A DNA stretch of 64,000 nucleotides from Heliophilum fasciatum (GCF_004341395.1 NZ_SLXT01000018.1:1-64000), one strand, 5' to 3'. Numbered from the stretch's first letter, positions 1 to 64,000 are shown. Notes: generated by a model not told the origin, from the sequence alone. Translations and numbers: made by a program.

Positions 1-73
1 TGGTCGATCGGCCCGGCATGTACGCACCGCGAGGTGTTTAGTGGACGGGTACGAATCAGTCGAGGTCTTGACC
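1..73 (+). rRNA. 23S ribosomal RNA, 3' end (partial)
   Basis: The first ~73 bases match the closing part of bacterial 23S rRNA: a GATNGG segment, the GTGTTTAG helix, the GACGGGTACGAATC segment (GAATACTAATC in Bacillus) and a GTCGAGGTCTTGACC end. The rest of the gene lies upstream of the window. The end point is approximate. Some positions differ from the commonest consensus, for example TACGAAT for TACTAAT, which could be lineage-specific. Confidence 0.75.
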
Positions 74-124
74 TCACAGGACGTGAGGTCGTTCGCGGTG
101 GCCCGGACGGCCACAACCGCGAAC
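70..124 (+). other. Two adjacent hairpins just after 23S rRNA
   Basis: GACCTCAC (70-77) pairs exactly with GTGAGGTC (83-90) around a 5-nt loop. Directly after it GTTCGCGGT (91-99) pairs with ACCGCGAAC (116-124), with GGCC/GGCC extending the stem inside. There is no U-run, so these look like processing or spacing structures of the rRNA transcript rather than a terminator. The rest of the spacer to 271 contains the TTTTCAGGG-type motif common after Firmicute 23S genes (about 170-180) but nothing recognisable as 5S rRNA. Confidence 0.5.
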
Positions 125-271
125 TTCCTTTCGTCCGCAGGATATTCATCAATCACTAAAATCACTGTGTAGTTTTCAGGGAGTAACACACCATTCTAAC
201 AAAGCAGTATTTGTCGCATTATACCTACCTGCATAAATCGCAAAGAAAATGCATATAAAAGTGTATATTGT

Positions 272-346
272 TCCTCGATAGCTCAACGGTAGAGCAATCG
301 GCTGTTAACCGATAGGTTGTAGGTTCGAATCCTACTCGAGGAGCCA
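272..346 (+). tRNA. tRNA-Asn(GTT)
   Basis: The acceptor stem TCCTCGA (272-278) pairs with TCGAGGA (336-342). The anticodon stem ATCGG/CCGAT encloses the loop CTGTTAA, giving anticodon GTT at 304-306. GGTTCGAAT is the T-loop. The discriminator is G and CCA (344-346) is encoded. Confidence 0.97.
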
Positions 347-350
347 TTAT

Positions 351-426
<76 letters not shown>

Positions 427-437
427 AAAGTCTAGCA

Positions 438-466
438 AAGCAGGTTCACCGGAACCTGCTTTTTAT
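438..466 (+). terminator. Rho-independent terminator after tRNA genes
   Basis: AAGCAGGTTC (438-447) pairs with GAACCTGCTT (452-461) across a 4-nt loop and runs into TTTTTA. It closes the rRNA/tRNA transcript before the next gene. Confidence 0.85.
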
Positions 467-488
467 ATTGATCAGGGAGTTGAGCACG

Positions 489-1394
489 TTGAAGCGGACA
501 ATCGGTCGAACTGCCGGTTTTTTTAGCATTGTGTTCCTGATTGCTTTTATTGCTTTTTTAATAGTCGATATTGTGCTTCTTTCTCCACCGGAACTGGTGC
601 AAAGTAAATTAACAACGAACCCGTCATTGACTTTGCCGATCAAGCCGATTGAAATCCCAGATCAACCGGATCCCTCCACGGATTCAGCAATCGTACTCGG
701 ACCTGATCTAGAACCGGGTGAAACTGGTAATAATAACCAGGTGCAAGAAAAAAAGTTCGCGGAAGCGGACAAAAATAAGCAAGTACAAAAAGTTGCCTAC
801 TTGACCTTTGACGACGGACCCAGTGATATTACACCTTATGTCCTGGATATTTTACGTGAACAGCAAGTACCGGCAACTTTTTTTGTTATCGCTTCATTGG
901 CACAAAATTATCCTGATTATATACGGCGCGCTGTGGCTGATGGTCATCGCATCGGCAATCATACCTACTCGCATAAATATCGGTTGATTTATTCCAGTCC
1001 CCAAGCTTTTATTGATGATATCAGTCATGCTGAAGCAACGTTACAGACGATCATTGGTTACCGGCCCACACTGTTGCGAGCTCCTGGTGGTACTGTTGGC
1101 AACCTATCTAAAACATTGGCCAGTGAATTACGATCGATGGGATTTATTTTGCATGACTGGAACGTTGATTCCAAAGATACGATGGCGGCTCTGATGCCTG
1201 CTGAGAAGATTCGTGAGAATGTAGTTGAACAAACAAAAAGCAAACATGTAGCTGTCATCTTATTTCACGATGGCCCCGGCAAAACAACGCTTCCTGAAGC
1301 GTTGCGATCAGTGATTACGGAATTAAAGCAAGAAGGATATCAGTTCAAGACCCTCGATCATCTTTACCAACCCATTGTAGCTATCGATCGATAA
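489..1394 (+). CDS. Polysaccharide deacetylase (NodB domain), membrane-anchored
   Basis: Predicted to remove N-acetyl groups from cell-wall or spore-cortex glycan outside the membrane (PdaA/PgdA-like, CE4 family). About 301 residues. An uncleaved-looking hydrophobic segment at about 11-32 is followed by a proline/acidic linker to about 100. The NodB domain has TFDDGP at 106-111 (metal Asp109, catalytic Asp108), H158-x3-H162 metal ligands and RAPGG at 197-201. The start chosen is TTG 489, with AGGGAG about 9 nt upstream. The longer open frame reaching back to 357 runs through tRNA-fMet and is not credible. It stands alone between two terminators. Confidence 0.88.
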   Translation: MKRTIGRTAGFFSIVFLIAFIAFLIVDIVLLSPPELVQSKLTTNPSLTLPIKPIEIPDQPDPSTDSAIVLGPDLEPGETGNNNQVQEKKFAEADKNKQVQKVAYLTFDDGPSDITPYVLDILREQQVPATFFVIASLAQNYPDYIRRAVADGHRIGNHTYSHKYRLIYSSPQAFIDDISHAEATLQTIIGYRPTLLRAPGGTVGNLSKTLASELRSMGFILHDWNVDSKDTMAALMPAEKIRENVVEQTKSKHVAVILFHDGPGKTTLPEALRSVITELKQEGYQFKTLDHLYQPIVAIDR

Positions 1395-1450
1395 GTCGGT
1401 GAATGAACTACAAACGAATGGTTATCTGCCAATAAGTAAAGAGCAAACAC

Positions 1451-1482
1451 AAAAGCCGGATCGACAACGATCCGGCTTTTTG
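1451..1482 (+). terminator. Terminator between convergent genes
   Basis: AAAGCCGGATCG pairs with CGATCCGGCTTT around ACAA, followed by TTT. It terminates the deacetylase gene. The A-rich left side may allow it to act weakly on the opposite strand as well. Confidence 0.8.
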
Positions 1483-1561
1483 CATGAATTTTTTTATTCC
1501 AGGCATACTAAAGGAGAAGCAATAGTCACGAAAGTAACGCGAAAAATAAGGAGAATATCAA

Positions 1562-3142
1562 TTATTGTGCCATCGCAGCCCGGGCTTGATTGATAATCTG
1601 CGCCATTTCTGCTCGTGTTACCGGCTTTTGCGGACCAAAGGTCCCGTTGGGATAGCCATTAACCCAATGGCGGGCAGCAATGGTGGCAATGGACTGAGCG
1701 GCAAAATGATCATCGGTCACATCTGAGAAAGAAGACGATTGTTTTGGCAGTAGCGGTAATTGATAAGCTTTGCATAACAAAAGTGCTACTTCACCGCGGG
1801 TGATGGGTTGATCGGGATGAACGGTGTTATCCGGGTATCCTGTAAGCAAGCGAGCGCCATAAGCACGACTGATGCTGTCATAGGCCCAGTGATCTTGCGA
1901 CAGATCACGAAAGGGCAGTGCCTTGCCTGCCGGCAGTTTTAATAAACCGGTAAGTATTTTCGCCGCTTCTGCACGGGTTACCGCTTGATCGGGATAGAAG
2001 CGTCCATCGGTGCGTCCGCTCATGATATCCTTGAGGACGAGTTCACGAATTGCCCCTGAGGCCCAATGACCGACTGTATCCAGATAGTCCAACTGCTGCA
2101 ACCATGGTTGGAATCCTTGCCAGACCAGGGGATCTTCCTGGCCAAGACGCCAAGCGGCGACGCCACCAAGATTATAAGTATGGATAAAACGCATTTTACT
2201 CATTAGCGACGCTCGATCATCAATCCAGATCTCATGGGGACCTTGCTCATCTACATACTTGATTTGCCAGGAACTTTCTGTAGCATCCCAGATGAGAGGT
2301 GCTTGATGCGTTTGGGCCAGCTTGATGGCTTGAGGATAAAGTAGACCGTCTCCTTTTTTGCCATTACCCCAATAGCGGCCGTAAAAGGGGATACCTAGAA
2401 TGAGTTTTTCATGGGGTATCTGTTGGGCGATGGTTTGAACTACTTTTTCAACCCAAGGTTTGCCGGCGACGGGGCCCGGTTCTGAACCATTCCAATGTTG
2501 ATCATAACTCATGATGATCACACGATCGACGATCGTACCAATTTTTTCGTAGTCATAGGCAGCCGCCAAGCTTGCTGGATGCGGCGTCAGTGAAGTAGAG
2601 GCAATCACAGCGACGGATAACTCTTTGTTCATCCGGTTCAACTTTTGGTTAAGGTCATTGAGAAATAAGATAAAGTTATTTTTTTCTGCAGGGCTGAAGT
2701 TTTCCAGATCGATATTGACGCCATCACAACCGGTAGCCCGAACAAAGTCAACAATCTGATCAACCAGTTGCGAGCGTTGATCCGGTTGAAGCACTTTGTC
2801 ACCGGAGGTACGATTAAAGTGATTGGTAAGATAGGGATAAACTTTATATCCTTCTTGATGAAGCCAGGTAAGAAAAGCGGGATCCGTTGTTGTCTTTAAG
2901 ACACCTTGAGCGTCAATATCAAGCCATGGAACAAAAACTCCATCAATATTGCCTTTGGTTTGTGTTAATTGTTTTTTATAAGTATCGTTACTACCGCCAA
3001 AAAGATAGACGTATGCTTTCTTTGTTGTATTTTGAGCCGCAAGTTGATTGATTGCAGCGTCAGCACAACCATAAGGAAAGACGGAAGTTGTTAGTAATGC
3101 GAGACATATGAGAAAAATCTGCCAGTATCGTGTTCGCATCAT
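1562..3142 (-). CDS. Exported GH18-family glycosidase with three SLH domains
   Basis: 526 residues: signal peptide about 1-29, glycoside hydrolase family 18 barrel about 42-345, then three S-layer homology repeats about 355-410, 418-468 and 475-522. The barrel keeps the family signature DGVNIDLE at residues 140-147, with Glu147 as the expected catalytic acid. SLH repeats bind pyruvylated secondary cell-wall polymer, so the enzyme is probably fixed to the wall and cuts chitin-like or peptidoglycan GlcNAc linkages. Substrate is inferred from the family; spore-germination and cortex enzymes such as YdhD are relatives. It is transcribed toward the deacetylase and diverges from the PP2C gene. Confidence 0.88.
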   Translation of the reverse strand: MMRTRYWQIFLICLALLTTSVFPYGCADAAINQLAAQNTTKKAYVYLFGGSNDTYKKQLTQTKGNIDGVFVPWLDIDAQGVLKTTTDPAFLTWLHQEGYKVYPYLTNHFNRTSGDKVLQPDQRSQLVDQIVDFVRATGCDGVNIDLENFSPAEKNNFILFLNDLNQKLNRMNKELSVAVIASTSLTPHPASLAAAYDYEKIGTIVDRVIIMSYDQHWNGSEPGPVAGKPWVEKVVQTIAQQIPHEKLILGIPFYGRYWGNGKKGDGLLYPQAIKLAQTHQAPLIWDATESSWQIKYVDEQGPHEIWIDDRASLMSKMRFIHTYNLGGVAAWRLGQEDPLVWQGFQPWLQQLDYLDTVGHWASGAIRELVLKDIMSGRTDGRFYPDQAVTRAEAAKILTGLLKLPAGKALPFRDLSQDHWAYDSISRAYGARLLTGYPDNTVHPDQPITRGEVALLLCKAYQLPLLPKQSSSFSDVTDDHFAAQSIATIAARHWVNGYPNGTFGPQKPVTRAEMAQIINQARAAMAQ

Positions 3143-3201
3143 AGTTATCTCCTTTTCAAGTCGTGTTATAATAGAGGCAATGGATTAGGGGGGATGACAC
3201 G

Positions 3202-4386
3202 TTGTTAGAACAAAATTGGGCTTCTGAAGCAGTGATCCTGGTTGTTGATGATGTTGTAACGAATGTGGAATTAATGAAGCTACAACTTTCGCGTGCGGGC
3301 TACCAAATCTTAACGGCTAGCAATGGCGAAGAAGCACTTGAAATAATTCGTCGGTCCTTGCCCGACTTGATACTCTTGGATGTCATGATGCCGGGAATGA
3401 ACGGTTTTGAAGTTTGTGCAGCACTCAAGGATGATCCGCATACCCAATTGATTCCGGTTGTGCTCGTTACGGCATTGCATGAAGTGGAAGATCGTATCAA
3501 AGGGATCGAGGCCGGTGCTGATGACTTCATCAGCAAACCCTTCAACCGGGTCGAACTGTTAACACGGGTGCGTTCCTTGTTGCGCATTCGCAAATTATAC
3601 CGGCAGTTGGAACGAAGCTACCAAGAGATAGAAGCAAAAAATGCTATTTTAACGGAAGAGTTAAAAATGGCGCGTCATGTACAACAGCATCTGTTGCCGG
3701 CAAAATATCCGGCGTTAAGCAAATTGACCTTTTCAGTTGTATATCGCCCAACGATTGAAATCGGCGGCGATTTTTATGACTTCCTCAACGTATCGGATCA
3801 AGAAGTCGGACTTTTTCTTTCTGATGTCTCCGGACATGGTGTGTCCGCAGCGATGTTAACCATGGTCATCAGCACGATTATGCGTGCAGTAGCACAAAAG
3901 GTTCAGGAACCTGGCGCTGTGCTTAAGCAGATCAATGAACAGTTCAGCACGATGGTAGAAGGCGAATTGACCGGTACTTTTGTTACGGCCTTTAGTGTCT
4001 TAATCAATCAAGCCACGGGCGAAGTGAAGTATGGTAATGCCGGACATCCGACGCCGATCTTGATTCGTGGTGATGGGCGGACAGTGGAACGGTTAGATAC
4101 CGATGGATTTCCTCTGGGCTTATTTGATTACAGTAACTACGAGCAAAAAGTGGTTCAAATGGAGCCAGGTGACAAGCTTGTCCTCTATACCGATGGCATC
4201 TACGATGTGATGAATAAACAACGGCGCATCTTGGGAATGAACAAGTTTATGGACATCGTTTGGGAACTGCGCCAGCTCGATGCTCACAGTTTGTCTGATG
4301 AAATCATGCGGCGAATCCATGATTTTGCCGGAGGAGCGGCGCAGCCCGATGATATCTGTTTGATGGTTGTCGAGTATCTAAAATAA
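3202..4386 (+). CDS. Receiver domain-PP2C serine phosphatase (RsbU/SpoIIE type)
   Basis: 394 residues. The N-terminal receiver (about 10-125) has Asp16/Asp17, phospho-acceptor Asp60 in LLDVMMPG and Lys112. A coiled linker (about 128-165) leads to a PPM/PP2C phosphatase with GGDFYD at 188-193, DVSGHG at 208-213 and PDDICL near the end. The family dephosphorylates anti-anti-sigma factors, releasing an alternative sigma factor or another partner-switching output. No anti-sigma, antagonist or histidine-kinase gene is adjacent, so its target is unknown. Start TTG 3202 has a run of six G about 9 nt upstream. A TATAAT-like box lies at about 3165-3170. Confidence 0.9.
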   Translation: MLEQNWASEAVILVVDDVVTNVELMKLQLSRAGYQILTASNGEEALEIIRRSLPDLILLDVMMPGMNGFEVCAALKDDPHTQLIPVVLVTALHEVEDRIKGIEAGADDFISKPFNRVELLTRVRSLLRIRKLYRQLERSYQEIEAKNAILTEELKMARHVQQHLLPAKYPALSKLTFSVVYRPTIEIGGDFYDFLNVSDQEVGLFLSDVSGHGVSAAMLTMVISTIMRAVAQKVQEPGAVLKQINEQFSTMVEGELTGTFVTAFSVLINQATGEVKYGNAGHPTPILIRGDGRTVERLDTDGFPLGLFDYSNYEQKVVQMEPGDKLVLYTDGIYDVMNKQRRILGMNKFMDIVWELRQLDAHSLSDEIMRRIHDFAGGAAQPDDICLMVVEYLK

Positions 4387-4397
4387 AGGTTTGCCGC

Positions 4398-5084
4398 TTA
4401 AGGGATCGATGGTAGACCGGAAGGGCCGGGCGGTGCAGAGCGTGTTGGGGAGAAGCTAGGTACCGCCAGTGCCGGCGGCAGTTCCGGGGGAATTAATTCC
4501 AGGCGCCCGAGTGTTTGTGTCTTTGCGCCGTAATCAAAGGCAAGACGATCTTGCCAGTGCAGCGTAGGAAGTTCCATTTGTGGCGGGATGCGTAGGCTGA
4601 CTACGCGTCCGTCCATTTCCAAGCGTAAGTCATCTTCTTCGCGACCGACAAAGCGGCCTTCACCGTAGGTGGGGTGACCGGCATCCAGATAAGCATAGTA
4701 GGTGTTATACCCGTGGATGGCGATCATGGTGATTTCAAAGATCATGGCGATGGCCATCACAATGAAGAACGTTTTAATTTTCCAATACCCTTGAGAATTC
4801 AGCGGCGGACGCTTCGCAACTTTTTCGAAAAAAAACTGCCACAGTAACAAGGAAATGAGCATAGCGCTCAAATAAAGTACAACCTGTACCAGTCCTTGAT
4901 AATAGGCATTCGCATGGATTTGCCAGTATGTTGTGGGTTGCAAGTAAAGATAAAGCAAAAAGATTCCGAGAACGATCAGCACAACACAAAGCAAAGAAAG
5001 CAGAAAAAACAAGAATAATCGAAAGGGATTGGCGATCTTTCGTCGTCGTCGACGTACGACTTTTTTGGCACGGGACTGTTGCAC
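4398..5084 (-). CDS. Hypothetical membrane protein
   Basis: 228 residues that I do not recognise. A strongly basic N-terminus (VVRRRRRK) precedes three predicted membrane helices at about 22-48, 62-84 and 104-124. A soluble part with beta-like character (about 140-205) and a proline-rich tail ending in a PPGPSGLP stretch follow. The likely start is GTG at 5084, with GGAGGTG about 13 nt upstream. It converges on the PP2C gene (12 nt apart) and diverges from acuA. Confidence 0.6.
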   Translation of the reverse strand: MQQSRAKKVVRRRRRKIANPFRLFLFFLLSLLCVVLIVLGIFLLYLYLQPTTYWQIHANAYYQGLVQVVLYLSAMLISLLLWQFFFEKVAKRPPLNSQGYWKIKTFFIVMAIAMIFEITMIAIHGYNTYYAYLDAGHPTYGEGRFVGREEDDLRLEMDGRVVSLRIPPQMELPTLHWQDRLAFDYGAKTQTLGRLELIPPELPPALAVPSFSPTRSAPPGPSGLPSIP

Positions 5085-5203
5085 AGACAGTTTGATTCAC
5101 CTCCAGCATATTTCAATACATTTCGTGATTCGACAAGGTATCTCCTGCTTTTTACTATTTCTTTTCTTTTCCAAAGGAGCCAAAGAAGGAAAGACCGATC
5201 ATA

Positions 5204-5890
5204 GTGGCGAAAGATTCTGATGATTCCGAAGTAAGGGCGGGTGTATTCATGGCCAGTCAAATGGTTAAAATTCCACGTACCCCTAAAACGATTGAGACGG
5301 ATCAAGGAACGGTTCACGTTTTTGGTCCCGTCTCCCCTGCTGAAATTATGCAGTATTCCATTTCCGAAGGATTATCAGCGTTTCGTCGTCCCGTAGAACA
5401 GCAGCAGGCATTGGCGGAGATTGCCGATTTGCCGGAAGGGCAGATCTGCTTAGCCGTATGTAATCAGTGCATTGTTGGCTACATTACGTTTCATCCACCG
5501 GAAGAATTCGAACGCTGGCATCCCAGTAAGGTCCCCAGTGTTTTGGAAATGGGCGCTATCGAAACAAGTAAAGATTGGCGCAAATATGGAATTGGCAGAG
5601 CCTTACTGCAAGTGGGTTATGGCGATGGATCGGTTGACGATTACATCGTGATCGCTACGGAGTACTATTGGCATTGGGATCTTAAGGACTCTGGGCTCTC
5701 TATTTGGCAGTATCAAAAAATGCTGGAAAATGTTTTTAAATCCATTGGGTTACGACGAGTCGGTACGGATGAACAGGATATATTGGCGCACCCGGCCAAT
5801 ATGCTCATGGCGCGTGTAGGTTCCCGCGTACCGACCGATACAGTAATTTTGTTTGAAGAATCGTTGTTCCTGGACCATATGATGTTCTAA
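5204..5890 (+). CDS. acuA: GNAT protein acetyltransferase AcuA
   Basis: The protein matches Bacillus AcuA along its length: the GPVSP start, LPEG, the GAIE segment with a GNAT fold, the central motif EYYWHWDLKDSGLS, and HPANMLMARVG. AcuA acetylates the active-site lysine of acetyl-CoA synthetase and inactivates it. It is the first gene of acuABC. GTG 5204 follows AAGGAAAG by about 11 nt; ATG 5249 or 5264 are possible shorter starts, closer to the Bacillus N-terminus. acsA itself is not in this window. Confidence 0.9.
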   Translation: MAKDSDDSEVRAGVFMASQMVKIPRTPKTIETDQGTVHVFGPVSPAEIMQYSISEGLSAFRRPVEQQQALAEIADLPEGQICLAVCNQCIVGYITFHPPEEFERWHPSKVPSVLEMGAIETSKDWRKYGIGRALLQVGYGDGSVDDYIVIATEYYWHWDLKDSGLSIWQYQKMLENVFKSIGLRRVGTDEQDILAHPANMLMARVGSRVPTDTVILFEESLFLDHMMF

Positions 5891-5918
5891 GAAATTGAGA
5901 AAGTGAGAGTGAGATTTG

Positions 5919-6569
5919 ATGCTCGTTGAGGAAATCATGGAGCGTAATATCCATTATGTGGGCCCGGAAGCTTCTATCTGGGATACACTAATGCTATCGA
6001 ATGAGAAGCGCGTCCGTCACGTTCCCATTGTCGAAGACGGCAAACTGCTGGGGATTGTATCGGACCGTGATCTGCGTGACGTTAGCCCGTCAACGTTGGT
6101 CGACGGTGATACGTTGCTGCTGCGCAGTACCAAGGTCAAAGAAATCATGCACACCAATTTAATCACCGTCCATCCGCTTGATGCGATGGAAGATGCGGCT
6201 CGTATGATTTACGATCACCGGATCGGTTGTCTGCCGGTGGTACAAGAAGATCACTTGGTGGGCATGGTGACGACGTCTGATTTGCTTCATGCAATGGTTG
6301 ATGTGATGGGCGTTTCACAACCAGGCTCCTATATTGAAATTGAAGTGCCCGATCAACCGGGGGCACTTCTGGAAGTTGCAACGATTGTCAAAGAGCAAAA
6401 TACCAATATCATCAGTCTTTACATTACGCCCGGTAAGCGCGAAGGATATCGCATCATTGTGTTACGTGTAGCCACTTGGGATCCTCGGGCCATTATCGAT
6501 CGAATCGGTCAAGCGGGCTATACTTTGTTGTTCCCCGTTTGTTTCCTGAATCAAGGGGGAGTAAAATGA
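5919..6569 (+). CDS. acuB: AcuB, CBS-ACT domain protein
   Basis: 216 residues. Two CBS repeats (about 1-60 and 75-135) include IMERNI, VRHVPIVEDGKLLGIVSDRD and RIGCLPVVQEDHLVGMVTTSD. They are followed by an ACT-like domain from about 145 (EIEVPDQPGALLEVA). Paired CBS domains usually bind adenine nucleotides, so AcuB may report energy charge to the acetylation switch; its exact role is not settled in the family. ATG 5919 aligns with the start of Bacillus AcuB; TTG 5916 adds one residue. Its stop overlaps acuC by 4 nt. Confidence 0.92.
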   Translation: MLVEEIMERNIHYVGPEASIWDTLMLSNEKRVRHVPIVEDGKLLGIVSDRDLRDVSPSTLVDGDTLLLRSTKVKEIMHTNLITVHPLDAMEDAARMIYDHRIGCLPVVQEDHLVGMVTTSDLLHAMVDVMGVSQPGSYIEIEVPDQPGALLEVATIVKEQNTNIISLYITPGKREGYRIIVLRVATWDPRAIIDRIGQAGYTLLFPVCFLNQGGVK

Positions 6570-7741
6570 TCAAGCGTCCACGGCTTATCTACTCGGATGC
6601 CTTCAAGTCCTATGAATTCGCCCCTGATCATCCCTTTCACCCGTTGCGCATCGAGTTGGCCATGGATATGATTCGCTATTGCAACTGGCTGAAAGATGAT
6701 CAAATCGTACCGCCGGAACCGTGCACACGGGAGGACTTGCTGACCGTTCATCCGACCGGTTTTGTTGATGCTGTTCATGCGGCCAGCACGACCGAAGTCA
6801 ATCCTTTGACGTTGCGGATGTATGGGCTGGGAACGGATGATACGCCCGTCTTTCCCGGTATGGATGACGCCGCTCGCTTGGTGGTCGGGGCTACACTGCA
6901 AGGGGCAAAAATGATCATGGAAGGCCAGACCGATCATGTTTTTCAAATCGCCGGCGGCCTTCACCATGCGCACCGCCATCGTGCATCCGGTTTTTGTATC
7001 TACAATGATGCTGCAGTAGCGATTGCTTACCTGCAGCGGCAGCATGGGTTACGCGTCGCATACATAGACACCGATGCCCATCATGGCGATGGCGTACAGT
7101 CCATTTTTTACGATGATCCTTCGGTGTTGACGATCTCCATTCATGAGACGGGTCGCTACCTGTTCCCCGGTACGGGCAACGTGGAAGAGCGCGGTCGTTT
7201 TGACGGCTACGGTTTCAGTGTCAACCTTCCCTTGGAAGCGTACACGGAAGATGATTCGTTTCTGGAGCTCTATGAGCAATCCGTAGGAGCGTTGCTGGAA
7301 GCTTTTCAACCGGATTTCTTGATTACACAAAACGGTGTTGACGCTCATCATCTCGATCCCTTGACCCACTTATGTTTGACGACGCGTTCTTATGTGCAGA
7401 TTCCTCGCCTGGCCCATCAATGGGCGCACAAGTACTGTAAAGGGCGTTGGTTGGCCATTGGCGGCGGTGGTTATGATCACTGGCGTGTGGTTTCCCGGGC
7501 ATGGCCGATCGTCTGGGCGGAAATGAATGAAATTAACGACTATGGCCCGATTCCCGAGGCCTGGATGCAGAAGTGGCAATCGCAGAGCCCGGTTGATCTT
7601 CCGCCGAATATCCTCGATGGCGAAGATGATTTTGCACCGATGCCGCGCCGTGCCATTATCACCGATAAAAACCGGACGACGTTGCAACGGGTGATGCGTG
7701 ACGCTCAAAAATTAGTTGCAGAACGCCATACGAATGAATAA
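6566..7741 (+). CDS. acuC: AcuC protein deacetylase (class I HDAC-like)
   Basis: 391 residues. Removes acetyl groups from lysine, reactivating acetyl-CoA synthetase. HDAC features: GGLHHAHR with the active-site His pair at 133-134, YIDTDAHHGDG with zinc ligands Asp170 and His172, the QNGVDAHHLDPL segment with the third Asp, and GGGGYDH carrying the catalytic Tyr. The start is ATG 6566, inside the acuB stop (ATGA), with GGGGGA just upstream. A longer open frame back to 6476 only covers acuB sequence. Last gene of the operon. Confidence 0.94.
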   Translation: MIKRPRLIYSDAFKSYEFAPDHPFHPLRIELAMDMIRYCNWLKDDQIVPPEPCTREDLLTVHPTGFVDAVHAASTTEVNPLTLRMYGLGTDDTPVFPGMDDAARLVVGATLQGAKMIMEGQTDHVFQIAGGLHHAHRHRASGFCIYNDAAVAIAYLQRQHGLRVAYIDTDAHHGDGVQSIFYDDPSVLTISIHETGRYLFPGTGNVEERGRFDGYGFSVNLPLEAYTEDDSFLELYEQSVGALLEAFQPDFLITQNGVDAHHLDPLTHLCLTTRSYVQIPRLAHQWAHKYCKGRWLAIGGGGYDHWRVVSRAWPIVWAEMNEINDYGPIPEAWMQKWQSQSPVDLPPNILDGEDDFAPMPRRAIITDKNRTTLQRVMRDAQKLVAERHTNE

Positions 7742-7749
7742 TGATTTTT

Positions 7750-7779
7750 TCAGTCGGCTCAGGAAGCCGACTTTTTTTG
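7750..7779 (+). terminator. Terminator of acuABC
   Basis: AGTCGGCT pairs with AGCCGACT across CAGGA, followed by seven T. It lies 9 nt after the acuC stop. Confidence 0.9.
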
Positions 7780-7818
7780 TCTTGTTGAGGTTTTGGCCTG
7801 TAAGGGGTATGCTAGGTA

Positions 7819-9711
7819 ATGAGAGGGTGTGTTCTATTGGCAGCAACTTTTTTACCGATGTCGAAAGCAGAGATGGCAGCACTGGAATGGGATGCTTGTG
7901 ATTTTATCTTAGTTACGGGCGATGCTTATGTGGATCACCCCAGTTTCAATGCTGCTCTAATCGGACGAACCTTAGAAGCGCAAGGCTATCGGGTGGGCAT
8001 CATCAGTCAACCGCGCTGGCAAGATGCGCAGGACTTCAAGCGCTTGGGACGGCCGCGCTTAGGCTGGCTGGTGACCGCCGGGAACTTAGACTCCATGGTC
8101 AACCATTACACAGCCGCCAAAAAGCGGCGCTCGGAAGATGCCTATACGGCCGGCGGAGAAGCAGGGAAGCGACCGGACCGGGCCACGATTGTCTACGCCC
8201 AGCGCTGCCGTCAAGCTTATAAAGAGCCACCGATCATCATCGGCGGGATTGAGGCCAGCTTACGTCGTTTTGCTCATTATGATTATTGGGACGACCGGGT
8301 ACGGCGCTCGATTCTCGTTGATGCCAAAGCAGACTTACTGATCTTTGGCATGGGCGAAGCGACGATTGGGCACATCGCCGATGAACTGAAGCGTCGGCGC
8401 AGCGGTGAGACTTTTCCTTATCCCTTGGGACAAACGATCGCTGGGGTATGTTTTCTTACGACCGACCGGAGCACCTTGCCGCCGGAAGCTGCTTTGGAAA
8501 TTCCTCCCTTTGAGCAAGTGAGCAGCGATAAGCGGGCCTATGCCCAGGCCTACATGGCGCAAGAAAAAGAACAAAATCCTTTTGCCGGAAAACGCTTGAT
8601 TCAGGAACATGACGGCGTCTTCCTGGTCCAAAACCGTCCGGCTCTGCCGCTGTCGACGGAAGAACTCGATCGCGTCTATGGACTGCCCTTTGCCCGGCAG
8701 CCTCATCCTTCCTATACTGACCGGGGCGTACCGGCACTGGCAGAAGTGGAATTTAGCTTAACAGCCCAACGCGGTTGTTTTGGCGGATGCTCCTTTTGTG
8801 CGTTAACCTTTCATCAAGGCCGCATTATTCAAGCGCGCAGTGATGACTCGCTGGTGCAGGAAGCGGAACAATTGATCAAGCAACCGGGCTTTAAAGGGTA
8901 CATTCACGACGTGGGCGGTCCCACAGCGAACTTTCGCCAACCGGCCTGTGCCAAGCAAGCTAAACATGGAGCTTGCCGTGATCAGCAATGTTTATTTCCG
9001 GAGCCCTGCCGCCAACTGGTCGTTGACCATGCCGGTTACTTGCGTCTCCTTCGTCGCTTGCGCGCCCTCAAAGGCGTCAAAAAAGTATTTATCCGTTCCG
9101 GCCTTCGCTATGATTATCTCATGGCTGATAAGCCCGAGCGGCGGCGTCAGTTTTTACGGGAGATCTGTGAGCATCATGTGAGCGGTCAACTGAAAGTTGC
9201 GCCGGAGCATGCGTCACCGAAAGTGTTGCGCATGATGGGTAAGCCTTCGTTAAAGGTCTATGATGCTTTTCAGAAAGAGTATATGGCTGCTAACGAAGCC
9301 CTGGGCAAAAAACAATACTTGGTGCCTTATCTCATGTCCAGTCATCCCGGTTGTGGCTTGCCGGAAGCGATGGAAATGTTCGATACCTTGCAGACGTGGC
9401 ACCATCGTCCGGAACAAGTGCAGGATTTTATTCCGACGCCAGGCAGTTTGTCCACTTGTATGTACTATACCGGCTTCGATCCGCGTACCATGGAACCCTT
9501 GACGGTTCCTCGTACCACCCGTGAGAAGGCCATGCAGCGGGCCTTGTTACAACCGCATTTACCGGTCAATCGTTCGCTCGTTTATGCTGCGCTGGCAGCT
9601 GTTGGACGCGGTAGCGGTGCAAAGAAAACGCCGAAAAATCACCAAAGCGCGGCACCGTCTCGCGAGCGTCGGCGCAGCGATAAAAACAAAGGCGGCAAAC
9701 GTCGTTTTTGA
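7819..9711 (+). CDS. YgiQ-family radical SAM protein (UPF0313)
   Basis: 630 residues, the usual size of the YgiQ family, a radical-SAM group of unknown reaction. The family N-terminus FLPMSKAEM...[16 protein letters not shown] is clear. The cluster motif is C320-x3-C324-x2-C327 ([10 protein letters not shown]), and [10 protein letters not shown] follows. The tail is Lys/Arg-rich (KNKGGKRRF). ATG 7819 has AAGGGG about 10 nt upstream. TTG 7837, preceded by GAGAGGGTG, is an equally good alternative that removes six residues. Confidence 0.88.
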
Positions 9712-9795
9712 CAGTTCTTCCTGAACCCGTTATACTGATAAATTATGAGGATCACTACCAAAGGCAGTGGCAACCGGGGAAAGGGCGGAACGATT

Positions 9796-11136
9796 TTGAC
9801 CGTATCGATACATCTCGCCAGCTTAGGCTGCGCAAAAAATCGTGTAGATGCAGAAGTCATACTGGGCCAGTTGCAAGGGGCCGGCTATCACATTGTGGAG
9901 CGTCCTGACGATGCAACCGTGCTGATTGTGAATACCTGTGGCTTTATCTTACCGGCCAAAGAAGAGTCCATTGAAACGATTTTGGACATGGCGCGGTATA
10001 AGCAAGAAGGGTGTTGCCAATTGTTACTTGTCGGTGGTTGTTTGGCGCAAGGTTATGTCGATGAACTGGCACCAGCCCTGCCTGAGGTGGACGGGTATTT
10101 TGGCCCCGATGATGTAGGGCAGATCGTTGCGATTGTCAACAAAGCGTTGGGGGAGAAGCTCGCTGTGCCCCATTTGGCGTCACCGCAGTTTCTTTATGAT
10201 CATACAATGGCACGAGTCTTAACCACACCGCGCCATTATGCTTATATCAAGGTGGCCGATGGCTGCGACAATCATTGCAGCTACTGCATGATTCCTGCGC
10301 TGCGCGGCTCCTTTCGCTCCCGCGATGAAGCATCGGTGATTGCCGAAGCGAAGGCGCTGGTCGAGCAAGGTGTTCAGGAACTGCTTTTGATTGCACAAGA
10401 TACAACCCGCTATGGTTTGGATAAAACCGGTGAATTTCGCTTACCGGCATTGCTTGATGCCTTGGCACCGGCCGTTGCTCCTGCGTGGATTCGCTTGATG
10501 TATTGTCATCCGGCGCATTTTACACCGGCCATGATTGAAGTGATGGCCCGTCATGGTAACATTTGCCGTTATGTGGATCTGCCGTTACAGCATGTAGATG
10601 ATCAGATTTTAACGGCGATGAACCGCCGGACTACGCAGGCCAAGATCCGCCAACTGGTAGCGGACTTGCGGGCGGCCATGCCTGGTATTGCCTTGCGTAC
10701 ATCGTTGATCGTTGGTTATCCCGGGGAAACAGACACACAATTTCAGTCCATGCTCGATTTCTTGACAGAAATGCGCTTTGAACGGGTCGGTGTGTTTACA
10801 TATTCCCAAGAGGAAGCGACACCGGCGGGACAGCGTGATGATCAAATCCCGGAAGCCATCAAGCAAGAGCGCTTTGATCGAGCTATGGCTCATCAGCAAG
10901 ACATTTCGCTGGCAATCCAGCGTGAGCAGATGGGCAAAATCTTAGCTGTGCTTGTCGATGAAGAAGTGGAGCCCGGGCGTTATCGCGGGCGCAGTCACCG
11001 TGAGGCACCGGAAGTAGATGGTTATATTGAATTTACAGGTCAAGGTTGGCAACCGGGTCAAGTCGTTCCGGTACGGATTACCGCCGCACACCACTATGAT
11101 CTGATGGGAGAAGCGTTACATGAACCTGGCGAATAA
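9796..11136 (+). CDS. rimO: Ribosomal protein S12 methylthiotransferase RimO
   Basis: 446 residues from TTG 9796. Adds a methylthio group to a conserved aspartate of ribosomal protein S12. Domain order is MTTase N-domain with three [4Fe-4S] cysteines (LGCAKNRVD, NTCGFI, GGCLAQ), radical SAM domain with CDNHCSYC (Cys157, 161, 164), then a C-terminal TRAM domain. TTG 9796 has AAGGGCGG 7 nt upstream and puts the protein at the usual VSIHLASLGC start; ATG 9745 would add 17 atypical residues. It overlaps pgsA by 17 nt. Confidence 0.92.
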   Translation: MTVSIHLASLGCAKNRVDAEVILGQLQGAGYHIVERPDDATVLIVNTCGFILPAKEESIETILDMARYKQEGCCQLLLVGGCLAQGYVDELAPALPEVDGYFGPDDVGQIVAIVNKALGEKLAVPHLASPQFLYDHTMARVLTTPRHYAYIKVADGCDNHCSYCMIPALRGSFRSRDEASVIAEAKALVEQGVQELLLIAQDTTRYGLDKTGEFRLPALLDALAPAVAPAWIRLMYCHPAHFTPAMIEVMARHGNICRYVDLPLQHVDDQILTAMNRRTTQAKIRQLVADLRAAMPGIALRTSLIVGYPGETDTQFQSMLDFLTEMRFERVGVFTYSQEEATPAGQRDDQIPEAIKQERFDRAMAHQQDISLAIQREQMGKILAVLVDEEVEPGRYRGRSHREAPEVDGYIEFTGQGWQPGQVVPVRITAAHHYDLMGEALHEPGE

Positions 11137-11671
11137 AATTACTCTGACCCGTGTGTTGTTTGTTCCCTTGTTCATGGTGATTTTACTGATCCCCGGTATT
11201 CCCTACCGCCAGTATTTAGCGGCTGCCGTTTTTATTTTAGCGGCAAGTACCGATGGGCTCGACGGATATATTGCAAGGTCGCGCAAGCAGATCACCCGCT
11301 TTGGTACCTTTTTGGATCCCCTGGCTGACAAGCTGTTAATCTCGGCCGCCTTGATTTCCTTGGTCGAACTCGGTGATATTCCGGCTTGGATCGCCGTGAC
11401 GATCGTCGGTCGCGAGTTTGCCGTTACGGGCTTGCGATCCATTTTGGCGACGGAAGGCCATACCGTTTCGGCCAGCAAGCTGGGAAAATTAAAAACAGTC
11501 TTTCAGATCATCACCGTTGTGGTGATCCTGATCGATGAAGCGCTGTCGATTGTCATACCGGTGCGTATTTCACAATTCATCCTTTATCTCACGGTGATTT
11601 TCACACTTTGGTCCGGTATTGATTATTTCATTAAAGCCAAACCGATTCTCCAAAACCGCATGGATATGTAA
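11120..11671 (+). CDS. pgsA: CDP-diacylglycerol-glycerol-3-phosphate 3-phosphatidyltransferase
   Basis: 183 residues of the CDP-alcohol phosphatidyltransferase family, making phosphatidylglycerophosphate in the membrane. The signature DGxxDGxxARx8Gx3Dx3D is complete (TDGLDGYIAR...GTFLDPLADK), and four to six hydrophobic helices are visible. It starts inside the end of rimO, so the two are translated together. The placement upstream of cinA-recA is conserved in Firmicutes. Confidence 0.95.
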   Translation: MNLANKITLTRVLFVPLFMVILLIPGIPYRQYLAAAVFILAASTDGLDGYIARSRKQITRFGTFLDPLADKLLISAALISLVELGDIPAWIAVTIVGREFAVTGLRSILATEGHTVSASKLGKLKTVFQIITVVVILIDEALSIVIPVRISQFILYLTVIFTLWSGIDYFIKAKPILQNRMDM

Positions 11672-11687
11672 TATATCCAGCGGTTTT
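11654..11687 (+). terminator. Terminator overlapping the pgsA stop codon
   Basis: The last codons of pgsA (AACCGC-A-TGGATAT) pair with ATATCCA-GCGGTT just after the stop, followed by TTTTT. The left arm is coding sequence and the TAA lies next to the loop. Confidence 0.8.
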
Positions 11688-11786
11688 TTCTTTTCCATTG
11701 CTTACATAATGAAATTGCATCCAAGAATAAGTATAATCAACGTTGATATGATGAACGAATCGGGATACTGGAAAGGAGCGTTGACC

Positions 11787-12311
11787 TTGTTCGGAGGCAT
11801 TCGCTGGTTGCCTGTACTGCTTTTTACAGTGGTAGCGTTAGGTGGACTTGGAGCAGGACAAGTTGTTTATGATCGGTATTGGGTGGAAGCGCCTTATGCG
11901 CAAGCCATTGCCTCCGTATTGCCGGAAGCGGCGATTCAAGTACACAAAGAAAGTGATCATACCCGCATCGAATTGCAAGGCCCACCGATCGAAGATCTGG
12001 GCGCAAGTTATCCGGTGATTTATCAAGCCAGCCAAGAACGTTTTGGCCCGAATGTGCAGATTAGCTGGCCGCCGACCGATGATCCCCTGTTGCAATCCCT
12101 GTGGGATCAACTGCAGTTTCTGATTTACCAAGGGATTGAAACTGGCAACTATACAGTGATGAAAGAATCGAGCGATCAACTGATTCAGGGCTATAGCGGT
12201 GTAACCGGCAAAGTAGCGATGGATCGTGATTTTGTTTATGTACAATTAGTCCATGGTGATGATTGCTTGTACCAAGTGATCCCCCGTGAAAAACGAGGTG
12301 AAACACGATGA
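11787..12311 (+). CDS. Small membrane-anchored protein coupled to FtsH-like gene
   Basis: 174 residues from TTG 11787 (GGAAAGGAG 8 nt upstream). One N-terminal membrane helix (about 6-28, WLPVLLFTVVALGGLGAG) is followed by a soluble extracytoplasmic-looking domain with no motif I recognise. Its stop overlaps the start of the following FtsH-like protease by 4 nt (ATGA), so the two are translationally coupled and may work together, for example as adaptor or substrate. That link is inference from layout. The frame extends back to 11619 but that stretch covers pgsA and its terminator. Confidence 0.6.
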   Translation: MFGGIRWLPVLLFTVVALGGLGAGQVVYDRYWVEAPYAQAIASVLPEAAIQVHKESDHTRIELQGPPIEDLGASYPVIYQASQERFGPNVQISWPPTDDPLLQSLWDQLQFLIYQGIETGNYTVMKESSDQLIQGYSGVTGKVAMDRDFVYVQLVHGDDCLYQVIPREKRGETR

Positions 12312-13801
12312 ATCGAGCTGATCGTTCACATTATGGCAAAGAAATCGCCGTAGGCGCTGTGGTCGCGCTGGCGTTATTTCTTGCCTGGAAATGGCTGTCC
12401 CTGATGCCCGTCTTGTTTTTACTTTCCTCGGGGGCGCTGATTTATTTTTTGGTGGAGAAGCAAGGTTTTGGTAGCAGCAGCCCTGGAGAACGGGCGAATG
12501 ATTCTAACTTTACTTTTGATGAAATCGGCGGGCAGGAAGTGGCTAAGCAGGAATTGAAGGAAGCCCTTGATTTTATGGTGCAAAGCCAGGCAGCCCGTGA
12601 GCTGGGCATCCGCGCCTTAAAAGGAATTTTGCTTTGCGGTTTGCCAGGGACCGGCAAGACCTTGCTGGCCAAAGCGGCCGCTACCTATACCGACAGTGTT
12701 TTTCTCAGTTGTGCCGGCAGTGATTTTATCGAAGTCTATGCCGGTGTTGGTGCCAGTCGTGTGCGCAGCTTGTTTAAGAAGGCCCGTGATCAAGCCAAAA
12801 AAGAAAACAAAACGGGCGCGATTGTTTTTATTGATGAGATGGATGTGCTTGGTGCCCAGCGTGGTGGCAATCGCGGCCACATGGAATATGAACAAACGCT
12901 CAATGCCTTACTTGTGGAAATGGACGGCTTAAAAGATGATCACCCAGTGCGGTTATTGGTCATCGGTGCTACCAACCGGCCCGATTTGCTTGACCCGGCA
13001 TTGCTTCGTCCGGGTCGTTTTGATCGGCAGATTCAAGTGGATCTTCCCGATCGGGAAGGCCGCAAGCATATTCTGGCGATTCACACTCGGAATAAACCGA
13101 TGGCTGATGACGTCGATTTAGATGTATTGGCGCAAGAGACCATTGGTTTTTCTGGGGCTCAATTAGAAAGCGTGGCCAATGAAGCAGCCATATTAACCTT
13201 ACGCGCTCAAGAGCAAACGATTAACTTAGAACGCATGAAGGAATCCATTGAAAAAGTATTGCTCGGTGCCAGTCGTGATCGCCGGGCGCTGGACGAAGAA
13301 CTGTGGCGCGTCGCTGTCCATGAAACGGCCCATGCCATGGTCAGTGAATGGGAGCAAAAAGGCTCCGTCGTGCGCTTGACGATTTCGCCGCGGGGGCGTG
13401 CCCTTGGCTATTTGCGGCAAGTTCCTACGGAGGAGCGCATTCTCGATACGCGCAATGATCTGCTTGGTGGCATTCGTGTCGCTCTGGCTGGTTTGATTGC
13501 CGAAGAACTCATTCTGGGTCAAGGATCGACTGGGGCACAGCAGGATTTGCGTGTTGCTTCGGATCTGGCCCGGCGCTTATTGTTGTCCGGCCTTTCTCAT
13601 CTGGGCCCTATTGATACGGCCGAGTTACCGGAGACGGTGCGCTTTCAGGAAATCCAAAAGATCCTGGCTGCGGAAACGGCCCTGATCCGGGAGCGGTTAG
13701 CAGCGGTCCGGGCTCAGTTAGAGAAAACAGCGCGCCATTTGCGCGAACGAGAAAGCCTTTCGGGACAAGACTTCCGAGCATTGATGGAACAGTGTGCCTA
13801 G
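12308..13801 (+). CDS. FtsH-like AAA+ zinc metalloprotease
   Basis: 497 residues, much shorter than canonical FtsH (about 600-650). Two adjacent membrane helices (about 12-28 and 32-49) have almost no loop, so the usual extracytoplasmic domain is missing. The AAA module has Walker A GLPGTGKT at 111-118, IVFIDEMD Walker B and the second region of homology (GATNRPDLLDPALLRPGRFDRQ). The M41 peptidase domain has H338-E-T-A-H342 and the downstream QQDLRVASDLAR Asp that completes the zinc site. It looks active. It is probably a second FtsH with a narrower role, since essential FtsH usually sits beside hpt/tilS. Confidence 0.87.
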   Translation: MNRADRSHYGKEIAVGAVVALALFLAWKWLSLMPVLFLLSSGALIYFLVEKQGFGSSSPGERANDSNFTFDEIGGQEVAKQELKEALDFMVQSQAARELGIRALKGILLCGLPGTGKTLLAKAAATYTDSVFLSCAGSDFIEVYAGVGASRVRSLFKKARDQAKKENKTGAIVFIDEMDVLGAQRGGNRGHMEYEQTLNALLVEMDGLKDDHPVRLLVIGATNRPDLLDPALLRPGRFDRQIQVDLPDREGRKHILAIHTRNKPMADDVDLDVLAQETIGFSGAQLESVANEAAILTLRAQEQTINLERMKESIEKVLLGASRDRRALDEELWRVAVHETAHAMVSEWEQKGSVVRLTISPRGRALGYLRQVPTEERILDTRNDLLGGIRVALAGLIAEELILGQGSTGAQQDLRVASDLARRLLLSGLSHLGPIDTAELPETVRFQEIQKILAAETALIRERLAAVRAQLEKTARHLRERESLSGQDFRALMEQCA

Positions 13802-13879
13802 CTTCGAGCAGGACGATCGTTGTGATTTGGTAAAATCTACGCTATCACTTGCATATTTGGGCTAAAGCGCTCTACAATA

Positions 13880-13914
13880 AAGGGAGGATCTGAAAAGGAT
13901 CCTCTCTTTTTTGA
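13880..13914 (+). terminator. Terminator upstream of cinA
   Basis: GGGAGGATC pairs with GATCCTCTC across a short A-rich loop and is followed by a T run. It separates the FtsH-like gene from cinA. Confidence 0.85.
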
Positions 13915-13947
13915 GCACTTTCGTTGAAATTGTACAAAGTGGGTGTT

Positions 13948-15204
13948 ATGATGATAAGCGCCGAAATAGTGTCTACAGGTACGGAACTGTTGTTAGGGCA
14001 GTCGCTGAATACGAATGCCCAGTACCTGGCAGAACAACTTGCCGCGTTAGGGATCGCTTGTTATTATCAGACAACGGTCGGGGACAATGCAGAACGCATT
14101 CGTTCTGTGATCACCCATGCGCTGGAACGAGCCGATATGGTGATTACGACCGGGGGACTTGGCCCGACGATGGACGATTTAACGAAGGAAGTCGTCGCGG
14201 ATCTCTGGAAACTGGAGCTGCAAATGGATGCAGAAGAACTGGCACGCATTGAAGCGTTTTTTGCTCGCCGAGGCAAAAAAATGCCGGAAAATAATAAGAA
14301 GCAAGCGCTACTACCCGCAGGAGCGCAAAAGGTACCTAATGCTATCGGAACCGCCCCGGGAATCATTGTCGAAAAAGGCAACAAAACGATTATTTTGCTT
14401 CCAGGACCACCTTTTGAGATGCAGCCCATGGTCGAGACCACCGTCATTCCCTACTTGGCCCGCAAGGTGGGGACGGAGCCGACTGTGCTTTTTTCGCGTG
14501 TACTGAAGGTGGTAGGACCGGGCGAGTCGGTCATCGAAGATCGCTTGCGCGATTTGTTGGAGCATCAATCGAATCCAACGATTGCGTTGTTGGCCAAAGA
14601 TGCTGAGGTTCATGTGCGCTTTACGGCACGGGGGCATTCCCAAGAAGCAGCCAAAGGGTGCATCCATCGTTTAGAGCAAGAAGTTCGTCAACGTCTTCAT
14701 CCCTACGTCTATGGTGCTGATGATGCGACACTGGCCAGTGTGGTAGGTACGCTGCTACGGCAGCAAAGCAAAACACTGGCGATTGCGGAATCTTGCACAG
14801 GCGGATTGATCGCCGATCAGATGACGAATATTCCGGGATCTTCCGATTACCTATTACTCGGCGTCACTTCCTATGCCAATCGTGCAAAACAAGAAGTGCT
14901 CCAGGTTCCGGCGACAACACTGGAACAAGTAGGGGCCGTGAGCGCGGAAACAGCGCTGGCGATGGTACGAGGCGTGCAAGCCTTGGCCGGTGCCGACGCC
15001 GCCGTGGCGGTAACAGGCATTGCCGGTCCAGGAGGAGGAACAGCGGACAAACCGGTAGGCCTCGTATACATTGCTGTGCGCAACGGCCAAGAAGAAATCG
15101 TGAAAAAGATACAAACCTTTGGCGATCGGCGGACGATCAAGTTGAAGACAGCGGCAGCTGCATTGGATCTACTGCGGGGACAACTGATGGCGAATGAAAC
15201 ATAA
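13948..15204 (+). CDS. cinA: CinA: nicotinamide-nucleotide amidase / competence-damage protein
   Basis: About 418 residues. The N-terminal MoaB/MogA-like domain starts AEIVSTGTELLLGQ and contains TTGGLGPTMDD and LLPGPPFEM. The C-terminal PncC-type domain (about 255-415) has AESCTGGLIADQMTNIPGSS and the AVTGIAGPGGGTADKPVG loop. The family deamidates NMN in pyridine nucleotide salvage. The start is ATG 13948 (GGGTG just before) or ATG 13951. Its place just before recA is conserved in Firmicutes. The ribosome-binding site of the next gene follows directly. Confidence 0.93.
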   Translation: MMISAEIVSTGTELLLGQSLNTNAQYLAEQLAALGIACYYQTTVGDNAERIRSVITHALERADMVITTGGLGPTMDDLTKEVVADLWKLELQMDAEELARIEAFFARRGKKMPENNKKQALLPAGAQKVPNAIGTAPGIIVEKGNKTIILLPGPPFEMQPMVETTVIPYLARKVGTEPTVLFSRVLKVVGPGESVIEDRLRDLLEHQSNPTIALLAKDAEVHVRFTARGHSQEAAKGCIHRLEQEVRQRLHPYVYGADDATLASVVGTLLRQQSKTLAIAESCTGGLIADQMTNIPGSSDYLLLGVTSYANRAKQEVLQVPATTLEQVGAVSAETALAMVRGVQALAGADAAVAVTGIAGPGGGTADKPVGLVYIAVRNGQEEIVKKIQTFGDRRTIKLKTAAAALDLLRGQLMANET

Positions 15205-15219
15205 GGAGAGCTGTAAGTA

Positions 15220-16833
15220 ATGGAAAATCAAACGACAAAAGAAGCAGGCACGGATCGGACCTTATTTGGTCAAATTGAGTTAAGTAAAAAAGTAGCACAA
15301 GCTATCTTCGACATGGGCTTTGAAGAGCCGTCGCCGATTCAAGCCAAAGCAATTCCGGCGATTTTGGAAGGCAAGGACATGATCGGTCAGGCCCAAACGG
15401 GAACCGGCAAAACGGCAACCTTTGGCATTCCGATGGCTGAACGACTCGATCCCAAAGATGGTCGCGTGCAAGCACTGGTACTTTGTCCTACCCGCGAATT
15501 GGCCATTCAAGTGGCCCAGGAAATTGCCAAAATCGGCCGCTTGATCGATGTGAAAGCGCTGCCTGTCTATGGCGGTCAATCCATCGATCGCCAGATTCGC
15601 GCATTGCGCTATGGCGTACAAGTCGTCATCGGCACGCCGGGGCGGATTCTCGATCACCTGAGCCGTAAAACCTTGCGCCTGAACAATGTGCGTATGGTTG
15701 TTCTTGATGAAGCCGATGAAATGCTCGACATGGGCTTTATTGAAGATATTGAGTCGATCATCAAAGAAACGCCGGAAGAGCGTCAAACGCTGCTTTTCTC
15801 AGCGACGATGCCGGCTCCCATTCAAAAGCTGGCCCGCCAGTACATGAAAAATCCTGAATTTGTAACCATTTCCCGCGACAAGCTGACCGTACCTTTGATC
15901 GAACAAGTGTACTATGAGTGCAAAGAATCGCAAAAAGCCGATGCTCTTTGCCGTGTCTTGGATATGGAAGAAATTGGCGCAGCCATCGTCTTTTGCCGCA
16001 CCAAACGCGGTGTTGATGAACTGGTCGCATCCTTAGAGTCGCGCGGCTATTTTGCCGAAGGGCTTCATGGCGATCTGACCCAAACCCAGCGCGATCGGGT
16101 CATGAAAAAATTCCGTGAAGGCAAAGCGGAACTGCTCGTCGCTACCGATGTGGCTGCCCGCGGTCTCGACGTGGAAAATGTTACCCACGTCATTAACTAT
16201 GACGTTCCGCAAGATCCCGAATCCTATGTTCACCGTATCGGCCGTACCGGTCGCGCCGGGCGCAAAGGGATTGCGGTGACCTTGATCAACTATCGCGAGT
16301 ATCGCCAGTTAAAACTGATCGAGCGCGTGACCAAAGCACGGATCCAACGCCGTGAATTGCCGTCCATGGCCGATATCATGGAGCGTCAAAAAGAAGCCCA
16401 TAAACAACGGGTGTTGCAGCTGCTGCAAGCCGGTCATTTTGGCGATTACAAAAGCATCATCAGCGAAATGGCCGATGAATATGATCCGATGGAAATCGCT
16501 GCTGCCGCTTTAAAACTGCTCGTGGAAGGACCGGAAGCGGAAAAAGAAGCAGAAGACGAAGTTTCCGAATTTGGCAATACCGGGGCTGAGCCAGGGATGG
16601 TTCGCTTGTTCATGAACATTGGCCGGGCCCAAGGGATCCGTCCCCAAGACATCGTACGCACCGTTGCCGAAGAAGCCGGAATTCCCGGTAATGTCATCGG
16701 CGTGATCAATATTTATGATAAATTCACCTTTGTGGAAGTGCCGGAAGATGTAGCCGGTCGCGTGCTCGGTGTCATGCATCAAAACATGATCAAAGGGCGC
16801 AAGATCAGCGTAGAGCCTGCAAAAGCTCGTTAA
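15220..16833 (+). CDS. DEAD-box RNA helicase (DeaD/CshA type)
   Basis: 537 residues. Q-motif region, GQAQTGTGKT (Walker A), PTRELA, DEAD in VVLDEADEMLDMGF, SATMP, ARGLDVENVTHV and HRIGRTGRAG are all present. A helical linker follows the helicase core. A C-terminal DbpA-type RNA-binding domain (about 450-530, MVRLFMNIGRAQGIRPQDIV) is seen, which in relatives targets rRNA or structured RNA. Likely roles are ribosome assembly and mRNA turnover together with RNases Y and J, both encoded in this window. GGAGAG lies about 12 nt before ATG 15220. Confidence 0.93.
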   Translation: MENQTTKEAGTDRTLFGQIELSKKVAQAIFDMGFEEPSPIQAKAIPAILEGKDMIGQAQTGTGKTATFGIPMAERLDPKDGRVQALVLCPTRELAIQVAQEIAKIGRLIDVKALPVYGGQSIDRQIRALRYGVQVVIGTPGRILDHLSRKTLRLNNVRMVVLDEADEMLDMGFIEDIESIIKETPEERQTLLFSATMPAPIQKLARQYMKNPEFVTISRDKLTVPLIEQVYYECKESQKADALCRVLDMEEIGAAIVFCRTKRGVDELVASLESRGYFAEGLHGDLTQTQRDRVMKKFREGKAELLVATDVAARGLDVENVTHVINYDVPQDPESYVHRIGRTGRAGRKGIAVTLINYREYRQLKLIERVTKARIQRRELPSMADIMERQKEAHKQRVLQLLQAGHFGDYKSIISEMADEYDPMEIAAAALKLLVEGPEAEKEAEDEVSEFGNTGAEPGMVRLFMNIGRAQGIRPQDIVRTVAEEAGIPGNVIGVINIYDKFTFVEVPEDVAGRVLGVMHQNMIKGRKISVEPAKAR

Positions 16834-16867
16834 TCGAAGGCGTATTGCCCGGCAGGAGGGGTAAGCA

Positions 16868-17629
16868 TTGTCCAATGAGGCGCGCCGTCAGGCGATCTTG
16901 GTCCTGACCATTGTCTGTTTTTTTATCGGCTTGATCACCATGGTACAATGGCGAACGCAAGCAGAAATCACTCGTCAGACCGGCACAGCATCGATTGACG
17001 AGCTTACCTCGACCCTGATCCAAGCGGAAAAATCCAAAGACGCTTTAGCCAGTCAGCTTGTGGAACTGCAAAACCAAGTGAATCGCTACCGCGATGGCGA
17101 AAGTGCCAAGCATACGGTGCAGCAACTGCTGACGCAGTCACAAATGGCAGCCGGGATGGTGGCGGTGGAAGGACCCGGTGTTGTGATCACCTTGGACGAC
17201 AGCCCCTTAGCCCGTCAATTTGATGAACAGTCGCGGAAAGACATCCGTAACGAGTACTATATCCATGACACCTATTTGCGCGAACTGGTCAACGCCTTGT
17301 GGATGGCCGGTGCGGAAGCCGTCAGCGTCAACCAACAGCGGTTAGTGGCGAATTCCGAGATTTTTTGCGGAGGCACGACCATCTTTATCAACCGGGATTA
17401 TGTAACACCGCCCTTTGTGATTCGTGCTGTCGGCGATCCCAAGACCTTGACGGCATCATTAAATATGGTCTTGACGTCGCTTTTACTTAAAGATTTGAAC
17501 CAGCGATTTGGCGTTGTCTTTGACATTGCGCCCAGCGATCGTGTGCAAATTCCCGAATATCGCGGCGATATCCAATATCAACATGCTAAAATCTCGACGA
17601 AGGATCCGGCAGCGGAGGCCAAGCCATGA
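16868..17629 (+). CDS. DUF881 protein (YlxX/YlxW-like), first copy
   Basis: 253 residues with an N-terminal membrane helix (about 6-25), a coiled segment (about 40-85) and the DUF881 domain with VEGPGVVITLDDSP, a YYIHDTYLRELVNALWMAGAEAVSVN stretch in parts, and NREYV-like sequence near 175. The function of the family is unknown; it is common in spore formers. TTG 16868 has AGGAGGGG 6 nt upstream. It overlaps the second copy by 4 nt. Confidence 0.87.
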   Translation: MSNEARRQAILVLTIVCFFIGLITMVQWRTQAEITRQTGTASIDELTSTLIQAEKSKDALASQLVELQNQVNRYRDGESAKHTVQQLLTQSQMAAGMVAVEGPGVVITLDDSPLARQFDEQSRKDIRNEYYIHDTYLRELVNALWMAGAEAVSVNQQRLVANSEIFCGGTTIFINRDYVTPPFVIRAVGDPKTLTASLNMVLTSLLLKDLNQRFGVVFDIAPSDRVQIPEYRGDIQYQHAKISTKDPAAEAKP

Positions 17630-18366
17630 TGAAGATGCACATGAAGATGCAGTGGAAAAAATGGCAAGTGGCGGCGACGATTGTTGCCTTAGCCATGGGC
17701 ATGTTGCTGGTTACGCAGTTTAATACAACGATTCAATTGGCCAAAGTTCGTCTTGAACAGGGAGAACGGCAGCGTTCCTTACAAGTGCTTTTACAAAAAA
17801 TCGATGCTGATAAAGCCGAGATGGACAAAAAGGTCGCTGAATTAAAGAGCCAGACAGCTAAGTATGAGCAGATGACCACCGGTCAGGTGTCATCGGGCTT
17901 ATCGGAAGAACTGGATCGACTGCGCATGGCCACGGGCTATTATGCGCTGGAAGGACCGGGTGTTCAAATCACGATTGATGATCGACTGGCACCCAATACC
18001 CCTGTCGACATCAATGATTTGATGGCCATTGTCAATATCTTGCGCTATGCCGGTGCCGAGGCGATTGCTGTCAATGGTCAGCGCATTGTCGCCCATTCGG
18101 AGATCTATGTTTCTGGTAAAAATATGCTGATCAACAAAACGCCGATCAGCAGTGATAAAGACCATGTCTATGTGATTGAAGCCATCGGGCCCAGTCAACA
18201 ACTGGCGCAGTGGTTGCAAGTGACCGATGGGTTGGTGCTCAGTATGCGTGAGTCCAAAATCGATGTTAAAATTACGACGCAAAATAAAGTGGAAATTCCC
18301 GCCTACAGCGGTATTCACAAATTTACCTATGCCAAACCCCTGGTACCCGCTAAAAAGAGACCATAA
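17626..18366 (+). CDS. DUF881 protein (YlxX/YlxW-like), second copy
   Basis: 246 residues, paralogous to the preceding protein: membrane helix (about 12-30), long coiled coil (about 40-85), then DUF881 with ALEGPGVQITIDDR, NILRYAGAEAIAVNGQRIV and ANKTPISSD-like sequence. The two are translationally coupled (ATGATG over the previous TGA) and may form a hetero-oligomer, which is inference. ATG 17626 is used; several further ATGs follow within eight codons. Confidence 0.86.
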   Translation: MMKMHMKMQWKKWQVAATIVALAMGMLLVTQFNTTIQLAKVRLEQGERQRSLQVLLQKIDADKAEMDKKVAELKSQTAKYEQMTTGQVSSGLSEELDRLRMATGYYALEGPGVQITIDDRLAPNTPVDINDLMAIVNILRYAGAEAIAVNGQRIVAHSEIYVSGKNMLINKTPISSDKDHVYVIEAIGPSQQLAQWLQVTDGLVLSMRESKIDVKITTQNKVEIPAYSGIHKFTYAKPLVPAKKRP

Positions 18367-18397
18367 ACGGATCATCTAAGATTTTTACTTCTGCACA

Positions 18398-18426
18398 TTG
18401 ACAAAGAATTACATGGTATGTATAGT
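18398..18426 (+). promoter_or_regulatory. recA promoter (sigma-A type)
   Basis: TTGACA (18398-18403) and TATAGT (18421-18426) are separated by 17 bp. The spacer contains the palindrome TACAT-GGT-ATGTA (18410-18422), which reaches into the -10 box. No GAAC-N4-GTTC LexA box is visible between 18367 and 18501. Confidence 0.8.
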
Positions 18427-18449
18427 AAAAATATCCTCAAAGCGATACA

Positions 18450-18481
18450 AGCGATGATCATTTACAGCGATGATCATTTGC
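18450..18481 (+). repeat. 16-bp tandem repeat in recA leader
   Basis: AGCGATGATCATTTAC is followed directly by AGCGATGATCATTTGC, 15 of 16 bases identical. Each unit carries the palindrome TGATCA. The pair lies in the untranslated leader about 24 nt downstream of the -10 box and ends 20 nt before the recA start. Confidence 0.85.
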
Positions 18482-18501
18482 AGAGAGAATAAAGGGGGAG
18501 C

Positions 18502-19527
18502 ATGACCGTGGCGACAGACAAACTGCAAGCGCTTCAACAAGCTCTGAATCAAATCGAAAAATCCTTTGGCAAAGGTTCCATCATGCGGCTTGGGGAAGCA
18601 GAAGCGAAAATGGCTGTAGAAACGATCCCCACCGGATCCATTGCCCTCGATATGGCCCTTGGCGTCGGTGGTGTTCCACGCGGTCGAATTGTGGAGGTCT
18701 ATGGTCCTGAATCATCCGGTAAAACGACTGTCGCCTTACATATCATTGCGGAAGCGCAAAAACGAGGTGGCCTGGCGGCGTTTATTGATGCAGAGCATGC
18801 CCTGGATCCGGTCTATGCCCGTAAGCTCGGTGTGGATATCGACAACCTCTTGCTTTCGCAACCGGACACAGGCGAACAAGCATTGGAGATCTGTGAAGCC
18901 CTCGTGCGTTCCGGTGCTATTGACATTGTCGTCATTGACTCGGTAGCGGCACTGGTGCCGAAAGCGGAAATTGACGGCGAGATGGGCGATTCCCACATGG
19001 GGTTACAAGCGCGGTTGATGTCGCAAGCGCTGCGTAAGCTGACCGGTGTGGTCTCCAAATCCAAAACGTGTTGCTTGTTTATCAATCAGGTTCGTGAAAA
19101 AATCGGTGTTATGTTCGGCAATCCCGAAACTACTACGGGCGGCCGGGCGTTGAAGTTTTATGCGACTGTACGTATGGAAGTGCGCCGTGTCGATACGCTG
19201 AAACAAGGATCGGAAATGATCGGCTCGCGAACCCGCGTGAAAGTTGTCAAAAACAAAGTAGCGCCTCCCTTTAAACAAGCTGATTTCGATATCATGTACG
19301 GCGAAGGCATTTCCCGTGAGGGCGGTTTGATCGATATGGCTGCTGAAATGGACATTATCGAAAAAAGCGGTGCCTGGTATTCCTATAAAGGTGAGCGCAT
19401 GGGCCAAGGCCGTGAAAATGCCAAAGAGTACTTGCGCAATCATCCGGAAATTGCCCTGCAAATTGAGCAGGCCATTCGTGGACAAGTCGCTCCAACGGAT
19501 GCACTGCCCGTAAGTGATGCGGAATAA
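18502..19527 (+). CDS. recA: RecA recombinase
   Basis: 341 residues, near full family length. ATP-dependent strand-exchange protein and co-protease trigger. Walker A GPESSGKT is at 68-75. The L2/LIN region [29 protein letters not shown] (given by its ends) is intact, as are the MAW-like [10 protein letters not shown] and [14 protein letters not shown] segments. AAAGGGGGAG precedes ATG 18502. recX follows with an 11-nt overlap. Confidence 0.98.
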
Positions 19528-20038
19528 CCTAGAACCGCCGACGGTGGAACAAGCCTGCACCAAAGCGTTGCGCTGGTTAGCGACGCGTTCGTTGAGCACG
19601 ATGGAAATCCAACAACGTCTGCAGCGCTTAGGTGCTGCAGACGTTGTGATTGAACAAGTGATGGCGCAACTGCAGGCCTGGGGTTATGTTAATGATCGGC
19701 GTTTTGCTGAAGGCTATGCTCGTTATCGCAAAGAGACCTGCTCTCACGGTTCGCGCCGTTTGACCTATGATCTGATACGCAAAGGAATTGATGCGGAACA
19801 AGCCGGGGAAATCGTCAATGCTTTGCTTCCGGAAAGGGAAGACCGTGCACGAGCGCTTCATCTGGCCCAGCAGCAATGGCAGCGTTTGCAAAAATCCGGG
19901 CGAACCGACCGCCTCCGCGATCGCCTCGGTGTTTTTCTGCAACGCAGAGGTTATCCTTTTGAAGTGATCGTTGCTGTTCTTGAAGAAGTGATGGGTAAAG
20001 CCGCTATGGATGGAAACCACGATAACTTGACACTGTAG
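19517..20038 (+). CDS. recX: RecX regulatory protein
   Basis: 173 residues made of RecX three-helix repeats: [29 protein letters not shown] and a C-terminal copy with [20 protein letters not shown]. RecX binds RecA filaments and limits their activity. It starts inside the recA tail (ATG 19517; GTG 19514 is one codon earlier), so its dose is tied to recA translation. Confidence 0.92.
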
Positions 20039-20149
20039 ATAAAAACTAATAAAATGTATCTACGGAAACTTGTTATCGTTGAGTTTCATACCACCTGTTT
20101 AGGCGGTTCTTATATAGCATCTACCAGCAGTTGAATTATCGATAATAGT

Positions 20150-20292
20150 AAGGTAAAGCCCTGCCTGGAGGATGGAAACAGCATATAAGATAAAATAGGC
20201 TCAGTCGGCTGTAGTTGACTGCTAGTCAGCCGCCGTCCATGTAGATGTGGGATGAGTTCTCTTCGAAACCGAGTTTCTGCTCGGTTTTTTCT
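20150..20292 (+). ncRNA. Candidate structured RNA or leader upstream of rny
   Basis: The 312-bp gap between recX and rny holds no plausible gene. CGGC (20211 region) with TGACT-GCT-AGTCA and GCCG forms a bulged hairpin around 20210-20235, and a terminator follows at 20266-20292. This pattern suits a small RNA or an attenuated leader. I could not match it to a riboswitch family. 6S RNA is one possibility but not supported. Further upstream CCACCT-GTTT-AGGCGG (about 20091-20106) makes another small hairpin. Confidence 0.35.
20266..20292 (+). terminator. Terminator before rny
   Basis: AAACCGAG (20266-20273) pairs with CTCGGTTT (20280-20287) around TTTCTG, then TTT. It ends about 58 nt before the rny start, so it stops either recX read-through or a separate small RNA. 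Confidence 0.85.
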
Positions 20293-20350
20293 TTTGCTTG
20301 ATTATGTAATGCAAACACATCAGTAGATAATGAGGAGGTGACAACATATT

Positions 20351-21880
20351 TTGGAATGGATCATTAGCATTGTTTTAGCTGTTCTGGGTTTTGGCGGCGG
20401 TGTTGTTTATCGGAAGAACATAGCGGAAGCGAAGATTGGCGGTGCCGAAGAGCAAGCCCGTCAAATCGTTGATGATGCAACGAGAGATGCGGAAGCCAAA
20501 CGCCGCGAAGCTGTGTTGGCAGCCAAAGACGAAGTGCACCAGATGCGTACCGAAGCAGAACGGGAAAACCGTGATCGGCGCAATGAACTGCAGCGTCTGG
20601 AACGCCGTCTGTTGCAAAAAGAAGAATCTTTGGATCGTAAGATGGAAACGATGGAGCGCAAGGAAGAAGCCTTCCAGCGCCGTGAGGAAGAAGTCGAAAG
20701 GATCCGAGTCGATTTAGCAGAGATGCTGCAAAAGCAAGTCTCTGAGCTGGAGCGTTTGTCGGGATTAACGACCGATGAAGCGCGAAGCATTCTTTTGTCG
20801 AACGTGGAAGAGGAAGTAAAACATGAAATGGCCATGATGATCAAGAACATTGAGAATCAGGCCAAAGAAGAAGCAGACAAACGGGCCCGGGAAATTATCT
20901 CGTTGGCGATTCAGCGTTGTGCTGCTGATCATGTGGCGGAGTCGACCGTTTCGGTGGTGGCATTGCCCAATGATGAGATGAAAGGGCGCATTATCGGTCG
21001 TGAAGGCCGTAACATCCGCACCTTAGAGACCTTGACGGGGATCGATTTGATCATTGATGACACTCCGGAAGCCGTAATCTTGTCAGGTTTTGATCCGGTG
21101 CGCCGCGAAGTTGCCCGGGTTGCTTTAGAGAAACTGATCTTGGACGGTCGAATTCACCCGGCTCGCATTGAAGAGATGGTGGAAAAGGCCCAAAAAGAAG
21201 TGGAGCAACGCCTGCGTGAAGAGGGCGAACAAGCTACCTTTGAAACCGGTGTTCATGGGTTGCATCCTGAATTGATCAAGCTCTTAGGCCGCTTAAAGTG
21301 GCGTACCTCTTATGGTCAAAATGTGCTCAAGCACAGCATTGAAGTGGCGCACTTGGCCGGCTTGATGGCCTCTGAACTCGGTGCCGATCCCATCTTGGCC
21401 CGTCGTGCAGGTTTGCTGCATGATATCGGTAAAGCAGCGGATCATGAAGTTGAAGGCAACCATGTCAGCATTGGCATGGATTTAGCGAAAAAATATCGTG
21501 AGTCCCGCGATGTAATTCATTGCATCGCTGCCCACCATGGTGATGAAGAGCCACGTACCATTGAGGCCGTGCTTGTCGCAGCAGCTGATGCTGTTTCGGC
21601 AGCTCGTCCCGGGGCGCGTCGCGAGACCTTGGAGTCCTATATCAAGCGTCTCCAAAAACTCGAAGAAATCGCCGACTCCTTTGAAGGCGTGGAAAAATCC
21701 TTCGCTATCCAAGCGGGCCGGGAGATTCGCATCATGGTCAAGCCCGATAAAGTGGATGATGCCGATTCTTTGCGGATTGTCCGTGAGATTGTCAAACGGA
21801 TCGAGTCCGAACTCGAATACCCAGGTCACATCAAAGTAGTGGTTATTCGGGAAACAAGGGCGATTGATTACGCCAAGTAA
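20351..21880 (+). CDS. rny: Ribonuclease Y
   Basis: 509 residues. Membrane-anchored endoribonuclease that starts mRNA decay. An N-terminal helix (about 2-20) is followed by a long charged coiled coil (about 25-195), a KH domain (about 205-265, [17 protein letters not shown]) and an HD domain with the catalytic HD in [15 protein letters not shown] 20351 has AGGAGGTG 10 nt upstream. The order rny-ymdB-spoVS is conserved in spore formers; here an extra small gene sits between rny and ymdB. Confidence 0.96.
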
Positions 21881-21885
21881 TTCTT

Positions 21886-21921
21886 GAGACCGGATCCTTG
21901 TGAGGATTCGGTCTTTTTTTT
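21886..21921 (+). terminator. Terminator of rny
   Basis: GACCGGATCC pairs with GGATTCGGTC (one G-T wobble) across TTGTGA and is followed by eight T. Confidence 0.88.
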
Positions 21922-22021
21922 GCAGTGCCAACAATTTCATGATCAAGTAGGGCAGGAATTCAACGAAATAATGTAGAAATAAAGATTCTTATGAAGAGTT
22001 ATCGTAAGGATGGTGACTAGG

Positions 22022-22543
22022 TTGGCGCTGCGTTATAAGAAAGGACATGAAGTAAATGCGAGTACGGGGTTGTTGATTTCTGTGCTACTACGTTTTCCTG
22101 AAGTAGGCACGGTCAACTTTGATCCTACCTCCAAGACATTGCGCTTTTCCTTCTTGCTCCATCCCGAACGGTTTCATGGTAAGATGCGGGAATTAACTAA
22201 GCGAATTACGTCCGCCCTCGATCTCTACCATGCTTTTGATGGGATTGAGCCCATCATTTTTACCATTCATTCACGCAACGAAGAGAAACTGTTGTCGATT
22301 GAAGTAGTTCGTGATGTGGTGACGCTCGGTTTGGTTGAGATTGGCTTACTTGTTGATTTGTTGCGCCAGCAAGCAAGCGGTGGTTTATGGGTGGAGGAAG
22401 AACAAGCGCCCTTGCAAGATGACGAAAAAGAATGGCAAGAAGAATTGATTGCCAATATGTTGGACAACCTGAAAAGAGATAACCAAGTTCAAAAGCTCTT
22501 TGCTTTTCGGGAAGAAGGGCGCGTTGTCGTATATAATCAATAA
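22022..22543 (+). CDS. Unknown conserved-looking protein between rny and ymdB
   Basis: 173 residues that I do not recognise. The N-terminal half looks like an alpha/beta fold (GLLISVLLRFPEVGTVNFDP, TLRFSFLLHPE); the C-terminal half is acidic and helical (DDEKEWQEELIANMLDNL) and ends in a basic beta-like segment. No membrane helix or cysteine motif is present. TTG 22022 has AAGGATGGTG upstream; ATG 22010 is a possible longer start. Its insertion into the rny-ymdB pair hints at RNA metabolism or sporulation, on context only. Confidence 0.7.
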   Translation: MALRYKKGHEVNASTGLLISVLLRFPEVGTVNFDPTSKTLRFSFLLHPERFHGKMRELTKRITSALDLYHAFDGIEPIIFTIHSRNEEKLLSIEVVRDVVTLGLVEIGLLVDLLRQQASGGLWVEEEQAPLQDDEKEWQEELIANMLDNLKRDNQVQKLFAFREEGRVVVYNQ

Positions 22544-22552
22544 GGTTACCGA

Positions 22553-22592
22553 GAACAATGAAACTGTGGTAAATACCACAGTTTCATTGTTC
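22553..22592 (+). repeat. Perfect 18-bp inverted repeat without U-run
   Basis: GAACAATGAAACTGTGGT (22553-22570) and its exact reverse complement (22575-22592) flank the loop AAAT. The stem follows the unknown gene by 9 nt. No T-run follows on either strand, so it is not a standard terminator. Confidence 0.85.
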
Positions 22593-22693
22593 ATTCGGCC
22601 AAAATAACGTCAGGATCAAGGCAATTGATGCACCACAATTGTGTAGAAACCTGATGAAAGCCAGCGATTCATTACAAGCAAGGTGGGAATTTT

Positions 22694-23476
22694 TTGAACT
22701 TATTATTTATCGGTGATATTGTCGGCAAGCCCGGACGCAAAGCTGTCGAAGAATTACTGCCGCAAGTCCGCAAAAGCTATGCTGTTGACTTTGTCATTGC
22801 CAATGCGGAAAATGCCGCCGGTGGCAATGGGTTGACCCGAGACATTGCCCATGAACTGCTGGGCCGCGGCATTGATGTCTTGACGATGGGGAATCACACC
22901 TGGGATAAACGAGAGATCCTTGATTTCATCGACAGTGAGCCGAAGTTATTGCGGCCAGCGAACTATCCCGTAGGTACACCGGGACGGGGCAGTGCGATTT
23001 TTACTTTGCCCAACGGCAAGCATCTGGCTGTGGCGAATTATTGCGGACGAATTTTTATGAATCCTCTGGAGTGTCCTTTTCAACACGTGGGCCGTTTGAT
23101 TGAATCACTTCGGGGAAAAGCGGACTATCTCTTTATCGATTTTCATGCCGAAGCGACATCGGAGAAAATCGCTTTTGGTTGGCACGTGAACGGGCGAGCC
23201 ACGGCCGTTGTGGGAACACATACCCATGTGCAAACGGCCGATGAACGCATTCTTCCCGCCGGAACAGCATATATATCCGATGTCGGCATGACCGGACCGC
23301 GTGACGGTGTATTGGGGGTCAAAAAAGAACTGGTACTCAACAAGTTCATCACGCAATTGCCGGTGCGCTTTGAAACGGCGACCGGGCCAATCCAAATGAA
23401 CGCTGTGCTCATCACCTTAGGCCTGCAAGGGAAGGCCGAAAAAATTGAGCGAATAAATATCATCAAAGAAGTGTAA
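22694..23476 (+). CDS. ymdB: YmdB-family metallophosphoesterase (TIGR00282)
   Basis: 260 residues matching Bacillus YmdB: FIGDIVGKPGR, IANAENAAGGNGL, MGNHTWDKRE, DFHAEATSEK and GTHTHVQTAD supply the two-metal site. The family hydrolyses 2',3'-cyclic nucleotides in vitro and in Bacillus affects biofilm fate and RNase Y activity. TTG 22694 has AAGGTGGG upstream. Stands between rny and spoVS as in other spore formers. Confidence 0.94.
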   Translation: MNLLFIGDIVGKPGRKAVEELLPQVRKSYAVDFVIANAENAAGGNGLTRDIAHELLGRGIDVLTMGNHTWDKREILDFIDSEPKLLRPANYPVGTPGRGSAIFTLPNGKHLAVANYCGRIFMNPLECPFQHVGRLIESLRGKADYLFIDFHAEATSEKIAFGWHVNGRATAVVGTHTHVQTADERILPAGTAYISDVGMTGPRDGVLGVKKELVLNKFITQLPVRFETATGPIQMNAVLITLGLQGKAEKIERINIIKEV

Positions 23477-23558
23477 AAAGAAGGATTTTGCCCCCGAACA
23501 TAGAAATAAACAATAGTGGAAATAAAAGAAAATCATAACAAGTAAGGGGGCAATATTC

Positions 23559-23819
23559 TTGGAAGTTTTGAAGGTATCAGCAAAATCCAGTCCGAACCGT
23601 GTTGCCGGTGCATTGGCAGGTGTGCTTAGGGAAAAAGGAGGAGCAGAAATCCAAGCGATCGGTGCAGGCGCGCTTAACCAAGCGGTCAAAGCCGTTGCGA
23701 TTGCGCGTGGATTTGAGGCGCCACGCGGTGTAGATCTGATCTGCATCCCGGCGTTTACGGATATTCAAATCGATGGTGAAGAGCGGACGGCGATTAAGCT
23801 GATCGTTGAACCACGCTAA
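23559..23819 (+). CDS. spoVS: Stage V sporulation protein S
   Basis: 86 residues, nearly identical to the highly conserved SpoVS family: EVLKVSAKSSPNRVAGALAG, then AIGAGALNQAVKA and CIPAFTDIQIDGEERTAI. An Alba-like small protein needed for coat assembly and septation timing in Bacillus. TTG 23559 has a GGGGG box 8 nt upstream. Confidence 0.97.
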   Translation: MEVLKVSAKSSPNRVAGALAGVLREKGGAEIQAIGAGALNQAVKAVAIARGFEAPRGVDLICIPAFTDIQIDGEERTAIKLIVEPR

Positions 23820-23850
23820 TTTCCACTTTTGTAAGCACAACATACCAAGG

Positions 23851-23884
23851 ACGCCTGCTCAATTTTGAGCAGGTGTTTTTTTTC
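23851..23884 (+). terminator. Terminator of spoVS
   Basis: CGCCTGCTCAA pairs with TTGAGCAGGTG (one wobble), followed by a long T run. Confidence 0.9.
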
Positions 23885-23901
23885 GATGAAGGGGTGATTC
23901 C

Positions 23902-24942
23902 ATGGCGGGAAAAAGCTTCTTGGCCATCGATGGACACTGTGATACACTGCTACGCTGGCATGCCCAAGGTGGCGCTGATCCTTGTGATCTTGAGCGATGG
24001 CAGCAAGGCGATGTGCAGGTACAATTTATGGCCGCTTATATTGAAGAGGCCTATAAACCGGTAGACAGCTTTGCTCGTGCTGTGCAGTTGATTGATACGT
24101 ATCATCGTTCACTGCGGCAGTTGGGCAACGCGGTGATGCCCGTTCTCTGGCGTGAAGATCTGGAAAAGGTACCGGTGAACGTTGAAGCAGGCAGGAGCAA
24201 TGATGAACAAGGCGGAAGCAACGATGAACAAGGCGGAAGCAACGATGAACAAGGGGCGAGAGGCAGGGGGTTGCCTCGGCCCATCGGTACGCTTTTGACA
24301 ATTGAAGGCGGCGAGGCCTTGGAAGGTTCCTTGGAACAGGTAGCCTTCTTTTTTCGGTTGGGTGTGCGCTCCATCGGTTTGACTTGGAACCAGCGCAATG
24401 CCTTGGCGGACGGTTCTTGGCACAGCGGCGGCCTTAGCGCTTTTGGACGACAGGTCGTGACGGCTATGAATCAGCAGGGCATGATCATCGACCTTGCCCA
24501 TATCGCACCGGCCGGTTTTTGGGACACACTGGCCCTAACGGCAAAGCCGGTGATTGTTTCCCATGCCAATTGTCGGCACTTGTGTGACCATCGGCGCAAT
24601 CTTGATGATCGGCAGATACGTGCATTGGCCGCCCAAGGGGGCGTACTTGGGATCAGCTTTTATCAAGAGTTTCTTGGGAAAGGGCCTGCTGACGTAGGGA
24701 CCGTAGCTGATCATATTGAACATGTGTGCCACGTCAGTGGTCATGCCGGCGCCGTAGGCATTGGCTCCGATTTTGACGGGATGGATCAACCGGCCAAAGG
24801 CTTAGCCAGTACTGCTGAGCTGCCGCGCATCTGGGAAGAACTGCTGCGGCGTCGTTTTCCGGAAGCTGCTATCCAAGCGATCGCTGGAACAAACTTTTTA
24901 CGCGTGCTGAAGGAGATTTTGCCGGAAAAGGGGAATTCATAA
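23902..24942 (+). CDS. Membrane-dipeptidase family metallopeptidase (M19)
   Basis: 346 residues. Renal-dipeptidase-like amidohydrolase barrel cleaving dipeptides, possibly including D-amino-acid forms. Zinc motifs: DGHCDTL at 10-16, the bridging Glu in LLTIEGGEAL, VSHANCRHLCDHRRNLDD, and GSDFDGMDQP near 292. No signal peptide, so it is cytoplasmic. An insert at about 97-117 consists of three copies of a Gly-Gly-Ser-Asn-Asp-Glu-Gln heptad encoded by a 21-bp tandem repeat; it should sit in a surface loop before the LPRPIGTLLTIEGG strand. Confidence 0.88.
   Translation: MAGKSFLAIDGHCDTLLRWHAQGGADPCDLERWQQGDVQVQFMAAYIEEAYKPVDSFARAVQLIDTYHRSLRQLGNAVMPVLWREDLEKVPVNVEAGRSNDEQGGSNDEQGGSNDEQGARGRGLPRPIGTLLTIEGGEALEGSLEQVAFFFRLGVRSIGLTWNQRNALADGSWHSGGLSAFGRQVVTAMNQQGMIIDLAHIAPAGFWDTLALTAKPVIVSHANCRHLCDHRRNLDDRQIRALAAQGGVLGISFYQEFLGKGPADVGTVADHIEHVCHVSGHAGAVGIGSDFDGMDQPAKGLASTAELPRIWEELLRRRFPEAAIQAIAGTNFLRVLKEILPEKGNS
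24190..24252 (+). repeat. In-frame 21-bp tandem repeat (3 units)
   Basis: Units at 24190-24210, 24211-24231 and 24232-24252. The second and third are identical; the first differs at three positions. The period is seven codons, so copy number can change without breaking the dipeptidase frame. Confidence 0.92.
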
Positions 24943-25090
24943 GTTTGATGGACAACTTTCGGTTTCAGGGAGTGACGCATTGCCAAAGCGGTGGAGCGTA
25001 TCAAGCAAAGTTTCGGTAATTTTGTGATTTAAGGATAAAGCGATCGTCGTTGGCATAAACTGGGCTTTAGAAGAAGACCAGGGAGGCACG

Positions 25091-25348
25091 ATGATGGATC
25101 GAGAGACACGGGATGTGGTAGAAAGTCTGCTTGATCAGGTAGCTTATCTGCAGGCACGCGTCAATCAGTTGCGCAGCAGCCGGCGCGTGTTAATGACACT
25201 CCTGGCGGCGGTCGATCAAGAACGGCGAATTGCGGAAATGCGCTTGGCTGTCCGAAAACAACGACGGCGACAGCAGCGAATCGTTAGCGAACAAAGACAA
25301 GGAAAAATTATCTCCTTAAGCAGGAATAGCACGAAATGTGGCGAATGA
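25091..25348 (+). CDS. Small basic coiled-coil protein, unknown
   Basis: 85 residues. Residues 5-60 form a predicted coiled coil (ESLLDQVAYLQARVNQLRSS, then RRVLMTLLAAVDQERR). The C-terminus is very basic (KQRRRQQR). No domain recognised. GGGAGG lies 7 nt before ATG 25091. The 148-bp gap upstream of it holds no gene I can support, and a terminator follows, so it appears to be a single-gene unit. Confidence 0.65.
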   Translation: MMDRETRDVVESLLDQVAYLQARVNQLRSSRRVLMTLLAAVDQERRIAEMRLAVRKQRRRQQRIVSEQRQGKIISLSRNSTKCGE

Positions 25349-25354
25349 TTACTA

Positions 25355-25396
25355 CGAACACACCCACACCTCCATTCGGTGCGGGTGTGTTCTTTA
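25355..25396 (+). terminator. Hairpin terminator before cob cluster
   Basis: GAACACACCCACACC pairs with GGTGCGGGTGTGTTC (one mismatch) around TCCATTC, followed by a short T-rich tail. Only about 55 bp remain between it and the cbiD start. Confidence 0.7.
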
Positions 25397-25451
25397 TGTG
25401 ATTTGATTTTTTAAATAATTTGCCTGATTTGATGAAAGGCGGGGATTAACC

Positions 25452-26612
25452 CTGCGCAGAGGATATACAACGGGCTCATCGGCGGCGGCGGCCGCTAAAT
25501 TAGCCACGGCGCTGCTCTACGGTACGCTGACCGATCTTCGATTGGAGTTGGATCGGGAAGGACCGATCACCGTGGAGATCCCCTTACCGCAAGGCGGACG
25601 ACTTTGTGTACCGGCGGCGGTTGTCGCAGCGCCGGCAACAACGGGGGCGCTTCCATCACAGGCCGACGTTGTCGATACCACAGTGCCGGCCGTTACTTGT
25701 CAAGTTGATAAAGATGGCGGTGATGATCCGGATGTGACTCATGGTTTAGCCATTCAGGTGACAGCTGTCATGGCCGATCAGGAGATTCACATCGCCGGCG
25801 GTCGTGGTGTAGGCATCGTTACGCGGGAAGGGCTGGCCCTGCCAGTAGGCGAGGCGGCGATCAATCCGGTCCCCCGGGCGATGATCAGGGCTGCGGTGGC
25901 GGAAGTGCTACCGCCTAATCGCGGCGTACATTTGACGGTGGAAGTGCCTGAAGGCAAGGAAGTCAGCCAACGTACCTTAAATCCGCGCTTAGGCATTATG
26001 GGCGGTATATCGATTTTAGGGACCACCGGCATCGTAGAGCCCATGTCGGAAGAGGCCTTTAAGCACAGCTTAGAACCGCAAGTCGATGTGGCGCTGGCCG
26101 CCGGTTATCGCACCCTAATTTTGACGCCCGGCCGGATGGGACAGCGTGCCTTAAAAGAGCGCGGCATACCGGAAGCGGCGGTGGTGCTTATGAGTAACTT
26201 CGTCGGCCATCTGCTAGACACATGCCGTCAAAAAGGTGTAGGCGCGGTGCTGCTTTGGGGACACCTCGGCAAACTGGTCAAGCTCTGCGGCGGCATTTTT
26301 CATACGCACAGCGCTGTGGCCGACGGCCGCCGTGAAATCATCGCCGTCCATGCTGCGCTGCAGGGGTTACCGCTGGAACTGGTCCGTTCCATTATGGAAG
26401 CGAATACGGCGGAAGAAACGATCGCTTTGATCCAAGCATCACCGGCGGGTCCGGGGTTTTTTGATTACTTGGCGGAGATTGCTGCCGGCAAAGCAGCGGA
26501 ACGGCTACAAGGGAACGTCGGTGTTGTTTTTACCAATTTAAAGGGGGAACCATTAGGGTGGAGTCAGCAAGCGCGCAACCTGGCAGCACAAATTACAACG
26601 GCCACAGGGTAA
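25452..26612 (+). CDS. cbiD: Cobalt-precorrin-5B C1-methyltransferase CbiD
   Basis: 386 residues if it starts at CTG 25452. Methylates C1 of the ring-contracted corrin after CbiG. The family N-terminus LRRGYTTGSSAAAAAK is encoded at 25452-25499, upstream of the first ATG/GTG/TTG codon of the frame (TTG 25542). GAAAGGCGGGG ends 7 nt before the CTG, so CTG initiation fits. Alternatively, ATG 25432 would join the same frame if one base were missing (MKGG...LTLRRGYTTG), so a frameshift or sequence error cannot be excluded. GGISILGTTGIVEPMSEEA and the C-terminal domain are intact. First gene of the cluster. Confidence 0.9.
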   Translation: MRRGYTTGSSAAAAAKLATALLYGTLTDLRLELDREGPITVEIPLPQGGRLCVPAAVVAAPATTGALPSQADVVDTTVPAVTCQVDKDGGDDPDVTHGLAIQVTAVMADQEIHIAGGRGVGIVTREGLALPVGEAAINPVPRAMIRAAVAEVLPPNRGVHLTVEVPEGKEVSQRTLNPRLGIMGGISILGTTGIVEPMSEEAFKHSLEPQVDVALAAGYRTLILTPGRMGQRALKERGIPEAAVVLMSNFVGHLLDTCRQKGVGAVLLWGHLGKLVKLCGGIFHTHSAVADGRREIIAVHAALQGLPLELVRSIMEANTAEETIALIQASPAGPGFFDYLAEIAAGKAAERLQGNVGVVFTNLKGEPLGWSQQARNLAAQITTATG

Positions 26613-27856
26613 CGGTGATCGGCATCGGACCGGGTACGCCGGAGCACTTGACGCCGCAAGCACGTAAGGCTGCCCAAGAAGCCGATCTCTTGATCGGCGG
26701 ACCGCGGGCCTTGGCGCTGTTTGCTGATCTCGGCAAACCGACGCTGATTATTGACCGCCATTTGGAGGATTTGATGCAGGTCATCGCGCGGGAACGACAG
26801 GCAAAACGGCTGGCCGTGCTTGTTTCCGGTGATCCTGGTTTTTATAGCTTGCTGCCTATGCTGCGGGAAAAGATTGGCGCGGAACATCTTCAGGTGATCC
26901 CGGGGTTAAGCTCCTTACAGATGGCCTTTGCGGCGCTGGCACTGCCGTGGCAAGAGGTGCGGTGGCTGTCGATGCACGGGCGATGTCAAAAATTGACAGA
27001 CGACACTTTTTCGGCGCCCGGTTGGGTCGCTTTTTTGACCGATCCCCAGCATCGGCCGGAACAGATCGCGCAGGAATGTGTGGAACTGGGACAAGGCTGG
27101 CGCCGGGGGTACATTCTTTGTTCCTTAGGCTATGCCGATCAAACGACCGATGCCGGCACGGTGGCCCAGTTGGCGGAGCGTCCCGTTGGCGCTTATCGCC
27201 CTGCTGTTTTGATCGTGCAAGGCGGGGAAGCGCCGCCGTCGCCTGCAAAGGGTGAGACGGATAGCGCAGTAACGCCCCCCGGCGGTACCGGCTGGCCCGA
27301 TGATCTGTTTTTGCGTAGTCCCAAGATACCGATGACCAAATCGGATATTCGTGCGCTGACGCTGGCCCGCGCTCAGATTGGGCCTAGGGACACTGTGTGG
27401 GACATTGGTGCAGGTACGGGATCGATCAGCATTGAAGCGGCCGGCCTCGCCGCCCAAGGTACGGTATGGGCTGTAGAGCGACTGCCGGAAGCGTGCGACT
27501 TGATCCGCCAAAATGCAGTGCGGTTTGGGCGTCACAACCTTCACCTTTGTCCCGGGGCGGCGCCGGACGTACTGGCAACGCTGCCGTCACCGGATGTTGT
27601 CATCGTCGGTGGTTCCGGTGGCCAATTAGAAGCGATTTTAGCAGAAGCCTGGCGGCGCTTACCGGCAGCAGGGCGGTTGGTAGTTAACGCCGTAACCGTC
27701 GAAACGATCAGCACAACCACAGCATGGCTATCGGCACAAGGGATCGATTTTTTCGCTTCCCAGGTAACCACGCAAACGATGGTCGCCGCCGGCGCCTATC
27801 ACTTGTGGAAAAGCCAAAATCCGATCACTTTGTTTTGGGCTGTCAAACCGGCGTAG
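26558..27856 (+). CDS. cbiET: CbiE-CbiT fusion (precorrin-6Y/7 methyltransferase-decarboxylase)
   Basis: 432 residues joining two enzymes that are separate in Salmonella. CbiE (about 15-215) begins VTVIGIGPGTPEHLTPQA, a class III SAM methyltransferase acting at C5. CbiT (about 245-430) has DTVWDIGAGTGSISIEAAG, a Rossmann methyltransferase adding the C15 methyl with decarboxylation. An alanine/proline linker lies at about 222-240. GTG 26558 has AAAGGGGGAAC upstream and overlaps cbiD by 55 nt. Confidence 0.93.
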   Translation: MESASAQPGSTNYNGHRVTVIGIGPGTPEHLTPQARKAAQEADLLIGGPRALALFADLGKPTLIIDRHLEDLMQVIARERQAKRLAVLVSGDPGFYSLLPMLREKIGAEHLQVIPGLSSLQMAFAALALPWQEVRWLSMHGRCQKLTDDTFSAPGWVAFLTDPQHRPEQIAQECVELGQGWRRGYILCSLGYADQTTDAGTVAQLAERPVGAYRPAVLIVQGGEAPPSPAKGETDSAVTPPGGTGWPDDLFLRSPKIPMTKSDIRALTLARAQIGPRDTVWDIGAGTGSISIEAAGLAAQGTVWAVERLPEACDLIRQNAVRFGRHNLHLCPGAAPDVLATLPSPDVVIVGGSGGQLEAILAEAWRRLPAAGRLVVNAVTVETISTTTAWLSAQGIDFFASQVTTQTMVAAGAYHLWKSQNPITLFWAVKPA

Positions 27857-27884
27857 GAACCTGTAGTTTGAGGAGGAATCATCG

Positions 27885-28652
27885 ATGGTAACCTTTATCG
27901 GCGCGGGACCGGGCGATCCTGAACTGATCACTGTCAAAGGACAAAAGCGACTGGCCGATGCCGATGTCGTAATTTATGCCGGTTCACTGGTAAACCCGGA
28001 AATTCTGACATGGTGCCGACCGGAGGCGGTCATTCATAACAGCGCGAGCTTGTCCTTAGAACAAGTGATTGCCCTTATCGGCCAAGCTGTTGCTGAAGGG
28101 AAAAAAGTAGCCCGTGTTCATACCGGCGATCCCAGCATCTACGGTGCCATCCGTGAGCAAATGGATGTGCTCGATGAACTGGGGATTGCCTATGAGGTCA
28201 TCCCCGGTGTTAGTTCCTTTTTGGCTTCGGCAGCAGCCGTGCAAAAAGAATTTACCTTACCCGGTGTTTCCCAAACGGTGATCATCACACGGCTGGCCGG
28301 GCGCACACCGGTACCGGAACGGGAATCGCTCCGGTCATTGGCGCAGCATCAAGCGTCCCTTTGTATTTTTCTCAGCACCGCGATGATCGGCGAAGTAGTC
28401 GCTGAGTTGCGTGATGGCGGCTACAGCGAAGATACGCCGGTTGCTGTGGTTTATAAGGCAAGCTGGCCGGAACAAAAAATTGTACAAGGCACCTTGGCCG
28501 ATATTGCGGACAAGGTACAGGCGGCCAAGTTGAGCCGGACAGCCATGATCATGGTGGGACGCTTTTTAGAAGGCCCCTATGAACGATCGCTTTTGTATGA
28601 TCCCACCTTCAGCCATGGTTACCGTCAAGCCGTTGAGGAAAAAAAATCGTGA
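27885..28652 (+). CDS. cbiF: Cobalt-precorrin-4 C11-methyltransferase CbiF
   Basis: 255 residues, class III SAM methyltransferase. VTFIGAGPGDPELITVKGQ, IYAGSLVNPEIL, HTGDPSIYGAIREQMD and EVIPGVSSFLASAA identify CbiF/CobM. Methylates C11 before ring contraction is completed by CbiG. GAGGAGG precedes ATG 27885. The stop overlaps the GTG start of cbiG by 4 nt. Confidence 0.95.
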   Translation: MVTFIGAGPGDPELITVKGQKRLADADVVIYAGSLVNPEILTWCRPEAVIHNSASLSLEQVIALIGQAVAEGKKVARVHTGDPSIYGAIREQMDVLDELGIAYEVIPGVSSFLASAAAVQKEFTLPGVSQTVIITRLAGRTPVPERESLRSLAQHQASLCIFLSTAMIGEVVAELRDGGYSEDTPVAVVYKASWPEQKIVQGTLADIADKVQAAKLSRTAMIMVGRFLEGPYERSLLYDPTFSHGYRQAVEEKKS

Positions 28653-29791
28653 ACATTGTCGCAGTTACGGCCGGCGGAGCGCAGCTGGCTCGGCGCCTCG
28701 GCGCTCTGTGGCCGGAAGCGACGCTGTGGTTGCCGGCAGCGGTTATCGATGCGATGGAGCAAGCCGATGGGGTTAAGCAAACCGACGGAACTGAGCAAAC
28801 GTGGGCGCCTTCGTTGCGTGCGACCTTGGCCCGGTTGTTTTGTGCGGGAAAACCACTTTTTTTTATTGGGGCTCTCGGTATTTTAGTGCGGATGATTGCT
28901 CCGCTGATTCAGGATAAGCGTCATGATCCGCCGGTGCTGGTTCTTGATGAGGCCGGCCAGCATGTGATCAGCGTACTTTCCGGTCACTGGGGCCGGGCCA
29001 ATGAGATCACCCGTCAGGTTGCCACTGCCATCGGTGCAGTGCCGGTGATCACGACGGCCACCGATGTGGCCGGTTTGCCGGCGGTCGATACCTTTGCCCG
29101 CAGGGTGGAAGCTGTCATCGCGCCTTGGTCTGCTGTTAAGCAGATCGCCTCGGCCATGCTGCGTGGTGAACAAGGAACTTGGTATGCTGAACGGCGATGG
29201 TTGCCGGCATTGACCACCAACGCATCATCAGCGATGGAGCCGTTTCCGTGGCAACCACTTGATGCGGCGGCACCGGAGACAACACCCCCGTCCTCAACCC
29301 CACCGTCAACTTGGTCCGTTGTCCTCAGTGCCAAGGCGGTACCGCAGGCAACGCTGATGTTATATCCCCAGTATTTGATTGCCGGCGTCGGCTGTCGTCG
29401 CGGCGTTACAGTGGAGCAAGTCGATCAAGCGCTGCGCCATGCTTGTGCCCTGGTAGGGGCCGATAGCCGCTGTTTACGTGGCCTCTCTACCGGGTGGGTC
29501 AAAGCCGATGAAGAAGCATTGCTGGCTTGGGCCGGCCAACATGAACTGCCCGTAACGATCTGTGAAGCGGCACAAATCGGCGCCATGATCAAAGAACACC
29601 CGGAAATCCCCAAGTCATCTTTTGTGGAGAGAACGATTGGAGTGAGTGCCCTGTGCGAGCCAGCAGCCCTCTTAGCCCATCCCCAAGCCCAATTGATTTT
29701 GAACAAGACCATTGTTGGGCCAGTGACCGTTGCCCTAGCGCAGGTTCCGTGGCCGTTGTTGGTATCGGACCCGGTAACCGCGAACACATGA
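28649..29791 (+). CDS. cbiG: Cobalt-precorrin-5A hydrolase CbiG
   Basis: 380 residues. Opens the delta-lactone of cobalt-precorrin-5A and releases acetaldehyde. GALGILVRMIAPLIQDKRHDPPV, VLDEAGQHVISVLSGHWGRANE and the C-terminal LIAGVGCRRGVTVEQV are family segments. Two unusual low-complexity stretches are present, a Gln/Thr/Asp-rich one at about 36-51 and a Thr/Pro/Ser one at about 210-222. Starts GTG 28649 inside the cbiF stop. Confidence 0.93.
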   Translation: MNIVAVTAGGAQLARRLGALWPEATLWLPAAVIDAMEQADGVKQTDGTEQTWAPSLRATLARLFCAGKPLFFIGALGILVRMIAPLIQDKRHDPPVLVLDEAGQHVISVLSGHWGRANEITRQVATAIGAVPVITTATDVAGLPAVDTFARRVEAVIAPWSAVKQIASAMLRGEQGTWYAERRWLPALTTNASSAMEPFPWQPLDAAAPETTPPSSTPPSTWSVVLSAKAVPQATLMLYPQYLIAGVGCRRGVTVEQVDQALRHACALVGADSRCLRGLSTGWVKADEEALLAWAGQHELPVTICEAAQIGAMIKEHPEIPKSSFVERTIGVSALCEPAALLAHPQAQLILNKTIVGPVTVALAQVPWPLLVSDPVTANT

Positions 29792-30477
29792 CCGTAAAAG
29801 CACTGCGTGTTCTGGAGCAGTGTGATACGGTTGTGGGCTATAACACCTATGTCGATTTAATTGCTGATCTGTTGGAAGGCAAAGAAGTACATGCCAACGG
29901 CATGCGCCAAGAAGTAGCCCGCTGCTTGCATGCGGTGGAACTGGCACTGCAAGGACGACACGTGGCCGTCGTTTCCAGCGGTGATGCCGGTGTGTACGGC
30001 ATGGCCGGCGTCATCTTGGAAGCATTGATCCAGCGTGGTGCCGTGAAGAAAGTACCCGTCGAGATCGTCCCCGGTGTAACGGCTGCTACAGCTGCTGCCG
30101 CTGCATTAGGTGCTCCGTTGATGCATGATTTCGCCGTCATCTCCCTGAGCGATCTGTTGACGCCTTGGGAGTTGATCCTCAAGCGTATCGATCATGCGGC
30201 GCAATCGGATATGATTATTGCCATCTACAATCCTAAGAGCCAAAAACGTGTTCAGCAGATCATGGAAGTGCAAGAACATCTGTTGCGCTATTGCCGCCCC
30301 GATACGCCGGTCGGGATTGTTCGTAATGCCGGCCGTGCCGGCGAAGAAAAACGCCTTTCTACGCTGGCCGATTTTACCAGCGAACCGATCGATATGTTTA
30401 CTACGGTGATCATCGGCAATTCTCAGACCTTTGTTCATGGAGAATGGCTGATCACACCGCGGGGGTATGTCTGGTGA
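29749..30477 (+). CDS. cbiH: Cobalt-precorrin-3B C17-methyltransferase CbiH
   Basis: 242 residues, matching the usual CbiH length. VAVVGIGPGNREHMTVKALRV is the N-terminal SAM loop, then VVSSGDAGVYGMAG, EIVPGVTAATAAAAALGAP and IAIYNPKSQKR. Adds the C17 methyl and drives ring contraction. The start is GTG 29749, overlapping cbiG by 43 nt. An open frame back to 29653 would add a 32-residue Ser/Pro-rich extension lying wholly within cbiG and is not used. Confidence 0.94.
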   Translation: MAVVGIGPGNREHMTVKALRVLEQCDTVVGYNTYVDLIADLLEGKEVHANGMRQEVARCLHAVELALQGRHVAVVSSGDAGVYGMAGVILEALIQRGAVKKVPVEIVPGVTAATAAAAALGAPLMHDFAVISLSDLLTPWELILKRIDHAAQSDMIIAIYNPKSQKRVQQIMEVQEHLLRYCRPDTPVGIVRNAGRAGEEKRLSTLADFTSEPIDMFTTVIIGNSQTFVHGEWLITPRGYVW

Positions 30478-31265
30478 TCTGGGTTGTTGCCGGGACCCGT
30501 GACGCACGCCAACTGATCGAAAAACTGGAACAAAAGCGGATCAAGGTCCTGGCTACCGTTGTCAGTGACTATGGTGAGCAATTGCTGCGTCAGCAAGCGT
30601 CAGCGGACTTGCGGATTTTCAAAGGTGCCCTTACGCCGGAAGGGATGATCACTTTTGTACAAACACAACAGGTTCGGGCCATTGTCGATGCGACCCATCC
30701 CTACGCACAGGTGGTTTCCTCCGCTTTGATCGATGTGGCCCGTCAATGCCAGATTCCTTATCTTCGTTATGAACGTGCGTCAAGTCAGCTGCCGGAAGCA
30801 GAACGTTTAAAAGTGGCCGCTACATGGGATGAGTGCCTTGCGTGGCTCCAACAGCTCCCGCCTGGCCAAGGCGTTTTTTTAGCGACGGGTAGCCGCAAAT
30901 TACCGGACCTGGTGCCCGCACTTCAGGCCATGGGCCACCGGCCCGTTGTTCGCATCTTACCGGATCCGGAACAAGTGGCCCTTTGTCTGCAGATGGGCTT
31001 GTCGCCGGCCCAGGTGATTGCTATGCAAGGCCCTTTTAGTGCCGATATGAACCGAGCCATGTTCCAACAAGTCGGTGCCGATTGTTTGGTCACCAAAGAC
31101 AGCGGTCACGTGGGCGGAGCGCTCGATAAAATTGAGCCGGCCCTAGCTTTAGGCATGGATGTTATCGTCGTCGGACGGCCATCGCTGGCCTATCCGGAAA
31201 TGACCGACGACGCTCAGCACGTACTGAACTGGGTGGCTCATGTGCTGGAACAACCTGCCCGATGA
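30474..31265 (+). CDS. cbiJ: Cobalt-precorrin-6A reductase CbiJ
   Basis: 263 residues. NADH/NADPH-dependent reduction of a ring double bond. IWVVAGTRDARQLIEKL, VDATHPYAQVVS, YLRYERASS, FLATGSRKLPDL and VTKDSGHVGG are typical of CbiJ/CobK. GTG 30474 overlaps the cbiH stop (GTGA) with GGGGG about 9 nt upstream. Confidence 0.94.
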   Translation: MIWVVAGTRDARQLIEKLEQKRIKVLATVVSDYGEQLLRQQASADLRIFKGALTPEGMITFVQTQQVRAIVDATHPYAQVVSSALIDVARQCQIPYLRYERASSQLPEAERLKVAATWDECLAWLQQLPPGQGVFLATGSRKLPDLVPALQAMGHRPVVRILPDPEQVALCLQMGLSPAQVIAMQGPFSADMNRAMFQQVGADCLVTKDSGHVGGALDKIEPALALGMDVIVVGRPSLAYPEMTDDAQHVLNWVAHVLEQPAR

Positions 31266-31292
31266 GTTGCTGATAAAAGAAAGGTGAGCGCA

Positions 31293-31916
31293 ATGGATTT
31301 TATACAAGACCCCACGGCCATTGAGACCAAAAGCATGGCGATCATCGATGAACTGTTGGGCCCTTTGGCGGTGACAGCGGAAGAACGCAACGTGATCAAG
31401 CGGATCGTTCATACCACCGGTGACCCAGGATTTGCCGAACTTGTCCATCTTCACCCCGATGCCGTACCGAATGGGATCGCCGCACTGGCCCGCGGTGCCA
31501 AGATTTTTACAGACGTGCACATGCTGGCCACAGGCATCAAACGCAACTTGGTGGAGGAGCGCGGCGGCGACATTATCTGCGCGATCCGCGATTCCCGGGT
31601 CATCGAAGCGGCCAAAGCATCGGGACGGACCCGGGCGATGACAGCTTTTGAATTGCTGGCCCCGGAGATGGACGGCGCCGTTGTGGCCATCGGCAATGCA
31701 CCGACAGCCTTGTTTCAACTGCTCGACGCCATCAAAAAAGGGATTTGTCTGCCTGCTTGTGTGGTAGGCACACCGGTCGGTTTTGTCGGTGCTGCCGAAT
31801 CAAAAGAGTGTTTAATTGAAGCCGGCATTCCGGCGATTTCTATACGCGGTACCAAAGGCGGCAGCACCATCGCCGTGGCGATCATCAATGCACTGCTGCT
31901 GCAGATGCCCAAATAA
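31293..31916 (+). CDS. cbiC: Cobalt-precorrin-8 methylmutase CbiC
   Basis: 207 residues. Moves the C11 methyl to C12 to give cobyrinate. RIVHTTGDPGFAELV, DVHMLATGIKR, AIGNAPTALFQLLD and VGTPVGFVGAAESKE are family segments; the His in VHTTGD is the expected catalytic residue. ATG 31293 is preferred over GTG 31284 because AAAGGTG then lies 7 nt upstream. Last gene before an opposite-strand insertion. Confidence 0.95.
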   Translation: MDFIQDPTAIETKSMAIIDELLGPLAVTAEERNVIKRIVHTTGDPGFAELVHLHPDAVPNGIAALARGAKIFTDVHMLATGIKRNLVEERGGDIICAIRDSRVIEAAKASGRTRAMTAFELLAPEMDGAVVAIGNAPTALFQLLDAIKKGICLPACVVGTPVGFVGAAESKECLIEAGIPAISIRGTKGGSTIAVAIINALLLQMPK

Positions 31917-31942
31917 AAAAGCCAGCATCAAATGCTGGCTAG
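31915..31942 (-). terminator. Terminator for the opposite-strand HD gene
   Basis: AGCCAGCAT and ATGCTGGCT flank CAA. The T-run lies on the minus strand (AAAAAA on plus, before the stem), so it terminates the HD-domain gene and overlaps its last codon. It may slow cbiC transcripts, but no U-run follows on the plus strand. Confidence 0.8.
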
Positions 31943-32469
31943 CACCGGTTATCGGCATCTTGAAGGAGTTGTAAAAGGTGCCACGGATGCCTGCGGCCGC
32001 TTATCAGTAGCGGCGGGCTGTGATGATGACGAATCAAAAACACAAGTTCATCGTCCCAGTTTTTTTGTGTTGCTTCCCGGGCCCCCAGATGAGCGTGATG
32101 GACAATCACTGCCAGCGGTGAGACGGCCAGCGATGGCGCCGTGGGCCGATCCAGAGGGCGCCCGGCGGCCTTGAGCAGAACATAAAGAATGCGGTGCCAA
32201 AGGCGCAAGCGTGCCCGCCGTTTCCCCAAATCATGAAGCAGGGCAGCCCGTAACAGCAGCGTTTGCTCCGGAGCTGAGAGATGACGGCTGTGGTCGTAGC
32301 AAAGCTTGGCTACATCACAAGTGTGACGACGATCAGCCAAGGCCATCTCTTGCCACACCTGATACTCTTTGTCTTGCAGCCACTGCTGGACCCAGGCGGC
32401 TTCATCGGCGGTAATCGTCGCGCTCACGGCGCGCCAAACTTGACGGCAACGATAGATGATCTTTTTCAT
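31939..32469 (-). CDS. HD-domain phosphohydrolase-like protein
   Basis: 176 residues from ATG 32469. The HD fold has H-like HTCDVAKLCYDH, the HD pair in LLRAALLHDLGKRR, and a downstream HHAHLGA with RHHHSPPL, giving a plausible metal site. HD proteins hydrolyse nucleotides or phosphoesters; the substrate here is unknown. It is the only minus-strand gene in the cob cluster and splits it in two. The frame continues to 32559 but the added 30 residues overlap the cobU start region. Similar short HD proteins occur singly in many Clostridia. Confidence 0.78.
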   Translation of the reverse strand: MKKIIYRCRQVWRAVSATITADEAAWVQQWLQDKEYQVWQEMALADRRHTCDVAKLCYDHSRHLSAPEQTLLLRAALLHDLGKRRARLRLWHRILYVLLKAAGRPLDRPTAPSLAVSPLAVIVHHAHLGAREATQKNWDDELVFLIRHHHSPPLLISGRRHPWHLLQLLQDADNRC

Positions 32470-32519
32470 AGAAGCAGTATAGCACGGTAAACTTGTTCCT
32501 TGAAGGGGTGCTAAACAAG

Positions 32520-33164
32520 ATGCAGACCAAGCCAACGCCGATGCCAACGGCGATGTCAACAGCAGCGAAAACGTCGATAGCCCCAGGTGAACTGGTGCTC
32601 GTTACCGGCGGCGCTCGCAGCGGAAAAAGCCAGTGGGCAGAGCAACTGGCAACGATGGTCGTCTCATCACCGGAGCAGGTCGTATATGTAGCTACGGCCG
32701 GCAGGCGTGACGGCGATGATGAGATGGACGCCCGCGTTGCCCGTCATCGTGAGCGTCGTCCCCATGCCTGGCAGACCGTCGAAGAAACGGAAGATCTGGA
32801 AAGCGTGCTGACCCAGTGGGATCAACCCGGTACGGTCATCTTGATCGACTGTTTGACCTTATGGTTGACGAATGTGTTTTTGCGCCAGTATGATCCAGAC
32901 ACCTGGACAAGCGATGCGGAAGTAACGCTACTGGACCGGGCCGAACGTTTAGCCAAGATCGCACGAGCGTCGCAAGCAACGGTGATTGCCGTCGGCAATG
33001 AAATCGGCTACGGCATCGTCCCAATGGATAAAATGAGCCGCATCTTTCGCGACCTATCCGGCGGGATCCAGCAGCGATTTGGTCAGCAAGCACAGCGGAT
33101 TTACTTGACCGTATGTGGCGCACCGATCACCGTAAAATCGGCGGCCGGGGAAGAGGAGAGATAA
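32520..33164 (+). CDS. cobU: Adenosylcobinamide kinase / guanylyltransferase CobU
   Basis: 214 residues. Phosphorylates adenosylcobinamide and then transfers GMP to it. P-loop GGARSGKS at 30-37, RVARHRERRP with the GMP-accepting His, ILIDCLTLWLTN and VIAVGNEIGYGIVP are all present. An unusual Pro/Thr/Ala-rich leader of about 20 residues precedes the core. ATG 32520 has AAGGGG 11 nt upstream; TTG 32493 is a longer alternative. Starts the second half of the cluster. Confidence 0.93.
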   Translation: MQTKPTPMPTAMSTAAKTSIAPGELVLVTGGARSGKSQWAEQLATMVVSSPEQVVYVATAGRRDGDDEMDARVARHRERRPHAWQTVEETEDLESVLTQWDQPGTVILIDCLTLWLTNVFLRQYDPDTWTSDAEVTLLDRAERLAKIARASQATVIAVGNEIGYGIVPMDKMSRIFRDLSGGIQQRFGQQAQRIYLTVCGAPITVKSAAGEEER

Positions 33165-33169
33165 CCACC

Positions 33170-34798
33170 ATGGCCCAGGCAATTATGTTCCAAGGCACCA
33201 GTTCCAATGTCGGCAAAAGTGTGCTGGCAGCCGCTTTGTGCCGGATTCTTTATCAAGACGGCTACCGCGTTGTTCCATTTAAATCGCAAAATATGGCGCT
33301 TAATTCTTATGTGACTAAAGACGGCGGCGAAATGGGCCGGGCTCAAGTCGTGCAAGCCGAAGCGGCCGGAATTGAACCGTCCGTGGAGATGAACCCGATT
33401 TTGCTGAAACCTACCGGACAAGCGTCGTCGCAGGTGGTCTTGTTAGGCAAACCGATCGGTACCTATTCAGCTCGTGATTATCATTTGACCTATGCGCCCC
33501 AAGCGTTAGCGACGATCGCCGAGTGCTTGGAAAAGCTGCATACCGATTATGATATGATCGTCATCGAAGGCGCCGGTTCACCGGCAGAAGTCAACTTAAA
33601 AGCGCGTGATATTGCCAATATGCGCGTGGCCAAGATGGCCAAAGCGCCGGTGCTATTAGTGGCCGATATCGATCGGGGCGGCGCCCTCGCTTCGGTTGTC
33701 GGCACCTTGGCGCTGCTGGATCCGGACGAACAAGCGCTGATTCGCGGCATCGTGATCAATAAGTTTCGCGGCGATCGCAGTTTGCTTCAGCCGGCTCTTG
33801 ATTTCCTCGAGGAAAAAACCGGCATCCCCGTAGTCGGTGTGATTCCCTATTTTCGCGGCATTGCCTTACAAGAAGAAGATTCAGTGGTTTTGGAGAAGGC
33901 CGAAACCAAAGTCGGTTCAGGCGAAGTCTTAGACATCGCTGTCATTCGTTTGCCGCGCATTTCGAACTTTACCGATTTTGATGCGCTTTCTCTGGAAGGG
34001 ACCGCTCACGTTCGTTTTGTAGAGCATCCCGAGCAACTGGGACAGCCTGATATGGTGATTTTACCGGGAACCAAAAACACGATTGCCGATATGCGTTGGC
34101 TCGAAGGGACCGGCCTGGCAACGGCAGTTCGTGATTTTGCGTCACGAGGCAAACTGGTCTGGGGCATCTGCGGCGGTTATCAAATGCTGGGACAGCGCAT
34201 TGACGACCCGCAAGGTGTGGAAGGGGATGTGACCACAACCGCCGGACTTGGTTTGTTGCCGATGATCACGACGATGGAAGCGGAAAAAATCACGGAACGG
34301 GCCGAATCAATCCTGGAAGGTCATGGGCCTTTTCTCGGTCCATTAGCCGGCATGCGTGTGACCGGCTACGAGATTCACATGGGACGCAGTGAAGCCACCA
34401 CCGATGTCAGGGCTTTTGGCCGTATTGTGCGCCGTGGTGAGACAAGCTGTGATGCCTTCGAAGGTATGGTGGAAAAAGACGGCCTGGTCATCGGCACCTA
34501 TCTGCACGGCATTTTTGACAACAGCGAACTGCGGCGGGGCTTGTTCAATGAGCTTCGGCGCAAGCGCGGTTGGGCACCGCTGGCAGGGGCCATGGAATCG
34601 GCGCTGGAGCGACGCCAGCAAGATTATGACCGCTTAGCCGATGTGGTGCGTCAAAACATCGATATGGAACGGATTTACCGGTGGATGCGCGAAGGCGTAA
34701 ATGTGAACGGACAAGGCGAACAGGCAGATCAGCAAGGCGTGGAAGGACAAGAGGTAGTGCGGGAACAAGGAGCAGTGACCGATGGGCGGCATGCTTGA
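33170..34798 (+). CDS. cobQ: Cobyric acid synthase CobQ (CbiP)
   Basis: 542 residues. ATP- and glutamine-dependent amidation of four carboxyl groups. The N-terminal synthetase domain has FQGTSSNVGKS (P-loop) and FKSQNMALNSYVT. The GATase domain has the nucleophile Cys in GKLVWGICGGYQMLG and His in GTYLHGIFDN. The last about 25 residues form a Gln/Glu/Gly-rich low-complexity tail not usual for the family. ATG 33170 lies 6 nt after the cobU stop with AGGAGAG upstream. The 3' end overlaps cbiB by 17 nt. Confidence 0.95.
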   Translation: MAQAIMFQGTSSNVGKSVLAAALCRILYQDGYRVVPFKSQNMALNSYVTKDGGEMGRAQVVQAEAAGIEPSVEMNPILLKPTGQASSQVVLLGKPIGTYSARDYHLTYAPQALATIAECLEKLHTDYDMIVIEGAGSPAEVNLKARDIANMRVAKMAKAPVLLVADIDRGGALASVVGTLALLDPDEQALIRGIVINKFRGDRSLLQPALDFLEEKTGIPVVGVIPYFRGIALQEEDSVVLEKAETKVGSGEVLDIAVIRLPRISNFTDFDALSLEGTAHVRFVEHPEQLGQPDMVILPGTKNTIADMRWLEGTGLATAVRDFASRGKLVWGICGGYQMLGQRIDDPQGVEGDVTTTAGLGLLPMITTMEAEKITERAESILEGHGPFLGPLAGMRVTGYEIHMGRSEATTDVRAFGRIVRRGETSCDAFEGMVEKDGLVIGTYLHGIFDNSELRRGLFNELRRKRGWAPLAGAMESALERRQQDYDRLADVVRQNIDMERIYRWMREGVNVNGQGEQADQQGVEGQEVVREQGAVTDGRHA

Positions 34799-35792
34799 TC
34801 AAAGCCCCTTTGCCGCCATCGTCCTCTTTGTATTGATCGGGCTGCTGGTTGATCTGTTGCTCGGTGATCCGCGCTGGCTGCCCCACCCGGTCATTGGCAT
34901 CGGCCGTTTGATCAGCTTATTGGAAAAGCGGTTCTATCCGCCACCGGGAGCAGCGCCGGCGATTTTTTGGCAGCGCGGCGCTTTGGTCGCGATGGTTGTT
35001 GTAACCGTGACGGCCCTAGTTGCCTGGGCTGCGATGGCGCTCATCGCTTGGTTGTCCGGCGGCGCATCAATGGTGATGATCATTGCCGGCGGGATCGCTC
35101 TCGGGGTGGCCTTAGCGAGTCGTTCCCTCGCCGAAGCGGGGAGGGAGATTCAACAGTTGCTGGAACAAGGACAGCTTGAAGAAGCGCGCAAGCAGCTGTC
35201 CTACATTGTGGGACGTGATACGGCCCATCTCGATGAAAGCGAGATCGTCCGGGCCACCGTCGAAACAGTGGCGGAAAATACCGTTGACGGCATTGTGAGC
35301 CCCTTATTTTACGCATTTTTGGCCGGTGTGCCCGGTGCTTATGCGTACAAAGCAGTGAATACCCTCGATTCGATGATCGCCTATCGCAATGAGCGCTATC
35401 AATTCTTCGGTACCTTTGCCGCGCGACTTGATGATGTGGCCAATTACCTGCCGGCTCGGCTGACCGGTTTTTGCATGATCGTCGCCGGAGCTTTGCTTGG
35501 CCATCCGGTTGCGCGCATGATCAACACCTGGCGCCGTGATGCCGCCGGTCATCCCAGCCCTAATTCCGGTATCCCCGAAGCCGTCACGGCCGGGGCGCTG
35601 GGCGTACAACTGGGCGGCCAAAACAGCTACGGCGGTGTTGTTTCGTACCGGGCGACGATGGGCGATCCCCTGACGAAGATGCAAGCGCGTCATATTGGCC
35701 AAACGATCCAATTGATGGCGCTGACGACGGTGATTGTTACGATAGTGGGCATTGCCTTGCTCTATGCCGGCCTGCTTTGGCTAGGAAGGTGA
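34782..35792 (+). CDS. cbiB: Adenosylcobinamide-phosphate synthase CbiB
   Basis: 336 residues, polytopic membrane protein that joins aminopropanol phosphate to cobyric acid. LLVDLLLGDPRWLPHPVIGIGRLI is the family start, and GRDTAHLDESEIVRATVETVAENTVDGIVSP and NTLDSMIAYRNERYQFFG are central motifs. AAGGAG precedes ATG 34782. It overlaps the cobQ tail, consistent with one transcript. Confidence 0.95.
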   Translation: MGGMLDQSPFAAIVLFVLIGLLVDLLLGDPRWLPHPVIGIGRLISLLEKRFYPPPGAAPAIFWQRGALVAMVVVTVTALVAWAAMALIAWLSGGASMVMIIAGGIALGVALASRSLAEAGREIQQLLEQGQLEEARKQLSYIVGRDTAHLDESEIVRATVETVAENTVDGIVSPLFYAFLAGVPGAYAYKAVNTLDSMIAYRNERYQFFGTFAARLDDVANYLPARLTGFCMIVAGALLGHPVARMINTWRRDAAGHPSPNSGIPEAVTAGALGVQLGGQNSYGGVVSYRATMGDPLTKMQARHIGQTIQLMALTTVIVTIVGIALLYAGLLWLGR

Positions 35793-35799
35793 TATACAA

Positions 35800-37221
35800 A
35801 TGGCAGCATTGATGATCGCAGGTACGCACAGCGGTGCAGGCAAAACGACCTTGACGATGGGCTTACTGGCCGCTTTTGTGGAGCGCGGGGAGACGGTACA
35901 AAGTTTTAAGACCGGTCCCGATTATATTGATCCGACCTTTCATCGCCGCATTACCGGTCGCGCTTGTTCTAATCTCGATACGTGGATGATGGATGAAGCT
36001 ACGGTAAAACGGTTGTACAGCCGGGCCATGGAAGGGGCGACCATGGGCATTGTCGAAGGCGTCATGGGCCTTTTTGACGGTGCAGCGGGCCAGCGTCCCG
36101 GCGGGGCCGGCAGTTCGGCTGATTTGGCGCGCCGGTTAGGTCTACCGATATTATTGGTGATTGACGCTCGTTCGGCTGCGCAAAGTGTGGCGGCCGTTGT
36201 GCATGGCTTTACTACCCTTGATCCGTCGTTGCGCTTTGCCGGTATTGTGATTAACCGCATTGGCTCGGAACGGCACGGACGGATGATTCGTGAGGCCATT
36301 GAACATCTTTCGCCAATTCCGGTGCTGGGCTGTTTGCCGCGCGATGCTTTTTCTTCCTTGCCGGAGCGCCATCTGGGTTTGGTTTCGGCCGAGGAGGCCA
36401 CACCGGCACTGCGGGCGTACTGGAAGACCTTAGCCAAACAGATCGCCTTGCATATCGATCTCGATCGTTTGCGGGCGATCATGCGCGATGAGGAGCAGGC
36501 AACCGGCACGGCAGCGGTGACGACGACGGGAACAGGGGCGGCGTCATCGGCCTTGCTGTCGGCAACGACCAAAAGCGCCAGGCCCTACCGCATGGCCATC
36601 GCTCGCGATCGCGCTTTTCATTTTTACTACGATGATGCGCTGCGCGATTTAGCCGATATGGGTATTGAATGGGTACCCTTTCAACCGGCGGCGGGGGAGA
36701 CCTTTGCCGCTGATGTGGACGGTATCTATCTCGGCGGCGGCTATCCTGAACTGTATCTGGCCGAGCTAAGTAATAATCAGCGATTTTGGGATGATCTTCG
36801 CCATGCCCACCGGCGCCAACTACCTATCTTCGCCGAATGCGGCGGCTACATGAGCTTATGCACTTCGATCTCGGATGGACAAGAGTCCTACGCTATGGGT
36901 GGATTGATCCCAGCCACGTGCCGCATGCTGGATCGGCGCAAAGCGCTGGGCTATGTTCATGCGGAAATTGCCGGTGATCATTTGCTGGGACCGGCCGGAA
37001 CGCGCTTGCGGGGCCATGAGTTTCATTATTCCGATGTCACTTTTTTGGCTGAAAGGGAAGCGCCGGCCTTTTGGCTACAAAAAAACGGTGAACAAGGGGA
37101 GAAAGTAGCAGCCGGATACCGGGCACCGGGATTAACGGCTTCCTATTTGCACGTCCATCTTTCGGCATTTCCGCAAGCGCGGGAAGCCCTAGTACAGGCG
37201 CTGGCCGGGAGAACGCGATGA
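35800..37221 (+). CDS. cbiA: Cobyrinate a,c-diamide synthase CbiA
   Basis: 473 residues. Amidates the a and c side chains of cobyrinate. P-loop GTHSGAGKTTLTMG at 8-21, FKTGPDYIDPTFH, VEGVMGLFDG, GIYLGGGYPELYL and a class I GATase with Cys in FAECGGYMSL. A Thr/Ala/Gly-rich linker (about 230-255) separates the domains. ATG 35800 follows AAGGTG. The TGA overlaps cobO by 4 nt. Confidence 0.95.
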   Translation: MAALMIAGTHSGAGKTTLTMGLLAAFVERGETVQSFKTGPDYIDPTFHRRITGRACSNLDTWMMDEATVKRLYSRAMEGATMGIVEGVMGLFDGAAGQRPGGAGSSADLARRLGLPILLVIDARSAAQSVAAVVHGFTTLDPSLRFAGIVINRIGSERHGRMIREAIEHLSPIPVLGCLPRDAFSSLPERHLGLVSAEEATPALRAYWKTLAKQIALHIDLDRLRAIMRDEEQATGTAAVTTTGTGAASSALLSATTKSARPYRMAIARDRAFHFYYDDALRDLADMGIEWVPFQPAAGETFAADVDGIYLGGGYPELYLAELSNNQRFWDDLRHAHRRQLPIFAECGGYMSLCTSISDGQESYAMGGLIPATCRMLDRRKALGYVHAEIAGDHLLGPAGTRLRGHEFHYSDVTFLAEREAPAFWLQKNGEQGEKVAAGYRAPGLTASYLHVHLSAFPQAREALVQALAGRTR

Positions 37222-37787
37222 GCGGTTATATCCAAGTGATCACCGGTAACGGCAAAGGCAAAACGACGATGGCCTTGGGCGAATGTCTCCAAGTAGCAGC
37301 GCAAGGATTGAAAGTGCACATCGTGCAGTTTCAAAAAGGCAGTTCTTATATGGGAGAACTGTTTTCTTTACAGCGCATACCGACATTGACGATTACCCAG
37401 TTTGGCTTTGGCTGCCCGCAGTCAGCCATGATCCGGTCCGGGTTGGCGCATTGCGTATCTTGCGGTGATTGTTTTCGCCGGAACCGCGATCGGCAAAATC
37501 CTTGGCCGGGGCAGGGATTTGCTTTTGCCTGCACACTCTTACAGGATGAACAGGCCAATTTGGTCGTTCTTGATGAGATCAGCCATATTATCAACGCCGG
37601 TTTCATCTCGGTCGAGCAGGTTTTAACAGCATTAGCTAAGCGTCGGCCGTCCCTGTCGGTCATTCTTACGGGGCGGCGGATGCCGGAACAACTGATCGCG
37701 ATAAGTGATCGGGCCGTCGAATGTTGCGCCGTAAAACATCCTTTGGCCGATGGGATTGCCCCTTCCCGGCGGGGAATTGAATATTAA
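37218..37787 (+). CDS. cobO: Corrinoid adenosyltransferase (CobO/BtuR type) with Cys cluster
   Basis: 189 residues. Transfers the 5'-deoxyadenosyl group of ATP to cob(I)yrinic acid diamide. P-loop TGNGKGKTTMALG at 9-21, HIVQFQKGS, LVVLDEISHIINAGF and LTGRRMPEQL are family motifs. An extra segment with Cys66, then Cys79-x2-Cys82-x2-Cys85 (CVSCGDC) lies between the P-loop strand and the DEI motif, which suggests bound metal or Fe-S; I believe some clostridial homologues share it. ATG overlaps the cbiA stop. Confidence 0.93.
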   Translation: MSGYIQVITGNGKGKTTMALGECLQVAAQGLKVHIVQFQKGSSYMGELFSLQRIPTLTITQFGFGCPQSAMIRSGLAHCVSCGDCFRRNRDRQNPWPGQGFAFACTLLQDEQANLVVLDEISHIINAGFISVEQVLTALAKRRPSLSVILTGRRMPEQLIAISDRAVECCAVKHPLADGIAPSRRGIEY

Positions 37788-37823
37788 TCAAAGGCCGGCG
37801 ATGGAGTACAGAGGCGAAAAAAT

Positions 37824-38702
37824 ATGAGCATGAGCAAAAGATGGTTGCGGCTACGCTTGGCCATCAGTTTCTTTTCACGGCTGCCCGTAGGTGATCTGGG
37901 GATTTGTCCTGATGAAGATTTTGGGCGATCCTTTGGCTATTTGCCGGCGGTGGCGCTGATCTTAGGTGGCGTTTTGGCGCTGGCTGCTTGGCTTCTCGGC
38001 ATGCTTTTGCCGCCGTTGGTCTGGGCGCTGCTGATCTTGGCTTATGAGATTTATCTGTCCGGCGGCACGCTCTTAGATGGCTTTATGGACACGATGGATG
38101 GGATCTTTTCCGGCCGTTCGCCGGAACGGATTTTGACGATCATGCGTGATTCGCGCGTGGGTGCCCATGCGGTTGTGGCCGTTGTGCTTTTATTGATGGT
38201 CAAGGGAGCTGCACTTTTTGTCCTTTGTTCGCCCGAAAGTGGCGGCGCTGTGCACGGGACATTAAGTCCAAGCGGAGCAGCGCCGGAGGTACCAAGCATC
38301 GCCGGATGGTCGCCGCTGATGGGCTGGTATGAACTTACGGCCCAGGCGCCGCTTTATCTGACCTTGTTGTGGATGCCCTTGGTCGGTCGCTGGGCCGTCA
38401 TCTTGGGAATGTGCCGCTTTCCCTATGCGCGGGAACGTGGGATGGCCAGTTTGTTTCATCAGTATCTTGACCGCCGGATGCTACCGTGGGCGACGCTGGT
38501 TGTGCTGTTGGTGACGGGCTTCTTGGCCGGTGTTATGGGAATGCTGGTCTTTGCCGTAATTGCCTTACTGATGTTGCGTATGGGACAGACCTTGACCGGG
38601 CAGCTCGGGGGATTGACTGGTGATATCTACGGTGCTATGGCGGAGTTAAGTGAAGTGATGGTGTTACTCGGTGTACTGATGCTGCAAAAGGCGGTTGGCT
38701 AA
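37824..38702 (+). CDS. cobS: Adenosylcobinamide-GDP ribazoletransferase CobS
   Basis: 292 residues, multi-helix membrane enzyme that joins alpha-ribazole (phosphate) to adenosylcobinamide-GDP. The acidic signature GTLLDGFMDTMDGIFSGRSPERIL followed by MRDSRVGAHA is intact. SRLPV and SFGYLPAVALILGG mark the N-terminus. A 30-residue extra loop (about 130-160) carries Gly/Ser/Pro-rich sequence. Confidence 0.94.
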   Translation: MSMSKRWLRLRLAISFFSRLPVGDLGICPDEDFGRSFGYLPAVALILGGVLALAAWLLGMLLPPLVWALLILAYEIYLSGGTLLDGFMDTMDGIFSGRSPERILTIMRDSRVGAHAVVAVVLLLMVKGAALFVLCSPESGGAVHGTLSPSGAAPEVPSIAGWSPLMGWYELTAQAPLYLTLLWMPLVGRWAVILGMCRFPYARERGMASLFHQYLDRRMLPWATLVVLLVTGFLAGVMGMLVFAVIALLMLRMGQTLTGQLGGLTGDIYGAMAELSEVMVLLGVLMLQKAVG

Positions 38703-38754
38703 GCGAAATCGTTGGAGCGGAGCACCGGTTGGCCGGTTCGAGCAAGGAGGGAGA

Positions 38755-39642
38755 ATGATGCAAGGATTTGCCCGGGTACCGGGAACCTGTGGCGAATTGG
38801 CCCAGGGCTTGATCGGTGACCGTATCTTGCACATTACCTGTCCCATTGATGCTTGGGTAACGGCAGAGGTGATGGCACGGCCCGGTAACGGCAGGATCAG
38901 TGGCCTTGACAATAAACCCAAAACAGAACAAGCCCTGCGGCAGTTGCTTCGGCAGCATGCAACTCAGGATAAGTTGTCTGAGACTTTGGATCTGACAGTG
39001 ACGCTGACCAACCCCTTACCGGGTGGCAAAGGGTTAGCATCAAGCAGTGCCGATATCTGTGCTGCTTGCAGTGCCGTTGCGTCGGCACTGGGCATCGTCT
39101 TATCGCCGGAGTTGCTTGGCGCTATCGCGGTGACGGTGGAACCGACCGATGGTTTGTTTTATCCTGGCATCGCAATTTATGATCATCGTGGCGGCACTTG
39201 GGGTAAAGTTATTGGGTATCCACCAACCCCGCCGCTTCATATCTTGGTTTATGATAGCGGCGGTACTGTGGACACCACGTTGTTTAATCGCCGACCGGAC
39301 TTACCGAGCTTGCATCGCGCCAATGCCCCGGTCATGCGTGAGGCTTTTCGCCATGTGGTGCGCGGATTGCGCCAAGGTAACGGCAAGGAAATTGCCCGGG
39401 GGGCTACGATCAGCGCGCTGGCTAATCAGCGCATCCTCATGAAAACCGATTTGCAAGAAGTCATTGCCGGTACCGCTGAACTTGGTGCGTGGGGTGTTAA
39501 TGTGGCCCACAGCGGAACTGTTGTGGGCATCTGGCTACCGGAAGAACGGATCGACACTATCCGGCGATGGATGGAAATAGAACGGACTGGTTGGGCTTTT
39601 CTGGGTGTTCATCGCTTGGTGAGCGGCGGAGTTCGTGCGTAG
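38755..39642 (+). CDS. GHMP kinase, PduX-like L-threonine kinase
   Basis: 295 residues. PduX-type kinases make L-threonine O-3-phosphate, the substrate for CobD, placing this enzyme first in the aminopropanol branch. PGTCGELAQG at 9-18 is the typical PduX start. PLPGGKGLASSSADICAA is the GHMP phosphate-binding loop, and AHSGTVVGIWLP is motif 3. AGGAGGGAG lies just before ATG 38755. The next gene is cobD, which supports the assignment. Confidence 0.88.
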   Translation: MMQGFARVPGTCGELAQGLIGDRILHITCPIDAWVTAEVMARPGNGRISGLDNKPKTEQALRQLLRQHATQDKLSETLDLTVTLTNPLPGGKGLASSSADICAACSAVASALGIVLSPELLGAIAVTVEPTDGLFYPGIAIYDHRGGTWGKVIGYPPTPPLHILVYDSGGTVDTTLFNRRPDLPSLHRANAPVMREAFRHVVRGLRQGNGKEIARGATISALANQRILMKTDLQEVIAGTAELGAWGVNVAHSGTVVGIWLPEERIDTIRRWMEIERTGWAFLGVHRLVSGGVRA

Positions 39643-39745
39643 GCAGGGTACAAAAGAGCAGCGGAGAAAAGAGCAGAGTAGAAACGGCACTGATCAACCA
39701 AGCAGAACCGATAGGACTGATGAAACGGTGGAACCGAGGGAATCG

Positions 39746-40840
39746 ATGATAACGCACGCGTACCGTCACGGTGGCGATGTCTGGAGTGTCAAGGCACAGG
39801 GCGACGCGCGGCAATGGATTGACTTTAGTGCGAATATTAATTTTTTAGGGCTTTCTCCTCAGGTGAAGGCAGCGATGGTGAACGCGATTGATGATGTGAT
39901 TCATTATCCCGATCCCCATTGCCGCCATCTGCGAGCGGCTTTATCGACCCATCTTCAAGTGCCAACGGCGGCGATCGCCGCCGGGAATGGTGCTGTCGAT
40001 CTTTTGGATCAATGGCTCAGAACGGTGCAACCTCGTCGCGTGCTGATCACCGACCCGGGTTTTGGCCAGTACTTACGGGCAATCAAATCGGTCGGTGCGG
40101 AAGCGGTAGTGATGCGCTTAACCGAGCAAAATCAGTTTGCTTTTGATGGGGAAGCGTGGCAGCGCGCCATGCAACTGGGTCAGTGTGACAGTGCAATCCT
40201 CTGTTCACCACACAATCCTGTGGGCTGGACGTGGACGAAGGAGCAGCGTGACCAAGTCTTGGCCCGAGCAGAAAAAGCGGGGATCCACTTGCTTGTCGAT
40301 GAATCGTTTTTGGATTTTTTACCGGACGGGCGCGGGCGCAGTTGTGTGGCCACAGCCGCGCAATCAGCACAGGTGGCCGTGCTTTATTCGTTGACGAAAT
40401 TTTTCGCTTTACCGGGGATTCGCTTGGGCGCCTTGATTGCTCATCCTGCACGAATCGCGGCTTTGGAAGCGCAACGTGATCCCTGGTCGGTCAATCACTT
40501 GGCGCAAGTGGCCGGCGTAGCGGCCCTACAGGATCAAGCCTATCAAGAACAAACATGGAACCAGTTGCCGGCACTGCGCGAGCAGTTGATCCATACGCTG
40601 CGAGCAATACCGGGCTGCCGACCTTATTCGTCGACGGTGAATTTTGTTTTGGCCGACATTCGGGCGACTTCACTACCAGCTCCGGTATGGACTGGGCGCC
40701 TGCGCGACAGGGGGCTGCTGGTTCGTGATTGTTCAACCTTTGATGGGCTGGGCAGCGGTTATTTGCGCTTTGCTGTGCGTCCGGCACCGGCGATTGAACA
40801 ACTCGGTGCGGCGATGAAGGAGGTTCTGGCCCAACGATGA
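39746..40840 (+). CDS. cobD: Threonine-phosphate decarboxylase CobD
   Basis: 364 residues, PLP-dependent aminotransferase fold. Makes (R)-1-amino-2-propanol phosphate for CbiB. HGGDVW, DFSANINFLGLSP, AAGNGAVDLLDQW, CSPHNPVGW, LVDESFLDFLP and the lysine in YSLTKFFALPGIRLG are family features. ATG 39746 is used; the frame extends back to 39635 but that part is Arg/Glu/Gln-rich, encoded by a repetitive leader, and lacks homology. ATGA overlap with cobC. Confidence 0.92.
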   Translation: MITHAYRHGGDVWSVKAQGDARQWIDFSANINFLGLSPQVKAAMVNAIDDVIHYPDPHCRHLRAALSTHLQVPTAAIAAGNGAVDLLDQWLRTVQPRRVLITDPGFGQYLRAIKSVGAEAVVMRLTEQNQFAFDGEAWQRAMQLGQCDSAILCSPHNPVGWTWTKEQRDQVLARAEKAGIHLLVDESFLDFLPDGRGRSCVATAAQSAQVAVLYSLTKFFALPGIRLGALIAHPARIAALEAQRDPWSVNHLAQVAGVAALQDQAYQEQTWNQLPALREQLIHTLRAIPGCRPYSSTVNFVLADIRATSLPAPVWTGRLRDRGLLVRDCSTFDGLGSGYLRFAVRPAPAIEQLGAAMKEVLAQR

Positions 40841-41469
40841 AGAAAACACGGGTATATTTGATCCGGCATGGCGAGACGGAATGGAACCAGTACCGGCGTT
40901 TTCAAGGACATAGTGATGTCGAACTAAGTGCGCAGGGTCGTCATCAGGCCCGGCGCTTGCTTTTACGTTTGGCCGGAGAGCCCTTAGATCACATTTATGC
41001 CAGCGACTTACGCCGGGCCGCCGAGACGGCGCGCATTATCGCTGAAGCTCGGAGTGTTCCCCTGGAAGAAGACCGGCGGTTTCGTGAGTGTCACTTTGGC
41101 CACTGGGAAGGGATGACCTTTGCCGAAATCCACCAAGCCTACCCGGAAGAAAGCCAAACGTGGATGAAAGCACCTAATCGCTTTCAAGCACCTGGCGGCG
41201 AGAGCTTCGCCGATGTGCAACAACGAACCTATCCGGCGCTGCTGGAGCGCGTCGAGCAGCATGTGGGCCAAAGCATTGCCATCGTCGCGCATGGCGGGAC
41301 GCTCCGGATTTTGCTGTGCGCGATCTTAGGTGTTGACCTGGATCGAGCCTGGCAATTTCGCCAGGACAACACAGCATTGAATATCATCGATTTTTTAGAC
41401 GATACACCCTTTATTGAACGTATTAATGATGTTACTCATCTGCAGGCAGGGGCTTTTCCCGAAGGGTAA
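40837..41469 (+). CDS. cobC: Alpha-ribazole phosphatase (histidine phosphatase) CobC
   Basis: 210 residues. Histidine phosphatase with LIRHGETEWN (phospho-His11), YASDLRRAAETA, RECHFGHWEGMTF and IVAHGGTLR. Assigned to CobC by family and by its overlap with cobD at the end of the cobalamin cluster; close relatives are phosphoglycerate-mutase-like and not always in B12 synthesis. Confidence 0.85.
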   Translation: MKKTRVYLIRHGETEWNQYRRFQGHSDVELSAQGRHQARRLLLRLAGEPLDHIYASDLRRAAETARIIAEARSVPLEEDRRFRECHFGHWEGMTFAEIHQAYPEESQTWMKAPNRFQAPGGESFADVQQRTYPALLERVEQHVGQSIAIVAHGGTLRILLCAILGVDLDRAWQFRQDNTALNIIDFLDDTPFIERINDVTHLQAGAFPEG

Positions 41470-41513
41470 TTCGGGGTAGAATAGAGATAGATAGCTCGAT
41501 GGGAGGCTCGGCT

Positions 41514-41813
41514 GTGCGGTTCACTCGGCGATGGAGTTTTTGGCAGCGCTTGCGTCTTTGGTTTGATCTTCCCCGTACAGTTCGCTTGATCTACGCGTTG
41601 CTTCGTGATGAGCGTGTACCGGTGGGGAACAAGCTGTTGTTTTTGGCAGTCGGTGCTACTTACTTTTTGCTTCCTTTTGACGTGTTGCCGGACATACTGC
41701 CGCTGGTAGGGCAGATCGATGATGCTACCGTGTTGTTGCTATTGCTTGATCGGTTTATCGCGGCAGCGCCTACCTATGTGGTTGATGAATATCTGCAAAA
41801 AAATCGCAGGTAA
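41514..41813 (+). CDS. DUF1232 (YkvA family) membrane protein
   Basis: 99 residues from GTG 41514, with GGGAGG 7 nt upstream. The core KLLFLAVGATYFLLPFDVLPDILPLVGQIDD is the DUF1232 signature, with a membrane helix and the LPFDxxPD motif. Function unknown. It lies 44 nt after cobC and is followed by a hairpin. Confidence 0.85.
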   Translation: MRFTRRWSFWQRLRLWFDLPRTVRLIYALLRDERVPVGNKLLFLAVGATYFLLPFDVLPDILPLVGQIDDATVLLLLLDRFIAAAPTYVVDEYLQKNRR

Positions 41814-41838
41814 AGGAGGGAGTGCCCCTCCCCTTTTC
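41812..41838 (+). terminator. Terminator after cob cluster/DUF1232
   Basis: GGAGGG pairs with CCCTCC around AGTGC, followed by CTTTTCTT. The stem is short but GC-rich. Confidence 0.65.
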
Positions 41839-41882
41839 TTATGAGCTTATTCATGGTCTGAATGATGTTATTGTATTAATCA

Positions 41883-41912
41883 TTGCCACTGCTGGATCAA
41901 TTGTGCTAAAAT
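41883..41912 (+). promoter_or_regulatory. Putative guaB promoter
   Basis: TTGCCA (41883-41888) and TAAAAT (41907-41912) are 18 bp apart, 53 nt before the guaB start. No purine-riboswitch or PurR-box pattern was seen in the leader. Confidence 0.45.
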
Positions 41913-41929
41913 CGATCAATAATATTTGA

Positions 41930-43423
<1,494 letters not shown>

Positions 43424-43448
43424 GCTTGACTAATAAAGAGGACAAAAA

Positions 43449-43808
43449 ATGGGTACCTATTATTTAAACGGCAGCGAGTATGTAACATCGAGGCCACAAG
43501 AAAAAGAGCTGGCCCTGGCGCTGGGTACGATGGTGGGGCTGCAGGGTGTGCTGCGGTTGCAGACAGGCCAGCATACCGTTGTCTGGCGCGGTGGCGGGAA
43601 GATAGCTTCCGTGGTGCGCCGTGAAGAGCGCATCGAAGAAGGACACCTGACCGTTGATTCGATCTTTTTTCAACTGCTTCCTGAACCGGCCGGCGAAGAA
43701 CCGTGGACAGTGACCTTGCCGCTTGATCAATATCTTGGCCTTACGCGCTATGGACAAGATATGCTGATGCGTTTTGAAGGGTATACCTGGCATTGGACCC
43801 CGCAATGA
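43449..43808 (+). CDS. Unknown small protein upstream of HAD phosphatase
   Basis: 119 residues without a recognised domain. Mostly beta-like with a WRGGGKIASVVRREERI segment and Trp-rich end (YTWHWTPQ). AGAGG precedes ATG 43449. Its TGA overlaps the HAD start by 4 nt, so the two are coupled. It follows guaB by 25 nt and may share its transcript. Confidence 0.65.
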   Translation: MGTYYLNGSEYVTSRPQEKELALALGTMVGLQGVLRLQTGQHTVVWRGGGKIASVVRREERIEEGHLTVDSIFFQLLPEPAGEEPWTVTLPLDQYLGLTRYGQDMLMRFEGYTWHWTPQ

Positions 43809-44623
43809 AGAACAAACGACTGGTTGCCTTTGATTTAGATGGCACACTGTTGGACGAGCATCGCCGGATCCCGGCCATGCTCGTTCAACGCATTCAAGAA
43901 TTGCAATCGTTGGGCATACTTTTTACCATTGCGACAGGGCGTATGTACCCTGCCGCAACTCGTTATATCGAACAGCTACGCTTGCATGTGCCGATCATTA
44001 CCTGCAATGGTGCCATGATCCGTGATCACCGGCAGGATCAAGTGATGCATCACCAAGTACTTGATCAAGGGCAGACTGACAAGGTATTGCAATGGCTGCG
44101 AGAAAAAGGCCACCGAGTATTACGCTACAGCTTTTATGGCGATGACGTCTTTACCGATACACCGCATGAGCAAACCACTCGTTACGAAGAAGGCTTGGGC
44201 GTAACGTTTATGTCTGTGCCTGATTTGGAATTACAAGTTCAACAGTTGGCCAAGCATCGCCATCCAACTATGTTGGTACTCATGCTGGAAGCCGGCGTGG
44301 CTCAGGCCTTGTCGGAGGAGTTAATGAGCTTACTTGGCTCATCGGCTTGTATTACCAGTTCAAATGATTATTTTATTGAGATCTTGCATCCGGAGGCTTC
44401 CAAAGGGGAAGCCTTGGCCTGTTTGGCGGCCAAACTGGGCATCGACCAGGAGCAGGTGATCGCCATCGGGGACAATCGCAATGATCTCAGCATGATCCGC
44501 TGGGCCGGCACCGGCGTACTGGTCGGTAATGCACCGCCGGCAATTCATCATGAAGCCAATCTGATCACCCAGGGGCACCGCTCCTATGGGGTATTGGAAG
44601 CGTTAGAAAAGTTATTTCCATAA
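43805..44623 (+). CDS. Cof-type HAD hydrolase
   Basis: 272 residues. HAD motif I AFDLDGTLLDEH, motif II TIATGR, a type IIB cap (about 80-190), the conserved Lys in EASKGEALACLA and motif IV IAIGDNRNDLSMI. These phosphatases act on sugar phosphates, FMN or PLP; the substrate here cannot be told. ATG 43805 overlaps the preceding stop. Confidence 0.9.
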   Translation: MKNKRLVAFDLDGTLLDEHRRIPAMLVQRIQELQSLGILFTIATGRMYPAATRYIEQLRLHVPIITCNGAMIRDHRQDQVMHHQVLDQGQTDKVLQWLREKGHRVLRYSFYGDDVFTDTPHEQTTRYEEGLGVTFMSVPDLELQVQQLAKHRHPTMLVLMLEAGVAQALSEELMSLLGSSACITSSNDYFIEILHPEASKGEALACLAAKLGIDQEQVIAIGDNRNDLSMIRWAGTGVLVGNAPPAIHHEANLITQGHRSYGVLEALEKLFP

Positions 44624-44666
44624 CTACAGGAGTGTTCAACGAAAACGAAGTAATAAAGGAGCAACT

Positions 44667-46433
44667 ATGAACAATTCGCAAGGATCTACGCCGGCTAAGC
44701 CAGCGGCGCCGCGGGCGCACAAAGGCTATCGTTCGCGCCGTCCCCGACCGAAGGTCAAACAACCGGTACCCCAGAACAAACCAAGCGTATCGGTGATCCC
44801 CCTTGGTGGTGTGGGCGAAGTCGGCAAAAACATGACGGTCATCGAGTACGGTGATGATATTGTCGTTATTGATGCCGGTGTGAAATTCCCCGGGGAAGAA
44901 CTGCTCGGGATTGACTTGGTCATTCCGGACATTACCTACCTGGTGGAGAATGTGTCTAAAATAAGAGGCATTTTTCTGACCCATGGTCACGAAGATCATA
45001 TCGGAGCATTGCCTTTTGTATTACGGCAGATTCAAGTACCGATCTATGGAACACGCTTAACGCTGGGGCTGGTTAAAAACAAATTGACGGAACATGGCTT
45101 GATGCGTGATGCCCAGCTTCATGAAATCACGGCCGATGATATCATCAATGTGGGATCGCTGGAGTTGGAATTTTTCCGTGTTAACCACTCGATTCCTGAC
45201 GGGATCGGCATCGCTGTACGCACGCCGGTGGGCTTGATCGTTCATTCGGGCGACTTTAAGCTCGATCAAACACCTGTCGATGACAAAGTGTTGGAATTCA
45301 GCAAGCTGGCCCGTTATGGCGATGAAGGGGTCTTGCTGTTTATCTGTGACTCCACGAACGTGGAGCGTCCGGGCTATACACCGTCGGAACGAACCGTAGG
45401 TGATACGTTCCGGTCGGTTTTTGCCAAAACCCAAAGCCGGATTATTATTGCAACTTTTGCTTCGAATGTTCACCGTATTCAACAGGTGATCAATACAGCC
45501 GCTGAGTTCAATCGCAAGGTGGCCGTCGTCGGTCGGAGCATGGTGACCGTTGTCGATGTGGCGCAGCAATTGGGCTACTTGACGGTACCGAAAGGTATGC
45601 TCGTCGAGACGGAAGAAGTGGATCGCTTACCGGATAACCAAGTGACGATCATCACCACTGGCTCGCAAGGCGAACCGATGGCAGCGCTGACGCGCATGGC
45701 AACGAACAACCATCGACAGATCGCCATTCGTGAAGGTGACACGGTGATCATTTCGGCCACACCGATTCCGGGCAATGAAAAGCTGGTGGCACGAACCATC
45801 GATAATTTGTTCCGCATCGGTGCTGACGTGGTCTATAAAGATGTAGCCATGGTTCACGTCTCCGGGCACGCAGCGCAGCAAGAGATTAAGCTCATGCTCA
45901 ATCTGCTTCGTCCCAAGTATGCGATTCCGTTTCACGGGGAATACCGTCATCAAACGACCTTTTCGAAGCTGGCGCAGACCATGGGCATTCCGGCCGATCA
46001 TATCATTCGCTGCAATATCGGTGATCGCATTGAGTTTAATGCGGAGCAAGGACAGATCACTGGCTCCGTGGAAGCCGGCGCGGTCATGGTTGACGGTATC
46101 GGTGTCGGCGATGTAGGCAACATCGTGCTTCGTGACCGTCATCATCTGGCGCAAGACGGTGTTGTCATTGCCGTCGTGACGATCGATAAGGAAAACGGTA
46201 CGATTCTGGCCGGACCCGATCTGGTGTCGCGGGGCTTTGTCTTTGTCCGTGAAGCCGGTGATCTACTCGGTGAAGCCAAGTCAAAGGTGCGGGAAGCATT
46301 GACGACGAGGACCGCGGCAAATACTACGGAATGGTCGATTTTGAAAAATTTGATCCGCGATACGTTGAATGAGTATTTTTACTTGAAGACGAAGCGGCGA
46401 CCGATCGTATTACCGATTATCATGGAAATATAA
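44667..46433 (+). CDS. rnj: Ribonuclease J
   Basis: 588 residues. Metallo-beta-lactamase/beta-CASP RNase with 5'-3' exo- and endonuclease activity in mRNA decay and rRNA maturation. PLGGVGEVGKNM, the zinc motif LTHGHEDHIGA, HSGDFKLDQTPVD, SGHA and PFHGEYRH are intact. A basic Pro/Lys/Arg leader of about 38 residues is longer than usual. The domain order continues to the C-terminal RNase J domain. Confidence 0.95.
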   Translation: MNNSQGSTPAKPAAPRAHKGYRSRRPRPKVKQPVPQNKPSVSVIPLGGVGEVGKNMTVIEYGDDIVVIDAGVKFPGEELLGIDLVIPDITYLVENVSKIRGIFLTHGHEDHIGALPFVLRQIQVPIYGTRLTLGLVKNKLTEHGLMRDAQLHEITADDIINVGSLELEFFRVNHSIPDGIGIAVRTPVGLIVHSGDFKLDQTPVDDKVLEFSKLARYGDEGVLLFICDSTNVERPGYTPSERTVGDTFRSVFAKTQSRIIIATFASNVHRIQQVINTAAEFNRKVAVVGRSMVTVVDVAQQLGYLTVPKGMLVETEEVDRLPDNQVTIITTGSQGEPMAALTRMATNNHRQIAIREGDTVIISATPIPGNEKLVARTIDNLFRIGADVVYKDVAMVHVSGHAAQQEIKLMLNLLRPKYAIPFHGEYRHQTTFSKLAQTMGIPADHIIRCNIGDRIEFNAEQGQITGSVEAGAVMVDGIGVGDVGNIVLRDRHHLAQDGVVIAVVTIDKENGTILAGPDLVSRGFVFVREAGDLLGEAKSKVREALTTRTAANTTEWSILKNLIRDTLNEYFYLKTKRRPIVLPIIMEI

Positions 46434-46459
46434 TCGATTTGGGAGGGAGTTTTCTGACC

Positions 46460-47056
46460 ATGACATTTTTGGAAGCTGTGCAAGCGAGAAGAACCTACTA
46501 CTCGATCAGTAAGGAGTCGGTTGTATCCGATGAGCGCATCCAGGAGATTGTCAATGAAGCCGTGAAACACTCACCGTCAGCCTTTAATTCCCAAAGTGCC
46601 AGAGTCGTTCTTCTCCTGGGTAAATCCCATGATCGCTTATGGGACATCACCAAAGAAGAACTGAAAAAAATCGTACCTGCCGATCGATTTAAAGCGACAG
46701 AAGAAAAGATCGATGGGGCTTTTCGCAGTGGCTATGGCTCGATTCTTTATTTTGAGGATATGAGCGTTATCGAAGGTTTGCAAAACCAATTTCCAGCGTA
46801 TAAAGATGCTTTTCCGATTTTTTCTCATCATTCGTCAGGGATGTTACAGTTTATAATCTGGACAGCATTAGAAGAAGCTGGATTTGGGGCTTCGCTTCAG
46901 CACTATAATCCGGTGATTGATAACGCAGTAAAAGCGGAATGGGACATCCCCGATAACTGGAAGCTCATCGCCCAAATGCCCTTTGGTAAACCGGTGGCGG
47001 CCCCTGGGGAGAAGGAGTTCCAACCATTGGAACAACGAGTAAGGGTTATAAAGTAA
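46460..47056 (+). CDS. Nitroreductase-family flavoprotein (HBN1/FRM2-like)
   Basis: 198 residues. ARRTYYSISKESVVSDERI, SPSAFNSQSARVVLLLG, the MLQFIIWTALEEAGFGASLQHYNP segment and IAQMPFGKPV place it in the FMN-dependent nitroreductase group related to yeast HBN1/FRM2. Physiological substrate unknown. GGGAGGGAG lies 10 nt before ATG 46460. Confidence 0.88.
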   Translation: MTFLEAVQARRTYYSISKESVVSDERIQEIVNEAVKHSPSAFNSQSARVVLLLGKSHDRLWDITKEELKKIVPADRFKATEEKIDGAFRSGYGSILYFEDMSVIEGLQNQFPAYKDAFPIFSHHSSGMLQFIIWTALEEAGFGASLQHYNPVIDNAVKAEWDIPDNWKLIAQMPFGKPVAAPGEKEFQPLEQRVRVIK

Positions 47057-47065
47057 GCAAACAAT

Positions 47066-47106
47066 AAAAAAACCTCGAACTGCTATGCAAGAGTTCGAGG
47101 TTTTTG
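47066..47106 (+). terminator. Bidirectional terminator
   Basis: AAAAACCTCGAACT pairs with AGTTCGAGGTTTTT around a 9- to 10-nt loop. A-run before and T-run after let it serve the nitroreductase and the convergent minus-strand gene. Confidence 0.88.
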
Positions 47107-47160
47107 CTTGCCTATACCTTTTTGTTCACTTTATCTTGGCCTTGTTCGCTTTATCTTACG

Positions 47161-47628
47161 TTACCCTTGCTCACTTCGCTTACCTAAATAGACGGTACGA
47201 GTCGTTGCGTCCCAGGATACTTCCTTACCAAAGGCTTCGCTAATAAGCCGAAGTGGCACCATGACGCGATCATTGATGAGCAATGGCGGTGTTTCCAGGG
47301 GAATCTCAAAACCGTTAATGACTGCGCTTGATTTGCCTACTCGGATGCCACAACGTAATGTATCTTTCGTAAAAAGTGCAAATTTCTCTTGTTGATCCCA
47401 ATATTCAAGGGTAGCTCCCAGCGCTTCAACGGCGCGAAGCGGAACCATCGTTCGATTCTCCATGAGTAATGGTTTTTGTCCGAATTTAGAGAAATCAACA
47501 TATTTCCCGTCCACTGCGAGTTGAAGATCATCGGCAAAAGCAGGGGAACTACCATAGATCATCATACCTACCAGCATCATTCCTGCTGCTGATAGGATGG
47601 TCAATCGGCAACTCCGTTGTTCGTGCAA
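47161..47628 (-). CDS. Exported stalk-domain protein (copper amine oxidase N-like)
   Basis: 155 residues. Signal peptide about 1-32 (cleavage after AFA). Two repeats of the copper-amine-oxidase-N/stalk fold, with LLMENRTMVPLRAVEALGA and LLINDRVMVPLRLISEAFG, and a final WDATTRTVYLG. Such domains are found on cell-surface proteins of Clostridia; binding partner unknown. Start TTG 47628 with AGGAGG 10 nt upstream. Confidence 0.85.
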   Translation of the reverse strand: MHEQRSCRLTILSAAGMMLVGMMIYGSSPAFADDLQLAVDGKYVDFSKFGQKPLLMENRTMVPLRAVEALGATLEYWDQQEKFALFTKDTLRCGIRVGKSSAVINGFEIPLETPPLLINDRVMVPLRLISEAFGKEVSWDATTRTVYLGKRSEQG

Positions 47629-47672
47629 AACGACGAAACCTCCTGATATTATTTAAAATGAATTCATCCAGG

Positions 47673-48578
47673 TTAATGAATGGCAAGCCAGAACCGGAGC
47701 CCCAACCTTTCGGGGGTTCTGATCTTTTCGAACAAGAGGTGATGCTCGCCGTTGCGAAAGCGATAATCGAGAACACCATAATAAACCGTAGCATCTTTTC
47801 CGGTTTCCGCATATTTGACCGGTAGTGAGTGATGATGGCGTTCGAGAATCGGTAATCCTAACTGCGCTACGGCCTGGTGGACAATCGTCGACGAAGCGCA
47901 AACACCGCCGCCAACATCTTGGGCGTACCCGTTGCCGGAAAAGATCGTGCCTTCGATAAAGCCGCTTTCCAGGGTGCGCTGACCTACCTTTTGATTAAAT
48001 GAAAAAAGTGCATAGGGCTCAAGTACCAAACTATCTAAATAATCCAAAGCTTTTGAGGCATTGTAAAGCCCGTTCTCACTGAGATGCTCAATCGCTAGAC
48101 TGGCATTTGACGATAGCCGCCAAATGGGAACGGCAATTTCCTTATCTTGGCCTGCAAGTAAAGCCGTAGTGATCAGTTTCTCGCCGGCTTCTCGTAAGCG
48201 AATATGATCGGGCAATTTTTTCTTTAAGTCAGTTAGGATATCTTGGGCATCTTCATTCGTTAACGACTTGGGATAGGACCACACATCCGGTGCTACCAGG
48301 CCAAAGGTCTTTCCCGGTAAGAGCACAAAAGTCGCGTCATGAATATGCAGAACAATTTTTCCATGGGCATATGTATTTGCTTCATTACGTACAGGTTTTT
48401 CTACATCAGGATTTGTTAACACTCCATAAGTAGCGCTGATGGGTACCGATGGGGTGTCTTTATCGGCTATCGGCGAATTCGCTTCAGCCCGCTCCATATT
48501 CGTTGTCAGCCAAAGCAATACACTGAAAACAATAGATAAAAAGAAACGGCTGCGATTCGATTGAAAAATCTTTCTCAC
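47673..48578 (-). CDS. Exported VanW-family protein
   Basis: 301 residues. Signal or anchor segment at about 10-33, a lead domain, then VanW with LEPYALFSFNQKVGQRTLESGF, GGGVCASSTIVHQA and a final FWLAIH end. VanW occurs in vancomycin-resistance clusters and many cell-wall contexts, but its function is unknown. The GTG at 48578 is overlapped by the GAGGAGG Shine-Dalgarno. Ideal spacing (8 nt) points to ATT at 48569, so a non-standard start is possible. Probably co-transcribed with the stalk-domain gene 44 nt downstream. Confidence 0.82.
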   Translation of the reverse strand: MRKIFQSNRSRFFLSIVFSVLLWLTTNMERAEANSPIADKDTPSVPISATYGVLTNPDVEKPVRNEANTYAHGKIVLHIHDATFVLLPGKTFGLVAPDVWSYPKSLTNEDAQDILTDLKKKLPDHIRLREAGEKLITTALLAGQDKEIAVPIWRLSSNASLAIEHLSENGLYNASKALDYLDSLVLEPYALFSFNQKVGQRTLESGFIEGTIFSGNGYAQDVGGGVCASSTIVHQAVAQLGLPILERHHHSLPVKYAETGKDATVYYGVLDYRFRNGEHHLLFEKIRTPERLGLRFWLAIH

Positions 48579-48697
48579 CTCCTCGTAAGTTGATCAGGAC
48601 CTTTGCAGCCAAGCAATAATGTGCGTAATCACAATATGATTCAGCATCTTTTTTTATGCTATATTTATAGAATGAATAAGTAGGAAGGGGTATCGAT

Positions 48698-49297
48698 GTG
48701 ACAGAATCGAACCAACCGTGGTTAACCAATACCGAGCAGGTCAAGTGGGTTGTAGAATATGGTCAATCCCATGCCAGCCACCCCTTGAACATAACCTTAC
48801 GTGACTGGCCCCAAGCAATTCGGCGTGCCTTAGCCTCCAAAGACGATCTCGGACCGAGCCAAAACCTTTACTTTGCCGCAGCGATTCTGGCAAGTGCTTT
48901 CGCTGAAAAAAATAAAAGTGACTATGATCACAGCGACAGTCACTTGCTGTTTATCTTATCGCATGCACTTTTTATCGAGATCACGCAAATTGAACTGGAA
49001 GAGATGAACTGTATCAAGTTTAAAGGCGTACATTGTCCTAAAGAGAACCAACAGTGGCCAGGACCGGTAGCCGCCTTTTTCAGCATGTGGCAGGAGGCCA
49101 TTACGCAGGAGACAGTTCTTGACGCTTGGATGAATGAGTTCTTCTGGTCGGTACACATGGATATTACTTTGCTTTCCAAAAAAGGTGGAGAAAAAGAAGC
49201 ACATGTTAATCCGGCGATTGGTACACTGATTCATGAGACCAGCAAAGCCGCCTATATGATTCAAGCCCATGAAGAAGCGCAAAAAGAAAACGACTAA
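48698..49297 (+). CDS. Unknown soluble protein
   Basis: 199 residues from GTG 48698 (GGAAGGGG about 8 nt upstream). Helical throughout, no membrane segment, no recognised domain. His/Asp-rich stretch at about 75-85 (DYDHSDSHLL). Single-gene unit: divergent from vanW and closed by a strong terminator. Confidence 0.65.
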   Translation: MTESNQPWLTNTEQVKWVVEYGQSHASHPLNITLRDWPQAIRRALASKDDLGPSQNLYFAAAILASAFAEKNKSDYDHSDSHLLFILSHALFIEITQIELEEMNCIKFKGVHCPKENQQWPGPVAAFFSMWQEAITQETVLDAWMNEFFWSVHMDITLLSKKGGEKEAHVNPAIGTLIHETSKAAYMIQAHEEAQKEND

Positions 49298-49347
49298 AAA
49301 AGCAGTAGGCCGATCGGTAATCACCAATCGGCCTACTGCTTTTTTAC
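49294..49347 (+). terminator. Strong bidirectional terminator
   Basis: AAAAAAGCAGTAGGCCGAT pairs with ATCGGCCTACTGCTTTTTT, with GG/CC extension, flanked by A and T runs. It serves the unknown gene on plus and mobAB on minus. Confidence 0.93.
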
Positions 49348-49392
49348 TTTGTTTTCATGAACGATGGCAACGAGCGGAGAGCATGGCAACCA

Positions 49393-50508
49393 TTATCTTG
49401 ATTTTTTAGCGAGAAATCTTGCTTCGATGAGTTCCGCAAGGCCAACAGCGTCATCGAGCGACAAGCAAGGAACACCTATGTCCCAAGGAATATCGGAAGC
49501 AATCGCGATCAACTCATCGGCTGGGCAAAGCAATTCTTGGCAGACGCAGGACCGAAAGACTTCAATCTTCGGTTTGTTGCCCCGCTTAAAACCTTCGGTA
49601 ATGATGATATCGACATTTTGTATACGCGATAGGATTTCATCCAGGGAAGGTTCTTGCTGCACCTTTTCGATCATCGTGATTTTGGACGGTGACGCGATGA
49701 CGACCACATCAGCGCCGGCTTGGGCGTGGCGCCAGCTATCTTTGCCGGGGTGGTCCACGTCGTAGTCGTGAGCACTGTGTTTAAGCGTGGCCACGCGGTA
49801 GCCTCTTTTTTTTAACTCCGGCAACAGTTTCTCTACCAAGGTAGTTTTCCCCGAATTGGATGTACCGACGATCGAAATGACCGGGATGGGTGATTGTAGC
49901 TCTTTTTCGGCAAGCTCCCGGGCCCGGCGCAGGTCAGCGGGGGTGTTCACATTATAAAAGATTTTTTCGAGGTCACCGCAATCACCGATTTCACACTCGT
50001 CTACATAGCGCAACGGAACTTGCCGGCAAAAATCAGTCATTTTACGCATGTCATGTAGCAGGCATTGCTCCAGCGCAGCCAAGCAGTTTTTCGTGTACAC
50101 CGCAAAAAGCGGTTGCAGATACTTCCCTTGGCGCGGGACTACACCATCATAGCCTGGGGCCATGGCCAGCAGCTTTTGCGCTAAACCCCGGTGGATGAAG
50201 GGCAGATCACAGGCCGTGATCAAATTGTAAAAATGCGGCGAAAGGGTGAGTCCGGCGTGGATACCGCTGAGCGGGCCTTGCCCAGGGATGATGTCCGTCG
50301 TAATCTGCACATCGAGGTGCCGATAAGAAGCAGGATCATTCGTCACGACGATGATTTCATCAACAATCGGCCGTAGTTCTTCGATGATCGCTGCGATGAT
50401 CGATTGATGGCCCACAGGGAGGAAGGCTTTGTTGGTACCCATCCTTGAGCTTTGGCCGCCGGCAAGGATAATGGCTGCTGCTTTCATGGCAACTGTCATG
50501 GCGCTCAT
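49393..50508 (-). CDS. mobAB: MobA-MobB fusion: molybdenum cofactor guanylyltransferase
   Basis: 371 residues. MobA domain (about 8-205) adds GMP to molybdopterin, with IILAGGQSSRMGTNK and ITACDLPF. MobB domain (about 208-371) is a P-loop GTPase with GTSNSGKTT at 215-222, LKHSAHDYDVDHPGKDSWRH and IITEGFKRG. Start ATG 50508 overlaps the stop of the upstream ImmA/IrrE gene (ATGA); ATG 50487 just before KAAAIILAGG is another candidate. No molybdoenzyme or other moa/moe gene is near. The coupling to a stress peptidase is odd. Confidence 0.9.
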   Translation of the reverse strand: MSAMTVAMKAAAIILAGGQSSRMGTNKAFLPVGHQSIIAAIIEELRPIVDEIIVVTNDPASYRHLDVQITTDIIPGQGPLSGIHAGLTLSPHFYNLITACDLPFIHRGLAQKLLAMAPGYDGVVPRQGKYLQPLFAVYTKNCLAALEQCLLHDMRKMTDFCRQVPLRYVDECEIGDCGDLEKIFYNVNTPADLRRARELAEKELQSPIPVISIVGTSNSGKTTLVEKLLPELKKRGYRVATLKHSAHDYDVDHPGKDSWRHAQAGADVVVIASPSKITMIEKVQQEPSLDEILSRIQNVDIIITEGFKRGNKPKIEVFRSCVCQELLCPADELIAIASDIPWDIGVPCLSLDDAVGLAELIEARFLAKKSR

Positions 50509-51011
50509 CGCACCCATGTGCCAAGCCACTGTTCGATCGGTAACGTCAGCGGCAAATGATGGCGAATACAAAATTCCCGATAGGATTCGCTCGATCCCGG
50601 CAAATCACCTTGCGTTAATAAAGACACCGCAAAAATGTTCGCTTGGCGTTCGAATTTGCTCGAGGCAAAGAACGTGTGATCCTCAATAAAGTAGTAGCCC
50701 ATACCCCGGTGGAGAATATCGTGCCCTAACTCATGGGCGCAGGTAAAGCGCTGAACGTCATAGGGATCGGCTTCATTGATGACGATAAACCGGCGCTGCA
50801 AAACAGCATAATAAAAGCCGTGAACTTCTGACGGCAACGATTTATAGCGTACCAAGATACCTAACTGGTCGGCCAGGGTAAAAGGACAGTTGGTCCCATA
50901 TGTTTTGATGAGCGTAAGAACATCGTTCTTGATGTCTACCCCCTCCAAAGAAGGATGATTGATTACGAAGCCGGTGACGGCTTGCGTTTGTTCATTTGCT
51001 TGGCTTCCCAA
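50505..51011 (-). CDS. ImmA/IrrE-family zinc metallopeptidase
   Basis: 168 residues. HELGH at 93-97 with the third ligand Glu121 in FERQANIFAVSLL is the COG2856 active site. Relatives (ImmA of ICEBs1, IrrE/PprI of Deinococcus) cleave an XRE repressor when DNA is damaged. It directly follows an XRE gene, with which its frame overlaps by 49 nt. The TTG start at 51011 is uncertain: GGAGGGG at about 50940-50946 favours a start around VDIKNDV, but no standard codon is there. Confidence 0.9.
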   Translation of the reverse strand: MGSQANEQTQAVTGFVINHPSLEGVDIKNDVLTLIKTYGTNCPFTLADQLGILVRYKSLPSEVHGFYYAVLQRRFIVINEADPYDVQRFTCAHELGHDILHRGMGYYFIEDHTFFASSKFERQANIFAVSLLTQGDLPGSSESYREFCIRHHLPLTLPIEQWLGTWVR

Positions 51012-51610
51012 AACAAACCGATCATGACACCTTGAATGCGTTGTTTGTCTTCATCAGAAAGAGGCACACCGTTAAACAATAACTCTTCCCGTTCCAGAAT
51101 CATCAGCAGATCCTTGGGCTTCGGCGCATGAGGACTGTAGCCATTGGGATCGTCTGTATAGCCGGCAAGATAATCGGCCGTTACGCCGATCATTTCTGCC
51201 AGCTTATATAACGTGGAGATCCCCGGCAGTGATGGCGGTTCCGTCATCAATTGCTGCAGATAGCCCAGCGTAACCTTACACTCCACCGATGCTTCTTCGG
51301 GAGTAAGCGAAACAGCAGCAAGGCCGGCACGGAGCCGAGAAGCAAAAACCGATACATCGGGTCGGGCTTCATGGGTGGAAGCGGCATTACCATGATCGCC
51401 AAGGTGCGGAGAATCGATACGGCCATAAAGATAATCAAGACTGACGTTTAACGTATTGACGAGCTTTAATAGTACATCTTTTCCCGGTTCACGTTTATCA
51501 CTTTCATAAAAAGAAATCGTTGATTCGCCAACACCAATAGCATCGGCCAACTCTTTTTGCGTTAAACCGGCTTTTTCGCGCATGGATCTAAGCTTTTTAC
51601 CAAACGTCAT
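50963..51610 (-). CDS. XRE-family repressor with two HTH domains
   Basis: 215 residues. First HTH at about 3-60 (LRSMREKAGLTQKELADAIGVGESTISFYESDKREPGKD). Second, more diverged HTH-like unit at about 88-150 (VSLTPEEASVECKVTLGYLQQL). Basic helical tail. Likely the target of the following metallopeptidase and the regulator of the divergent polymerase gene. ATG 51610 has AGGTGAT upstream; GTG 51619 would lie inside that box. Confidence 0.88.
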   Translation of the reverse strand: MTFGKKLRSMREKAGLTQKELADAIGVGESTISFYESDKREPGKDVLLKLVNTLNVSLDYLYGRIDSPHLGDHGNAASTHEARPDVSVFASRLRAGLAAVSLTPEEASVECKVTLGYLQQLMTEPPSLPGISTLYKLAEMIGVTADYLAGYTDDPNGYSPHAPKPKDLLMILEREELLFNGVPLSDEDKQRIQGVMIGLFWEAKQMNKRKPSPAS

Positions 51611-51627
51611 ACATATCACCTGACATC

Positions 51628-51655
51628 ATTATAACCTTGCCACCATACTTTTCAA
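51628..51655 (-). promoter_or_regulatory. Promoter of XRE-ImmA-MobAB operon
   Basis: On the minus strand TTGAAA (51655-51650) and a perfect TATAAT (51633-51628) are 16 bp apart. CCATA and TATGG (51643-51660) flank the -35 element as an inverted repeat, a possible operator of its own. Confidence 0.6.
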
Positions 51656-51697
51656 TATGGATAGCCCCATCATCGTAAAAAAACATGACAAAGTAGA

Positions 51698-51744
51698 AAG
51701 TTATCGAGATATAACTTGACGAAATGACAAGTTATAAGTATTCT
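51698..51744 (+). promoter_or_regulatory. Operator and promoter of Y-family polymerase
   Basis: Three related half-sites: AAGTTAT (51698-51704), ATAACTTG (51711-51718) and CAAGTTAT (51728-51735). The second and third form a perfect 8-bp inverted repeat with 9-bp spacer; the first and second form a 7-bp one with 6-bp spacer. TTGACG (51716-51721) and TATTCT (51739-51744), 17 bp apart, form a promoter whose -35 overlaps the middle half-site. A bound repressor would block it. The XRE protein is the obvious candidate. Confidence 0.65.
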
Positions 51745-51794
51745 TTGATCGGGTAAACTTTGCGTATCGCCAAGTCAAGCGCAGGTGATGAAAA

Positions 51795-52562
51795 ATGGCA
51801 CAGCCCATCCCGACCATTTTGCTGGCCGATATGAATACCTTTTATGCCAGCGTAGAAATCGCTCATAATCCCACTCTTCGCGGCAAGCCGGTCTTAGTTT
51901 GCGGTGATCCGGAACGGCGTCACGGCATCATTCTTGCTGCCTCGCGGGAAGCCAAGGCTTGTGGTGTCAAAACGGCCATGACCGTAGGAGAGGCCATCGC
52001 TTGTTGCCCGCGGGCGGTTTGTGTTCGGCCCCGCATGGCTACCTACATCAAAGCTGCACAAAAAATCCGACAGATCGCCCAGACGATCTCACCGGTGGTT
52101 GAACCCTACAGCATTGATGAACTTTTCATGGATGTTTCCCGCATGGAAAAAATCTGGCCATCGCCGGAAGCGGCGGCCCAAGCGTTCCAACGCCGCGTTA
52201 TGGACGAGGTAGGCGTCCCCTGTTCCGTCGGCATCGGCTCGAACAAATTCATGGCCAAGATGGCCTGTGATATTGAAGCGAAGAAAAAAGCCTCCGGGGT
52301 GGCCCTTTGGAACGATGCCGATATTCCCGTGAAACTGCACCCGCTACCGCTGCGGGAAATGTTTATGGTCGGCTCCAAAATGGAGCGCCACTTCAAAAAC
52401 ATGGGGTTGCTGACGATAGGCGACTTGGCTCGCTATCCGCTGCGTTTTTTGCAGCACCGTTTTGGCCGTAACGGTCTCATGTACCATCAATTGGCTTGGG
52501 GCAAGGACGATTCGCTGATTTTCCACCAATTAGGTTTAGTCAAAGACGATGGCTGGCGGTGA
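51795..52562 (+). CDS. Y-family DNA polymerase (UvrX/UmuC-like), N-terminal catalytic part
   Basis: 255 residues, then an in-frame TGA. Palm and fingers are intact: LADMNTFYASVE (metal Asp12) and PYSIDELFMDV (Asp108, Glu109), with SVGIGSNKFMAKMA and a thumb HhH region (LLTIGDLARYP). The frame ends soon after YHQLAWGKDDS, where a 13-codon imperfect duplicate (FHQLGLVKDDG) leads into the stop. The rest of the enzyme continues in the -1 frame from 52559. The two parts total 427 residues, normal for UvrX. Either a split gene, a frameshifted pseudogene or a sequence error. Confidence 0.85.
   Translation: MAQPIPTILLADMNTFYASVEIAHNPTLRGKPVLVCGDPERRHGIILAASREAKACGVKTAMTVGEAIACCPRAVCVRPRMATYIKAAQKIRQIAQTISPVVEPYSIDELFMDVSRMEKIWPSPEAAAQAFQRRVMDEVGVPCSVGIGSNKFMAKMACDIEAKKKASGVALWNDADIPVKLHPLPLREMFMVGSKMERHFKNMGLLTIGDLARYPLRFLQHRFGRNGLMYHQLAWGKDDSLIFHQLGLVKDDGWR
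52482..52559 (+). repeat. 39-bp imperfect tandem duplication in polymerase gene
   Basis: 52482-52520 and 52521-52559 are each 39 bp. Over the first 30 bp, 22 positions agree and most differences are silent or conservative (YHQLAWGKDD against FHQLGLVKDD). The last nine bases differ. The second unit ends exactly at the stop/restart junction. Confidence 0.75.
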
Positions 52563-53077
52563 ACAGTTACGATGAACACAGCCACGATGAACTCAAGAGC
52601 ATCGGTCACATGGCGACCTTACCTCGCGATTACCGCCACGCCAAAGACATTGAAACCGTTTTAATGGAACTAACCGATGAAGTCTGTCAGCGCGCGCGCA
52701 GTCACCACAAAGCCGGAAAAACCGTTACCGTCAGCGTCCGGCGCTATGATTTACGCTCCGGTTTTCACCGGCAATCATCCCTAGTGGCGCCGAGCAATTT
52801 GAGCTCCGTTATTTTCAAAAAAGCGAAGGCGATCTTTGAGCAACATTGGGATGGTCAGCCTGTGCGCAGCATCGGTGTCAGCATCTCGAACTTGCACGAC
52901 GATCAAGACATTCAACTGGAGCTATTTACGAATCTCGACAAAGAAGAGCGTATCAGCCGGGTGCTGGATCAGACCCATGCCCGTTTCGGTAAAACGGCTC
53001 TTTTGCGGGCTTCCGCTTTGACGACGGCAGGGATCAGCCGCGATCGCGCCACTAAAATCGGCGGTCATTACAAGTAA
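52559..53077 (+). CDS. Y-family DNA polymerase, C-terminal little-finger part
   Basis: 172 residues from GTG 52559, whose GTGA overlaps the stop of the catalytic part. KSIGHMATLPRDY is the segment that normally follows the thumb in UvrX-type polymerases. The rest is the little finger that binds DNA (RKAGKTVTVSVR-like strand, FKKAKAIFEQHW, SIGVSISNLHDDQDIQLELF). Reinitiation at the overlap could make a separate subunit. No strong ribosome-binding site is seen, so expression is uncertain. Confidence 0.75.
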   Translation: MNSYDEHSHDELKSIGHMATLPRDYRHAKDIETVLMELTDEVCQRARSHHKAGKTVTVSVRRYDLRSGFHRQSSLVAPSNLSSVIFKKAKAIFEQHWDGQPVRSIGVSISNLHDDQDIQLELFTNLDKEERISRVLDQTHARFGKTALLRASALTTAGISRDRATKIGGHYK

Positions 53078-53113
53078 AAGGGGCTGTTGCATGATGCAAC
53101 GGCCCCTTTGGGT
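53076..53113 (+). terminator. Terminator between polymerase and RND genes
   Basis: AAAGGGGC with GTTGC pairs with GCAAC and GCCCCTTT around ATGAT. Both strands are flanked by suitable A/T, and the genes converge here. Confidence 0.8.
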
Positions 53114-53121
53114 TTGGCCTG

Positions 53122-56100
53122 CTAGTTTTGTTTCCACACTGCCATCACCGTATAGAACGAAGGAACAATAATCAACGTAAGCATCGTCGAGAAGAATAAT
53201 CCAGAGATAATGGTTATGGCCATCGGTTGAAAAAGCACGTCACCGGAAAGTGCCAGCGGAAGCAGCCCGGCGATGGCTGTCCCCGATGTCAGCAGAATTG
53301 GGCGCAGCCGCGCTTCACCGGCAGCGATCACCGCCGGGATCACATCGAGGCCGCCATGACGAGCTTCTTCGATAAACTCAACAAGAATAATCCCGTTACG
53401 GACCACAATCCCGGCTAAGCAAATGGCGCCCATCATGGTCATGAAACCAAGGGGGGTGCGAGTGATAAACAATCCGATGAGACTGCCGGCAAAGGCCAGG
53501 AAGATGGTGCTCAAGATGAGCAGCGGGATCGACAGGGAATAAAACTGCATAGCGATCAGCATGATGATGAGAAAAACAACGACGATCGACAGTTTGCCCA
53601 TGTCAATGAACACATCATTTTGTTCAGAGATTTCGCCGCCGAGCTCATAGCGGTACCCTTCAGGCAAAGAAAGTGCTGCCAATTGCGGTTTTAACTCATT
53701 AATCGCCTCAGTAGCCGTCCGCCCCTTAAGATCAGACGTCACGGTGACCACACGAGAAAGATCACGGTGGGGAATCGAAGCGATGGAGAAGCCCGGCTGG
53801 ATGTCAGCTAACTGATAGAGCGGAATCTGTTCGCCCCGGCTGTTCGGAACGGTCAACCGTTGCAGGGCGATCAAGGGATCGACAGCGCTGGCTTCGCTAT
53901 ACAAGGTAATATCGATGAGATCGCGCCCTGTATCGAATTTGCTGATCGATAAGCCTTCGCTGACCAGGCGGATCGTGCGGGATAAGTCGCTTTCATTGAC
54001 GCCAAGGGCATCCATCGTATCTTTACGGATTTTGATATCGAGAGCATACTTATCGACACCAAAAGAGTCATTCACATCAAAGGTTCCCGGCAGAGCTCGA
54101 ATACGATCTTGAATTTGTTGGGACAGAGTGCGCAGTTTCTCGATATCGCTGCCGTAGAGGCGAACTTCAATGGGTGCACCGACAGGGGGGCCGGCTTGCA
54201 GTTCTTTGGGAATGACGGAGGCATGGGGAAAGCGTTCGGCCAGTGCTTCTGTCCATAAAGCAACTGCTTTTTCTGTCGTCAAATTCTTTTGATCGACTTT
54301 AACGACAATTTGACCGATCGTATCACCGGTACCGAAACCGGTAGCGCCGCTAAACATCTTGGGTGTAAAGCTTCCGGCATAACCGGCCGTCATGATGACG
54401 CCCGGTTGTTCATCGATCCATTGGCCGACCGCCTGGACGGTGCGCGCCGTTTCCGTAATGCTGCTGCCAACAGGGGTGCGGATGTTGATCAACATTTCGG
54501 CCCGGTCCGCATTGGGAAATAACTGAACCGGTGTGAGCGGAATCAGGGCGTAACCAAGCAGGGCGATACCAACACCGATCAGTCCTGTACGTAAGGGGCG
54601 GCGCAGCATCTTGGGCATCAAGGTGCCCGCGTAAAACAGGGTCAAACGTTGAATTTGCGGCCCCAGAAGCCCTGCCGGTTTACGGAAAAACTCTGCACTG
54701 GAAGCGGCGTCCTGGCCAGGGTGAACCCGATTACGCCGGTTTTCCCGCCACTCCCGGAAGATGGGGATGACCGACAGCGACATGACCATCGATGCCAGCA
54801 TCGCTAACGTGATGATGATCGGAATCGGTTTGATGAAGGAACCGACGTTGCCATTTAACAATGCTAAGGGTGCAAAAGCGCAGATGGTGGCTAAGGTAGC
54901 CGTCAGGATCGAAAGGCCCACTTCTTTACTGCCGCGAACGGCCGCTTCCGTCGGCGTCTCGCCGAGAACCACCAGGCGGCGTTCAATATTATCGTTGACA
55001 ACAACGGCGTCATCGACGAGAATTCCCAGCACGATAATCAGCGCAATCACCGAGATCTGGTTTAAGGTCACATCCATACTCTTTAAAGGGATGAGGCCGA
55101 CGGCGAGGGAGATTGGCAACGCCATCATGACCACAAAGGAAGTGGTCACATTGAGGCCAAGCGTACAAACCAGGATCACCGCGACGATGGCGATCAAGGT
55201 TTCCCGGGTCAGATCCGAAAAAAGTTCATCGATGCGTTCATTTTGTGCATAGACAAGTTCGACTTGCGCCCAGGTAGGTAAGGTCGTTTGCAGGTACGCA
55301 AGGGTCTTGTCGATATTGGCCTGAACGGCCGGCACGTCGCTACCGGTCTCGGCACTGAGGCTGATGCTGATCGCCGGACGGCCGTTGTGATAGGCATAAA
55401 CTTCCGTGTTTTTGTGCGTCAGTTCTACCGTCCCAAGGTCGCGTAGATATACCGGCGTTCCGTCTGCCGTTCGAGTGATCAGGGAACGGCTGAATTCCTG
55501 CACATCCGTCACTTCGCGCAGCGTCAACTCATAGGAACGCGCGCTGCCATCCATAGCACCGAGGGGTGCTTTTTCGTTGGATTGTTTAATCGCATTTAAG
55601 ACTTGCCCCCACGATAAGCCGAAATTACGCAGCTTTTGGCTGTCAATGGTGACACGAACTTCTTCATCAGGCAGACCGGTAACGGTGACGTTGGACACAT
55701 GAGGGATGGTGCGCAGTTGATCTTTCCAGTTTTGGATCATCGGGCGGAGCTCGTACAGGTCATCGAGGCGATCGGCCGTGATATTAAAGGTCATGAGAAA
55801 AATCCGGTTGAGATCGTCGTTGATGATCGGCTGCTTACAATCGGCAGGAAGGTCTTTCTCGGCATCTTTGACTTTTTTGCGCAGTTCTTCCCAGCGACCT
55901 TCCGGTTCAACATCATCCTTGCATTCGATAATGATCGAGGATACACCCAGACCCGACGTCGACACAATCGATTTGATACCTTCGATCCCTTTGATTTGCT
56001 CTTCAATCTTGCGGGTGACGGCTTGTTCGACTTTCGCCGGCATGGCCCCCGGGTAGACCGTCGTCACCGAAGCGGTGCGAACCACAATATCCGGTGTTTC

Positions 56101-56208
56101 CTGTTTGGGTAATCCCCAAAAACTAAATAACCCAAGCAAGGTGACCATGACGAAAAAAAGCAAGGTGATTTTCCGTTTTTTCACGACGTACTCGATCATT
56201 ATCCTCAT
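53122..56208 (-). CDS. RND efflux permease (AcrB/HAE1 type)
   Basis: 1028 residues with the usual twelve helices and two large external loops. MIEYVVKKRKITLL start, GLPDEEVRVTIDS, the TM4 proton-relay LGILVDDAVVVNDNIERR, PVGSSITETARTV and MTMMGAICLAGIVVRNGIILVEFIEEAR near the C-terminus. Exports drugs, lipids or metals by proton exchange; the sequence (VV/DD pair) favours the hydrophobe rather than the heavy-metal group. ATG overlaps the adaptor stop by 4 nt. No TolC-like gene is adjacent. Confidence 0.93.
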   Translation of the reverse strand: MRIMIEYVVKKRKITLLFFVMVTLLGLFSFWGLPKQETPDIVVRTASVTTVYPGAMPAKVEQAVTRKIEEQIKGIEGIKSIVSTSGLGVSSIIIECKDDVEPEGRWEELRKKVKDAEKDLPADCKQPIINDDLNRIFLMTFNITADRLDDLYELRPMIQNWKDQLRTIPHVSNVTVTGLPDEEVRVTIDSQKLRNFGLSWGQVLNAIKQSNEKAPLGAMDGSARSYELTLREVTDVQEFSRSLITRTADGTPVYLRDLGTVELTHKNTEVYAYHNGRPAISISLSAETGSDVPAVQANIDKTLAYLQTTLPTWAQVELVYAQNERIDELFSDLTRETLIAIVAVILVCTLGLNVTTSFVVMMALPISLAVGLIPLKSMDVTLNQISVIALIIVLGILVDDAVVVNDNIERRLVVLGETPTEAAVRGSKEVGLSILTATLATICAFAPLALLNGNVGSFIKPIPIIITLAMLASMVMSLSVIPIFREWRENRRNRVHPGQDAASSAEFFRKPAGLLGPQIQRLTLFYAGTLMPKMLRRPLRTGLIGVGIALLGYALIPLTPVQLFPNADRAEMLINIRTPVGSSITETARTVQAVGQWIDEQPGVIMTAGYAGSFTPKMFSGATGFGTGDTIGQIVVKVDQKNLTTEKAVALWTEALAERFPHASVIPKELQAGPPVGAPIEVRLYGSDIEKLRTLSQQIQDRIRALPGTFDVNDSFGVDKYALDIKIRKDTMDALGVNESDLSRTIRLVSEGLSISKFDTGRDLIDITLYSEASAVDPLIALQRLTVPNSRGEQIPLYQLADIQPGFSIASIPHRDLSRVVTVTSDLKGRTATEAINELKPQLAALSLPEGYRYELGGEISEQNDVFIDMGKLSIVVVFLIIMLIAMQFYSLSIPLLILSTIFLAFAGSLIGLFITRTPLGFMTMMGAICLAGIVVRNGIILVEFIEEARHGGLDVIPAVIAAGEARLRPILLTSGTAIAGLLPLALSGDVLFQPMAITIISGLFFSTMLTLIIVPSFYTVMAVWKQN

Positions 56209-57467
56209 CCTCCCGTCGCAGGGAGCGGTGGAGTTGTACCGGAAGCATTGCCGTCAGGCGCCAGCGGAGCGACCGGATCGCCGTCAAAAAGCCGATCGGC
56301 GCTGCTGGTGATGATCGGGTCACCGGCTTGGATGCCCTGGAGAATCTCCAGATGATCGTTGATCAACGCGCCCAGTTCCACAGGACGCTTTACAGCATGG
56401 CCATCTTGCAGGACAAAGAGGTAAGGTTGTTCGGCACCACGGCGGACAACGGCGCCCACAGGCACCCAAAGCGCTTCTTTTTCCTGCAAAAGATGGTATA
56501 CGTGGACGACTTGACCGGGGAGCCAGTCTTGGTTGGGATTATCAACCCAGATCTCCACACCGACGGTCCCCGTATTTTGACTGGCCGCAGGATAAATGTA
56601 CTTGACGAGGCCTTCCCGTCGTTGGCCGTAAAGCTCCAGCGTTACCTTGTCATCTTTGCGCCAACGGGCGATGTCCCGGTCGGGCACAGGAATGACGACT
56701 TTTAAAGTACGCATCGAAGCAATTTTGTAGACGGTCGTGCCGGCACCGACCATTTGGCCGGCCTGGGTCACTTTGGCTGTGACGGTGCCGGAAAAAGGCG
56801 CTTTTAAGCGGGTCTTGTCTAGCGTGTAGGCGGCTTTCTGCTGCCTCGTGAGCGACTGTTCATAAAGCGCGCGTGTTTGTTCTTTTACTTCATCACGGGC
56901 ACCGCTGATTATGTTTTGATAAGCTTGCTCGGCAACGGTGAAGTCATTTTCGGCAATGGTCAATTGCGTCTGGGCGCTTTCATAGTCTTTGCGGGACAAA
57001 CTACCGCTTTCAAATAGTGCTTGGTAACGTTCGAAATCCGCTTTGGACTTTTCTAGGTTAGCCCGGGCTTTTTCCCTGAGTGCCTGGGCTTGGTTGATCT
57101 CGTAGGAAGTCGCCCCGTTTTCCACTTGGCGAAGGCTGGCTCCGGTTTGGGCGGCGGTGGCGGAAGCGGCGGCCAGGTCGTAACTGTAATCGGTCGGGTC
57201 GATCTGGGCCAACACATCACCGGCGGCAAGCTGATCCCCTTCCTTGACATAAGTGGCACTGATGCGTCCGCCCACTTCAAAAGCTAAGGTAGCTTCTTCG
57301 ATGCCTTGCAGCGTTCCCGAGAACTCGCTGTGCAATTGCTGGCGACTGGCGGCCATCGTCATGACTTCGACGGTGCGGCTAGGTTCAGCAATGGTGGATG
57401 GCCCGCAGGCTGTCAGCGTCAGCGATAAGCTGAGAACAGCAGCCAGCGCGATGCGGCGATGATTCAT
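56205..57467 (-). CDS. RND membrane-fusion adaptor lipoprotein
   Basis: 420 residues. Lipobox LTAC with Cys21 after a 20-residue signal. Barrel-sandwich halves flank a helical hairpin (about 95-175): EVGGRISATYVKEGDQLAAGDVLAQIDPTDY and APFSGTVTAKVTQAGQMVGAGTTVYKI. Beta-barrel and proximal domains follow. Works with the downstream permease. AAAGGGGTG lies just before ATG 57467. Confidence 0.92.
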   Translation of the reverse strand: MNHRRIALAAVLSLSLTLTACGPSTIAEPSRTVEVMTMAASRQQLHSEFSGTLQGIEEATLAFEVGGRISATYVKEGDQLAAGDVLAQIDPTDYSYDLAAASATAAQTGASLRQVENGATSYEINQAQALREKARANLEKSKADFERYQALFESGSLSRKDYESAQTQLTIAENDFTVAEQAYQNIISGARDEVKEQTRALYEQSLTRQQKAAYTLDKTRLKAPFSGTVTAKVTQAGQMVGAGTTVYKIASMRTLKVVIPVPDRDIARWRKDDKVTLELYGQRREGLVKYIYPAASQNTGTVGVEIWVDNPNQDWLPGQVVHVYHLLQEKEALWVPVGAVVRRGAEQPYLFVLQDGHAVKRPVELGALINDHLEILQGIQAGDPIITSSADRLFDGDPVAPLAPDGNASGTTPPLPATGG

Positions 57468-57987
57468 GGTGACACCCCTTTTCTGTCACTTCAGCGATGC
57501 ATTCTTCCACAGCAGCCAGGCCGGACTCATGGATGGCGGTACCGATTTTGAGGGCTAATTTTCTGCCGGAAGAAAGACTATCATCCTTTGCTAATGCTTG
57601 GAACTTCAACAAATCGGCTTTGAGCTGAGACGCTTCGTGGGTCAACCATGTAAGGATTTGTTCCGATGAAACATGGTGGCTAAAAACCAAGCGCATCATA
57701 AAGTCGTATTTTACGACCTTAGGCTCCACGGGGCCGTTGAGGTAGGTAAAAAAAGCTTCCTTTCCCTGAGCCGTGATGTGATAGAGATGCTTGTTGGGCT
57801 TGCCGTCCTGAGGAATGATCTCTTTCTTGATATAACCTTCTTTTTCCATACGGTTTAATGTGGGGTAAATCGTCCCGAAGGAAGCGACAAACATATCAGG
57901 AAAGTGTTTTTCAAAATGCTGTTTAATGTCGTAGCCGGACAGGGGCTCTTCGAAGAGCAGGCCGAGGATTACATCTTGACCTTTCAC
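57385..57987 (-). CDS. PadR-family transcriptional regulator
   Basis: 200 residues. PadR winged helix: ILGLLFEEPLSGYDIKQHFEKHF, FASFGTIYPTLNRMEKEGYI-type segment and KHLYHITAQGKEAF, then a Vir-type helical C-terminal domain. GTG 57987 has AAAGGAG 7 nt upstream; the longer frame to 58062 lacks homology. Its 3' end overlaps the adaptor gene by 83 nt, which is unusually long, and its last about 40 residues (Cys/His-rich SPHRAGCCSQ) are probably read from that overlap. Likely repressor of this efflux operon. Confidence 0.9.
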   Translation of the reverse strand: MKGQDVILGLLFEEPLSGYDIKQHFEKHFPDMFVASFGTIYPTLNRMEKEGYIKKEIIPQDGKPNKHLYHITAQGKEAFFTYLNGPVEPKVVKYDFMMRLVFSHHVSSEQILTWLTHEASQLKADLLKFQALAKDDSLSSGRKLALKIGTAIHESGLAAVEECIAEVTEKGCHHESSPHRAGCCSQLIADADSLRAIHHC

Positions 57988-58189
57988 GTAAACACTCCTT
58001 TTGCCATAGCTTAAGGTGAGGTTGAAGCCATGCGTATTCAGCCTGGCCATTCGACCCGGCAACCGACCTGGCCACTCATGAAGATTCGTCGTTATAAAAT
58101 CGATGAAGGCTTTTGGGTATGATACTTGTTCATATTCATAATGTTAATATAGATCCGAAGGGAGAGACGGTCAAGTGAAAAACTACTCC

Positions 58190-58217
58190 TTGACATATCA
58201 AAAAATCTTGATACAAT
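58190..58217 (+). promoter_or_regulatory. arsR promoter with ArsR-type operator
   Basis: TTGACA (58190-58195) and TACAAT (58212-58217) are 16 bp apart. The spacer is filled by the palindrome TATCAA-N6-TTGATA (58196-58213), the ATCAA-N6-TTGAT pattern bound by ArsR repressors. The 250 bp upstream, from the padR start, hold no other gene. Confidence 0.75.
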
Positions 58218-58240
58218 GACAGCAGGAGATGACTGCAAAA

Positions 58241-58555
58241 ATGGATGTAACACGGGTGGCCAAAGCCTTGTCGGATCCACTCCGGTTTCAAATCTTAAAA
58301 AGGATCGCCATGCAGGGGTCAGCTTCACACCGTACTTCCGATGAGTACTCCTGTGAAGCGAATACAGGGCTTTGTGTGTGCGAGCTGGTGGAGGGGATGG
58401 GACTGATGCAATCGAAAGTTTCCTATCATCTCAAAGAGTTAAAAGAAGCCGGTTTGGTTCGCGAAGAAAATCGCGGAAAATGGAACTACTATTCATTGAA
58501 AAAGGAAACACTGGATACCTACCTGACGACGCTTCAAGGGGAGCTTTTTATGTAG
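58241..58555 (+). CDS. arsR: Arsenic-responsive repressor ArsR
   Basis: 104 residues. ArsR/SmtB winged helix with LSDPLRFQILKRI and MQSKVSYHLKELKEAGLV. Arsenite site Cys45-x-Cys47 in LCVCELVEG, the typical ELCVCDL position. A nine- to ten-residue polar insert with another Cys (about 30-40) precedes it. ATG 58241 has GGAG 12 nt upstream; ATG 58229 would directly abut it. Confidence 0.93.
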   Translation: MDVTRVAKALSDPLRFQILKRIAMQGSASHRTSDEYSCEANTGLCVCELVEGMGLMQSKVSYHLKELKEAGLVREENRGKWNYYSLKKETLDTYLTTLQGELFM

Positions 58556-58586
58556 TATTTTGCCGCATTATTTTTTTGTTTTGTTA

Positions 58587-58604
58587 TATCAAAAAAAATT
58601 GATT
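58587..58604 (+). promoter_or_regulatory. Second ArsR-type palindrome upstream of arsC
   Basis: TATCAA-N6-TTGATT has the same arms and spacing as the arsR operator. It lies in the arsR-arsC gap, 18 nt before arsC, so ArsR may bind at a second, internal site. Confidence 0.5.
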
Positions 58605-58621
58605 AATTTAGAAAAGAGGGT

Positions 58622-59038
58622 ATGATGTTGAAAAAGATTTTGTTTCTTTGCACCGGTAATTCCTGTCGAAGTCAGATGGCCGAAGGATTTGGAAAAATGT
58701 ATGGAAAAGGAATGGAAATCATCAGTGCCGGTATTGAAGCCCACGGTCTGAATCCCCGGGCCGTTCAAGTGATGCAGGAAGCCGGAGTGGACATATCTCA
58801 GCAAACATCGGATGTGCTAACGCCGACCATGCTCACGGATGTTGATCTGGTCGTAACCCTTTGTGGTGATGCCAAAGATAATTGCCCGATACTCCCCGCA
58901 GGAAGTGCGCACCGCCACTGGGGATTGGAAGATCCGGCTCGTAGCACAGGTTCAGAAGAAGAAATGATGAACAAATTTCGCCATGTCCGTAATCAAATTG
59001 AGCAGCTCGTCAAAGAGTTGATGCAGGTGCAACAATGA
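58622..59038 (+). CDS. arsC: Arsenate reductase ArsC (thioredoxin-coupled)
   Basis: 138 residues. Low-molecular-weight phosphatase fold. Cys10-x4-Cys15-Arg P-loop ([14 protein letters not shown]) plus the redox relay Cys81 and Cys88 ([11 protein letters not shown]), matching the pI258 class. Reduces arsenate to arsenite using thioredoxin. ATG 58622, ATG 58625 and TTG 58628 are all possible; GAGGG lies 2, 5 or 8 nt upstream respectively. ATGA overlap with acr3. Confidence 0.95.
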
Positions 59039-60096
59039 CAGAACGTGTGGGTGATAAACTATCCCTTTTGGATCGCAATTTGACCGTCTTGATTTTTGCC
59101 GCCATGGCCGTCGGGATCGCGCTGGGCAACTTTTTCCCCGGCTTCGTGGAATGGTTGAACCGGTTCCAGATCGGCACCACATCGCTGCCGATCGCCGTTG
59201 GCTTGATCTTGATGATGTATCCGCCGCTGGCGAAAGTCCGTTACGAGAAGATGGGCGAAGTATTTCGCGATTTTAAAATCCTTGGCCTATCGCTGGTGCA
59301 AAACTGGATCATCGGCCCGATCCTGATGTTCGGGTTAGCGATGGCTTTTCTCAGCGACTATCCGGACTTTTTTATCGGCTTGATCCTGATTGGGCTGGCC
59401 CGTTGCATCGCTATGGTGATCGTGTGGAACGATCTGGCCAAAGGCGATGCCGAATATGCAGCGGGGCTCGTAGCGTTTAACTCGGTGTTTCAGGTGTTGT
59501 TTTACTCGGTGTACGCCTATGCCTTTATCACGGTGCTTCCGTCGTGGTTCGGCCTTACCGGGATGGAAGTGAACGTGACGATTGGCCAAATCGCCGAGAG
59601 CGTGTTTATCTATCTGGGGATTCCTTTTCTGGCGGGCATGGCCACACGACTGACGCTGACCAAGGCAAAAGGCCAGGAATGGTACCAAGCGCAATTTATT
59701 CCGCGGATCAGTCCGATCACCCTAGTGGCCTTACTGTTTACGATCATCGTCATGTTTTCCTTGAAGGGGAAGGTAATCGTTCAACTGCCCATGGACGTGG
59801 TGCGCATTGCCATACCGCTGCTGATCTACTTTATCGTGATGTTTTTGCTGTCCTTTTTCTTGAGCAAAAAAGCGGGAGCCGATTATTCGAAAACGACGAC
59901 CTTATCCTTTACGGCGGCGAGCAACAACTTTGAATTGGCTATCGCTGTGGCCGTCGGCGTTTTTGGCATTGAATCGGGAGCCGCTTTTGCCGCCGTCATC
60001 GGCCCGTTAATCGAAGTGCCTGTGATGATTGCTCTGGTCAAAGTAGCGTTGCGATTTCAGGATAAATTCAAACCGGTAGGGAGTAGTAATTCATAA
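59035..60096 (+). CDS. acr3: Arsenite efflux permease ACR3
   Basis: 353 residues, ten predicted helices (BART fold). [17 protein letters not shown], the functional Cys in [19 protein letters not shown] and [18 protein letters not shown] are ACR3 signatures. Exports the arsenite made by ArsC. Last gene of the ars operon. Confidence 0.96.
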
Positions 60097-60209
60097 TGCT
60101 TCAACAATGGATAGAAAGACAATGATCGAAGAATAAATAGAATGACGAATAAATAAAATATGGTATAATATGGGCAAGTCATCTGTTAGCTGGAAAGGGG
60201 CAAATTGCA

Positions 60210-60650
60210 ATGCTTTCTCAAGAACTGGTTTCTACCATCATTTCGACAGTTCGTGATACCGTACATCCCTATGCAATTATCCTTTTTGGCACAGCAGCAC
60301 ACCGGCAATTGCGTCCGGATAGCGACATTGACATTGCGTTTTTAGCCGATTCTCCCTGTGATGAGCTTACCGTTTTTCGCTTGGGCCAGGAGTTATCGGT
60401 CCAATTAAATCGGGACATCGATCTAATTGATTTGTCCCAAGCATCTACGGTATTTCAAGCTCAAATTTTATCTACTGGTAAAGTCATTGATTGTGATGAT
60501 AAAGACCGATTATTGGCTTTTCATGCATTAACATTAAAGCAATATGCTCGGCTCAATGAGGAGCGTCAATGTATCTTTATCGCCGAAAAAAGGAGGATGG
60601 GTATACGAAATGACCCCGGATGTGGCATGGAACAAACGAGAGAGCATTGA
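60210..60650 (+). CDS. MNT-family nucleotidyltransferase antitoxin (MntA type)
   Basis: 146 residues. Minimal nucleotidyltransferase: ILFGTAAHRQLRPDSDIDIAFL carries the metal Asp39 and Asp41, with NRDIDLIDL giving the third acid. GT replaces the usual GS of the P-strand. In characterised pairs this enzyme AMPylates the HEPN toxin to neutralise it. GGAAAGGGG precedes ATG 60210, and a TATAAT box lies at 60164-60169. The last 14 codons overlap the toxin gene. Confidence 0.88.
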   Translation: MLSQELVSTIISTVRDTVHPYAIILFGTAAHRQLRPDSDIDIAFLADSPCDELTVFRLGQELSVQLNRDIDLIDLSQASTVFQAQILSTGKVIDCDDKDRLLAFHALTLKQYARLNEERQCIFIAEKRRMGIRNDPGCGMEQTREH

Positions 60651-61050
60651 ACGATGTTGGCGGCGTATTCAAGAAGAATACGCGCACGATCCTGCTAATT
60701 TGCATAATTACACGAAACAAGACGCAATTGTACTTAATATCCAGCGTATGTGTGAAACTGCTATTGATCTGGCTGCTCACACAATCGCTGTTTATGGGTG
60801 GGGGATTCCGCAAAACAGCCGTGACATGTTTGCGATTCTTTGCCAACAAGGAGTTATCGATTCACGCCTTGAAAAAGCGTTGAAAGCGATGGTTGGTTTT
60901 CGCAATATCGCTGTTCATGAATATCAGCGAATGAATTTGCGTATTTTGCAGAATATCATTGAGAAAGATCTTGAAGATGTTCGCTTCTTTGCGCAGGTGA
61001 TTGTTAAATTGCTCGATAACTCGATTGATAACTTGATTGAAAACAAATAA
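60610..61050 (+). CDS. HEPN-domain RNase toxin (HepT)
   Basis: 146 residues. Four-helix HEPN fold with R98-x4-H103-x-Y105 (RNIAVHEY), the Rx4HxY motif in which Arg/His cut RNA and Tyr is the site modified by the MNT partner. ATG 60610 has AGGAGG about 13 nt upstream and overlaps the antitoxin by 41 nt. A type VII-like HEPN/MNT toxin-antitoxin pair. Confidence 0.88.
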   Translation: MTPDVAWNKRESIERCWRRIQEEYAHDPANLHNYTKQDAIVLNIQRMCETAIDLAAHTIAVYGWGIPQNSRDMFAILCQQGVIDSRLEKALKAMVGFRNIAVHEYQRMNLRILQNIIEKDLEDVRFFAQVIVKLLDNSIDNLIENK

Positions 61051-61052
61051 AG

Positions 61053-61090
61053 GCAGGCCGATTGATCATGCTCAATCGGCCTGTTGGCTT
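61053..61090 (+). terminator. Hairpin after hepT
   Basis: CAGGCCGATTGA pairs with TCAATCGGCCTG around TCATGC, followed by TTGGCTTT. Strong stem, weak T-run; it lies just before the response-regulator ribosome-binding site. Confidence 0.7.
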
Positions 61091-61111
61091 TCGAAGAAGG
61101 AGGAGGGCAGG

Positions 61112-61828
61112 ATGAATCACGAAGATAAGCCAAATCACCACGGAAAAATGATTCTTGTCGTAGAAGATGAAGTCAAGATTGCTGAAGTTATCCGCTCCTA
61201 CTTGGAGAACAGCGGTTATCAAGTATGCATCGCCGTCAACGTTAAGCAAGCGCTGGACCTATTTGCGCAGTGCCGCCCTGCGCTCGTGATCCTCGATCTC
61301 ATGCTGCCCGACATGAGCGGGGAAGCGATCTGTTCCCATCTGCGCAAGCAGTCACGGGTACCGGTGATCATGGTCACCGCCAAAACGGAAGAGGGCGATA
61401 TTATCGCCGGTCTCGAGATGGGCGCCGATGATTATGTAACGAAGCCGTTTAGCCCCCGGCAGCTAGTCGCCCGCGTGGCAGCCTTACTGCGTCGGAGCGA
61501 AGAAGCGTTACCGCTGGCCCGCGTGATGACCTTCGCCGGCGGCGATCTGACCATTGATTTTCAAAGTCATGAAATCAAAAAATCCGGCGTCCTTGTCAAC
61601 TTGACGCCTAACGAGTTTAAACTGCTCAGTGCCATGTTAAGATATCCGAAAAAGGTGTTTACCCGAGAAGAACTGATCTATCTGACCATGGGCCAAGACT
61701 TTGACGGGTCCGATCGCATCATCGACACCCACATCAAAAACCTGCGGCAAAAAATCGAAACAGACTCGCGTAATCCTCGCTACATTCTCACCGTTCACGG
61801 CGTCGGCTACCGGTTTGGCGGTGAATAA
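61112..61828 (+). CDS. OmpR/PhoB-family response regulator
   Basis: 238 residues. Receiver at about 13-125 with Glu18/Asp19, phospho-acceptor Asp62 (LDLMLPDMSG), Thr and Lys in VTAKTEE and TKPFSP. Winged-helix output at about 140-236 with NLTPNEFKLLSAM and DTHIKNLRQKIE. GAAGGAGGAGGG lies just before ATG 61112. The kinase gene follows 1 nt after its stop. Confidence 0.93.
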   Translation: MNHEDKPNHHGKMILVVEDEVKIAEVIRSYLENSGYQVCIAVNVKQALDLFAQCRPALVILDLMLPDMSGEAICSHLRKQSRVPVIMVTAKTEEGDIIAGLEMGADDYVTKPFSPRQLVARVAALLRRSEEALPLARVMTFAGGDLTIDFQSHEIKKSGVLVNLTPNEFKLLSAMLRYPKKVFTREELIYLTMGQDFDGSDRIIDTHIKNLRQKIETDSRNPRYILTVHGVGYRFGGE

Positions 61829-61829
61829 G

Positions 61830-63221
61830 ATGCAAATGCGATTACGAACCCGCTTGTCCCTTGCCTATGCGCTGCTTGCCGTTTTTTTGGTCGTGCTGAT
61901 CAGTGTGCTGACTAATGTGTTTTTGGAAAAACAATTCAAAGAGTACATTGTCCGGCAGCAAGAAGCTCGCAACATTGAGATCGTCAGTATGCTTAGCCGG
62001 CAATACGATCAAGGAGAAAATCGCTGGAACAACAGCACCGTCCAGAATATCGGCGTCAGCGCGTTGGAACAGGGCTTGATTGTCAAAGTCATGAACCCGG
62101 ACGGGAGCACGGTCTGGGATGCCGTCGTTCATAACAACGGGCTTTGCACGCAAATGATCGATCACATGGCTCACAACATGACCAGTCGCTATCCGGACTT
62201 TGAGGGAGCCTATGAAGTTCAGACCTATCCCTTGATGCAGGATGGGGTGCCGATTGGTACCGTCGATATCGGTTACTACGGTCCCTTTTACTTTACCGAT
62301 AACGATCTTGCCTTTATTAACACCTTGAATCAACTGTTAGCAGGGGCCGGGTTGATCGCGTTGCTGCTGGCCTTGCTCTTAGGCAGTGTCACCGCAAAAC
62401 GCTTAAGCCGACCTATATCCAAAGCGGTGGAGATTGCCAAGGAAATCGGCCACGGTCATTATGACAGCCGCATTCTCGACACATCCAATACGCTGGAAAT
62501 CAATAAACTGACGTCGACCATCAACGAACTGGCAGAAGGGTTAGCTAATCAGGAAAAACTACGCAAACGTCTCACCGTGGATATCGCTCATGAACTGCGG
62601 ACGCCCTTAACCACCTTACAAAGTCACATGGAGGCCATGATCGACGGGATCTGGCAAGCTGATAGGTCCCGATTGGAAAGCTGCCATGAAGAAATCCTGC
62701 GAATCAACCGGATGGTCGGCGATTTAGAAAAGTTAGCCCGTTATGAAAGTGAAGACTTGGTGCTCTATAAAGAAGAATTTGACCTGCAGGAATTGACCGG
62801 TTACTTGCTGAAAAACTTTGAGGCCGACTTTAGGAACAAAAACATCGCCGTCACCCTGCAAGGGGAACAGGCCCTCATCGTGGCCGATCGGGATAAAATC
62901 AGCCAGGTTATCGTGAATTTGCTTTCCAACGCCATAAAATATACATCGGCAGAGGGCGCAGTGGCCATCACCATCACTTGTGAGCAAGACCAAATCCGTC
63001 TCAACGTCAGGGATAACGGGATCGGCATTGCGCCGAAAGATTTACCGCATATCTTTGAACGCTTCTACCGGGCCGATCGATCGCGTACGCGCAATACCGG
63101 TGGCGCCGGTGTCGGACTGGCTATTGTCAAAGCCATCGTCACTGCCCACGGGGGAACTGTCCGTGCCAGCAGTACAGATGAAGAGGGCACGGTCTTTACC
63201 GTAACCCTACCGGCTCCATAA
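61830..63221 (+). CDS. Sensor histidine kinase
   Basis: 463 residues. TM1 about 10-32, extracytoplasmic sensor about 33-165 (one Cys, several His: HNNGLCTQMIDHMAHNM), TM2 about 168-188, HAMP about 190-240, HisKA with phospho-His254 in DIAHELRTPL, HATPase with NLLSNAIKYTS, DNGIGI and GGAGVGLAIVKAI. Partner of the preceding regulator. The His/Met-rich sensor loop (MIDHMAHNM) could bind metal, which is only a suggestion. ATG 61830 chosen; earlier starts overlap the regulator. Confidence 0.93.
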   Translation: MQMRLRTRLSLAYALLAVFLVVLISVLTNVFLEKQFKEYIVRQQEARNIEIVSMLSRQYDQGENRWNNSTVQNIGVSALEQGLIVKVMNPDGSTVWDAVVHNNGLCTQMIDHMAHNMTSRYPDFEGAYEVQTYPLMQDGVPIGTVDIGYYGPFYFTDNDLAFINTLNQLLAGAGLIALLLALLLGSVTAKRLSRPISKAVEIAKEIGHGHYDSRILDTSNTLEINKLTSTINELAEGLANQEKLRKRLTVDIAHELRTPLTTLQSHMEAMIDGIWQADRSRLESCHEEILRINRMVGDLEKLARYESEDLVLYKEEFDLQELTGYLLKNFEADFRNKNIAVTLQGEQALIVADRDKISQVIVNLLSNAIKYTSAEGAVAITITCEQDQIRLNVRDNGIGIAPKDLPHIFERFYRADRSRTRNTGGAGVGLAIVKAIVTAHGGTVRASSTDEEGTVFTVTLPAP

Positions 63222-63269
63222 AATCTTCATATCATTCCCTTGGGCGGAATTGCCCTATTAGAATTAGGA

Positions 63270-63440
63270 ATGATCGGCAAGTCTCGTAATCAAATGGACA
63301 AACTTAAATTGCATGCGATCTTTGTGGCGATCTTCCTAGTCGTCGCCCATGTTGCGATGATTTTCGGGATACTCGATCCACAGTTGATGATGGCCGGCGC
63401 GTCGGCACCGCCGGTAGAGATGCAGCATTCAAGTCACTAA
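63270..63440 (+). CDS. Small single-helix membrane protein, unknown
   Basis: 56 residues from ATG 63270 (ATG 63294 also possible). One membrane helix at about 14-33 (HAIFVAIFLVVAHVAMIFGI) and a Met/Pro/His-containing tail. No domain recognised. It lies 48 nt after the kinase and 14 nt before the oxidoreductase, so it is probably in the same transcript. A good start is not obvious. Confidence 0.4.
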   Translation: MIGKSRNQMDKLKLHAIFVAIFLVVAHVAMIFGILDPQLMMAGASAPPVEMQHSSH

Positions 63441-63454
63441 AGGAGGAAAACCGG

Positions 63455-64000
63455 ATGCGTGCCATTCTAATGAAGGCCTTCGGCGAAGCCGATGTGCTTC
63501 AACTCGCCGAAGTACCTGTACCTGAGCCAGGCCCGGGGGAAGTACGGGTACAATTGCATTATGCCGGCGTCAACCCAGCCGAAGCATATATTCGGACCGG
63601 CACCTACGCTTTTTTCAAACCGGATCTGCCTTATGTTCCCGGGTTTGACGGAGCCGGTGTCGTAGATACTGTTGGTGTCAATGTTCAGGGCCTGCAAAAA
63701 GGCGACCGCGTATTTGTCGCATCCATGCTGGCCAAAAACAAAACAGGCACCTATGCGGAATATGTGGTCTGTGATGCGGATGCCGTTCACCGGTTACCAG
63801 ACCGGACATCTTTTGCGCAGGGAGCGGCCATCGGGATTCCCGGCCTCACGGCATACCGGGCACTTTTTCAGCGAGCGCAACTAAAACCCGGTGAAACGGT
63901 CTTGATCCATGGTGCCAGCGGTGGCGTCGGTACTGTAGCAGTGCAACTGGCCCGCGCCCACGGTGCCTATGTCATCGGGACGGCCGGGAACGATAGCGAA
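63455..64000 (+). CDS. Quinone oxidoreductase / zinc-type alcohol dehydrogenase family (3' truncated)
   Basis: The first 182 residues are visible; the gene runs off the window. MDR superfamily, quinone-reductase (QOR) branch: MKAFGEADVLQLAEVPVPEPGPGEV, YAGVNPAEAYIRTG, VPGFDGAGVV, and the NADPH loop HGASGGVGTVAVQLARAHGA. No zinc-binding Cys/His set is seen, as in QOR enzymes. AAAGGAGG precedes ATG 63455. Confidence 0.92.
   Translation, partial: MRAILMKAFGEADVLQLAEVPVPEPGPGEVRVQLHYAGVNPAEAYIRTGTYAFFKPDLPYVPGFDGAGVVDTVGVNVQGLQKGDRVFVASMLAKNKTGTYAEYVVCDADAVHRLPDRTSFAQGAAIGIPGLTAYRALFQRAQLKPGETVLIHGASGGVGTVAVQLARAHGAYVIGTAGNDSE

Follow-up and report, generated by a model that had tools for sequence, protein, structure and literature searches.

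A divergent XRE-ImmA gene pair and Y-family polymerase gene in Heliophilum fasciatum: a possible replacement of LexA by an immunity-type switch

The locus and its surroundings

The window analysed here is a 64-kb stretch (64,000 nucleotides) from Heliophilum fasciatum, a photosynthetic heliobacterium, and represents contig 18 of the 73 contigs of a draft genome of 3.14 Mb with a completeness of 99.06%. It contains two overlapping leftward genes for an XRE-family regulator (xre) and an ImmA-type peptidase (immA) and, across a spacer of 175 bp, a gene for a Y-family DNA polymerase (polY) that reads rightward from position 51795 (Table 1). This divergent arrangement was pointed out in the initial annotation, and both the ORFs and the Pfam assignments agree with it. 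Beyond immA follows mobAB, encoding a fusion of MobA and MobB; since its likely ATG lies only about 18 bp beyond the immA stop codon, it may be co-transcribed with xre-immA. The surroundings of the locus are of a housekeeping nature (MobAB, an RND pump, RNase J, recA, and cobalamin genes). As the initial annotation had also noted, there are no integrase or phage genes among the ORFs of the 64-kb window (ORF lists were inspected, and Pfam was run on the nine nearest). The XRE-ImmA pair is thus not found within a mobile element, a location that is common for ImmR/ImmA pairs, albeit not obligatory.

Table 1. Genes and predicted regulatory features of the xre-immA/polY locus (window coordinates).
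Feature	Position	Strand	Remarks
MobA-MobB fusion	49393..50487	-	Pfam NTP_transf_3 and MobB; likely ATG at 50487
ImmA/IrrE-type zinc metallopeptidase, 168 aa	50505..51011	-	Pfam Peptidase_M78, E 2e-16; overlaps 3' end of xre
XRE-family repressor, ImmR-like, 218 aa	50963..51619	-	Pfam HTH_3, E 7e-25
Predicted xre promoter, TTGAAA-16-TATAAT	51655-51628	-	11/12 matches
Fourth half-site, imperfect (AGGTTAT)	51631..51637	-	overlaps predicted xre -10
CATGACAA, remnant of conserved heliobacterial polY promoter, -35 region	51684..51691	+	single copy in 64-kb window
Operator-like dyad AAGTTAT-N6-ATAACTT		51698..51717		two half-sites, 51698-51704 (+) and 51711-51717 (-)
Second candidate polY promoter, TTGACG-17-TATTCT	51716..51744	+	consensus scan 9/12, near chance frequency
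Third AAGTTAT half-site	51729..51735	+	with 51711-51717 a second dyad, TATAACTTG-N9-CAAGTTATA
polY part 1 (palm, fingers, thumb)	51795..52562	+	Pfam IMS (3e-47) and IMS_HHH_1; NCBIfam PRK03103.1; stop TGA 52560-52562
polY part 2 (little finger domain), other frame	52559..53077	+	Pfam IMS_C

The repressor and the peptidase

The N-terminal HTH of the XRE protein is 52% identical to the DNA-binding domain of ICEBs1 ImmR (7t8i; TM 0.93), which is also the top PDB profile match of the protein. Its C-terminal segment (LLFNGVPLSDEDK...GLFWEAKQMNK) is shared with the phage partners of ImmA in L058 and L059. The regulator had been taken to carry two HTH domains: the first stands, while the second, though plausible, is unconfirmed, as Pfam detects the first alone and the AlphaFold model (pLDDT 67) is of low confidence beyond about residue 75. 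That model was judged too weak to establish the second HTH, or a C-terminal domain resembling that of DdrO.

ImmA, of which the true start codon is uncertain, is a COG2856 peptidase adjoining an XRE gene. It displays the HELGH (HExxH) and distal ERQAN motifs on which its identification as a zinc peptidase was originally based, and an alignment of 11 members shows no variation in the zinc residues, including the third ligand (H93, E94, H97, and E121). Fold and profile searches retrieve CapP, PprI, and IrrE. The protein consists of a single Peptidase_M78 domain and lacks the GAF-like C-terminal domain of IrrE. The likeness to ImmR/ImmA that had been proposed for the pair is thus borne out for both proteins.

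A polymerase gene in two frames

The initial annotation rightly recognized an IMS-family gene, and considered it a stand-alone mutagenic polymerase; it overlooked that polY is no single ORF but is split by a frameshift, the first part ending at position 52562 and the remainder continuing in another frame to 53077. In this assembly, palm, thumb, and little finger are therefore not joined in one chain. The polymerase is of the PRK03103/PolY2 type, has 65-71% identity to its heliobacterial orthologs, and retains the catalytic domain with the ADMN and SIDE motifs in alignment; the genome encodes no other Y-family polymerase. In all seven heliobacterial orthologs the reading frame is uninterrupted (407-412 aa). 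The linker between WG and KSIGH, counted by eye, measures 92 nt here versus 42 nt (14 aa) in the orthologs, i.e. about 50 nt more; read by eye, the sequence might be explained by small duplications together with an indel of 1 nt. The second half holds no further stop codon, and pN/pS versus G002 is 0.20/0.74 for the first half and 0.28/0.68 for the second, the latter resembling that of intact pairs. Both halves thus look constrained at the sequence level, so the break is either recent, bypassed, or an assembly error. Although the mechanical ORF of part 2 opens at a TTG (52496), a GTG at 52559 overlaps the TGA of part 1, and a coupled restart at this GTGA overlap, yielding a two-piece product, is possible. 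A programmed -1 shift was discarded, as no standard slippery heptamer was seen by eye in the overlap.

Operator-like sites in the spacer

The three AAGTTAT half-sites over the polymerase promoter listed in the initial annotation are exact, and a fourth, imperfect one faces xre (Table 1). Together they form putative operators of the ImmR/ImmA type: clustered half-sites in a divergent spacer, spread over the polY promoter region, where they overlap the second candidate promoter, and the predicted -10 of xre. When the spacer was subjected to 20,000 dinucleotide shuffles, 14 of these placed three copies of a single 7-mer, without overlap, inside 40 bp; no second cluster of this sort is present in the 64-kb window. 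The search for the same operator elsewhere in the genome, recommended earlier, was carried out: AAGTTAT-N3-12-ATAACTT has exactly one match in 3.14 Mb, at this locus, and a reversed control pattern none. When up to 3 mismatches were allowed, 111 sites were obtained versus 190 in the control, the best of them not at repair genes, and hence we claim no wider regulon. There is no sign in this genome-wide dyad search of a regulon beyond the polY locus, nor of a multi-gene regulon with one operator motif as known for DdrO/IrrE.

LexA and the ancestral polY promoter

LexA is the usual switch of DNA-damage genes. A search for its DNA-binding domain (PF01726) gave no match here, whereas each of the five other heliobacterial genomes searched had at least two. 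A nine-row LexA profile likewise found no canonical LexA here, its matches being S24 proteins without a LexA-type HTH: a 213-aa protein without any HTH match that adjoins a UvrD-type helicase, and a 257-aa XRE-S24 protein (HTH_3 plus Peptidase_S24; G000:C2, L121 4858-5631) that adjoins a superoxide-dismutase-like gene (sodA). The neighborhood of sigK, the site of lexA in one relative, is rearranged here, which makes it a weak check of LexA absence. The motif GAACN4GTTC is not enriched (41 sites versus 50 in the control). In a draft genome lexA could lie in a gap, but two paralogs would have to be absent. The host seems, then, to have lost LexA, in line with the LexA independence supposed in the initial annotation.

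The polY promoter points the same way. In all seven heliobacterial orthologs, ATGACA-N17-TATAAT followed by tandem LexA-like boxes (e.g. GAACTGATGTTC and GAATATATGTTC) precedes polY or a small upstream gene, and lexA genes of relatives carry boxes similar to those of the polY orthologs. No clear LexA box is seen at recA in most relatives, so it is the promoters of polY and lexA that support the assignment to LexA. In five relatives a small gene precedes polY; it is YolD-like by eye, but was not retained as YolD as it has no Pfam YolD match. In the window the LexA box is absent from the polY promoter, while CATGACAA is still found at -111 from polY, as compared to -103 and -104 in the two orthologs without the small gene. 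The AAGTTAT half-sites occupy the place of the lost LexA-like boxes, which can be read as a promoter that was kept in part while its operator was exchanged.

Relatives and recurrence of the layout

The nearest relatives of the window ImmA whose context was read (L058, L059, and L048) adjoin phage tail or recombinase/integrase genes. The divergent layout is not unique to this chromosome and occurs, with other parts, on other Bacillota chromosomes and phage contigs. It was found in viral contigs (L135-L140 and L146), in an element with an integrase gene in a genome of the same class (L057), and in the chromosomes L187-L191, L194, and L195, where the genes visible around it are of the housekeeping type (for L190 and L194, recognition of one frame relied on tblastn only); L192 has the same layout with an integrase nearby. 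The fab gene context common to L189 and L190 suggests that their module was inherited vertically. Several of these modules have repeated AACTTC/GAAGTT motifs in the spacer. Three records of plasmid-borne polY relatives show no XRE-ImmA alongside. One ImmA profile included polymerase-linked ImmAs, and hence no frequency of the layout is drawn. No description of an ImmA plus Y-family polymerase arrangement, or of the other Bacillota modules, was found in the open-access literature.

The polymerases of these other modules belong to a different clade (about 36% identity), as do their ImmAs. In our trees the window polymerase groups with those of the heliobacteria (support 100/99); it is, to judge from this placement, the native heliobacterial polymerase, vertically inherited. 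The window ImmA, on a long branch, stands apart from the polymerase-linked ImmAs. Forcing a single clade is rejected for both the polymerase and ImmA (AU p <1e-80), from which it follows that the wiring of XRE-ImmA to polY has, by these phylogenies, arisen at least twice.

A proposed switch and its alternatives

Taken together, the whole is best explained, and in our judgment probably so, by a phage- or ICE-type immunity switch that replaced LexA at the promoter of the native heliobacterial polY; an ImmR/ImmA-type pair was, it appears, captured and put to use as the regulator of a polymerase on the chromosome. The ImmR-like XRE protein would bind the AAGTTAT half-sites covering the polY promoter and touching its own -10, thereby keeping polY off and autoregulating xre-immA. 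ssDNA is reported to stimulate CapP (PMC10904395, PMC10233336). After DNA damage, ImmA might be activated by ssDNA or RecA-linked signals, in analogy with CapP, PprI, and ICEBs1, and would then cleave the XRE protein and free the polymerase promoter, as in ICEBs1, TnSmu1, CapP, and PprI. In the sequenced strain the output would be either a two-piece product or a recently inactivated polymerase. Observations that count against this explanation are the broken polymerase ORF, the lack of further operator copies at repair genes, and the presence of a separate XRE-S24 repressor. More tentatively, we suggest a fuller version in which a LexA-less heliobacterium rewired its sole Y-family polymerase in place, LexA boxes giving way to captured phage-switch operators, as a second, convergent origin, besides that in other Bacillota, of a polymerase governed by repressor proteolysis, with the polymerase perhaps made as two coupled chains.

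The frameshift in the sole Y-family polymerase, next to seven intact orthologs, and the enlarged linker could also mean that polY is a recent pseudogene, leaving a switch without mutagenic output in which xre-immA is kept by autoregulation or by reading on into mobAB. We regard this as rather unlikely, given the stop-free second half with its pN/pS like that of intact pairs and the operator-like sites and promoter remnant that are still present; it is compatible with the switch replacement, as its latest step. That xre-immA is instead left over from a prophage or ICE that has decayed, lying beside polY by chance and controlling nothing there, would suit the phage and integrase neighbors of the nearest ImmA relatives, but appears improbable with a window devoid of such genes, a half-site cluster on a polY promoter whose LexA boxes are gone, and a layout that recurs independently.

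Another regulator might be responsible. Non-canonical LexA was described in Bacteroidetes (PMC8565304), and the XRE-S24 protein beside sodA, the sole DNA-binding S24 protein retrieved by the LexA profile, might act as a self-cleaving repressor of that kind in a damage response of polY. Its own upstream dyad, however, is of the TGCACA/TGTGCA type, not AAGTTAT, and it has no convincing operator in common with polY, making this quite improbable. A toxin-antitoxin-like role for XRE-ImmA, in place of a switch, is hardly credible: NCBIfam does report a weak similarity to the spr1629 repressor/antitoxin (29 and 37 bits versus a cut-off of 335), but the position of the operator fits a regulator, and the comparable ImmRA pair of TnSmu1 does not behave as a toxin-antitoxin system (PMC10233336).

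What is new in the replacement of LexA proposed here is that a pair of the ImmR/ImmA kind has apparently taken over, in place, a polymerase promoter of the LexA type in a genome without detectable LexA. If true, it provides a route by which a key mutagenesis gene leaves LexA: the promoter is kept, the operator exchanged, and a phage-type repressor put in charge. As other Bacillota reached this layout from unrelated components, inducible mutagenesis may often depend on repressors released by a protease instead of on SOS, a possibility that has gone largely unrecognized and that screens based on LexA would not detect.

Comparison with known systems

The window pair most resembles ImmR/ImmA of ICEBs1 and related ICEs and prophages (e.g. 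TnSmu1): an XRE repressor with an ICEBs1-like HTH is followed by a short ImmA without GAF domain, the genes overlap or adjoin, and operators (here putative) lie in the divergent spacer. It differs in residing outside a mobile element, in facing a native chromosomal polymerase rather than transfer or excision genes, and in its longer XRE protein with the possible second HTH. With DdrO/IrrE (PprI) of Deinococcus it shares the combination of a metallopeptidase and a repressor, and a proposed LexA-independent damage output on chromosomal repair genes; the similarity is weaker. By its proteins the pair is accordingly classed here with the ImmR/ImmA kind and not as a DdrO/IrrE regulon, because it has a single local, putative operator and an ImmA without the GAF-like domain. 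The CapH/CapP pair of CBASS operons provides the best fold match of the window ImmA (CapP, TM 0.61), but its output is an immune operon and not a polymerase. The divergent modules of other Bacillota and phages (L057, L192, and the viral and chromosomal cases above) have the same three genes in the same layout, but their polymerases and their ImmAs both fall into other clades. Finally, the LexA-controlled PolY2/PRK03103 polymerases of other heliobacteria are related to the window polymerase by descent as one and the same enzyme, and share its -35 motif; their genes, however, are uninterrupted, have LexA-like boxes, and lack an adjoining XRE-ImmA.

LexA and S24 proteins

A whole-genome search of Heliophilum fasciatum found no canonical LexA; in all five other heliobacterial genomes searched there were at least two PF01726 proteins each, and in some of these genomes one paralog lies near D-Ala-D-Ala ligase and another near sigK/abrB. 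A candidate for a non-canonical LexA in H. fasciatum is an XRE-S24 repressor preceded by a TGCACA-N11-TGTGCA dyad; a superoxide-dismutase-like gene adjoins it. A 213-aa Peptidase_S24 protein, in which no DNA-binding domain was matched, is encoded directly after a UvrD-like helicase gene with an HSDR_N-type nuclease domain, and the two possibly form a damage-sensing helicase operon.

Coordinates of features in H. fasciatum and in related loci
Feature	Locus	Locus position	Genome position
Helicase gene and Peptidase_S24 gene	L120 (H. fasciatum)	5428-7891	G000:C1:201427-203890
XRE-S24 repressor, CI/HdiR type	L121 (H. fasciatum)	4858-5631	G000:C2:43857-44630
Small pre-polY gene	L052 (heliobacterial)	5585-5941	
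Small pre-polY gene	L054 (heliobacterial)	5299-5727	
Post-immA small ORF	L135 (viral contig)	2490-2834	
Post-immA small ORF	L189 (Bacillota)	9325-9609	
Post-immA small ORF	L190 (Bacillota)	9056-9340	
Post-immA small ORF	L195 (Bacillota)	5717-5992	
Post-immA small ORF	L057 (integrase-bearing element)	7194-7463	

Genes adjoining immA and polY

In the window the molybdenum-cofactor genes mobAB start about 18 bp past immA on the same strand (50487-50505), and may therefore be transcribed from the xre promoter. Many polymerase-linked modules carry a conserved small ORF (about 90-115 aa; KVYV...WEDG..Y.ID....KAGGQGDRYT) 3' of immA, which had no Pfam match where tested and is missing from the window. 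In five heliobacteria polY is preceded by a small gene that encodes the motif NRLWQGSR.ILPEHR; to the eye this gene resembles YolD, but Pfam gives no match.

Comparable modules

XRE-ImmA modules divergent from a Y-family polymerase seem to lack any description in the literature searched. They occur in several Bacillota families (L187-L195, and viral contigs L135-L140 and L146), both on phage contigs and in housekeeping surroundings.
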